From assembly GCA_030038395.1 (NCBI GenBank), contig JASHOZ010000045.1:1-36691 (forward strand): a stretch of DNA of 36,691 nt, given 5' to 3'. Numbering within the stretch: the first letter of the stretch is position 1; every line of letters starts with the position of its first letter. The notes below the pieces were generated by a model. That model saw only the letters and a list, made by a program, of their open reading frames with translations, was not told the DNA's origin and searched no databases. Source of the stretch: Nitrososphaerales archaeon (GTDB lineage Archaea; Thermoproteota; Nitrososphaeria; Nitrososphaerales; Gagatemarchaeaceae). The position numbers were made by a program, and so were the translations under genes. Below are positions 1 to 36,691 of this stretch, piece after piece.

Positions 1-672
1 CCCGCGCAGTGGCTCCAGTACGCGTCCCCGGACAGCCTGAGGCTGCTCATGTACAAGCGGATAGTGGGGGCGCGGAGCGTCTCGCTGGCCGACATCCCAG
101 TCTACATGGAGGACTTCGACGACCTCGAGGAGCACTATTTCTCGAAGAGGAAGGACCCGAACCCGATGAAGGACGCGAGGCTCAGGGGCCTCTACGAATA
201 CGCGATGCTCCTGAAGGTTCCGCGGTCGCCGCGTGCGCACGTCCCATACCGGCTCCTCGCGCAGCTCGCGTCGGTCGCCCCGCATGGGAGCGCAGAGGAG
301 TATGTGGCGAAGCAGCTGGCGAAATACGGGATGGTGAAGACCCTCACCCCCGACCTTGCGGAGCGCGTCGCCTGGGCTGCGCGCTGGGCCGCGAGGGAGG
401 ACAAGCCTGCCGCAGAGAGGGTAGAACTCTCGGCGTCGGAGAGAGCGGCCGTGAGAAGGTTCGCTTCAGCCATAGCGACCCTCTCGGACCCGGAGGCGAT
501 TCAGGGCGCCGCGTTCGAGGCGATCAAGAGCAACGGTATCAAGCCAGGCGACTTCTTCCCCGCCGTGTATGGGATCCTTCTCGGGTCGGACAGGGGGCCG
601 AGGCTCGGACCGTACGTCGCAGACTCCGGACCGGGGGCAGTGAGCAAGGCGCTCCTCGAAGCGCTGGCATAG
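1..672 (+). CDS. lysS: Lysyl-tRNA synthetase, class I, C-terminal part (5' truncated by window)
   Basis: The reading frame is open from base 1, so the gene begins outside the window. The first residues, PAQWLQYASPDSLRLLMYKR, match the segment after the catalytic domain of class I (archaeal type) LysRS, where an aromatic-rich E/D-S-L-R-L stretch leads into the helical anticodon-binding region. The rest is the alpha-helical C-terminal domain, with PxxHVPYRLLAQLAS typical of the family. Class I LysRS is usually about 520 residues, so roughly the last 220 are present. It charges tRNA-Lys in the cytosol. The HIGH and KMSKS motifs lie outside the window and cannot be checked. It is convergent with the nucleotidyltransferase gene, 93 bp away. 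The family call is confident; it rests on recognition of the C-terminal domain only. Confidence 0.85.
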   Translation, partial: PAQWLQYASPDSLRLLMYKRIVGARSVSLADIPVYMEDFDDLEEHYFSKRKDPNPMKDARLRGLYEYAMLLKVPRSPRAHVPYRLLAQLASVAPHGSAEEYVAKQLAKYGMVKTLTPDLAERVAWAARWAAREDKPAAERVELSASERAAVRRFASAIATLSDPEAIQGAAFEAIKSNGIKPGDFFPAVYGILLGSDRGPRLGPYVADSGPGAVSKALLEALA

Positions 673-765
673 CCCCGGGCGCGCACAGGGAGCGGGGGCG
701 ACCCAAGAGGGACAGGATCGAGGTCAGGGCGCTGCACTTCGGCTCCGGTACCGGGCCCGCGCGCT

Positions 766-1491
766 TCATCCGACTGGGAAGCTTGGGGGGTGGTCGGCTA
801 TCTCCCTGTCGAGCTTCTCGAAGCTGGAGACTGTCCCCACGTCGTACCATGGCTCCTCTGTGTAAGAGGCGGCCACCTTCATCCTCATCTTCAGCAGCGA
901 CGGAAGGAGATGAGCCATCAGGTCGGTGTTCTGGCCGCCGGCGAGCTCCTCTGCCCGGGCGATCGCCTTGCTCCCGAGGACCATGCAACCCGTGGTGACG
1001 CTGATGTCCAGCTTCGGTTTCTCATGCACGGCCGTAACGACGCCCCGCGCGTTCACCTTCGCCTCCCCCACGGGGAGGGTGTACCCCCGAGAGAGGACGA
1101 GGGTCGCGTCAGCCCTCCTCTCCCTGTGAGTCCTCAGCAGCTTCGTCACGTCGAGGTCGACGAAGACGTCGCCATAATACACGACGAGCTCGTCGCACCT
1201 GCCGATGCGTCCTTTCCTCAGTGCGTTCGCGACGGCGTTGAGGCTCCCCTTCGTGCCTGGTTCGTCCTCTGAATACTTCAGCCTGACATCGTACCCCGCG
1301 CCGTCGCCGAAGTAGCGCTTCACGTCCTCCGACCTGTAGCCCGTCAGCAGGGTGACGGACTCGATACCGTGGTGCTTGAGGAGAGAGATCACATATGCCA
1401 AGAGCGGGAGCTTCTTTGGGCCGATGGGGATCATCACCTTCTGGAAGTAGTCTGTCAGAGGCTTCAGCCGTTCGCCCCTTCCTCCGCACAA
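766..1491 (-). CDS. Sugar-phosphate nucleotidyltransferase (NDP-sugar pyrophosphorylase family)
   Basis: The N-terminus carries the nucleotide-binding signature CGGRGERLKPLTDYFQKVMIPIG, cut here to its key parts GGRGERLKPLT and K-x-MIPIG. The family normally has a beta strand (xxAVILxGG) before it. Here that strand (EAAVL) lies upstream of the TTG at 1491 in the same frame, so this TTG is probably not the true start. No ATG/GTG/TTG occurs before the in-frame stop at 1552-1554; CTG at 1512 is one candidate. An ATG near 1532 lies in another frame and would need a 1-nt frameshift. Further motifs are YYGDVFVDLD (metal-binding Asp after strand 4) and a C-terminal EPWYDVGTVSSFEKLD, as in glucose-1-phosphate thymidylyl/uridylyltransferases. 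It probably makes an activated sugar for glycan or protein glycosylation, which fits the many N-glycosylation sequons in nearby surface proteins. Confidence 0.85.
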   Translation of the reverse strand: MCGGRGERLKPLTDYFQKVMIPIGPKKLPLLAYVISLLKHHGIESVTLLTGYRSEDVKRYFGDGAGYDVRLKYSEDEPGTKGSLNAVANALRKGRIGRCDELVVYYGDVFVDLDVTKLLRTHRERRADATLVLSRGYTLPVGEAKVNARGVVTAVHEKPKLDISVTTGCMVLGSKAIARAEELAGGQNTDLMAHLLPSLLKMRMKVAASYTEEPWYDVGTVSSFEKLDREIADHPPSFPVG

Positions 1492-1641
1492 GACAGCCGC
1501 TTCGGTGCTCAGAGTCCGTCGCTCTGGCCATCGTCCTTGCGTAGTTAATCGTTAGTCCGCCGACGAATGGCATCGGGCGCGCCAAGATGAGGCCCGTAAA
1601 AATCGGGGCCGGGGGACGTGAGTCCCCCTTGGTCTCTTCTC

Positions 1642-2805
1642 CTAAGTCGCGTCAATCGTGTAGGTCGCCACTGTCTGAGTACCGAGGACCGCAATCGTGT
1701 ACGCGCTCCCCGATGTCACAGAGACGGGCTGGCCGTTGTCGTAGGTTGGAAAGCCGATGGTGATCGAGCCGTTGAATGTGAGTGTGACTGACGCCTTGGC
1801 CGAGAGGTTGTACCCGGGCGCTCCGAAGAGTGCTAGGTAAGCCTCGGCCGACTGCTTCCCGCCTTCTCTCGCGACCTGGGCCAGAGTGCCAAGGTTGGAG
1901 AGCGGGGAGAGCGTGCCGTTGGCCAGGACAACGAGCGTCTCTGAGCTCAGAAGCGAGTCTGTGACATGACCGTGGGCGGACGTTCCGTAGCCGCCGAGGA
2001 ATGTGAGTTGAGGCGTGACAGTCACGAAGTATAGCACCGTGCTTTGGTTGCCGGTGTTCTCGACTGTCAGCGTCAAAGAGCTCCCTGAAAGTGAAGCGCT
2101 GGTGATCTGGATGCTTGAGCTGTAGTTGTCCCTGATCCGGGTCCACCAGCCCATGCCGGACAGGTTGAACCTGTAGCCCTGCTGCTGGACGCTCGACGTG
2201 ACTTCGCCCGGTGGGACAGGGTAGGCGACCACGACGGAGCGGATTATGAACTCCGGGTCCGAGTGGCTCCCGATGTTTACGACGGTCGACTGAAGGTCGA
2301 TGACGGTAGCGCTGGGCTTGGAGTCGTTCACCTGCACTCCTCCGACTATCGGAACGTTGAGCTCAGCGGTCGGGACGAAGGCCGTGTAGTTGGCTCCATT
2401 GTATGTGACCGAGGCGGAGGTGATGTTGAACCTCAGGAAGTTGTACTCGCCTGAGGCGATCTTGACTGTCCCGAGGGTCTGGCTTATGTTGACAGTGCCG
2501 AGGAGGTTGATTGTCCCGCTCAGGCCCACAGGGTACCACCCTGATTGGTTCCCGTCGCCCGATACGTGGACCATGACATCGCTGTAGGAGATGTACACCG
2601 CAGTGACGCCCGTGGGCGTCACCGGCGGGTCGGTCATGAGAAGCGAGAGCGAGCCGACCCCGGACGAGGACGAAGTCCCTGTCCGGGTGGTGTTGATGTT
2701 CTGAACTCCTGGAAGGTTGCCCGTGAATGCCGCGACTAGGATGAGCGCAGCCGCCAGTACGAAGGCCGCGACGCCCATCTGAGTTGCACGCTTTGTCGTG
2801 CTCAT
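1642..2805 (-). CDS. DUF4382-domain surface protein with N-terminal membrane anchor
   Basis: The 387-residue product has a hydrophobic segment at about residues 10-29 followed by a Thr/Ser-rich linker, so it is exported and possibly N-anchored. Residues about 50-200 fit DUF4382: it opens GSLSLLMTDPPVTPTGVTAVY, continues with SDVMVHVSG and GWYPVGLSGTINLL, and then KIASGEYNFLRFNI, all in the usual order. The second half is a beta-rich extracellular region with many N-x-S/T sequons (NYSS, NQST, NLSA, NGSI). There is no C-terminal transmembrane segment and no sorting signal. A TATA-like CAAATATCC lies about 35 nt upstream of the ATG on the minus strand. The role is unknown; DUF4382 proteins are typically lipoproteins or surface proteins. 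Confidence 0.8.
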   Translation of the reverse strand: MSTTKRATQMGVAAFVLAAALILVAAFTGNLPGVQNINTTRTGTSSSSGVGSLSLLMTDPPVTPTGVTAVYISYSDVMVHVSGDGNQSGWYPVGLSGTINLLGTVNISQTLGTVKIASGEYNFLRFNITSASVTYNGANYTAFVPTAELNVPIVGGVQVNDSKPSATVIDLQSTVVNIGSHSDPEFIIRSVVVAYPVPPGEVTSSVQQQGYRFNLSGMGWWTRIRDNYSSSIQITSASLSGSSLTLTVENTGNQSTVLYFVTVTPQLTFLGGYGTSAHGHVTDSLLSSETLVVLANGTLSPLSNLGTLAQVAREGGKQSAEAYLALFGAPGYNLSAKASVTLTFNGSITIGFPTYDNGQPVSVTSGSAYTIAVLGTQTVATYTIDAT

Positions 2806-2870
2806 TTTTTTCTTCGGACTTGGACTGGCGGGAGGATATTTGACAGAGCAGTCTTGGACACGGCGTTCAT

Positions 2871-2902
2871 GAAATTTTCAGGGCTTCTAAGCTGAAATTT
2901 TG
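2871..2902. repeat. Imperfect inverted repeat upstream of the DUF4382 gene
   Basis: AAATTTTCAG and CTGAAATTTT form arms about 10 nt long (9 of 10 paired) around a spacer GGCTTCTAAG. It lies 65-95 nt upstream of the DUF4382 start, on the far side of its TATA-like box. It could be an operator or part of a transcript structure. The evidence is the symmetry alone. Confidence 0.35.
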
Positions 2903-3053
2903 CAATTCGTGCAATCCAGTCGCGTCAGCGCCTCTATGCGGTCGCGCCCTCCAGGTCTCGGTCGCGGTGGGGCCGTTCAGCGGTCTTCATAGGAGTAGTC
3001 TCGTACGAGGCATGTCGGTGCTGGTCGCAAGGCGTGCCCCGTCTCCGTGAAGT

Positions 3054-3061
3054 GCTTAACT
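3054..3061 (+). promoter_or_regulatory. TATA-like box for tRNA-Arg
   Basis: GCTTAACT is centred about 27 nt before the first tRNA base (3085), the usual archaeal box-A spacing, in an otherwise GC-rich stretch. Confidence 0.5.
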
Positions 3062-3084
3062 GTCCCGTCGGGGCAGGGCCGGTC

Positions 3085-3239
3085 GGGCCCGTAGCCTAGA
3101 CTTCCGTCAGGGGAACTGTGTGCTCGACAGTCTGCGCACGCCTCAGATACGGATCAGGGCATCAACGACACTCGGTGCAGGCCTGCGGCTCGCCTGAGCG
3201 GAGAGCTGAGGGTCGTGGGTTCAAATCCCACCGGGCCCG
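3085..3239 (+). tRNA. tRNA-Arg (anticodon GCG) with three introns
   Basis: The acceptor arms GGGCCCG (3085-3091) and CGGGCCC (3232-3238) pair perfectly; G73 is 3239. The T arm is GTGGG/TTCAAAT/CCCAC (3215-3231). The D arm is GCCT (3094-3097) with GGGC (3157-3160), and the D loop holds G18 G19 A20 (3151-3153); A20 and C35 are arginine identity bases. After removing introns 3165-3180 (16 nt, position 29/30) and 3189-3203 (15 nt, position 37/38), the anticodon arm reads TCAGC-CTGCGGA-GCTGA, with a perfect 5-bp stem, U33 and anticodon GCG. Both introns form clear BHB motifs: central helix 3159-3162 with 3175-3178, and 3183-3186 with 3198-3201, each with 3-nt bulges at the cuts. A third insertion of about 49 nt (about 3102-3150) interrupts the D loop near 17/18; I could not place its exact borders. 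CCA is not encoded. Confidence 0.8.
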
Positions 3240-3260
3240 CTACCTACAGGTGTCAAGTCC

Positions 3261-3265
3261 TTTTT
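3261..3265 (+). terminator. Oligo-T terminator after tRNA-Arg
   Basis: A run of five T follows 21 nt after the tRNA 3' end; oligo-T runs of this kind terminate archaeal transcription. Confidence 0.45.
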
Positions 3266-3681
3266 CCGCACTTTCGGATTAACGGGTCTGTGAGACATGC
3301 TGAATACGTAACTCGAATCGGTAGTTAAACTCCACTCCGCGTCCTAGCTCTTACCGATGGGGCGAGAACATCGAATTAACTACGAGAAAAATCGGTTTAA
3401 TCGGCTTTCACATGAGCCGGAAGGGGCGCGCTTGGAGTCTCCGGGGGTTCGGCTCCCGTCGGGCCCGCACTCGTTCGGGTTCGAGTCCTTCGCACCCATT
3501 TGAGGCATGGCATCTTAGTTCTCTCAGGCGATATAAACACCAATCCGTTGGTTCTTCAGAACCCATCGTAGCGGATTGTACGGCAACTGAGGCGGACCTC
3601 TGCGTCAGACCAGGTTGCTCCTATGGGCTGCTACGCGTCTATCCGCCGAAGAGTTGCCAGAGCCTTTCGCTGCATGCAACC
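3266..3681. other. Gene-poor stretch with tRNA 3'-end-like fragments
   Basis: I see no convincing gene here, although an open frame runs through from 3412. Two pieces resemble tRNA 3' halves. At 3443-3469 a T-arm-like GGTTCGGCTCC is followed by CGGGCCCGC, identical to the end of the tRNA-Arg gene. At 3475-3499 a perfect B-box GGTTCGAGTCC is followed by CGCACCCA, which looks like another acceptor end. Neither has a matching 5' half nearby. They look like relics of integration at tRNA genes. Confidence 0.45.
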
Positions 3682-3843
3682 CTTAAAAATAACAATCATA
3701 ACAAAAGTAACACGAGCTACAAAACCTGTGCAATCTGCGGACGGAAGGTCTACCCTGGCGAAGGAATGTACTACGGGGGCCGCCTGATTCACCGCACCTG
3801 TCGCGGGATAGCGAAGATCCAGAGGTACAGGTTGAACGAGTGA
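3412..3843 (+). CDS. Small zinc-ribbon protein (real coding part about 3682-3843)
   Basis: Only the last 54 residues look like protein. They hold C-x2-C (CAIC) and, after 17 residues, H-x2-C (HRTC), a likely zinc-binding knuckle pair, and end in a basic helix. The frame is open from ATG 3412, but the upstream part overlaps tRNA-like debris and has no domain character. No ATG/GTG/TTG lies in frame just before the zinc part. ATG 3674 is one base out of frame: one extra A in the run at 3685-3689 would give a start MQPLKNNNHNKSN. A TATA-like CTTAAAAATA lies at 3682-3691. The stop overlaps the ATPase start (TGATG), so the two are probably co-translated. Function unknown; possibly a DNA- or protein-binding partner of the ATPase. 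Confidence 0.5.
   Translation: MSRKGRAWSLRGFGSRRARTRSGSSPSHPFEAWHLSSLRRYKHQSVGSSEPIVADCTATEADLCVRPGCSYGLLRVYPPKSCQSLSLHATLKNNNHNKSNTSYKTCAICGRKVYPGEGMYYGGRLIHRTCRGIAKIQRYRLNE
3690..3713 (+). repeat. 24-nt direct repeat, copy 1
   Basis: It matches 3854-3877 at 23 of 24 positions. Both copies are read in the same relative frame and encode NNHN(K/E)SNT near the N-terminus of the zinc-ribbon and ATPase proteins. Confidence 0.8.
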
Positions 3844-5024
3844 TGGCAAAAAGTAACAATCATAACGAAAGTAACACCCTGAACCCTTTCTCTCCGCAGC
3901 ATCCGGCACAGCCCAATCAGTTCGCCGGTCGTCACAAGGAGGTCGACTACTTTCGCAGCACGGCGCTGAACTCTGCGAAGATGCCGACACCGGCTCCACT
4001 GAACTATGCTGTGCTGGGCACGTGGGGACTGGGCAAGACATCCCTAGTCTACGAATATCGCCATATCGCTCTGGAGGAGCTTCGCAAGTCCACCCACTGT
4101 GTGACGCTCCACTGTGCGCTCTCGCCGCAATCCTGCCGAAATTGGGAGTCGTTCACGACCAGCTTGCTCGCCGCAGCCAAGTCCAAAGAGGTGAACGCCA
4201 CCCAGACAATCAAGTCCCGAGTGGGGAAGGAAATATCCAGGTGGGAACCGAGAGTCAGTGTCGCAGGCGTAGGAGTCCAAAGAAGACGCGACGAAGGCTC
4301 AACTGACCTCTTGACAAACCTGGCTTCCCTCTGGCACAAGCATCTCGAACCCTCCGGAACGGACATAGCGTTCATCCTTCTCGACGACCTGCACTACTTT
4401 CCGATAAAGGCGGAAGAGTCTGCCTATCTCACCCTGCGGTCGACATTCCAAGAGCTCGTGAACCAGGGATGCAACTACTCGCTCATCGTCACGGCACACT
4501 CCGGTCTCTTCACTGAGATAGCAGAGGTTGCCGAACCATTGATTCGATTCTTCAAGATCTCGGAGCTCCAGCCCTTCACGCTGGCAGAGGCAAAGGAGGC
4601 CATCGAGAAGAGGCTGAAGACGTCAGGGAGCCAGCTTTCGATTGACGATGCGGTTGTCGAAAGGGCCTATGAGAAGACGGCGGGTCATCCATACCTCCTC
4701 ATGTTCACGCTTCACGAACTGGTGGAGATGTTGCGACCTTCCACGCACATGAGGGAGGCGGGCTTCGAAGAGAACTGGCCGCAGGTCGACGCGTTGCTGG
4801 GAGAGACCTTGTTCAGGCAGAAGTTTCTATCTGCATCGGAGAAGGAAAGGGACCTTCTCCTGAAGATCGCCAAGAGCAAGGAGGTTGGCGTCTCTCCAAA
4901 GAACTTCAAAGCCCCCAACGTCCTCTTCACACGACTCGAACAGAAGGAACTGCTGATTCATGAAGACAGGGGGAGGTACGTTCTGTTCCATCCCCTCTTT
5001 AGGGAGTACCTTGCGAATCAGTAG
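3843..5024 (+). CDS. Archaeal AAA+/STAND-type ATPase (PF01637-like)
   Basis: The 393-residue product has Walker A GTWGLGKTSL at about residues 60-69, Walker B FILLDDLHYF near 178, and a sensor-like strand LIVTAH. It then has the GHPYLLMF helix seen in the archaeal ATPase family, and a C-terminal winged-helix-like part ending LFHPLFREYL. This architecture (P-loop ATPase plus wHTH) fits archaeal ATPases of the MJ-type expansion, relatives of Orc1/Cdc6 that are frequent in mobile regions. The role may be sensing or DNA binding, but is not established. I chose ATG 3843 because it overlaps the upstream stop (TGATG); GTG 3840 is possible. The N-terminal KSNNHNESNT is encoded by the 24-nt repeat shared with the upstream gene, which suggests segmental duplication. 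Confidence 0.8.
   Translation: MAKSNNHNESNTLNPFSPQHPAQPNQFAGRHKEVDYFRSTALNSAKMPTPAPLNYAVLGTWGLGKTSLVYEYRHIALEELRKSTHCVTLHCALSPQSCRNWESFTTSLLAAAKSKEVNATQTIKSRVGKEISRWEPRVSVAGVGVQRRRDEGSTDLLTNLASLWHKHLEPSGTDIAFILLDDLHYFPIKAEESAYLTLRSTFQELVNQGCNYSLIVTAHSGLFTEIAEVAEPLIRFFKISELQPFTLAEAKEAIEKRLKTSGSQLSIDDAVVERAYEKTAGHPYLLMFTLHELVEMLRPSTHMREAGFEENWPQVDALLGETLFRQKFLSASEKERDLLLKIAKSKEVGVSPKNFKAPNVLFTRLEQKELLIHEDRGRYVLFHPLFREYLANQ
3854..3877 (+). repeat. 24-nt direct repeat, copy 2
   Basis: Second copy of the repeat at 3690-3713, one mismatch (A to G at the 14th base). It lies within the first codons of the ATPase gene. Confidence 0.8.
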
Positions 5025-5064
5025 AGACTTTGAGAGACCCCAGAGAGCCCATCATCGCTGGGGA

Positions 5065-5328
5065 TTGGCGAATTTCTTCGACGACAGGAGGAAGTCACTC
5101 TTCGTCAAGATTGCTAGCTTCAAGACCTCGGATGTCTTGTACGATTTGGGATGCGGTGATGCCAGCCTCTTGATCTATTCAGTAAGACATGGGAATATTG
5201 CCCCGGCTGTTGGTTTTGAGAACATGCCGAGCAGAGCTGGATGGGCTCGACTGTTGATAAGAAGAGCGGGTCTTGAAGACAAGATAACAATCGAAGGGGA
5301 TCTGTTCGATCGGCCACTAACCCGGTGA
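5065..5328 (+). pseudogene. Truncated SAM-dependent methyltransferase (N-terminal fragment)
   Basis: About 88 residues from a TTG start show the class I methyltransferase core: motif I VLYDLGCGDASLL, an acidic end of strand 2 (VGFENM), a helix of the RAGWARLLIRRAGLEDK type and strand 3/4 IEGDLFD. The chain then stops after PLTR, where a full enzyme would carry about 100 more residues including the rest of the Rossmann fold. It lies 40 bp after the ATPase in the same direction. The break coincides with a different coding fragment that starts immediately in another frame (5322-5501), so this looks like a deletion or recombination junction. Without strands 5-7 it is unlikely to be active. Confidence 0.65.
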
Positions 5329-5501
5329 CCCTCTCCCCGGGACAGTCATTTGCGGCCTACACGGTGGTCACTAGCGCCCAACTCAAGGAGGTGACGACCG
5401 TTGACGCCTCCGCCACCTACGACCTCGCTGGTTCAGCTTTTTCATACCAAATTTCCGTCGCGTCAGATGCCTACACCTACCAGTCGAAACGGAACGGGTG
5501 A
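5322..5501 (+). pseudogene. C-terminal remnant of a secreted/surface protein
   Basis: A 59-residue frame reads PVTLSPGQSFAAYTVV, then TTVDASATYDLAG and SYQISVASDAYTYQ, before its stop at 5499-5501. The Thr/Ser/Tyr-rich beta-strand character matches the exported proteins elsewhere in the window, and there is no start codon or signal peptide. It overlaps the end of the methyltransferase fragment in another frame. I read it as the tail of a gene whose front was lost when the two were joined. No family was recognised. Confidence 0.4.
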
Positions 5502-5504
5502 AAT

Positions 5505-5795
5505 CTACCCGCAGGTTCCAGTGTAGTTGAGGTTTGCCACTTGAATGTCGATGGATACGTTGTATTGTTCCTGGCTAGCATTGCCATCACCACTGAACCA
5601 GCAGTTGTAGGTTCCAAAGCTACAGGCAACTTGTTCTAGAATGAATCCGCTCATCGCAGTCTGTGACTGAGCAGTCTCTGAGAATATCCCATTCGGTCCG
5701 AGATAGTCCAGCTCAGCGTAGGTTGCGGAAGGCGCTCTGTACACCATAAGAAGCCACTTCAGGTCACTGAGGGTTTTCAACGATAGCCCCGGCAC
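5505..5795 (-). CDS. Hypothetical fragment, secreted-protein-like
   Basis: The 96-residue frame begins at GTG 5795 with an in-frame stop about 18 nt upstream. It has four Cys (VACSFGTYNCWF and the terminal GTCG) and N-x-S/T sequons (NASQ, NVSI, NYTG). This is the composition of an extracellular domain or pilin-like C-terminal part, but it lacks a signal peptide. It is convergent with the remnant at 5322-5501, with 3 nt between them. Probably a remnant of a longer exported protein; no family recognised. Confidence 0.35.
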   Translation of the reverse strand: MPGLSLKTLSDLKWLLMVYRAPSATYAELDYLGPNGIFSETAQSQTAMSGFILEQVACSFGTYNCWFSGDGNASQEQYNVSIDIQVANLNYTGTCG

Positions 5796-5827
5796 TCCCG
5801 GTCTCTGCGCCCGCTAGGTTCAATGCA

Positions 5828-6442
5828 TCACATGTCTGCGCTACTGCGGAGAGGCGATGCTGGGAGATTCGGCGTGAGTTTGTTCAGTAGCTCTGCAGAA
5901 TTGGCACTGACGAACCTATCCCATCTGTGACTGTATATCGCCTCGATCGGCATATCCTTCGTTGTAACGATGCCTCGCTCCATACAAAAGCGATAGGTCA
6001 TCCCGGACATCTTACTTGCTTCGAACCCCTGTAGAGCGGGAACCCTAGATGCCACGTTCCAAGCTTTCAAAGCAGCTACCCCACTCCAGCTGTACCGAAC
6101 AGGCTTTCCGGCTGCAATCTTTGCATCCTCAGACTCGATACACCTCTCGAAACTTGAATACGCTGCTCGCAACTTGGATAAACCTGCTTCTGTTGAGCCA
6201 CGCCAAAACCACGCTTCTGAGAAGAGCGGGTAGAGGTTGACAGCTTCACCGAAACACTTCAACGCCTCTTCTTGCCTATTAGCCAGGAAGAGGTACATTC
6301 CCTTGGAGAACCAATGACCGGGTAGATGAGGATTGAAGAAACCATCGAGAATTCGCAGGGCGCCCACGTAGTCCTTCCTGTTTGCTGCTTCTTCCACTTG
6401 GTGCCACTCTTCCACCTGTCGCCTCGTATTCTCGTCTAGCAA
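5828..6442 (-). CDS. TPR-repeat protein, last gene of the Nudix-2H/MPE operon
   Basis: The 204-residue cytosolic protein has TPR-like helix pairs at about residues 8-115. The units read HWFSKGMYLFLANRQEEALKCF, then EAWFWRGSTEAGLSKLRAAYSSF (each quoted only for its pattern of W/G/A/Y/A positions). The C-terminal third has a conserved-looking EAIYSHRWDRF. Its ATG overlaps the end of the upstream 2H/metallophosphoesterase gene by a few bases, so the two are translationally coupled. It is likely a scaffold or partner-binding subunit for the phosphoesterase. No enzymatic motif is visible. Confidence 0.65.
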   Translation of the reverse strand: MLDENTRRQVEEWHQVEEAANRKDYVGALRILDGFFNPHLPGHWFSKGMYLFLANRQEEALKCFGEAVNLYPLFSEAWFWRGSTEAGLSKLRAAYSSFERCIESEDAKIAAGKPVRYSWSGVAALKAWNVASRVPALQGFEASKMSGMTYRFCMERGIVTTKDMPIEAIYSHRWDRFVSANSAELLNKLTPNLPASPLRSSADM

Positions 6443-7614
6443 TGGGAAATCCTCAGTAAGAGGTCATCCAACGAAAGAGGGGCATAGCCTGTCATTTCCA
6501 CGCAGGCGTTGACAGTCTTCTTGCCGCAGTTGATAAACGGGTAATCCGTGGGGCTGTTGTTGTGCTTGTCCCCATGCACCATCCATCCGCTCCAGTTGGA
6601 TGGCCTCAACGGGTCATGAGTGAGCATGAGGTCCCTCCCTTCGTACCTGACGTAGAACTCGCTCGGGATCTCTAGGGCCTTTGTAATGGGATCCAAGTCG
6701 TGGTTGCCCCTGATGAAGAAGACCCTCCCGCTGAGTCTTCGGAGCCAGTAATCAACCGAACTATGTCCCCTCCCGAATGTCATGTCGCCGAGGAAGAAGA
6801 CGATGTCTTTCTGCCCGACTCGGGCATTCCAGTTCCGCTCGATTGTGTTGTTCATCTCACGAGACGAACCAAAAGGGCGGCTACAATACCGGATGATGTT
6901 TTCGTGGTCGAAGTGGGTGTCGCTGATGACGAAAGCGCGAGTGGCGGAATCTATCTCGAACGGCCTACTTGGCGTTGTCCCAATCAGATCCCCTTCGTTC
7001 CTGGCCTGCATCAGCCTGAGGGTTAGCTTCCTGTTCTCCTGGTTCAGGGACTCATGCCGCGTCAACGACCTTCTTTGAAACAGGTCGAACTCACGTACAA
7101 TCATGCTTCCCCTTCCCAGGAGGGTCACTCGAAGAACAAAATGTTTGATTGAGGGTATCTCAATTGTCTGGAGGAACTTCTTGATCTCGCCGAATTTCCT
7201 GTCGATGTCCTTGAACGCAAGGGTAGCATGGGGGTTGTACTGCCCATCGTCGTGCTTTCCCATCACGCAGAACGTCGAGAGCCTTTCGACGAGTTCGGAC
7301 CGCAGCCTTACCAACTCCTCGGAAGGTTTGATGTTGACCTTCAGGACACGGTTGCCGCCTACCAGATTACCAAAGCTCCCAAGTCCGTCAAACTGGAAAG
7401 TCATCGGCTGGTAGTTGATGCATACCTCATTGAACACGTGGATTAAGCGCCTTTCATCATCAGTCTCGAAGGGACCCGCGATTGTGACATGGGGGACTAC
7501 CCTTCTGTGTGTCACTCCCTGGACATGGAAGATTCTGCTCACCTTTACGGCGGTTTCACGGACGAACTCTCTTGCGGAACCAGTCAGTCTGAACTCGAGG
7601 AGGTAGCCGCCCAT
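6436..7614 (-). CDS. 2H phosphoesterase fused to calcineurin-like metallophosphoesterase
   Basis: The 392-residue fusion has two catalytic domains. Residues 1-180 form a 2H phosphoesterase (2'-5' RNA ligase/cyclic phosphodiesterase superfamily) with both HxT motifs, PHVTIAG (H42, T44) and PHATLAF (H129, T131). Residues about 225-392 form a calcineurin-like metallophosphoesterase: SDTHFDH (D232, H234), LGDMTFG (D277), RGNHD (N304, H305), LTHDP (H333) and VHGDKH (H348). All metal ligands are present, so both halves appear active. 2H enzymes open 2',3'-cyclic or ADP-ribose 1'',2''-cyclic phosphates, and a metallophosphoesterase could hydrolyse the product further. The gene lies 3 nt after the Nudix gene and overlaps the TPR gene, forming one operon. 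Substrate is inferred, not known. Confidence 0.85.
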   Translation of the reverse strand: MGGYLLEFRLTGSAREFVRETAVKVSRIFHVQGVTHRRVVPHVTIAGPFETDDERRLIHVFNEVCINYQPMTFQFDGLGSFGNLVGGNRVLKVNIKPSEELVRLRSELVERLSTFCVMGKHDDGQYNPHATLAFKDIDRKFGEIKKFLQTIEIPSIKHFVLRVTLLGRGSMIVREFDLFQRRSLTRHESLNQENRKLTLRLMQARNEGDLIGTTPSRPFEIDSATRAFVISDTHFDHENIIRYCSRPFGSSREMNNTIERNWNARVGQKDIVFFLGDMTFGRGHSSVDYWLRRLSGRVFFIRGNHDLDPITKALEIPSEFYVRYEGRDLMLTHDPLRPSNWSGWMVHGDKHNNSPTDYPFINCGKKTVNACVEMTGYAPLSLDDLLLRISHC

Positions 7615-7617
7615 AGC

Positions 7618-8133
7618 TTAGGCCCGGAAGAAGTCTCCCTTGTAGTAAATCGTCTTGCAGTACTCGCACTGGATGAAAGTTGCGTGCTCTTTGAGTTTCA
7701 GTGGCGCCCCATCCTTCTCGCAGGTCAAGGCCGTGAGCTTGGCGGGACTCTTAATCTTCTGATACTTCTCGAGGATGTCTCTTGTAGCCGTAGTCAGCTG
7801 GACTCCAGGCGTGCTCGAATATGCCAATGACCTGATTTCCTTGCGGGGTTTCGCGACTCCGGCGCTGACAATCAGGAACACCTTGTGATTGTCTCGGTAG
7901 TAGCCGCCGCCATAGCTCCGGTGGATTGGCCCGACATGTTCGAACAAGAACGACGAGTCAGTAGCCTTCAATCCAGTCTCCTCTTCAAGCTCCCTGATTG
8001 CCGCGTTCTCTCTGGTCTCGTGGCGCAGGGCACCTCCACCCGGCAGGGAGAACCGCTTCCCGTTTTCGCTCACAAGAAGGATTCCGTTCGGGGTGTCGAC
8101 AAGAACTGTGCCTCGTCTCCTTCTGTGAATCAA
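7618..8133 (-). CDS. Nudix hydrolase with C-terminal Cys cluster
   Basis: The Nudix box is complete: G-x5-E-x7-REL-x-EE-x-TGL, read as GGALRHE then RELEEETGL. It is preceded by the usual FSLPGGG. Nudix enzymes hydrolyse nucleoside diphosphates linked to X, such as ADP-ribose, dinucleoside polyphosphates or oxidised NTPs. The C-terminal about 35 residues hold a Cys and a CEYC pair, resembling a partial zinc ribbon. The frame is open to TTG 8202, but a TATA box (ACTTTTATCA, about 8155-8166) sits 27 nt from TTG 8133, which gives a normal N-terminus MIHRRRRGTVLVD. I therefore prefer 8133 as a leaderless start. It is the first gene of the Nudix - 2H/MPE - TPR operon. Confidence 0.8.
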   Translation of the reverse strand: MIHRRRRGTVLVDTPNGILLVSENGKRFSLPGGGALRHETRENAAIRELEEETGLKATDSSFLFEHVGPIHRSYGGGYYRDNHKVFLIVSAGVAKPRKEIRSLAYSSTPGVQLTTATRDILEKYQKIKSPAKLTALTCEKDGAPLKLKEHATFIQCEYCKTIYYKGDFFRA

Positions 8134-8154
8134 CCGACATAGCCAGAGAGACTG

Positions 8155-8166
8155 GTGATAAAAGTA
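8155..8166 (-). promoter_or_regulatory. TATA box of the Nudix-2H/MPE-TPR operon
   Basis: On the minus strand the sequence reads ACTTTTATCA. Its centre is about 27 nt before TTG 8133, matching leaderless archaeal starts elsewhere in this window. Confidence 0.5.
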
Positions 8167-8727
8167 ATGAGTGCTAAAGAGAGATTGAAGGTTGCTGGAC
8201 AACTGAACTAAGGTGGATGGGGCTCCTCAGTCATCACAGTTCCTGCATCGGAGGGAGCCGGTGAGTCACGCCTATGCTGTCGTGGGCAGGTACCTAATCT
8301 TCATAATTCCGTTCTTCTTTCCGTTCCTTCTCGTTCATGAACACGACGAGTTGTCCCGGCGCATACTAGAGAGCCGCCCGAGCTCACAATTGTCTGCCGG
8401 AGAGGGCTGGTCGAATCTGAACCGATGAGTCCTCAATGCCGAGGAGCCACTTCGAGTACGCGTGGAGCGCTCGACGAAGTTGTCGGGACCCAATCAGTGA
8501 CTCTCCGTGTGGCATTACTCTTAACGTTCGGCCACCCTCAGACAGTGACCAGGCAGAGAGTCCTTGCCGAAAGTGACAGTTTTAGCGGTCCCCCACTAGG
8601 TTGCGAGGTCGGCGAATCCGGAGCCGTGACTCTCTCTGCCGCCCAAGAGGGCGTTGGTCCTTCGGGTCGCCCGAGAATTCTTCTCCTTGCGTCTGCACGC
8701 TTTTGATGCCGCTGCGTGCAATTAACG

Positions 8728-8800
8728 GCCGGAACCGACCTCCCTCGAGGGCAGAACCCGTCGGGCCCGCACTCACTCGAGGTCGGTTCCCGGCACTTTT
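8728..8800 (+). terminator. Long hairpin followed by T-run
   Basis: The arms 8728-8742 and 8779-8794 (GCCGGAACCGACCTC-type and its complement) pair over about 15 bp with a single bulged C. The apical part is itself palindromic (CCCTCGAGGG). CTTTT follows directly. It may be a terminator or a structured RNA element. The loop holds CCCGTCGGGCCCGCACTC, an 18-nt perfect match to 3455-3472. Confidence 0.4.
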
Positions 8801-8874
8801 GTCGTCAGTTCCGGGTTCCAATGTATTGACAATTAATTCCATTGGGCGTTAAAAGTACCACTGTTTGTAGCTCC

Positions 8875-8990
8875 AACTACAGAGGCCCTGTGGCCAGAGA
8901 AGTGGTAAGGAATCTAGAGAGAATTTGGGACCGGTTTGGGGCGACAGCGTAGCGGGACTGGTCCCCGCACCCAAACAGGCGCTACCGCAA
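8875..8990 (+). ncRNA. Possible structured small RNA
   Basis: The stem GTTTGGG (8934-8940)/CCCAAAC (8970-8976) encloses GCGGG/CCCGC (8952-8956/8964-8968). An alternative helix GTAGCG (8949-8954)/CGCTAC (8980-8985) would compete with the inner stem. A TATA-like GTTAAAAGT about 25 nt before 8875 could drive it. No known RNA family is recognised; the borders are guesses. Confidence 0.25.
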
Positions 8991-9216
8991 GGCATGCCTC
9001 AGTCTAAGAGGTAGAAAACAGGGGACAATGGCGGGCTTCACCGGTGGCTTGGCTGACTTGGAGATTGCGCGCAAGACCATCCGAACTTCTCTTTAGAGGA
9101 GAAACTTGTCCTTGTCACCCTCTGCTGCTTCTTCAGCATTCATTCTCAGGGGAGAAGTCTTTGAAGGTTGGTTGCAAGATTGGGATAAATAATCAAGATT
9201 CTACTCGCAATGGTGG

Positions 9217-10158
9217 TTGAAGTTCCGAGGTGGCGAGGTAAGGGGAGAGGTCGTACTCTCGACTCTCTGTGTAGTAGTGGTAGGAGCAGTCCTGGCTGCG
9301 GCGTCCATCGGAAATCCATCCATCGTGCCCCTGTCGTTCCGCGATTTCACTCTGCTATTCTCCGGCGTTATGATTGGTTTCGTTTCCCTAACCTTCGATG
9401 AACTGTTTGTCCGTAGCCCGGAACGAGTCCAAACACTTCAAGCAAACAAGCAATTAGGGATGGGGAACCTAGCCAAGATGCGAAACGCCTTCAATCTTGG
9501 AAGGCTTCTTGAATCGAAGCTAGAATACCTGACCGTAACAGAGGGGGAAATGAAGCCCAAGTATGTGGACCCAGAGGTTCTACTCGGGTTGGCTGGAGAC
9601 TTTGGGCTCGCTGACAAGGTGAAGGAAATCCTAGACAAATCTCGCTCTGCCCCCAACCCTGAACTCTACAACTCGGCTAGGGCCTTGCTTGGAAATTTCA
9701 TGGCGATGCATAACCCTGAGCAGGTCACCGCTGCGGCGTCAGCAGGGTTCGTGCTAAACTCCTTGCTTGTCCCGGAGGACTCGATAGTCGTCGCCACTGG
9801 CTTTGACCTTGGACCATTGCGCTCAAGGGTTGGTGAGGTGCTCAGGGCATCATTCGCGTCGCCTAGACTCGTCGAAAACGTTCAGGCTCAGATAACTGCT
9901 CTTGACTCTAGCCAAGGAGACCTTGCTCGGCACTCGGCCTTCGCGTCGCTCTTGATATGTGTGTTCGAACATCTCGACACAGATGACTGCACTGCAGCAA
10001 AGAAGATATCTGAGTGCATGTCATCATGTAATGTAAGGAGTGACAAGTTCCTAGAAGAAAGCAATAATCTCTTGGAATACTATCGTGATTATCACTTGGC
10101 CAAGTCAGAAGGGAGACGGGGCGCTGTCCTGGGCGGGGGTAGGAATGCCCAAAGTTGA
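9217..10158 (+). CDS. Membrane-anchored protein of unknown function
   Basis: The 313-residue product has two hydrophobic segments near the N-terminus (about residues 11-31 and 42-62). A soluble, mainly helical domain of about 250 residues follows, with no motif I recognise. The TTG start at 9217 is supported by a TATA box GATAAATAAT (about 9184-9193) 29 nt upstream; the ATG at 9210 is in another frame. Base composition is visibly less GC-rich than in the flanking core genes, in keeping with the accessory island. The two-helix anchor plus cytosolic domain resembles membrane effectors or sensors of defence cassettes, but that is only a suggestion. Confidence 0.65.
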   Translation: MKFRGGEVRGEVVLSTLCVVVVGAVLAAASIGNPSIVPLSFRDFTLLFSGVMIGFVSLTFDELFVRSPERVQTLQANKQLGMGNLAKMRNAFNLGRLLESKLEYLTVTEGEMKPKYVDPEVLLGLAGDFGLADKVKEILDKSRSAPNPELYNSARALLGNFMAMHNPEQVTAAASAGFVLNSLLVPEDSIVVATGFDLGPLRSRVGEVLRASFASPRLVENVQAQITALDSSQGDLARHSAFASLLICVFEHLDTDDCTAAKKISECMSSCNVRSDKFLEESNNLLEYYRDYHLAKSEGRRGAVLGGGRNAQS

Positions 10159-10167
10159 AGGAAAAAA

Positions 10168-10443
10168 TCAGAGAGACGCTTGCCTCGAGACCGCACTCCC
10201 AGAATCGCCATCGACGGTCACTATCTCTCCGTCGTGCAGAATGCTGGTCGCGTCGCCGGTGGCGAGGACGGCCGGAATTCGGTACTCCCACGCTATGATC
10301 GCTGGGTGGGAAAGTATCCCGCCCAAGTCAGTGACCAGGGCCCCTGCGTTTGGGAAGATGACCGTCCAGGTGGGGGGAGTCGTATGGCAGACGAGAAGGT
10401 CTCCGTCTCGCACCCTCCCGAAATCTGATTCGTCCTTTACCAA
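10168..10443 (-). CDS. Orphan PEP-utilizer swivelling (phosphohistidine) domain
   Basis: The 91 residues fit the PEP-utilizing enzyme mobile domain (PF00391): DGDLLVCHTTPPTWTVIFP, then TDLGGILSHPAIIAWEY with the phospho-accepting His, then IPAVLATGDAT and DGEIVTVDG. In PEP synthase and pyruvate phosphate dikinase this domain shuttles phosphate between two active sites within a chain of more than 800 residues. Here it stands alone. In-frame coding resemblance extends about 10 codons upstream of TTG 10443 (SYTGPVRL) to a stop at 10477-10479. It is probably a fragment of a lost larger gene, though small free-standing swivelling domains exist. Ends tail to tail with the membrane-protein gene, 9 bp away. 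Confidence 0.65.
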   Translation of the reverse strand: MVKDESDFGRVRDGDLLVCHTTPPTWTVIFPNAGALVTDLGGILSHPAIIAWEYRIPAVLATGDATSILHDGEIVTVDGDSGSAVSRQASL

Positions 10444-10493
10444 CCGAACCGGGCCCGTGTAGCTACCCGCCGTCGCTTACTTTTTGGAGAGCC

Positions 10494-10883
10494 CTAACGC
10501 GAGACCGAGAATAGGCGCAGACCTTCCTGAGTGAACTGCTCGAAGTGTCTCGAATCGAGTGTCGAGAGTCTTGCAGAATTGTTAATAGCCACAGCCGCTA
10601 TCATGGTGTCAATCCTGCGGACGGGCCTTCCCCTCTTCTCCGCAGCCAGTTCGAGACGTGACGAGATTTCTGCGTCGTCCTTCCCGTAGTCGAGCACACG
10701 CAACCTGGCGACACTTCCCATCGGCTTCGAATACTTCTTCAGGCCGTAGAGGAGCTCATGCATGTTGATGGAACTCGTTCCGACATCCTCACCTGCCTCG
10801 CTCAGTGTCTTTAGAAGTCGGTCTCCCTCGGCAGACCCCTTGTCGAGAATCTCGATCAGCACGTCCGTGTCAAGCAGGATCAC
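10494..10883 (-). CDS. vapC: VapC-family PIN-domain toxin (module 1)
   Basis: The 129-residue PIN domain has all four acidic positions: LLDTDVLIE (D6), the MHELLYGL Glu, RRIDTMIAAVA and LSTLDSRHF. PIN toxins are Mg-dependent ribonucleases that cleave tRNA or rRNA when released from their antitoxin. The ATG overlaps the stop of the antitoxin gene (ATGA type), so the pair is an operon transcribed leftward. Length and motif order are normal, so this module is probably functional. Confidence 0.88.
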   Translation of the reverse strand: MILLDTDVLIEILDKGSAEGDRLLKTLSEAGEDVGTSSINMHELLYGLKKYSKPMGSVARLRVLDYGKDDAEISSRLELAAEKRGRPVRRIDTMIAAVAINNSARLSTLDSRHFEQFTQEGLRLFSVSR

Positions 10884-11092
10884 TGTTTCGTCTCTTCCCT
10901 GCGGGCCGAAATCTCTGACAGCATCCTTGCCTTGTTTGTGAAGGTCGCCTTGCCTCTCATCTTCTTCAGAACCTCGACCGAACTCCCCTGTTCTACAAGC
11001 CTGGTGAAAAGGTCACTGAAGCTCTCTTCTGCGTCCTTGACTGCGATTAGCCTGTCATAGACGTCGTCCTTGATCGTCAACGTCTTCGTCAC
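10880..11092 (-). CDS. vapB: VapB-family antitoxin (module 1)
   Basis: The N-terminus MTKTLTIKDDVYDRL is the classic start of this antitoxin family (ribbon-helix-helix type, COG1753-like). It is followed by EESFSDLFTRLVE and a basic C-terminal tail that would neutralise the PIN toxin. The frame is open further upstream (to 11197), but a TATA box TTTATATTTA lies 25 nt before GTG 11092. I take that GTG as a leaderless start giving 70 residues. It overlaps vapC. Antitoxins of this type usually repress their own promoter. Confidence 0.8.
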   Translation of the reverse strand: MTKTLTIKDDVYDRLIAVKDAEESFSDLFTRLVEQGSSVEVLKKMRGKATFTNKARMLSEISARREETKQ

Positions 11093-11111
11093 GGGCCTGA
11101 TGTGTTCAAAC

Positions 11112-11121
11112 ATAAATATAA
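11112..11121 (-). promoter_or_regulatory. TATA box of vapBC module 1
   Basis: TTTATATTTA on the minus strand, centred about 25 nt from GTG 11092; it decides the antitoxin start. Confidence 0.6.
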
Positions 11122-11263
11122 ACTCACCACCCCAGAAGAGGTCCGAGGGGCAGCGCTCCGTTCTCCCCGCACTTTGGAAGTTGGTTGCCCAGACCACATT
11201 CGCCCCTGAGAACCAGTGGCAACGCGTCAGGCGCCGGTCGAGTGCGAAATGAGACTCGACCCC

Positions 11264-11292
11264 GTCATGGGTCCAGACCCCACCGAGCCCGC
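11264..11292 (+). repeat. Degenerate copy of the tRNA-Arg 3' end
   Basis: Aligned without gaps to the T arm and acceptor of the tRNA-Arg gene (3214-3240), 22 of 27 bases agree and all five differences are transitions. No 5' half is present. This is the pattern expected of an old attachment-site duplicate decaying by point mutation. Confidence 0.55.
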
Positions 11293-11442
11293 CTTTAGGT
11301 GCGTTTTCACACCGGACATGTCCATGGCGCAGAATTCGGTTTGGGCATCAGGTGGCGGAATCCTCATCCTGCGACCGCCATCGGAGGCGACGATTGACGC
11401 CTCGGGCTTATACGTGAGTATACTGTTATACCTCGTACCAAC

Positions 11443-11642
11443 ATGAAAGAGAGCACGACGGTTAAAGTGTCAAAGGGGACGGTCAGGAGACTGTCGGCTC
11501 TGCAGCGGAGGCTCACAGCAAGAGCATGGACGAGACCATCGAGCCCCTTGTCAAGCGCCGGAGAGCCGACACGATAGAAGCTGCGTTCGGATCCGATGAG
11601 ACGAAGCGGAGGAGGTTCAGGGAGGATGACCGCCTCGAATAG
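11443..11642 (+). pseudogene. VapB-type antitoxin, frameshifted (module 2)
   Basis: From ATG 11443 the frame reads MKESTTVKVSKGTVRRLSAL, a typical AbrB/RHH-like antitoxin opening. After codon 27 (about 11520) the coding sense moves to another frame: SMDETIEPLVKRRRADTIEA, then FREDDRLE and a stop at 11640-11642. In the original frame translation ends early at about 11575. A single-base change around GCAAGAGC (11519-11526) accounts for it. The reconstructed product of about 66 residues has normal length. Either the gene is dead or the sequence has an error. It is followed by the vapC remnant, whose ATG (11626) overlaps this gene's end. Confidence 0.65.
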
Positions 11643-12059
11643 CGTCGTTGACTCTTGGCCGTTGACTCTTGACCCTGGGTAAGGCCCTTCAAGGGAAGCG
11701 GAGGCCGGATGAACGCGAAGGAGAGCATTGAGCAGTCAGATGAGGTCTTCACGCCTCGCATTGTCCCTGCGGAGGCGACGAGACAATTTCTGAGGGAAGG
11801 GAAGGCAGCAGGCGCTATTCGACGATGGCCCATGGCGATCACCCAGTCGACGGAGGTGGTGGAGATTGACATCTCGACTGCGGAAGAGTCCGCGAACGCT
11901 CCTCTTCGACTGGCCGTTAGGGCCCGCGAGGAGGGTCTGGAGACGCCAGGTCTCGGCGATGCGATAGTGTTGGCAACGGCGAGGACGAACAACGCGGCGG
12001 TGCTCACTGGTGACCCTCACTTCAGAGGCCTGCCAGAGACAGTATGGATAGGCGAGTGA
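11626..12059 (+). pseudogene. VapC PIN toxin broken by a 14-bp tandem duplication (module 2)
   Basis: ATG 11626 begins MTASNSVVDSWP, the strand and catalytic Asp of a PIN domain. GTTGACTCTTG(G/A)CC then occurs twice in tandem (11647-11660 and 11661-11674), shifting the frame to a stop 20 codons in. Removing one copy restores VVDSWPWVRPFKGS, the normal PIN N-terminus, joined to the long downstream frame (from ATG 11709). That frame carries GLGDAIVLATARTNNAAVLTGDPHF with the remaining Asp residues. The reconstructed protein of about 140 residues is normal VapC size. The 116-residue open frame from 11709 lacks the first catalytic Asp and should be inactive. Confidence 0.75.
11647..11674 (+). repeat. 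14-bp tandem duplication inside vapC (module 2)
   Basis: Two adjacent copies, GTTGACTCTTGGCC and GTTGACTCTTGACC, differ at one base. The 14-bp gain is not a multiple of three and destroys the PIN reading frame. Confidence 0.85.
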
Positions 12060-12091
12060 GTGTCGGCGGCCGACTGCGAGGAGGGCCCAAT

Positions 12092-12118
12092 GTCGGGGGT
12101 CCAATCCCAGCGGGGCCG
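12092..12118 (+). repeat. Degenerate tRNA 3'-end-like fragment
   Basis: GTCGGGGGTCC, AATCCCAG and CGGGGCCG align to the variable loop, T arm and acceptor of the tRNA-Arg gene at about 23 of 28 positions with one gap. No 5' half exists here. It lies between vapBC modules 2 and 3 and may be an old attachment site or a relic of another tRNA. Confidence 0.45.
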
Positions 12119-12188
12119 TCGAACCGGGCTGTTTCGTTTCGTCTTTCGTAGCCCTTATGTATCCCACTATGTTACTGGTATTACGAGT

Positions 12189-12440
12189 GTGTCTAGAAAG
12201 AGAGAGAAGCTCGTACGAACCACCATCACCCTTCCTTCATCCCTGAAGGAGGAAATGTCTCGGACAGATGAGAATTGGAGCGAAGTGATACGGGAGCTGC
12301 TTACGCGGAGGCTCGAAGAAGAGGGAGAGGCGGACATGGCAGAGGCGGTGATACTCACTGAACGGGTAAGACGGCCGGCCCGGGGGGAATGGAACAGCCT
12401 TCGGGTGATAAAAGAGTGGCGAAGAAGAACCACTTCGTAG
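12189..12440 (+). CDS. vapB: VapB-family antitoxin (module 3)
   Basis: The product reads (M)SRKREKLVRTTITLPSSL then KEEMSRTDENWSEVIRELL, a ribbon-helix-helix antitoxin with the TTITLP strand and the NWSEVIRELL helix. The frame is open from 12060, but the upstream part overlaps a tRNA-like fragment. A TATA-like CTTATGTAT at about 12152-12160 is 30 nt from GTG 12189, which I take as the start (83 residues). The C-terminal tail is basic and Arg/Trp-rich, as expected for toxin binding. It overlaps the downstream vapC. Confidence 0.78.
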   Translation: MSRKREKLVRTTITLPSSLKEEMSRTDENWSEVIRELLTRRLEEEGEADMAEAVILTERVRRPARGEWNSLRVIKEWRRRTTS

Positions 12441-12853
12441 TAGATTCGTCAGTAGTTGTGAAGTGGTTCCTGTTCGAGGCGAGCTCTGACAAGGCAGTGG
12501 AACTCAGGGACGAATTTGCCACTGGCAGGCTGGAACTCGCCGTCCCCAGTCTGCTGTTTTATGAGGTGATGAACGCGCTGCGTTTCAGCGGGAGCTTCAC
12601 GCGACCCGAACTCATCACCGCCGCGAGGGCCCTGAGCAGGTACAGGTTCGACGTCTGGAGACCGCGTGGGAAACTCCTGGAGATCTCCACCGAACTCAGC
12701 GTCGAGAGAGACCTGACTGTATATGACTCGTGCTATGTCGCTCTTGCCAGGAGGACGAACAGCAAGGTTGTCACGGAGGACGGGGAACTCCTTGGCAAGT
12801 TTCCTTCAGATGCCTTGGCGCTTTCGGATTTCAGGGTACCCGAACGGAAGTGA
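12389..12853 (+). CDS. vapC: VapC-family PIN-domain toxin (module 3)
   Basis: It has PIN motifs in order: FVVDSSVVVKWF (first Asp), PSLLFYEVMNALR (Glu), LTVYDSCYVALAR (Asp) and KVVTEDGELL (Asp). The 154-residue frame starts at ATG 12389; GTG 12416 gives a more usual N-terminus (AKKNHFVVDSS) and also overlaps the antitoxin stop at 12438-12440. It belongs to the COG4113-like VapC group. It appears intact, unlike module 2. Likely a tRNA/rRNA-cleaving ribonuclease. Confidence 0.88.
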   Translation: MEQPSGDKRVAKKNHFVVDSSVVVKWFLFEASSDKAVELRDEFATGRLELAVPSLLFYEVMNALRFSGSFTRPELITAARALSRYRFDVWRPRGKLLEISTELSVERDLTVYDSCYVALARRTNSKVVTEDGELLGKFPSDALALSDFRVPERK

Positions 12854-13127
12854 GTAGTGGCGCTCTGCCCTGATCCGAAGCCGCTCTCCGAGGCCCTCTG
12901 CATTCCAGCCCCGCCGTGCCCGGTCTCACCTTCTCAGCTTCTACACTCCCAGACGTGACGCTTCCCGCGCCTTGTGACTACTACTCCAGCTGTCGTTGTG
13001 AGCTGAATGCGGACTCCTACTATTCGAATGCTCCTACCTGCGCCCGACTCCTACATGGGATGGAGTCCTGAAGTAAGGAGGGGAGCACGTCGCCGACAAT
13101 TGGAGTCTCATCATAGATGCTGAAGGT

Positions 13128-13829
13128 TCACTTGGCCAGTCGCATCAACTCGGATGCCAGCTCGTTCGGCTTCGTGATCATGGGCCAGTGGCCTGCTTCG
13201 ACCACTCCGTACGGTCCCTCCAATTTCCCCCACTTCCCCGCGATTATTTCGTCCACCGGGTCGCCGCTGAGGGTGCAGAAGACGTACGCCTCCTTTATTC
13301 CGTCGTATCGCTCCGAGAGGACGATCGGATCGGAGGCGAGTTTGACCGGCCACGGCGTCGCCATCGAAGTCATCCAGTCGCGGTTGGAGCCCACGACATC
13401 CTTGCCTATCCGGTCGATGATAGATGCTGTGAGCGGGATAGCGAAGCCGCCCTCGGGCGGAGGGCCGAACTCGGCTGAGGGGTTGAACGCGCCCTGAGGG
13501 GTCCTCACCCTCTCCGGCCGGAACGCGTCGACGTAGATCACCTTCTTCACCTTCTCGTGGACGGCGTCGGCGACCGCCGCCGCCACCTTTCCTGCGAAGC
13601 TGTGCCCCACGAGCACGAGCTCCTCAAGGTCGTTGTACTTGATCACGTTCAGGACGTCTTGTATCGCTGTCTTCATCCCGACATCCTTCGTGGCCAGGTG
13701 GACCCTTTCTCCCATCCCGGTCAGAGTGACTGGATAAGCAAGGTGTCCCTCTTCCACCACGAGCGGAGTCACGCGCTTCCAAGACCATGCCCCGAGCCAC
13801 GCCCCCGGGACAAGCACGAATGTTGCCAT
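13128..13829 (-). CDS. Alpha/beta hydrolase (EstC / hydroxynitrile-lyase-like esterase)
   Basis: The 233-residue protein opens with FVLVPGAWLGAWSWKRV, the oxyanion-hole region typical of the methylesterase/hydroxynitrile lyase group. The nucleophile is in VGHSFAG (S77) and the catalytic His in EAGHWPM (near residue 214). Length matches this small single-domain family, often annotated as alpha/beta fold hydrolase or salicylate esterase-like. There is no signal peptide, so it is cytosolic. The substrate is unknown. It is convergent with the vapBC module 3 operon across about 270 bp without an evident gene. Confidence 0.85.
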   Translation of the reverse strand: MATFVLVPGAWLGAWSWKRVTPLVVEEGHLAYPVTLTGMGERVHLATKDVGMKTAIQDVLNVIKYNDLEELVLVGHSFAGKVAAAVADAVHEKVKKVIYVDAFRPERVRTPQGAFNPSAEFGPPPEGGFAIPLTASIIDRIGKDVVGSNRDWMTSMATPWPVKLASDPIVLSERYDGIKEAYVFCTLSGDPVDEIIAGKWGKLEGPYGVVEAGHWPMITKPNELASELMRLAK

Positions 13830-13938
13830 GTGCGCCCGACGGCACGCCAGCTACTTAACCGTCCGGCCGTGCATCAGCTCCCCCTCACAGGGGGGCGGTG
13901 AAACTGGCTCGCTCAGGAGTTTGCGCGCCGGCGGCAAC

Positions 13939-13948
13939 CTTTTATAAC
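13939..13948 (+). promoter_or_regulatory. TATA box of the G1 peptidase gene
   Basis: CTTTTATAAC, centred 20-28 nt before the two possible starts (GTG 13964, out of frame; ACG 13971, in frame). It shows that the gene begins well upstream of ATG 14121. Confidence 0.55.
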
Positions 13949-13970
13949 AAAATGGTCGGATTCGTGCCTC

Positions 13971-14951
13971 ACGAAAACCAATACCGTTTCCAAAAAATAC
14001 CTCTCCATAACACTCGTTGCAGCATCCATCCTCTTCGTCTCGTTCCTGCACCCCGCCACCCCGACGAATTCTGCGACTCCAGCAGCGCATGCCTCCGCGC
14101 CCACGCACCTGACGCATCCGATGTCGCCGGTGTCGATGCCAGGCGGAGGCTCGGCGCTGACGGACTCCGCAGTCTCCTGCCCTGAGCCGAGCAGCGAATG
14201 CTTGGGCTCGTACAACTGGGGCGGATACGCGGTCTGCGCAGAGGCCGCCTCTGACTGCGATGCCTACGAGGCGGTCGCGAGCTCGGTGACCTATGTCGCA
14301 GGGACCTGGACCGTCCCGACGATAACCACCGCGCACGGCGCGTCCTGCTCGGACTCCGAGAACACATGGTACGACGCCTCAGTGTGGGTCGGGATCGATG
14401 GCCTCTTCAGCTCGACGGTGGAACAGACGGGCACGAGCTCCGACTGCTTCTACGGCCAGACGAGCTACTACGCGTGGCTGGAATTCTACCCATCTGCGTC
14501 TGAAACCATCAACTTCACCGTCAACGCAGGCGACGTGATCAGCGCGTCGGTGACATGCAGGGCGGCGACCGTCTCGGGCACGCCCGGGGCGAACTGCACC
14601 ACCACGCTGACAGACCAGACCGCTCGCCAGAGCTATACCAGCCCGCTCACCTTCGTACCGGGCGCGCTCCTCGACTCAGCCGAATGGATCACCGAAAGCG
14701 CGTACTACTACGGGTTCCTAGCCCTCACCCCCATCACCTCCGTGAACTTCCAGAACGCGGTCGCAACCTACGACGGCGTGACGAAGTCGATAGCTGAGTT
14801 CGGTTCGGGCGTCTTCTGGCTCGTGATGGTGACGTTCGACTTCCCGTACGTGCCAACCTACCAACAGTCGAGCATGGTGAAGGGCGAACCTTCGCAGCTC
14901 GGCTACCTCGGCAACTCGTTCACCACATACTGGGTCAGCAGCGGTCCATAG
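13971..14951 (+). CDS. Secreted glutamic peptidase, family G1 (eqolisin-like)
   Basis: The mature part matches peptidase family G1/A4: NWGGYAV, then VAGTWTVP, VWVGIDGL and the catalytic Gln in VEQTGT. YYAWLEFYP, NAGDVISASV and the catalytic Glu in SAEWITE follow. These enzymes are acid-active endopeptidases. ATG 14121 would omit the export signal. In the same frame upstream lies KKYLSITLVAASILFVSFLH followed by an Ala/Thr-rich pro-region, a good signal peptide. The start is unclear: no ATG/GTG/TTG is in frame. ACG 13971 lies 28 nt after the TATA box. GTG 13964 would work if the A-run at 13992-13997 had one more A. Secreted by Sec, it may feed on or remodel extracellular protein. Confidence 0.82.
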   Translation, partial: TKTNTVSKKYLSITLVAASILFVSFLHPATPTNSATPAAHASAPTHLTHPMSPVSMPGGGSALTDSAVSCPEPSSECLGSYNWGGYAVCAEAASDCDAYEAVASSVTYVAGTWTVPTITTAHGASCSDSENTWYDASVWVGIDGLFSSTVEQTGTSSDCFYGQTSYYAWLEFYPSASETINFTVNAGDVISASVTCRAATVSGTPGANCTTTLTDQTARQSYTSPLTFVPGALLDSAEWITESAYYYGFLALTPITSVNFQNAVATYDGVTKSIAEFGSGVFWLVMVTFDFPYVPTYQQSSMVKGEPSQLGYLGNSFTTYWVSSGP

Positions 14952-15135
14952 CACAGAGACCAGCAAGCCTCAGGGCGCTGGTCTTCCTCCGTTTTTCGAG
15001 AGTCGCACTGGTGGCTCCGCGCACTGGCGATCCGGTGGACACCTGGGCGCACCCTAGCCGCACGCGCCGTCCGCTGCGCAGGCACGTGTCCGTGACACGG
15101 TTAAATGTCAAGGGTTCGGAGAGTCGCGGCTACAG

Positions 15136-15969
15136 ATGGAGAAGTCTTCGCAGGTCCTTGTCATCCCTGCGCTGTTGACCTTGGACGTGATAGTCGTCGC
15201 CGTCGCCGCCGGGACATCGCTGTCGAGGTTCTTCACGTCGGATCTGTACTGGGGGATCCTCGGGGTCGCCCTGCTCATAGCAGACCTAGTCATCGGTCTC
15301 GCGATAGTGAGATACTGGGACAGACCCAGCCTTTCCTACGTCACGGTCGTCCCGTCCAGGACTCAGCTGAACTTCATGATAAACGGGAAGCCAGTTTCCA
15401 AGGACCTCAACGTCCTCTCCGTGCAAATGGCCAACCACGGAAGGCGGGCTGCGTATTATCCTGCTGTCGTCATGGACGCCGCCAACATGGCGCGCGGTGG
15501 GGCGCACGTGTTCTTCGACTTCGGGAGGGAGTTCCACCACCCGAGCTTCCTGCCACTGCAGGCGATCACGACCAGTCCGACGGAGAGGGAGCTCGCCTAC
15601 CTCGTGTATCAGGCTTCGAAGGAGGTCCCCCTGATAGAAGGCGGGGAGACCGGCGAGTTCATGGTCGGATTCTCGTTCGGACAGTCCGCCGACGCCGAAG
15701 GGACTAGGGTCTACCTTCCGAGCGCCGCCGCCGGCGAGCCGTATCCCATCCTCCCCTACGAGTCATGGTACGTTGAGCTGTTCGCCCAGCACAGGGGGAG
15801 CAAGATGAGGCCGATCTCGAAGGGCCACTTCGTATTCAGGGGCTCGAAGTGGGGGGAACCGCAGCTTACACCGACTGAAGTCGGCTTCGAGCAGGCGGTG
15901 AAGGATTATCAGTCGACGCGCTTCTCAGAAACAAGCTCAGAGACTGATAGCCCTGATGTGCCTGCCTGA
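15136..15969 (+). CDS. Membrane protein with two N-terminal helices, function unknown
   Basis: The 277-residue protein has hydrophobic helices at about residues 8-29 and 38-60, then a soluble domain of about 215 residues rich in beta strands. The soluble part includes VLSVQMANHGRRAAYYPAVV, HVFFDFGREFHHP and PYESWYVELFAQHRG. The middle strand pattern resembles immunoglobulin-like domains of archaeal membrane proteins, but I cannot name a family. A TATA-like GGTTAAATG at 15099-15107 lies about 33 nt before the ATG. Confidence 0.7.
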   Translation: MEKSSQVLVIPALLTLDVIVVAVAAGTSLSRFFTSDLYWGILGVALLIADLVIGLAIVRYWDRPSLSYVTVVPSRTQLNFMINGKPVSKDLNVLSVQMANHGRRAAYYPAVVMDAANMARGGAHVFFDFGREFHHPSFLPLQAITTSPTERELAYLVYQASKEVPLIEGGETGEFMVGFSFGQSADAEGTRVYLPSAAAGEPYPILPYESWYVELFAQHRGSKMRPISKGHFVFRGSKWGEPQLTPTEVGFEQAVKDYQSTRFSETSSETDSPDVPA

Positions 15970-16076
15970 CTCTCCCTTTCAGTCCCTATTTCATCCCCGG
16001 CACTGAAGGGTCACGGCGCCCGCGCTCCAATATAGTGCGACGGACTCTATGTATGGGCTTTCGCATGTCCGGATAC

Positions 16077-16085
16077 GCTTAAATC
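16077..16085 (+). promoter_or_regulatory. TATA box of the first giant surface-protein gene
   Basis: GCTTAAATC, centred 29 nt before TTG 16110; supports a leaderless TTG start. Confidence 0.5.
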
Positions 16086-16109
16086 GGCCGACTCGACCAA
16101 CGGCCTCCC

Positions 16110-19100
16110 TTGCCCTCGGCAGAGAGCATACTCTTCAAGATTTTCATCCTGGTGGTGGTGGTGGGGGGCGTCGTCATCGTCGTCCTCGTGGCTCCGAGGT
16201 TCCTCCCGAACCCGGCGAGCGTCACGCCTTCGACGACCATCCTCGACTCCGGGCAGACGGCCCAGATAGCCGTGGTCTGGAAGGGCGGGATGGAGCCGTA
16301 TACCATAGACCTGTACTCCAGCACGAGCGGCTCCTGCTCAGCCTCCTCGAGCAGGGTCGGGGTTGAGGGCGGCCTACCGACCCCGCAGTACATGTTCACG
16401 GTTTCGCCTACGACAACCACGCGTTACTGCGGCACCGTGACTAGCGAGAAGGGCTCCAGCACAATCTCGTCGTCCGTGCTGGTGACCGTGAACCCGACCC
16501 TCGCAACTCCTGGGATATCGCTCTCGGCCTCTGCGATCGACTCGGGCCAGTCGGAGCTGCTGACGGCGACCGTCACGCTGTCGGGCGGGTCGGCCCCGTA
16601 CTCAGTGACGCTCTACGGCGGCAACAGCACGAGCTGCTCCTCCGACACCACCGTGGTCTCGCCGGTCTCGCCGTCCAACCCCATCTCGCACCTCGCAGGG
16701 CAGGTCGCGACGTTCTCCTTCTCTTCACCCGGAGCCACCACCTACTACTGCGCCGGCGTCACGAACAGCGCGACGAACGCAGCGGCGGTGATGTCGCAGG
16801 CCGTGTCGTTCACCGTGAATCCCGCCCTCTCCGTGTCTGTGACCCCGACCTCTGTCACGCTAGACTCGGGCGAGTCCGCCGCGTTCACCGCCTCCGCGTC
16901 GGGCGGGACGCTCCCCTACACGTACCAGTGGTACACGGGGGGCGGGTGCAGCGCGGCGATCGCGGGGCAGACGAACAGCACCTTCGACACGGGGGCGCAG
17001 TACGCGAGCGGGATGTACTCGGTGTCAGCTGGGGACAGCAGCAACGGCGTCCCGATAGCCACCCAGTGCGCGACAGTATCCATAGCGGTGAACTCAGCCT
17101 TCACGGGCAGCCAGGTGAGCATCGGCACTCCGACCCTCATCGACTCGGGGCAGTCGGCGAAACTCATAGTTGACTGGGCAAGGGCGGGGACTGGGCCGTA
17201 CAAGGCCGAGCTCACGAAGAGCGCCGGGTCCGCGTGCCCGAGCATCGGCGGGGCCCCCGTGGCCACGAACATGACATCCGGGACGAACGCAGAATTCACA
17301 GTCTCCCCGACCTCCACCACCTACTACTGTGCGACGGTCGTCGACAGTGCGCTGACTCCGGAGAGCGCGACGACCCCCACCGCCGTCGAAATCACGGTCA
17401 ACCCGGCACTCGTCCCGACAGTCCAGCTCTCGATAACTGCAGTCGACTCCGGGCAGAGGGCCACGGTCTCCGCTACCGTGACCGTCACCGGCGGGACGCC
17501 AGCGTACTCCATCACCTTCCGCGGCGGGAGCAGCGCCAGTTGCGGGAGCGACGCTGTGATAGGGACCACCTCGCTCCCCAGCGCGACCTTCACCTTCTCC
17601 GCTCCGGCTTCGACGGAAGACTACTGTGCCGTGGTCGTGGACAGCGCGCCCAGCCCCAACACCGTCTCGTCTCCGATCGTAAAGTTCACGGTGAACCCGG
17701 TCCTGAGCGTGACTATCTCTCCCGCTTCGCCTTCCGTGGAGTCGGGGAAGGAGATCACTCTTACGGCGACCGTGTCGGGAGGAACCTCACCCTACGTCTA
17801 CCAGTGGTACACGGGCAACTCGTGTGCGTCCGGGCATCAGATAGCAGGCGCCACCGCCTCGACCTACGACATCAACCCGGCGACGACCACAGGGAACTAC
17901 TCCGTCCATCTCGCCGACAGCAGCACGGGTACGCCCGCCGACACCGCGTGCGCCTCCACCGAGGTGGTAGTCACACCCGCGCTCGTGGCAACACTTTCGC
18001 TCACGCCCGAGGGCAAGGACACGGGACAGACGGTCACCGTGACCGCGACCATCGACCTCTCTGGAGGGAAGAGCCCGTACAGCGTGACGCTCCACAGCGG
18101 GCCGAGCTCTACCTGCTCAGACGACATGGCGACCGTCACGGTAAGCACCGGGACGAACCCGACGACAGGCGTCACGGCATCGTCGGTCGTGGACACCTTC
18201 ACGGCGCCTGCGGCGAGCACCTACTATTGCGCCGCCGTCACCGACAGTGCTTCGGTCCCCGATTCGACGACCACCAGTGTCGTCGAGTTCACGGTCAACG
18301 CGGCTCCCGCGGCGGCGACGATCAAGGTCACCCCCTACGCGGTGCTCGACTCGGCCCAGCAAGAGTCGATCAACGCGACGGTGAGCTGGACGGGCGGGAC
18401 AGCGCCGTTCACCGTTACGTTAGAGAGCGGATCGAGCTCGACCTGCTCTCTGGACACCGTCCCTGTCGTGGTCGACCCGGCCGCGAACCCGCAGACGGGC
18501 GTCGGCGGGTCGCCTTACACGTTCACCTTCAAGTCTCCCACGTCGTCAGCTTACCTGTGCGCCGTGGTGACGGACTCGGGCTCGCCCTCAGAGACGGCCT
18601 CCTCCGCCACTACCCTGTTCACAGTCAACCCCGCGCTGTCCTTGACCGCGCCTTCCCTGACCCCCGCGGTCCTTGACTCGGGCGTGGCGACGACCGTAAC
18701 CGCGTCCGTCTCCTGGTCAGGCGGGACCGCCCCGTACAAGGTCACGCTGCTCGCTGGGTCGAGCACTTCATGCGCGCTAGACACCAACGTCGTCGCCGTC
18801 GCGCCCGGGTTCAACCCCGAGACGGGCGTTTCGACCACCTCGGCGACCTTTACCTTCGCACCCCCGGCAACGACGTCCGACTACTGCCTGTCCGTGATCG
18901 ACAGTTCGGGCGTCCCGGTCACGCTGCTCTCGGCAACCTCCTCGTTCACGGTCAACGGCGCTCTCACCGCGACCCTCCTTGGCCTGTCTCCGGATGCGCT
19001 AGACGCATCCCAGTCTGCTACGGTGACCGCCTCAGTTGCCTGGACGGGCGGTACGGCGCCCTTCAGCGTCTCGCTCACCGACGGCGGGAGCTCCTCGTGC

Positions 19101-20555
19101 TCTCTGGACACCACCGCGGTAGGGTCCGCGCAGACGAGCATCTTCGGCTCCACCGCCACTCTGACGTTCTCCTCACCTACCACGACCACGTACTACTGCG
19201 CGACAATTTCGGACAGCTCGACCGGCAAGCCGACCTCGACCACGGCGTCAGTGGCGTTCGCGGTGAACCACGATCCGGCAGTCGCGATAACCCCGTCGGC
19301 CCCGACGATAGAGACGGGTGAGGACTCTCCCCCGCTCCTAGCTACCGCGACGCTGGGGACCGCGCCGTACGCCTACCAGTGGTACACCGGCTCGTCCTGC
19401 GCAACCCCGATAGATGGCCAGACGTCGAGCACCTACTCGCCCGGTGTCCTCGCGAGCACGAGCACCTACTCGGTGAAGGTCACCGACAGCAGCACCGGGA
19501 CCCCTGCCACGGACTCGGCCGCCTGCGCGACCGTCACGGTGACCGCGGGACTCGGCCCCGAAGGGATAGCCTCCAACCCGAACACGGGGTACGTATACGT
19601 GGCGAACCCGCAGAACGGCACCGTCTCAGTCATAGACAGCGTCGCGAACCCTCCGTACGTGGTCGTCTCGATCCCGACCGGGAGCCACCCGTGGGGCGTT
19701 GCCCTGAACACGACGGCCGCCTGCGTGGCGGACGTGTGCTGGGGGACGCTCTACGTCACCAACTACCTCTCCGGGAGCGTTACCGTAATCAACGCCTCGG
19801 ACAACGCCGTGATCACGACCATCACGATACCTCTGCCGAGCGGCTGCGCGGCAGCCCTCCCTGAAGGGTTGGCGGTGAGCCCGACCGTACGGCAACTATA
19901 CGTCGCCGACTCCGGCTGCAACACCGTCTCGGTGATCGACATCAACCCGAGCGACGCCAGCTATGACACCGTGACCGCTACCATCGCTGTCGGCGGCGGT
20001 CCTCAGTCGGTCTCGGTCGGTGCTTCACCGTATACGGTGTTCGTCGCGGACTACGGCTCGGACACGGTGTCGGTCATCACGCTCACGTTCAACCCCACCC
20101 TATCCTACAGCGTGACGACGGAGACCGTCGGGAACAACCCGTGGGGGATAGCGGTGGACCAGGCTATGGACCTGGTCTACGTCACGAACTCGGGCTCGGG
20201 GACGGTCTCGGTTCTGAACGGGACCAGCTTCGCTACCGAGGCGACAATCAGCCTGGGGAGCGGCGTGTCCCCCGAGGGGATATCCATCGACGCTTCAAAG
20301 GCCATCGCGTACGTCGCCGACGCGGCGGACAGCTCGGTCGTTGAGATCAATCTCGACACCAACGCGCTGATAACGTCCGCCTCTCCCGCAGTCCCGATCC
20401 CGACCGAGGCGAACCCGAGCGGCATCACGGTGCTCCTGAACCCGGACAATCCGACGTATCCTTCTCTCGCGTTCGTGACGGACGGAGGCTCGAACACCGT
20501 CACGGTGATCGACCTCGCGACGAACGAGGTCGTGGCCACCGTGATAGTCCCGTAG
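16110..20555 (+). CDS. Giant surface protein: Ig-like repeats plus YVTN beta-propeller
   Basis: The 1481-residue protein starts at TTG with a signal anchor at about residues 7-30. About eleven Ig-like repeats of roughly 90-115 residues follow, each opening with an (L/I)DSGQ-type strand and carrying GG-(T/S)-xPY. Most close on TYYCA-(T/V)-xDS. Two Cys per repeat suggest one disulfide each. Two subtypes occur: SV-T-LY-type and YxYQWYTG-type; the last repeat before the propeller is the second type. From about residue 1145 the YVTN repeats begin (YVYVANPQNGTVSVID, LYVTNYLSGSVTVIN and so on), forming a probable seven-bladed propeller. There is no C-terminal anchor. Likely cell-wall-exposed adhesin or S-layer-associated protein, paralogous to the gene at 22710. 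Confidence 0.85.
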   Translation: MPSAESILFKIFILVVVVGGVVIVVLVAPRFLPNPASVTPSTTILDSGQTAQIAVVWKGGMEPYTIDLYSSTSGSCSASSSRVGVEGGLPTPQYMFTVSPTTTTRYCGTVTSEKGSSTISSSVLVTVNPTLATPGISLSASAIDSGQSELLTATVTLSGGSAPYSVTLYGGNSTSCSSDTTVVSPVSPSNPISHLAGQVATFSFSSPGATTYYCAGVTNSATNAAAVMSQAVSFTVNPALSVSVTPTSVTLDSGESAAFTASASGGTLPYTYQWYTGGGCSAAIAGQTNSTFDTGAQYASGMYSVSAGDSSNGVPIATQCATVSIAVNSAFTGSQVSIGTPTLIDSGQSAKLIVDWARAGTGPYKAELTKSAGSACPSIGGAPVATNMTSGTNAEFTVSPTSTTYYCATVVDSALTPESATTPTAVEITVNPALVPTVQLSITAVDSGQRATVSATVTVTGGTPAYSITFRGGSSASCGSDAVIGTTSLPSATFTFSAPASTEDYCAVVVDSAPSPNTVSSPIVKFTVNPVLSVTISPASPSVESGKEITLTATVSGGTSPYVYQWYTGNSCASGHQIAGATASTYDINPATTTGNYSVHLADSSTGTPADTACASTEVVVTPALVATLSLTPEGKDTGQTVTVTATIDLSGGKSPYSVTLHSGPSSTCSDDMATVTVSTGTNPTTGVTASSVVDTFTAPAASTYYCAAVTDSASVPDSTTTSVVEFTVNAAPAAATIKVTPYAVLDSAQQESINATVSWTGGTAPFTVTLESGSSSTCSLDTVPVVVDPAANPQTGVGGSPYTFTFKSPTSSAYLCAVVTDSGSPSETASSATTLFTVNPALSLTAPSLTPAVLDSGVATTVTASVSWSGGTAPYKVTLLAGSSTSCALDTNVVAVAPGFNPETGVSTTSATFTFAPPATTSDYCLSVIDSSGVPVTLLSATSSFTVNGALTATLLGLSPDALDASQSATVTASVAWTGGTAPFSVSLTDGGSSSCSLDTTAVGSAQTSIFGSTATLTFSSPTTTTYYCATISDSSTGKPTSTTASVAFAVNHDPAVAITPSAPTIETGEDSPPLLATATLGTAPYAYQWYTGSSCATPIDGQTSSTYSPGVLASTSTYSVKVTDSSTGTPATDSAACATVTVTAGLGPEGIASNPNTGYVYVANPQNGTVSVIDSVANPPYVVVSIPTGSHPWGVALNTTAACVADVCWGTLYVTNYLSGSVTVINASDNAVITTITIPLPSGCAAALPEGLAVSPTVRQLYVADSGCNTVSVIDINPSDASYDTVTATIAVGGGPQSVSVGASPYTVFVADYGSDTVSVITLTFNPTLSYSVTTETVGNNPWGIAVDQAMDLVYVTNSGSGTVSVLNGTSFATEATISLGSGVSPEGISIDASKAIAYVADAADSSVVEINLDTNALITSASPAVPIPTEANPSGITVLLNPDNPTYPSLAFVTDGGSNTVTVIDLATNEVVATVIVP

Positions 20556-20684
20556 GGACGGCTGCAGCGACGGTATCCGTGCCAGGCTGAGGTGCTCGAC
20601 TCGAGCCGGAGCGGTTCTCTACCGCTCTCATGCGCGGCTTCAAGACAAATATATCGGATTGGCGAGTTAGCCAAAGGAGAAGCG

Positions 20685-22640
20685 ATGAAGGGTCCCGGGC
20701 GTCCCAGCACCGCGGCCATCGCGGTCGCCGTCCTACTCACCCTGGCTTTCCTCGCAAGCGTCTCGCCGCCTGCAGAGGGGGCGGCGGTCGCCTGCGGGGC
20801 GGTCCTCTCGAGAGGCACGACGCTTACGGCAAACATCGGGCCCTGCCCATCGACTGGCCTGACGCTGGGCGCCGGGCACATGGTGCTGAACTGCGCCGGG
20901 CACTCCATCTTGGGGGAAGGGGTCGGAGCCGGTATCAACGCAACAGGCAAGCCTGGCGAGCTGATAGAGAACTGCAAGGCGTCTGGGTTCGAGTACGGTT
21001 TCACTGTCTCCGGTCTTGGCGACACGATCGCAAGGAGCACAGCGGATAGCAACGAATACGGGTTCGTGCTGACGTCATCTCCTCGCGACTCCCTAGAGAG
21101 CGACGTCGCGGATGACAACAGCCTCGTCGGGTTCTCGCTGACCTCGGCTACCAACCACGTCTCCCTCGTAGGAGACACCGCGGCAGGCAACGGCTACGCC
21201 GGGTTCTCGGTGGCCCACTCTTCGGGGGAGGACGTGATCGCGACGTCCGCGGAGGGGAACGGGGACTACGGGTTCGCACTCTCGAACTCATCCGGCGACC
21301 TCTTCCGGTCTGACTCCTTCGCGTCGAGCGATTTCGCAGGGCTCTACCTCGGAGGCTCGGTCAGCGCGAGCACGATCGTCTCGAGTTCCGCCGATGGCAA
21401 CAGCTACGTTGGATTCTATCTCTCCAACTCTTCAGGGGACACCCTCGGCTCCGACACGGCAGAGCGCGATGGATACTTCGGGTTCTACCTCACGGACTAC
21501 GCCTCCGGCGACGTGCTCAACCGCGACACCGCCTCCTCAGACAACAGCAGCGGCGTCTTCATGTACGCGGCCGTGCAAGACACCATCACCTCGGTCACCG
21601 CGGAGCACGACCAGTACGGCTTCGCGGCCGTGAACTCGTCGAAAAACGTGATTAAGAGCGACGTGGCGGAGTACGACTACTACGGGTTCTACGTCAGCGC
21701 CTCTAGCGCGAACAGGTTCGCCTCGGACACAGCCAGTTTCAACACCGAGTCCGGGTTCTACCTAGGGGGATCCTCCAGCGGAAATGTCATCTCCTCGACC
21801 GTGGCGAACGGAGACGGGGTGGACGGATTCCAGCTCGACTACGCGACACTGGACACGCTCACGGGGGACAGGGCGAACGGGAACGGGAACGCAGGGTTCG
21901 TCCTCGAACTTACCAGCGCATCGGACACGCTCGGCGGGGACACGTCGGACTCGAACGCCAACGCCGGGTTCCTCATTTCGTCCTCGTCGGGGGACACCCT
22001 GTACAGCGACACCGCGCGCGGTGAGGTGTACGGCTTCTCGCTGCAGTCCGCGTCCTACCTCACCCTCAACAAAGACACCGGAGACAACGACACCTCTGCA
22101 GGGTTCTCGCTCGACTCGTCCTCGAGCAACAGGCTCACTGGGGACTTCGCGAGCTTCGACGTGATCGCCGGATTCTACCTATCTGCAGGATCTGGGAACA
22201 ACACGCTGACAGGAGGAGACGCCCAGGGAGACGGCCTGGCTGGCTACGCGCTGTACGATTCGCAGTCGAACGCGATCTCCTCTGACAGGGCCAGCGGAGA
22301 CTACTACGGCTTCTATCTGTCCTCGTCAGATGCGAACACGCTCTCATCTGACGTGGCGCGGGTCAACACGTACGCAGGGTATTACCTGATAGGCTCGGAC
22401 CAGAACGAACTCTCGAAGGACACCGGGAACAGGAACGGGTATTCAGGTTTCTATCTGGTTCTCTCGTCGGAGAATGACGTCTCGCTAGGGACGGCCAACT
22501 ACAACTCGAGGTACGGGTATTACGACAGCAGCAGCGGGTCCGGCACAATGGGGACGGCTAACACATACTACAAGGACTCGTGCAGTGGGGACGGGGTGGC
22601 AGGGTCCCTCCCAGGGGGGCTCGGGAAGCCGCAGGCCTGA
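20685..22640 (+). CDS. Secreted right-handed beta-helix repeat protein (NosD/PbH1-like)
   Basis: ATG 20685 is preceded by a GGAGA ribosome-binding sequence and a TATA box (AATATATC, about 20648-20655). It gives a signal peptide ending ...SVSPPAEGAA. The frame is open to 20592, but the signal peptide fixes this start. The body of about 620 residues consists of more than 20 units of about 23-24 residues. The unit pattern is D-x-A-x-x-N-x-x-x-GF-x-L-x-x-(S/A)-(S/T)-x-x-(D/N)-x-(L/I). This is the parallel beta-helix pattern, with a conserved aromatic after the inward Gly. The N-terminal segment LTLGAGHMVLNCAGHSILG is common in archaeal NosD-like surface proteins. No enzymatic residues stand out. 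It lies between the two Ig/YVTN paralogues. Confidence 0.85.
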   Translation: MKGPGRPSTAAIAVAVLLTLAFLASVSPPAEGAAVACGAVLSRGTTLTANIGPCPSTGLTLGAGHMVLNCAGHSILGEGVGAGINATGKPGELIENCKASGFEYGFTVSGLGDTIARSTADSNEYGFVLTSSPRDSLESDVADDNSLVGFSLTSATNHVSLVGDTAAGNGYAGFSVAHSSGEDVIATSAEGNGDYGFALSNSSGDLFRSDSFASSDFAGLYLGGSVSASTIVSSSADGNSYVGFYLSNSSGDTLGSDTAERDGYFGFYLTDYASGDVLNRDTASSDNSSGVFMYAAVQDTITSVTAEHDQYGFAAVNSSKNVIKSDVAEYDYYGFYVSASSANRFASDTASFNTESGFYLGGSSSGNVISSTVANGDGVDGFQLDYATLDTLTGDRANGNGNAGFVLELTSASDTLGGDTSDSNANAGFLISSSSGDTLYSDTARGEVYGFSLQSASYLTLNKDTGDNDTSAGFSLDSSSSNRLTGDFASFDVIAGFYLSAGSGNNTLTGGDAQGDGLAGYALYDSQSNAISSDRASGDYYGFYLSSSDANTLSSDVARVNTYAGYYLIGSDQNELSKDTGNRNGYSGFYLVLSSENDVSLGTANYNSRYGYYDSSSGSGTMGTANTYYKDSCSGDGVAGSLPGGLGKPQA

Positions 22641-22709
22641 GCATCGTGCGCGCGCCTCGCCGATAGCTATAAATCGCTCAGATGGCCGCCGTCGGCCGAA
22701 GAAAGTTCA

Positions 22710-25700
22710 TTGAAGATAAGATACATCTCTCTGATAATCGCCTTCCTTCTAGCCCTGTCATCTACTGCAGCGATCGTGCCCGTTGCCCTCGCCGTCACGT
22801 CACTGACCGCCCCCACGATAACGCCATCGACGAGCGCGTTTGCGAGCGGCCAGACGGTCACACTTGACGTCGCGTGGTCGGGCGGTTCGACTCCCTTTGA
22901 GGTCTCTCTATACAGCAGCCCAACCAGCTTCTGCTATTCAGGGTCGACCCCCGTCGCGAGTCACACCCCGGCGACCTCACCGTACTCGTTTTCTGTCTCG
23001 CCCACGGCGACCACGTACTACTGCGCGACCGTCCAGTCTGGGTCAACGGTTACGACATCGGGGACGGCCGAGCTCTACGAAGTCTCTGCCGTCACCGCGA
23101 CGATAACCCCCTCGGCTCCGACAGTCGACGCGCCGCAGGGGATCACCCTGACAGCTATCCCCAGTGGCGGACTCGCCCCATATACCTACCAATGGTTCAA
23201 CCCCGGCCTTCCAACCCCCAACTGCGTGGTCAACCCGGTGACTAGTGCTCAAAGCACGCCGTCTTACGCGACAGGACCTGTCGCCGGGACGGCCTACTAC
23301 GACGTCCTGGTGACGGACAGCACGCCGGGCACGCCGGCCAACTCATACTGCGCCGCCGTAACGATTGTCAGCGACGCTAGTCTCACCATCACGACCTACA
23401 CCGTCTCCCCCACAGTCCTCGACCTCGGTCACTCGGCCACGGTCACGGCCTCGCTGGTATGGAACGGTGGTACGTCCCCCTTCTCAGTGACTCTGTACTC
23501 AGGCACGTCATCTACCTGCTCGGCTGACACCACGGTCGTCGCAGGCACCACGCCTGCTAACCCGCAGACTGGCCTGACCGGGACTTCGGCGTCATTCACG
23601 TTCTCGCCCCCGTCAAGCAACTCGTACTACTGTGCGAAGATAACGGACAGCGCCTACAGCCCAGTGACAGTGGAGTCCACGACCTCGTCCCTTACCGTGA
23701 ACCCGGCGTTGACTGCACCCACGATGGTGCTAACTCCGGACGTCGCCGACTCCGGGAGCATCCCCACGCCTCTGAGTGCGACGGTATCGTGGCTCGGTGG
23801 GACATCTATGTACACGGTGACCATTACGAGCGGTTCCAACGCGGCTTGCACCGAGGACCCTGAGCCTGTGGCCCTACTCTCCGGAGGGAGCCCAGTGTCA
23901 GGGACGACCGACACCGTGACGTTCGCCGCGCCCTCGTCCTCGTCTTCCACGTACTATTGTGCCACGGTCACCGACAGCAGCATGCCTGCGTTCTCCGTCC
24001 AGCAGGTCACGGCGTCGCTGTTCTCTGTCGACTCTCCGCTGTCATTCACGGGGACGACGATCACCCCCGCGTTCATCGACGTCAGCACGCCCACCACCGT
24101 GACGTACACGGCGTCCTGGTCGGGCGGCACCGGTCCCTACACCGTCACGCTCTACAGCACGGTCTACCCGACGGCGTGCACCGCATCGGGGACTGAAGTC
24201 GCGGTCCTACCAGGCTTCAACCCGATAACGGACACGACCACGACGACCGCGAAGTTCATCTTCGCGTCGCCTTCAGGGTCGCCAGGGACGGTCGTCCAGT
24301 ACTGCGCGGTGGTGACCGACAGCCTGGGCATCCAAATCACCTCACAGAGCGCGCCCTACCTCCAGTCCCTAGAGCTCAATGCCAACCTCGCCAGCCCGAC
24401 GCTGTCCTTGTCTCCGTCTCCCGAGATCGACCAAGGGCAGACGACGACCGTGACTGCCACCATCGGGTGGGCGAGCGGCACGTCCACGTTCACCGTGAAG
24501 CTGACGAGCGGTCCCACATCAAACTGCCTCACTGACACGACCACCGTCGCGTCCACGACCCCGTCCAACCCGCAGTCAGGGCTGACAGGGTCTTCCGCGG
24601 CGTTCACGTTCACGTCGCCTTCGACCGACACCTGGTACTGCGCCACCATAACCGACAGCTCGTCCGAGAGCGTCACGAGCACAGCGATGGAGTTCATGGT
24701 GAACTCCCCGCTGACCCTCTCCATCACTCCGGCCCTATCGACCATAGACGCCGGCGCCTCGGAGACCCTCACCGCCGTCGCAGCTTCGGGCACCCCGTCA
24801 TACACCTACCAGTGGTACGCAGGGTCGAGCACGTGCAGCGCGGCTGACGCCCTGAGCGGCCAGACTGCCTCCGCCTACGACACGGGAGTGCTCACGTCCA
24901 CCACGGTCTACTCCGTGAAGGTCACGGACAGCAGCGTGGGTACTCCGGCCAGCCTCTCGAGCGCGTGCGCGAGCGCCACAGTAAACGTCCAGTACGGTCC
25001 TACGGGCATTGCCACGGACCCGTACAACGGGTACGTCTACGTCCTCACACTTGGTGACCCATACGACACACCAGGCAACGTCACCATCATCAGCGGCTCA
25101 TCGAACACGCTCGTCAATCCGGGCATAACCGTGGGCATTCAGCCGTGGGGCATAGCGATCACGAACAGCTACTCGGGCTATCCCGACGGCCTCATCTACG
25201 TCACGAACTCCAATAGCACCAGCGACAGCGTTTCAGTGATAGACGCGGCAACCAGCTCGGTAATCACGACGATCGCGCTCCCTGCCGGGTCCGACCCGGA
25301 GGGAATCGCCGTCGACACATGCTTCAACCTCGCGTACGTCGCAGACCACGGCACGGACAGCGTTAGCGTCATCGACACCAACCCCGCTGACACCGGAACG
25401 TTCGACACCGTCGTCGCTAACATCGCGGTGGGCACTGGGCCGCAGAGCGTCGCTGTGATGAACACGGGCGTCTGCGCGACAGCGCCGAGCACGGTCTTCG
25501 TCACCAACTACGGATCGGACAGCGTCTCCGCGATTCAGGTCTCGAACTCGAATGCGGGCTCGCCATACTGGCAGTACGCGGTGACCATCATCCCCGTAGG
25601 CACCTCGCCGTGGGGAGTGGCGACCAACCCGTCAAGCGGCTTGGTCTACGTCACTAACTCCGGCTCCGACAGCATCAGCGTCATCGACGCGGCGACCCTA

Positions 25701-26012
25701 GGCGTCGTCAGCACAATCACCACCGCCGGCACCCCGGAGGGGATAGCCGTCGACACCGCGACAACGCCGTACGCCACAGTGTATGTCGCTCTGACCAACC
25801 TGAACGTCGCGTGGGCGATCACACTGTCTCCCTCACCCACCTTCAAGACGATACCGCTCCCTCTGGGGAGCAGCCCGGCAAGCGTCGAGCTCTTCGGTTC
25901 ACCCTACAACTACGCCTACGTCTCCAACCCCGGCTCGAACGTCATCTCCGTCATAGACATCAACCCGTCGGACGCTACGTTCGACACAGTAGTAGCTACT
26001 GTCATAGTCTAA
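22710..26012 (+). CDS. Large surface protein: Ig-like repeats plus YVTN propeller (paralogue)
   Basis: TTG 22710 begins with a clear signal peptide (MKIRYISLIIAFLLALSST, cleavage near ALA-VTS). About seven Ig-like repeats follow with the same (S/T)-GQ-T-VT and TYYCATV motifs as the 16110 protein. The last repeat is again the YTYQWYAG subtype. From about residue 765 YVTN repeats form a propeller (YVYVLTLGDPY, IYVTNSNSTS, AYVADHGTDSVSVID and others). No membrane anchor or sorting signal follows. A TATA-like CTATAAATC lies near 22667, about 39 nt upstream. A perfect hairpin terminator follows the stop. The matching architecture indicates duplication and repeat-number change relative to the first protein. 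Confidence 0.85.
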   Translation: MKIRYISLIIAFLLALSSTAAIVPVALAVTSLTAPTITPSTSAFASGQTVTLDVAWSGGSTPFEVSLYSSPTSFCYSGSTPVASHTPATSPYSFSVSPTATTYYCATVQSGSTVTTSGTAELYEVSAVTATITPSAPTVDAPQGITLTAIPSGGLAPYTYQWFNPGLPTPNCVVNPVTSAQSTPSYATGPVAGTAYYDVLVTDSTPGTPANSYCAAVTIVSDASLTITTYTVSPTVLDLGHSATVTASLVWNGGTSPFSVTLYSGTSSTCSADTTVVAGTTPANPQTGLTGTSASFTFSPPSSNSYYCAKITDSAYSPVTVESTTSSLTVNPALTAPTMVLTPDVADSGSIPTPLSATVSWLGGTSMYTVTITSGSNAACTEDPEPVALLSGGSPVSGTTDTVTFAAPSSSSSTYYCATVTDSSMPAFSVQQVTASLFSVDSPLSFTGTTITPAFIDVSTPTTVTYTASWSGGTGPYTVTLYSTVYPTACTASGTEVAVLPGFNPITDTTTTTAKFIFASPSGSPGTVVQYCAVVTDSLGIQITSQSAPYLQSLELNANLASPTLSLSPSPEIDQGQTTTVTATIGWASGTSTFTVKLTSGPTSNCLTDTTTVASTTPSNPQSGLTGSSAAFTFTSPSTDTWYCATITDSSSESVTSTAMEFMVNSPLTLSITPALSTIDAGASETLTAVAASGTPSYTYQWYAGSSTCSAADALSGQTASAYDTGVLTSTTVYSVKVTDSSVGTPASLSSACASATVNVQYGPTGIATDPYNGYVYVLTLGDPYDTPGNVTIISGSSNTLVNPGITVGIQPWGIAITNSYSGYPDGLIYVTNSNSTSDSVSVIDAATSSVITTIALPAGSDPEGIAVDTCFNLAYVADHGTDSVSVIDTNPADTGTFDTVVANIAVGTGPQSVAVMNTGVCATAPSTVFVTNYGSDSVSAIQVSNSNAGSPYWQYAVTIIPVGTSPWGVATNPSSGLVYVTNSGSDSISVIDAATLGVVSTITTAGTPEGIAVDTATTPYATVYVALTNLNVAWAITLSPSPTFKTIPLPLGSSPASVELFGSPYNYAYVSNPGSNVISVIDINPSDATFDTVVATVIV

Positions 26013-26019
26013 GTCCATA

Positions 26020-26040
26020 GTGTCTGCCTTCGGCAGACAC
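26020..26040 (+). terminator. Hairpin after the second Ig/YVTN gene
   Basis: GTGTCTGCC-TTC-GGCAGACAC, a perfect 9-bp stem starting 8 nt after the stop codon. No long T-run follows (only GATTTTAG further on). It could terminate transcription or protect the mRNA end. Confidence 0.5.
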
Positions 26041-26163
26041 GCCCCCTGATTTTAGAACAGAGACAGCGTGAGCCATCGCGGCCTGACAGCTCTCCGTCCT
26101 TCGGCCCCCACGTCTTCGAGGCTAGGATAGCATATTAATTCCTCGCACCGGGAGCCCGGACGT

Positions 26164-27570
26164 TTGTCCGGTCAGAGCCCTCCCGAGGTCAGGCACGCTG
26201 ACGTGGGCGGGGTCGATGTAGCGTACCAGCTGTTCGGGAGCGGGAAGTCCAACTACGTCTTCGTGCCTTGGTCGGTGACCCACCTCGACTACATGTGGGC
26301 CGAGCCCGGCCTGAGGGCGCTGCTAGAGCGCCTGGGCGAGATGGGGAAGGTCGCTGTGTTCGACAAGAGGGGGACGGGGCTCTCGGGTCGCGAAGGGGGC
26401 GCTCCGAACTTCGACGAGCGCATGGAGGACATCGAGGGGGTGATGGATGCGGCCGGGTTCGACGAGGCGTTCGTCGTCGCCATCTCTGAGGGGGGTGCCT
26501 CAGGCGTGCTGTTCGCAGCGACGCACCCGAAGAGGGTCCGCGGGCTCGTGGTGATATCCGGTTCCGCGAAGGGGTCCCGCTCCAAGGACTACCCCTACGA
26601 GGCGACGGAAGAGCAGTACAGAGCGTCGTTCAAGTGGGCAAAGAAGCACTGGGGGGACGCCGAGTGGCGCCAGAAGTCCGTCGCGGCGATGGCGCCGTCG
26701 CGCGTGGGGGACTCCGCCTTCACGGGGTGGCTCTCGGACATGAGGCAGGCGGGGGCCACGCAGGAAGTGAGCCTCGGGCTTGGCTGGACGGAGATGATGA
26801 CCGACGTCCGCGAGTTGCTGCCGTTCGTAAGGGCCCCGGCCCTGGTGATGAGCGTCGTCGGCGACAGGGCGACGGAAGTCGGTGAGGGGAGGCTCCTGGC
26901 CGAGCGCATCCCCGACGCCAGGTTCGTCGAGCTCCCGGGGGTCGACCACATGTTCTTCGCTGACCGCGACCTTGTTGGCCGCGTCGCCGACGAGGTCGGG
27001 AGGTTCGTCTCAGCAGTCGGTCGCCCCGCCCCGACACTCTGGGCGGTCGCCACGGTCATGTCGGCGTCGATCGTCGACTCCGATCGCTCAGAGGGGGGAG
27101 ACCAGGCGTGGCAGGGGGTGCTCCAGAAGTACTACGAGGCCGCCCGGACGCATGTCGGCGACATGGGCGGGCGCGAAGCGCGGACATCGGGGGGGCTGTA
27201 CATGGCCGTCTTCTCAGGAGCGGCCGCCGCGTCGAAGTGTGCCTGGGCCGTCGCGCGTTCGGGGAAGCAGCTCGGAGTGAAGATCCATGTGGGGGTCCAT
27301 TCCAGCGACTGCTGGGAGGGCCCCGACGGGGCGAACGGTCCGGCTGCGGATGTCGCCTCAGCGATAATGGCATCAGCGGAGGGCGGGGAGGTCCTGGTGT
27401 CACAGGCGACGCGCAGCCTCGGTGCCGACCCCGGAATAAAGTTCAGAGATGTAGGCGAGCGCACGCTCGCCGGGAGCGCCAGGTTGCACCTGTTCTCCGT
27501 CGAGGGTGTGACGCAGGCCAGCCGTCTCCCGCGCCCCCCGCCCGGCGGAGCGGGGTCAGGCGCCAAGTGA
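26164..27570 (+). CDS. Alpha/beta hydrolase fused to a degenerate class III nucleotidyl cyclase domain
   Basis: Residues about 1-285 are an alpha/beta hydrolase with VFDKRGTGLS, the nucleophile elbow VVAISEGGASG (S108) and a C-terminal PGVDHMFF (His). Residues about 290-455 align to a class III adenylate/guanylate cyclase (AxATVMxxxIVDSDR, GGREARTSGG, VKIHVGVHSSDCW, GGEVLVSQATRSL, FRDVGERTLAG). This fusion is best known from actinobacteria. The two metal-binding Asp are missing: S302 replaces the first and G344 the second. The usual transition-state Asn/Arg helix is also altered. The cyclase half is therefore probably a binding or regulatory module, not an enzyme. TTG 26164 lies 28 nt after a TATA box (CATATTAAT, about 26131-26139). 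Confidence 0.85.
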   Translation: MSGQSPPEVRHADVGGVDVAYQLFGSGKSNYVFVPWSVTHLDYMWAEPGLRALLERLGEMGKVAVFDKRGTGLSGREGGAPNFDERMEDIEGVMDAAGFDEAFVVAISEGGASGVLFAATHPKRVRGLVVISGSAKGSRSKDYPYEATEEQYRASFKWAKKHWGDAEWRQKSVAAMAPSRVGDSAFTGWLSDMRQAGATQEVSLGLGWTEMMTDVRELLPFVRAPALVMSVVGDRATEVGEGRLLAERIPDARFVELPGVDHMFFADRDLVGRVADEVGRFVSAVGRPAPTLWAVATVMSASIVDSDRSEGGDQAWQGVLQKYYEAARTHVGDMGGREARTSGGLYMAVFSGAAAASKCAWAVARSGKQLGVKIHVGVHSSDCWEGPDGANGPAADVASAIMASAEGGEVLVSQATRSLGADPGIKFRDVGERTLAGSARLHLFSVEGVTQASRLPRPPPGGAGSGAK

Positions 27571-27662
27571 ACGCGGGTCGGCGCTGGCTGCGTCCCGCCG
27601 CCAATCTGCGATTCCCAATGCGTGTAAATAGTCGAGGCGAGTCCCCCGAAGCCAGATTCAGC

Positions 27663-29582
27663 GTGGACAAGCTGAGGGCGGGGGCTCTGTCGATCCTGTT
27701 CGTGACCGTCTTGCTCATCTCCGCGGGGGCCGAAGTGGCCGCGGCCCAGCCCCCTTCGTCTCCGCTGGGGGCGAGTTCTGTCGCCCAGGCCTCGCCCGCG
27801 TCCGGCGGGTCGGCTGACGCATGCGTTACCAACGGATACCTGGCCGCCCGCGTGGACGACCTGACGGGCATATACTCGTTCGACTCCGGGGACTGCCCCG
27901 CGATGACCGCGTCGCCCGACTACATCCTGTTCCCACTCGGGACGAGCTGGCTGACGGTCGCGGACTTCACGTCCGGGAACTACTACACTGAAGCCGGGCG
28001 CGCAGGGGCCGACTCCCTCGGGACCCCCACGAGCTCCGTCGTCGTCGGCGACTCGATCATCACGACCTTCCCCGAGACGCCCGAGGGGCTGGTCGTCACC
28101 CAGAACCTCACCGTGTTGGGGGGCAACTACTCAGCCTCGGTCATAACGATGAGCGTGTCCGTAGTCAACGACGGCCCCGAGCCGCAGCAGGTGGGGGTCC
28201 GATACCTCTGGAACCTTGACGTCGGCGGGTACGGCGGGACATGGCTACAGCAGTACGACAACCTGACCGCGGGCTCGATAACGGGGTACGAGACCTCCTA
28301 CGCCTCTCCGCCTGACTCGTTCTCTTCATACGCCATCAGCGGGTGCGCTCAGGGAGCCGTCGTCCCGCCGCCGTACGTCTGCGACCCCTCGAACTTCGGG
28401 ACCGGGACCTTCGTCGCCTACGGGTCCGTCTCGGCCGGACCGGGGGCGACGCAGCCCGCGCGGCTCGTCTACGGGTGGTGGGACGCCATCTCAGACACCG
28501 CGTACGGCTACACTGCCAACCCGTCAGACGAGCTCGGTAGCTACGTCCCGAACGTCTCCGGCCAACAGGACTCCGCGGTCCTCTATTACTTCGCGAACAG
28601 CACGATCCCGGCAGCGGGGGGCTCGCTGTCAGACCAGGCAGACGTGGGGACCTCGCCGTTCGTGTATCACTTCCAGCCTACCGTCACTCTTGACCCGAAC
28701 AGCGGCCCCGCGGGGACGAAGGTCTCCGTAACGGGATACGGGCTCGCTCCCACTGGAACGGTCACGATGACCTCCTTCGGAGGCCTCGCGGCCGTCGCGC
28801 TCAGCGGGACGTGCACCGTGGACTCGGCGGGGAACCTGACCTCGTCGGGGGGGTGCGGATTCACAGTCCCGAACTCCATAGCTACTGGGACGTACACGCT
28901 GGCGTTCAGCGACGGGCGGCACACTCCGACGGCCGACTTTGCGGTCACTCCCGCCGCGGGGACGACCTCCAAGACGAAGGTCGGGTGCCGCTGGGGGAAG
29001 GGCTCGTCGGCGAGCGTCCTCACCTGCACGGCGAAGGTGTCGGGAGACACCCCGGTGGGGATGGTGAGCTGGGCGGCGACCGGAAACGGCGCGGTCGCGT
29101 TCAACTCTGACAGCTGCACCCTCGTTTCGGGGGGCTGCTCGGTCACCATGGACAGCGCCGCTTCCGGCGTAGTCCAGATTGCAGCGAGCTACGGAGGCGA
29201 CTCGAGCAACGCCCCGAGCACGGGGGTCCGAGACGTGGTGATCGGGAAGGGGATCCCGGTCATAACTGTCACCTGTGACTCCTCAGAGATATCGGTCGGG
29301 GCTTCGATGAGCTGCACCGTGACCCTCACCGGGGGCTTCGACAGCCCTTCAGGGAAGGTCACCTGGACCAGGGACGAAGGGTGGTGGAGGACCTCGACGG
29401 GCTTCCACGAGTCGACCGGATACGCGTCGTTCTCCCCCAAGACGTGCACTCTGGCCGCAGGGTCCTGCACGATCACGCTCACAGCGACCCGCAGCGGCAC
29501 CTTCAGGATCAAGGTGTTCTACAGCGGCGACGCCAACAACGCCCCCGAAGCCGGCTGGTCCGTGACGCTGATACTCACCTAG
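27663..29582 (+). CDS. Secreted protein with C-terminal bacterial-Ig-like (Big_3_5) repeats
   Basis: GTG 27663 gives a clean signal peptide (MDKLRAGALSILFVTVLLIS, cleavage after AAA). The frame is open far upstream, and ATG 27618 is an alternative that would place a TATA-like GTAAATA inside the gene. The N-terminal domain of about 330 residues is beta-rich (YIFPLGTSWLTV-like strands, VRYLWNLDVGGYGG) with no family I can name. It is followed by an IPT/TIG-like unit (LDPNSGPAGTKVSVTGYGL). Two Big_3_5-type repeats then end ASYGGDSSNAPS and VFYSGDANNAPE, a hallmark closing motif. Cys pairs are frequent, fitting an oxidising extracellular location. Confidence 0.75.
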   Translation: MDKLRAGALSILFVTVLLISAGAEVAAAQPPSSPLGASSVAQASPASGGSADACVTNGYLAARVDDLTGIYSFDSGDCPAMTASPDYILFPLGTSWLTVADFTSGNYYTEAGRAGADSLGTPTSSVVVGDSIITTFPETPEGLVVTQNLTVLGGNYSASVITMSVSVVNDGPEPQQVGVRYLWNLDVGGYGGTWLQQYDNLTAGSITGYETSYASPPDSFSSYAISGCAQGAVVPPPYVCDPSNFGTGTFVAYGSVSAGPGATQPARLVYGWWDAISDTAYGYTANPSDELGSYVPNVSGQQDSAVLYYFANSTIPAAGGSLSDQADVGTSPFVYHFQPTVTLDPNSGPAGTKVSVTGYGLAPTGTVTMTSFGGLAAVALSGTCTVDSAGNLTSSGGCGFTVPNSIATGTYTLAFSDGRHTPTADFAVTPAAGTTSKTKVGCRWGKGSSASVLTCTAKVSGDTPVGMVSWAATGNGAVAFNSDSCTLVSGGCSVTMDSAASGVVQIAASYGGDSSNAPSTGVRDVVIGKGIPVITVTCDSSEISVGASMSCTVTLTGGFDSPSGKVTWTRDEGWWRTSTGFHESTGYASFSPKTCTLAAGSCTITLTATRSGTFRIKVFYSGDANNAPEAGWSVTLILT

Positions 29583-29708
29583 GGCGCCTTCCTTAGGAGG
29601 GGCCCGTTTCGGACAAGACCCCCGATAGGCTCACGCCGCATCGTAAAATCGGCACGAGGTCACCACCCGAGTCGAAGTGCACTGTAGGCAAGCGCCGTGC
29701 GTAAGGGC

Positions 29709-30719
29709 CTACGTCTTCTCGCTCTCGACCCACTCGGCGAAGGCGAAGTACGGGTAGCGCGACGCGTCCGGGAGCCCTGCGGGGCTCGATATCGCCGTGG
29801 TGTCACGCACGACCACCGCGTAGTAGGTTCCTACGTTCACTCCCGTGAGGACTGTCGTGAAGTTCTCGCTCACTTGTACAGGCGCGGCGCACATCGCGGT
29901 GTAGTTGTAAGCCCCGTTCGGCACCGTGAAGTTGCCCGTCGCGCTCCCTTCGCACCCCGTGTCGTTGGTCAGGACAGCCCCGCTGAACTTGTCGCCCGGC
30001 TTCATGTATCCCTCAAGTATCGTCTCCCAAGAGGAGTAGGGGAGAGAGTCGTTCAGGCCCACGGTCACGTTCAGGACCCCCGTCAGGTTGACCGGGACGA
30101 TGGAGAGCGACGTCTGGTTGATTCCGAGGATCGCGGTAGGGTACGGCGCCCAGGTCGTGTTGTCCTTTGCGGATACAGGAACGGTCACGGTGGAGTTGTC
30201 GGAGAACTTGAACGCTATCTGGTAGTAGTACGTCGCGTTCGCTATGGGGATGTAGCGCTTGCAGCTCGGGATGGGCATGAAGCAGATGCCTGTGAGGTTG
30301 GCGAGGAATGCCTTCTTCGCCGGGAGGACGAAGGTCGTCTTGTAGTCCGAGCCGCCGACGCTGGAGTACGCGTAGCAGATCGCGAACTTCGGCGTGCAAA
30401 TGCTGGTGATCGTCAGGAGCTCGGTAGCGTTGGGCCCCGAGTTACGGACGTCCAGCGTCAGGGTGTCGTTGTTTATCACCGCTGACTTCACGCTTATCTT
30501 GTCTGTCGGCTTGGCAGCCGTGGTCGTCGATGAAGCCGTCGCCGTGGCCGTGGTGGTGGTCGTCGACGTCGAGAAGGTCAGGGGGGTCGAAGGCCCGCCC
30601 GAGGCGCTCGTGTAGACGTAGGTGGCGACGAGGAGCTCCAGGAACAGTATCCAGGCGACCGCTATTAGCTTGGCGCTCACCCTCCTCTTCGGGGAACGGT
30701 CGATCGGCCACTTCGACAT
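29709..30719 (-). CDS. N-terminally anchored glycoprotein-like surface protein
   Basis: The 336-residue product has one transmembrane helix at about residues 16-36, then a Thr/Ser/Ala linker of about 35 residues. An ectodomain with more than ten N-x-S/T sequons follows, opening KISVKSAVINNDTLTLDVRN (a strand pattern common in archaeal CARDB/FxLD-like ectodomains). Paired Cys occur (CTPKFAICY, CFMPIPSC). No C-terminal anchor. A TATA-like CATATTAAC lies about 33 nt upstream of the ATG on the minus strand. Function unknown; convergent with the Big_3_5 gene. Confidence 0.75.
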   Translation of the reverse strand: MSKWPIDRSPKRRVSAKLIAVAWILFLELLVATYVYTSASGGPSTPLTFSTSTTTTTATATASSTTTAAKPTDKISVKSAVINNDTLTLDVRNSGPNATELLTITSICTPKFAICYAYSSVGGSDYKTTFVLPAKKAFLANLTGICFMPIPSCKRYIPIANATYYYQIAFKFSDNSTVTVPVSAKDNTTWAPYPTAILGINQTSLSIVPVNLTGVLNVTVGLNDSLPYSSWETILEGYMKPGDKFSGAVLTNDTGCEGSATGNFTVPNGAYNYTAMCAAPVQVSENFTTVLTGVNVGTYYAVVVRDTTAISSPAGLPDASRYPYFAFAEWVESEKT

Positions 30720-30984
30720 TGAGAGTCCGGCGTTGGTCTGTCGGGTGGTTAATATGCTCTACTAGGGCCCCGGATGGGCCTCCCCACCCCCTCCGTCCCA
30801 GGTCGGGGGCCGTCGGCGGCGCCTCACGTCCGGAGTCCAACTCGCACGGCAAAGTCACTCGCTCACCCTAGCTGCGAGCGGGCCCGCCGGCGGCACGCCA
30901 GGCCTCCGCCAGCATTCACGGACCTCTGACGCCCCTCCAGGGCTGGTAACGATTCGTATTAGGTGGGCAGCGGTTGCCGCTCCC

Positions 30985-31266
30985 ATGCGCGCCCTGCTCC
31001 TTCGGTCCTCGGCTGTCGCCCTCCTGGCCGCTGCCGCCTTCTTCCTCGTGCCGGTTGTCTACACGCCTAGCTTCGTTGTCTCATGCGGTGGCCCGCCTTC
31101 GCCGGCAACCGGAAGCGCCCTTCCATGTCGCACTGCGGTTCTTGTTTCCTACGACTCACTGAGTTGCACCGTCATGAGCTTCGGCGTTTCAGTCGAGGCT
31201 TCTCTGCTCCAGTTCCCCGCAACGGGGTGTGCAAGGACGACCACTACGTTGCACGACCTCTACTGA
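30985..31266 (+). CDS. Small secreted protein
   Basis: The 93-residue frame opens MRALLLRSSAVALLAAAAFF, a good signal peptide. The mature part of about 65 residues has four Cys (VSCGG, LPCRT, LSCTV, TGCAR). A TATA-like CGTATTAGG is centred 26 nt before the ATG. Start, promoter and signal agree, so I take it as a real gene. The first part of the mature protein (VVSCGGPPSPATGSALPC) suggests a disulfide loop. No family recognised. It is convergent with the PKD-domain gene. Confidence 0.55.
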   Translation: MRALLLRSSAVALLAAAAFFLVPVVYTPSFVVSCGGPPSPATGSALPCRTAVLVSYDSLSCTVMSFGVSVEASLLQFPATGCARTTTTLHDLY

Positions 31267-31301
31267 CGCGCTGCGAGGGTGGGGTGCCGGTGCCACATAC
31301 C

Positions 31302-32417
31302 TCAGCTGGCCGGGCCGAGCGACCGAACTGGGCGGGCCGGGCTCCCCAAGCGTGACCGCGGCTGGAGCGCACGGTGGATCCTTGGCTCTGGGACCGTCCT
31401 CCCTCGTGACGTGTTCCTCCTGCGCCTCCCAAGGAGCCAGATGAGGATGCATGCGAGCGCCACGAGCACGATGAGGATGATCCACAGCCAAAGGGACGAC
31501 GAGACCACGACGGGACCGGTCGAGCTCCCTGCGCTGTCGAAGTCGGCGTGCGTGCCCAGTATGGGCGGCCCAGTGATGTACTGGTATGTGCCGCTGGAGC
31601 TGATTGGGGCCGAGTTCGGGACAGAGAAGACTCCTGTGAAGGAGCCGTTGAGTGAGGTCTGCGCGGGGCCGAGGGTCACGTTGGCAAGCGAAACGGACAC
31701 GTTCGAGTCAGACGGATACGACCTGCCTTCGACTATCACAGTGTCGCCCGGTGCGCCCGACTTCGGCGACGCCTCTATCCCTTCCAGGGTGGTGAACTCC
31801 GCCGTGGCTGTCGGGGGCGAGGTCGTGAATTGGTACTCCGTCCCGTTTGGTTCGGGCGGGAGGATGCTCGTCACGTTGAGCTGCCAGTCCCCGCCTGAGC
31901 CGACGGTGACGTTCCCTATGCCCGTCCCGTTCAGACGCACCTCGATCTGCTGTCCGGCCGTGAAGAAGCCCCCGGTGACCTCGACCGGAGTGAAACCTGC
32001 GGTCCCTTCGGGGGGGCAGGCGGCCATCGCCTGGTAGGTCGACCCTGACGCGAAGATTCCGAGGTCGATCCCGCCCTTCGTCGTGCTTCCGTTCAGGGCC
32101 GTGGTCACCTCGCTTACTACGTAGAGGCACGGTTCTGTGTAGACGTGCGTGACCTCGATGCCCGTCGCGTTCGCGCCGTCCCCGAACTGCCAGAAGTCTG
32201 TCGTGCCGGGGGAGGTGTCGTTCACTGCAAACGCAACTGAGACTGGGAAGGTGAGGCTTCGGATGGTGTAGCTGAGGTAGTTGCCCCCTTTGGTGGGGGC
32301 GAAGGTAAACGAGTACGTGGCTGATGCCGCCGGGAGTACGAGCAGCGCCGAGACTAGGACGATTTCGGCCACCGCAACCGCGGGGAGAAACCTCGAGGCC
32401 TTAGAGGTGAGCAACAT
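31302..32417 (-). CDS. Surface protein with PKD and IPT-like domains and C-terminal membrane anchor
   Basis: The 371-residue protein has a signal peptide (about 1-33, ending ASA), then a PKD-like domain with DFWQFGDGANATG and THVYTEP. An IPT/Ig-like unit follows (IEASPKSGAPGDTVIVEG). The ectodomain ends in a Ser/Thr-rich stalk. A transmembrane helix LWIILIVLVALACILIWLLG and an Arg-rich cytosolic tail of about 45 residues complete it. The topology is thus type I. A TATA box (CGTTAAAAG on the minus strand, about 32436-32446) lies 24 nt before the ATG, so it is leaderless. Confidence 0.78.
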   Translation of the reverse strand: MLLTSKASRFLPAVAVAEIVLVSALLVLPAASATYSFTFAPTKGGNYLSYTIRSLTFPVSVAFAVNDTSPGTTDFWQFGDGANATGIEVTHVYTEPCLYVVSEVTTALNGSTTKGGIDLGIFASGSTYQAMAACPPEGTAGFTPVEVTGGFFTAGQQIEVRLNGTGIGNVTVGSGGDWQLNVTSILPPEPNGTEYQFTTSPPTATAEFTTLEGIEASPKSGAPGDTVIVEGRSYPSDSNVSVSLANVTLGPAQTSLNGSFTGVFSVPNSAPISSSGTYQYITGPPILGTHADFDSAGSSTGPVVVSSSLWLWIILIVLVALACILIWLLGRRRRNTSRGRTVPEPRIHRALQPRSRLGSPARPVRSLGPAS

Positions 32418-32451
32418 TCGGAATCCTCAATGGAGTTCTTTTAACGATTTC

Positions 32452-32490
32452 CGAAAAAGAGGGACCAGCGTTGCCCCTCTGGGCAACGCT
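32452..32490 (-). terminator. Hairpin plus T-run after the 32489-33067 gene
   Basis: AGCGTTGCCC (32467-32476) and GGGCAACGCT (32481-32490) form a perfect 10-bp stem with a 4-nt loop. The stem overlaps the stop codon. On the minus strand it is followed, 8 nt further, by CTCTTTTTC. This resembles an intrinsic terminator. Confidence 0.65.
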
Positions 32491-33067
32491 AGAAGACTAC
32501 GTTGATGGTTGTGCCGTTGTACTCGAAGTCCGAGTTCAGTTGGACGGTGCTGTTTCCGCCAAGGTTCACGGAGTACAGGGTCGGTCCGCCGATGGAGCCG
32601 GCCGAGCTCTCGTTGACCAAGCTGTTGGCGCCGCCAGTGATGAGGAACGCCTGGGTGTTGTTGACGTTACCTTCAGTGATGAGGAAGGTCGAGTTCGCGC
32701 CGCTGATCATGCTGAACGTGCTTCCGGGCCCGTCCGAGCTGTTCAGGTCGAACGTGTTGTTCAGGAATCCGGTAGCTGTGTACAGGGTAGTGTCGTTACC
32801 GGCGAAGAGGACGAACGTGTCGTTTCCGCCAGTGCCGGCAAAGTTGACCTGGGTTGTCGAGTTGGTCAATCCGGTGATCCCTGAGAAGTTACCGTTGAAC
32901 AGTGTGTTGGGAGTGTTGTTGTTAGCGTTGATTACCTGCCCGGACGAGCTCCCTGTGAAGGAGAACTCTGGCTGGGCCATTGCAACGACTGGGACTGCGA
33001 CTAGGAGCGCTCCGAGGAACGCTGAAGCGAGGTAGATACTTTTTCTTGTTTCTTGAAGATACTTCAA
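32489..33067 (-). CDS. Secreted Asn/Ser/Thr-rich protein of unknown function
   Basis: The 192-residue product starts at TTG 33067 with a signal peptide (about 1-31, ending AMA-QPEF). The mature part is extremely rich in N, S, T and G, with many N-x-S/T sequons (NFSG, NSTT, NDTF, NNTF, NSTV). Repeated FxxTGxxN-L(F/V)N-type units suggest a short beta-solenoid or a heavily glycosylated coat protein. There is no Cys. A TATA-like GGATAAGTAG lies about 30 nt upstream. A strong hairpin terminator overlaps the stop, so it is a monocistronic, probably well-expressed gene. Confidence 0.7.
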   Translation of the reverse strand: MKYLQETRKSIYLASAFLGALLVAVPVVAMAQPEFSFTGSSSGQVINANNNTPNTLFNGNFSGITGLTNSTTQVNFAGTGGNDTFVLFAGNDTTLYTATGFLNNTFDLNSSDGPGSTFSMISGANSTFLITEGNVNNTQAFLITGGANSLVNESSAGSIGGPTLYSVNLGGNSTVQLNSDFEYNGTTINVVF

Positions 33068-33280
33068 GACCCTTCCGATGGGGCCGAGAGACTACTTATC
33101 CTTTTTGATTATAGTAACGCCGTTATATTCGCCCCAAATCCAAGTCAGGTAGGCATGAAAGGAAAGGCCCCTCCGGGGGGTTTCAAGCCAAGGCTTCTGC
33201 CGGACCAGGAGTCAACCGGGCACCTGGCCCCAGGGCTTCGGGGCCCCGGATACCCGCGCGCTCCGCAGGCGGTGGCGCGG

Positions 33281-33298
33281 TCTGCTTAGCAAAGCAGA
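33281..33298. repeat. Inverted repeat upstream of the YVTN/archaeosortase operon
   Basis: TCTGCTT-AGCA-AAGCAGA is a perfect 7-bp inverted repeat, about 10 nt upstream of the TATA-like GCTTAATAC (about 33310-33318). It could be an operator, or the end of a terminator for upstream transcription. Confidence 0.4.
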
Positions 33299-33341
33299 TT
33301 GGTAGGAATGCTTAATACCGTTTGGAGAGGAGGATGAGACA

Positions 33342-34556
33342 ATGAAGCTCTTCGCCGAAGAGACGAGGGCGAAACGGGCGGGGCAGCTTGTCGCGGCCTC
33401 TATTCTGTTCTTGATGCTTGCGTTCGTTGCGACCAATGGCGTCCGGGCTTCCGCTAGTTACACCCTCGGCATCACGATCACCACAGGTGACTCGCCCGCG
33501 GGTATCGCGATCAACACGGCCAACGGCAAGATCTACGTGGCGGACTTGGAAGACAACAACGTGACGGTCATTGATGGCGCCACCAACGTCCCTAGTGTAA
33601 ACGTGACGATCGGATACAACGCCGAGCCGGCCGCGGTCGCCGTCGACCCGACGACAGGGACCTACTACGTGGCGGACTCCTCGAGCGACAACGTCACCGT
33701 GATGAGCTCGAGCAACGCCATTCTCGAGAACCTTAGCGTCGGCTTGGACCCGATCGCGGTCGCGTACGACCCCGTGACCAACGACGTGTACGTGGCGAAC
33801 TACCTCAGCAGCAACATCACCGTGATCAGTGCTTCCACCAACCAGATCGTCGGCAACCTGACGTGCGGCGACACCCCGCAAGCAATCGCGGTCAACACCG
33901 TTACGGGCACAATCTACGTCGCCGACGCCGCAGACGACAACGTGACGGTCATCAACACGGCAGGGCAGCAAGTCGCCAACGTGACGGTGGGCACTGAACC
34001 TTACTCCATAGCGGTGGACTCGCTCACAGGGAACGTCTACGTCGCGAACGTCTACGGCGGCCCTGACATCTCTGTGATAAGCAACGCCACAAACACAGTG
34101 ACGGGCTCGCTCGGTTCGGGCTACGGTCCGGATGGCGTCGCCGTCCTCTCGTCTCCCACGTCGCCGACGCTGTATGTCGCCGACAGCCTTGACGACAACG
34201 TGACCGTCGTCAACCTGTCGACCGGGGCAGAAGTGGTCAACCTGACCGTCGGTCAGGACCCGGTCGCAGTCGCCGTGAATCCCTCGACTGGAGAGGCGTA
34301 CGTCGTGAACGAGTACAGCAGCACCCTTTCGGTGATCCAGGGTCCAGCGGTCACTTCGCAGACCACGACCACCTCCAGCGGTCAACCGACGTCTACGACA
34401 ACCTCGTCATCCACCCCCACGACGACTACGACAACCTCGTCGTCGTCTTCCGGAATTCCCGAGTTCCCGCTGCAGCTAGGACTGGCGTTCGGGGTCACCG
34501 CCGCAATCGTCGTCTCGTACGTGGCGGCGAGACGCGTCTCCAACGCGCGGTCGTAG
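33342..34556 (+). CDS. YVTN beta-propeller surface protein with PEF-type C-terminal sorting signal
   Basis: The 404-residue protein has a signal peptide (about 15-37). Seven or so YVTN repeats (KIYVADLEDNNVTVID, VYVANYLSSNITVIS and others) form a propeller, with an N-x-T sequon recurring in most blades. A Thr/Ser-rich stalk (about 350-380) follows. The C-terminus is IPEFP, a hydrophobic helix LGLAFGVTAAIVVSYVA, then ARR. This tripartite signal (PEF motif, helix, basic end) is that of PEF/PEFG-CTERM proteins processed by archaeosortases. The archaeosortase gene starts 3 nt after the stop. ATG 33342 is preceded by a GGAGG-like sequence and a TATA box 29 nt upstream. Confidence 0.85.
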   Translation: MKLFAEETRAKRAGQLVAASILFLMLAFVATNGVRASASYTLGITITTGDSPAGIAINTANGKIYVADLEDNNVTVIDGATNVPSVNVTIGYNAEPAAVAVDPTTGTYYVADSSSDNVTVMSSSNAILENLSVGLDPIAVAYDPVTNDVYVANYLSSNITVISASTNQIVGNLTCGDTPQAIAVNTVTGTIYVADAADDNVTVINTAGQQVANVTVGTEPYSIAVDSLTGNVYVANVYGGPDISVISNATNTVTGSLGSGYGPDGVAVLSSPTSPTLYVADSLDDNVTVVNLSTGAEVVNLTVGQDPVAVAVNPSTGEAYVVNEYSSTLSVIQGPAVTSQTTTTSSGQPTSTTTSSSTPTTTTTTSSSSSGIPEFPLQLGLAFGVTAAIVVSYVAARRVSNARS

Positions 34557-34559
34557 GCT

Positions 34560-35504
34560 TTGAGACGCCCCGGTAAAGGCGTCGAGAGATTCGCCGGCTG
34601 GCTCCTACTGTCGTCGGCCGCCGTCCTCATCCTGTATCTGCCTGAGGTCTATGCGTTCTTTGACCTGCTCAACTCGCAGTTGAACGAGAACTTCGGCACG
34701 GCCTTCCCCGCGATTCCGTTCGCCGCCCTCCTTGCGGCTCTCTTCGCCCTGCGATGGGGGGACCTGTCAGCCGTTCTGTCGCAGGAGGGAGCGATGCGCA
34801 CTCACATGAGAACACGTGCAGTCGGGCTCGTTCTCGTCCTTTCTCCCCTGGCAATCACCCCGTACTCGGTCGGGTCTCTCGAGCTCTCGGCAGCGACCCT
34901 CGTGCTCGTCTTCTACGGCGTCGCTTTGGCCCTGAACCCGTTGACATCTAGGATACTTCTCCCTTACGCCGCGCTATGCGCCGCGGGGGTCACGGTGCCT
35001 TCGGCGATCGAATACCTCTTCGGAGAGCCCCTGGCTGGGCTTTCGTCCTCGCTGTCAGCCGCCATGGTAGCGCTCAGCGGCATCCCGGTGACCTGGCAAG
35101 GGACACAGTTCGAGTTCGTGTCGAAGGTAGGGGGGGTCGTCAGCGCGACCGTCACGCCCGGATGCTCCAGCGTCCTTTCAGTCACCACATTCCTCGGCCT
35201 GCTCGGCCTGATGTACTTCGACATGCGGAGGGAACTGTCGGCGACGGTGAAACTGGCGGTGGTCGGGGTCGTCTGCCTCGTGTTCCTCAACTCTGCCCGC
35301 ATCCTAATACTCATCTGGGCCGGGTACATGGACGGCGCCGCAGCCCTATGGGGCCTCCACAACTGGATCGGGTACGCGATATTCATCGGGTTCTACCTAG
35401 TCGTCCTAGTCGTCTACTCTAGGATGAAGCCCGCGGGTGGTGCGGGCGGGGCCGCGGGAACGGCTCTCCGGCCTGGGACGGGATCAGGCCGCCCGGACCT
35501 CTGA
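34560..35504 (+). CDS. Archaeosortase/exosortase family transpeptidase
   Basis: The 314-residue polytopic membrane protein has about eight hydrophobic helices. The catalytic triad of the exosortase/archaeosortase family is complete: TPGCSSVLS (C202), LNSARILILIW (R247) and LHNWIGYAIF (H267), each at a membrane-helix end. These enzymes cut C-terminal PEF/PGF-type signals and attach the protein to a lipid or other envelope component. The start is TTG, 3 nt after the YVTN gene, so the pair is an operon in which the upstream protein is the obvious substrate. The C-terminal 25 residues are Gly/Pro/Ala-rich and probably cytosolic. Confidence 0.88.
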   Translation: MRRPGKGVERFAGWLLLSSAAVLILYLPEVYAFFDLLNSQLNENFGTAFPAIPFAALLAALFALRWGDLSAVLSQEGAMRTHMRTRAVGLVLVLSPLAITPYSVGSLELSAATLVLVFYGVALALNPLTSRILLPYAALCAAGVTVPSAIEYLFGEPLAGLSSSLSAAMVALSGIPVTWQGTQFEFVSKVGGVVSATVTPGCSSVLSVTTFLGLLGLMYFDMRRELSATVKLAVVGVVCLVFLNSARILILIWAGYMDGAAALWGLHNWIGYAIFIGFYLVVLVVYSRMKPAGGAGGAAGTALRPGTGSGRPDL

Positions 35505-35511
35505 TGACAGG

Positions 35512-36486
35512 CTAGGCCCTCTTGACGCTGCGTCTCCTGAGCAGCGCAAGGGCGAGCGAAGTCGCGGCGATGTCGCAAACGAGGATGACCAGCAGCACTT
35601 CGTTTGTGACCCAAGCGAGCGGGGTGCCCGCGAGGAACTCGGCGAAGTGCTCGCCGAATGACGAGTTGTCGTAGAAATAGACCTCGACCGGGAGGGGGAC
35701 GAGCGCCACGCCCAAAATCAGCGCTGACTTCAGCGCCGCCCTCTCTCTCCCCCTGCCTAAACTGCCGGCGAGCAAAAGGACCGCGCTAAGAGCGAGCAGC
35801 TCCAGCACTCTAAAGTCAATCACAAACAGAGACGAAAATCCTACGAAGGCCCCGACCACTGGGACCGTCTGACCAAGCGCTGCGATCACCTCAGGGGGGA
35901 GGAACCCTGTGTAGAGGGAGAGCAGGCACTCCATGACCGCCAAGGGCACGAGTGCCAGGAGCCTCAGACTGCGCCTGTAAGAATGCGGCACGAGGCCCAC
36001 CGCGGCCCAAAGTATCAGCGCGCTTCCCGCGATGAATCCCCCTCCCGCTTCCAAGTCAGCGACCAGCAGAAGGTGGTAGGGCCCCGGAAGCCTTTCCATC
36101 AGAATCTGGGGATTCCCCGTCGCGGCGCTCACACATGCCGCCGCACCGCGGATGGGAGAATCGGTGTAGACGAGAGTCCCGTTCTGAAGCGCGCAGAGGT
36201 TGAACTGGTGCTGGGCGATTCCGGATGCCCTTGCATCGAGCACGAGGGCCGCGCACAGGAAGACCCCCCCAAGAAGAGCGAGCGTTGCCGCTCGCCGACG
36301 TCCCCGCAGTCTATCACGGGAGTCTGTCCCCAGAGACCGCAACTCCTCCCGAGCGGCGTCTGCTAATGACGATGCTTTCTCTACCAAACCTTCAACCCCT
36401 TTGCGTAGGCCAACGCGAGCGCTGGAGGCCGCTCTAGAGTGGACCAGCCTGCGCGAGGGCGCAGTGACGCTCTTCATTGGTTTCAC
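35512..36486 (-). CDS. Polytopic membrane protein, function unknown
   Basis: The 324-residue protein has a charged N-terminal region of about 65 residues. About seven transmembrane helices follow (for example LALLGGVFLCAALVLDA, ALKSALILGVALVPLPVEV, VLLVILVCDIAATSLALAL). An extracellular loop after the first helix has two Cys (NLCALQNG, AACVSA). It converges with the archaeosortase gene at a 7-bp gap. It is not an archaeosortase itself, since no Cys/Arg/His triad is visible. A role in envelope assembly beside the sortase is possible but unproven. Confidence 0.6.
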   Translation of the reverse strand: MKPMKSVTAPSRRLVHSRAASSARVGLRKGVEGLVEKASSLADAAREELRSLGTDSRDRLRGRRRAATLALLGGVFLCAALVLDARASGIAQHQFNLCALQNGTLVYTDSPIRGAAACVSAATGNPQILMERLPGPYHLLLVADLEAGGGFIAGSALILWAAVGLVPHSYRRSLRLLALVPLAVMECLLSLYTGFLPPEVIAALGQTVPVVGAFVGFSSLFVIDFRVLELLALSAVLLLAGSLGRGRERAALKSALILGVALVPLPVEVYFYDNSSFGEHFAEFLAGTPLAWVTNEVLLVILVCDIAATSLALALLRRRSVKRA

Positions 36487-36557
36487 GTCTCTCCTCCAGG
36501 AGCCTCGGCCGGGAGAGTCGCGTCAGATATGCTTATGGGCGCAGGCCTTCCCGTTCA

Positions 36558-36691
36558 ATGACCGAAGTTGAAGATCCTTGGAGCGTGGAGGCGGAGGACT
36601 CCGTGCTCTCAGGCGTGGTCGCTGCATTGTGCGGGAGGCGGCGACCTGTCGCGCCGCAGGGGTCAGCGGATTGTGTCGCGTGGCCGACACG
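36558..36691 (+). CDS. Start of an unidentified gene (3' truncated by window)
   Basis: ATG 36558 opens MTEVEDPWSVEAEDS and the frame stays open to the window end (44 codons). A TATA-like GCTTATGG is centred 24 nt upstream, the spacing seen for leaderless genes in this window. The visible part is acidic then Arg-rich and shows no domain. It is divergent from the membrane-protein gene. Confidence 0.45.
   Translation, partial: MTEVEDPWSVEAEDSVLSGVVAALCGRRRPVAPQGSADCVAWPT

Follow-up and report, generated by a model that had tools for sequence, protein, structure and literature searches.

The window, by which we mean the whole stretch of 36,691 nucleotides that was analysed, carries a pre-tRNA-Arg(GCG) gene of 155 nt on its plus strand at positions 3085–3239. 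Both ends are exact and the acceptor, D, T, and anticodon arms are all intact, in agreement with the initial annotation, which had described a multi-intron tRNA-Arg(GCG) with arms that pair across this span. Along the gene, exon 1 (3085–3099, tRNA positions 1–15) is followed by a composite D-loop insert of 48 nt at 15/16 (3100–3147), exon 2 (3148–3164, positions 16–29), an intron of 16 nt at 29/30 (3165–3180), exon 3 (3181–3188, positions 30–37) with the anticodon GCG at 3185–3187, an intron of 15 nt at 37/38 (3189–3203), and exon 4 (3204–3239, positions 38–73). The exons were delimited by an ARAGORN splice test, and exon 1 additionally by comparison with orthologs. Once joined, they form a 76-mer that is recognised by ARAGORN as tRNA-Arg(gcg) and is identical at 75 of 76 positions to the spliced ortholog of G014, the sister of the window's genome (G000) by RpoB (96/97); removal of the introns thus restores a standard tRNA. 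Neither the unspliced precursor nor any of four partly spliced forms that we tried was named tRNA-Arg by ARAGORN, and with introns allowed the form from which only the D-loop insert had been removed was read as tRNA-Ser(gga) with an intron. That 3085–3239 is a real tRNA-Arg(GCG) gene is therefore confirmed. Such genes escape the usual tools: ARAGORN run over the whole window called no tRNA gene, and the Rfam tRNA model matches only the 3′ part (3179–3239) with 20.2 bits, below its cut-off of 29. A scan for sigma-70 promoters and terminators, with a consensus unsuited to archaea, was empty.

Introns at 29/30 and 37/38

Archaeal bulge-helix-bulge (BHB) introns of tRNAs have a central helix of 4 bp and two 3-nt bulges, and are cut after the second base of each bulge. 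When pairs of cuts over the 155 nt were scanned with a strict filter for this motif, three passed, and two of these are the introns at 29/30 (central helix 4, outer helix 4, inner helix 3) and 37/38, both of which conform strictly to the definition. With the exons fixed and the introns shuffled with dinucleotides kept, the 29/30 intron passed in 8 of 20,000 trials and the 37/38 intron in 103 of 20,000, and the two together never did (0). The textbook motifs proposed for these two introns in the initial annotation thus held up in both the scan and the shuffles. An intron at 29/30 is also present in G014, G006, G016, G015 (18 nt, strict), G001, G019, and G002, and one at 37/38 in G014 and G041; both introns of G014 are 14 nt long and differ in sequence from those of the window gene. 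By a crude fit, 19 of the 27 tRNA genes recovered in the window's own genome (loci L001–L031) have inserts, as does L005 by comparison, making this an intron-rich tRNA set with D-loop inserts at 15/16 in several isotypes.

A probable intron within an intron in the D loop

G014, G006, and others have orthologs that lack the D-loop insert. Because the D loop of such orthologs has the sequence AG-YAC-GG, we place the insert at 15/16 with a length of 48 nt; an insertion of about 49 nt near 17/18 had been proposed, which is right as to its existence and is corrected here in size and position. ARAGORN accepts a one-base shift of this register equally well. Taken whole, the insert offers no BHB for removal in one step and not a single central-helix pair at the 15/16 cuts, and its folding energy is no more stable than that of shuffles (z = +0.16).

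We searched the insert for nested solutions, using criteria that were set after the sequences had been seen, namely an inner central helix of 4 pairs, an inner helix of at least 4 pairs, and restoration of the outer motif. There was one solution, in which a 31-nt intron (3116–3146) lies in the 3′ splice-site bulge of a 17-nt intron, whose nucleotides 1–16 are at 3100–3115 and whose nucleotide 17, placed by the nested solution and the ARAGORN splice test, is at 3147. Any nested solution at all was found in 5 of 4,000 shuffled inserts, none of which had an inner helix as long (7 pairs). Taking out 3116–3146 leaves a 17-mer with a pattern like that of the 17-nt inserts of relatives, and register tests together with the occurrence of the 17-nt version without the inner intron in G017, G024, G022, and G021 support the outer boundaries. 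The inner BHB has a strict core and an outer helix of one pair followed by a bulged C, which is why the strict scan of the 155 nt missed it; the outer BHB is relaxed, with three of four central pairs and no outer helix. An unguided splice optimiser did not find the nested solution; the D-loop excisions that it preferred, with three of four central pairs, were rejected as they left altered or odd D arms unlike those of the orthologs. The suspicion in the initial annotation that this insert holds nested introns was well founded and its count of three introns is probably one short, the insert being best read as two; from its sequence, the gene appears to contain a predicted total of four introns of 31, 17, 16, and 15 nt.

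Under the strict criteria, three of seven distinct composite inserts have a nested solution, and the other four, all versions of a single inner sequence, combine 4 central pairs with an inner helix of 1–2 pairs before an interruption. The cut sites are not identical, the inner cuts chosen by the program being off the register of the window gene by 2 nt in G020 and by 1 nt in the insert of Candidatus Gagatemarchaeum.

The pairing of D-loop introns with their own D stems was compared among 33 inserts, of which 24 simple ones and the seven composites were used; L027, with an ambiguous 3′ end, and L050 were left out. D-stem bases 11–13 pair with the 3′ end of the intron in all 24 simple 15/16 inserts, which represent seven D-stem sequences. 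After foreign D stems were swapped in, pairing was seen in 41 of 144 combinations, and the permuted mean was 10.2 with none of 20,000 permutations reaching 24; related rows are non-independent, and every arm of the test could use the best of three registers. Intact, the seven composites form 0–1 of the 3 D-stem pairs; removing the inner intron raises this to 3 of 3 in every one (7/7), the removed piece being our own choice or, in two cases, the program's. The omitted L050 has 34 nt and 1 of 3 pairs, which counts against a universal rule. This 34-nt D-loop insert (L050/L100) lies in an arginine tRNA gene of G028, from another family of the order, and has no BHB pairing at 15/16.

The same locus in relatives and alternative readings

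The outer intron exists elsewhere without the inner one, and the stages can be followed at one syntenic GCG locus, where G005/G003 have no insert, G022 has 17 nt, and G007 has a composite of 17 + 33 nt. The 1.5-kb flanks upstream of the gene are collinear among these genomes with 82–88% identity, and the insert-free gene of G005/G003 matches the exons of G007 at 76 of 76 nt, so that G007 differs by its 50-nt insert at 15/16. G005 and G003 are near-identical in RpoB, and G045 and G007 at the GCG locus, and neither pair is independent. The G014 gene has no D-loop insert, its spliced form differs from that of the window gene at one position, and upstream synteny was not found between the two.

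The composite pattern was searched in the form GCCCGTAGCCTAGACT-N(1-31)-GGGGAA, which passes over composites of other forms. Of 400 genomes drawn from the order, 8 contain it, and these belong to a single family. The carriers are 7 of the 31 genomes of the genus (G000, G007, G013, G015, G020, G045, and G046) and G142 from another genus of the family. In all 1637 bases compared, the G142 sequence is identical to that of Candidatus Gagatemarchaeum stordalenia, and the family is accordingly taken to be Gagatemarchaeaceae (PMC10640624, from the portion of the text available). The lineage is Nitrososphaerota, in the family of Candidatus Gagatemarchaeum, and not Thermoproteales, which the initial annotation had named as the main home of multi-intron tRNAs. 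G015 may also have four introns, to judge from its sequence: a nested D-loop pair, the one at 29/30, and a 13-nt insert in the variable loop, which the program did not call and which was placed by likeness to those cut from G016, G001, G002, and G023. An RpoB tree was built for 23 of the 25 genomes with a match, leaving out G041, which was badly placed in two earlier builds, and the short G042. On this tree, labeled by hand for 20 rows and with no GCG gene found for the other 3, the composite state is scattered, with 4 rows requiring 4 changes, a pattern that repeated loss, transfer, or repeated gain could each explain.

The insert as a whole can fold into a single hairpin, and broad-specificity endonucleases can cut relaxed motifs (PMC6379350, as far as its text was available), so it is conceivable that there are three introns and that the D loop holds a single 48-nt intron, enlarged by expansion and cut in one step through such a motif. 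We regard this as improbable: the 15/16 cuts lack any central-helix pair, the seven composites form 0–1 of 3 pairs against 3 of 3 in the 24 simple inserts, and at the G022 syntenic locus the 17-nt intron exists alone. The core of the inner BHB is better formed than that of the outer one, which would fit removal of the inner part only, with 17 nt retained as an enlarged D loop. This is very unlikely, since across tRNA families simple 15/16 inserts have 3′ ends that suit their own D stems, the form retaining the 17 nt goes uncalled by ARAGORN, and there are insert-free orthologs with exons identical to those of G007.

That the gene is decayed or an artefact of assembly, as the fragmented state of the genome (69 contigs, 90.7% complete) might suggest, seems the least probable of all. 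Every stem is intact, two strict BHBs have been kept, the same type of insert recurs in other genomes, and CGC and CGT codons are in use (24 of 3,612 codons in seven ORFs of the window). Moreover, no second GCG gene, for which the initial annotation had proposed to look, turned up in a 5′-end search of this genome: four gene starts differ from GGGCCCGTAGCCTAG by no more than one base and belong by sequence to a GCG, a TCG, a CCG, and a Lys gene, in a search that would miss a GCG gene with a different 5′ end. In G043, two tRNA-Arg(GCG) genes (L145 and L146) lie about 1.3 kb apart, one of them with a damaged T arm. With these readings weighed, we assign a probability of about 0.8 to a functional tRNA-Arg(GCG) with four predicted protein-spliced BHB introns, the 31-nt one nested in the 3′ splice-site bulge of the 17-nt one.

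Predicted splicing, possible spread, and known intron architectures

The GGGG strand of the outer D-loop intron (3110–3113) can serve two helices in turn, and therefore inner-first splicing is implied, in which the inner D-loop intron should leave before the outer one in an ordered excision. In the precursor, GGGG would pair with a CCTC close to where the inner intron ends and so form the inner BHB, which a splicing endonuclease of the two-subunit, alpha-beta type would cut before a ligase joins the ends. With the inner intron gone, the same GGGG would pair with C11-C12-U13 of the D stem and create the outer BHB, which would be cut next, after which the D stem would pair with G22–G24. The introns at 29/30 and 37/38 would be removed as ordinary archaeal BHB introns.

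Matches to the splicing endonuclease model PF01974 are present in 36 of 41 genomes, with two matches in 26 of 41 and in 13 of the 24 other genomes of the genus; G022 is one that has genes for both the alpha and the beta subunit. The window's own genome has one match, which resembles solved tRNA endonucleases and by eye is without the catalytic His of the G014 protein; a gene for the catalytic subunit was not found in this 90.7%-complete assembly. The G014 endonuclease is of the catalytic type, is closest to Aeropyrum pernix EndA (3p1z_B, E = 2.9e-39), and in alignment to it keeps the lysine counted as Lys44 of the specificity loop, a loop whose role is treated in the available part of PMC6379350. 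The alpha2-beta2 type has been assigned to Thaumarchaeota (PMC4090602, available in part), and we infer that this organism has an alpha-beta-type enzyme, one subunit gene of which is missing from the assembly. About 3 kb from the tRNA gene, a protein encoded at 6436–7614 on the minus strand fuses a LigT/2′-5′ RNA ligase-like domain to a calcineurin-like phosphoesterase, and could conceivably act in the processing of RNA ends. Elsewhere in the window (33342–35504), a beta-propeller repeat protein adjoins an exosortase/archaeosortase-like protein.

In G045, one inner intron sequence occurs in the D loops of both tRNA-Arg(TCG) and tRNA-Arg(GCG) (L096/L165 and L108/L123), as if copied. The core of this inner intron was found with at most 3 mismatches in 7 of the 31 genomes of the genus and lies within composite D-loop introns in G007, G013, G015, G045, and G046; three matches with 3 mismatches, in G013, G005, and G017, lie outside composite D-loop introns. 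The same inner intron was sought in viral contigs and not found there. At L114 (G013) and L183 (G015), truncated arginine-type tRNA 5′ ends stop in the D arm and are followed by other sequence, and look like integration scars. We lean slightly toward a model in which resident D-loop introns receive further BHB introns in their splice-site bulges, the newcomers use the pairing strand of their host and thereby force the order of splicing, and the resulting composites spread between arginine isoacceptors; this gene would then be the first tRNA in which four introns are known. A composite shared by two arginine isoacceptors could also have arisen by gene conversion. These genes bear on how tRNA introns are gained, as no intron, a 17-nt intron, and an intron within an intron occur at one syntenic locus of close relatives, and they open two questions to direct testing, namely whether existing splice motifs are where new introns land, and whether a common pairing strand enforces the order of splicing.

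Overall, the initial observation was borne out and extended, and the gene is probably a variant of a known archaeal intron architecture, a view whose strength lies in anatomy and comparison of sequences. Among the literature matches listed, from a coverage that leaves out most subscription journals, there was no four-intron archaeal tRNA and no intron inside a D-loop intron. Multi-intron tRNAs of Pyrobaculum, Thermofilum, and other archaea likewise have several BHB introns per tRNA at canonical and noncanonical sites; the available portions of PMC8450103 and PMC4033280 put the maximum at three per archaeal tRNA, whereas four are predicted here, in a family of Nitrososphaerota. The accessible text of PMC8450103 describes neighbouring introns that lie too close together for the BHB of the next to form until the first has been removed, and nested archaeal tRNA introns as such have already been reported, according to the part of PMC3978253 that cites Sugahara 2007 and Tocchini-Valentini 2009, the last intron forming its BHB only after the others leave. 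Compared with those cases, as summarised there, the inner intron here lies within a D-loop intron, the two have a common pairing strand, and relatives still have the state free of the inner intron. Intron transposition in Thermoproteales (Fujishima 2010, as related in the available parts of PMC4090602 and PMC4033280) similarly placed like introns in different tRNA genes, as in the GCG and TCG genes of G045, but here it is a composite intron that occupies the same site in two arginine isoacceptors.
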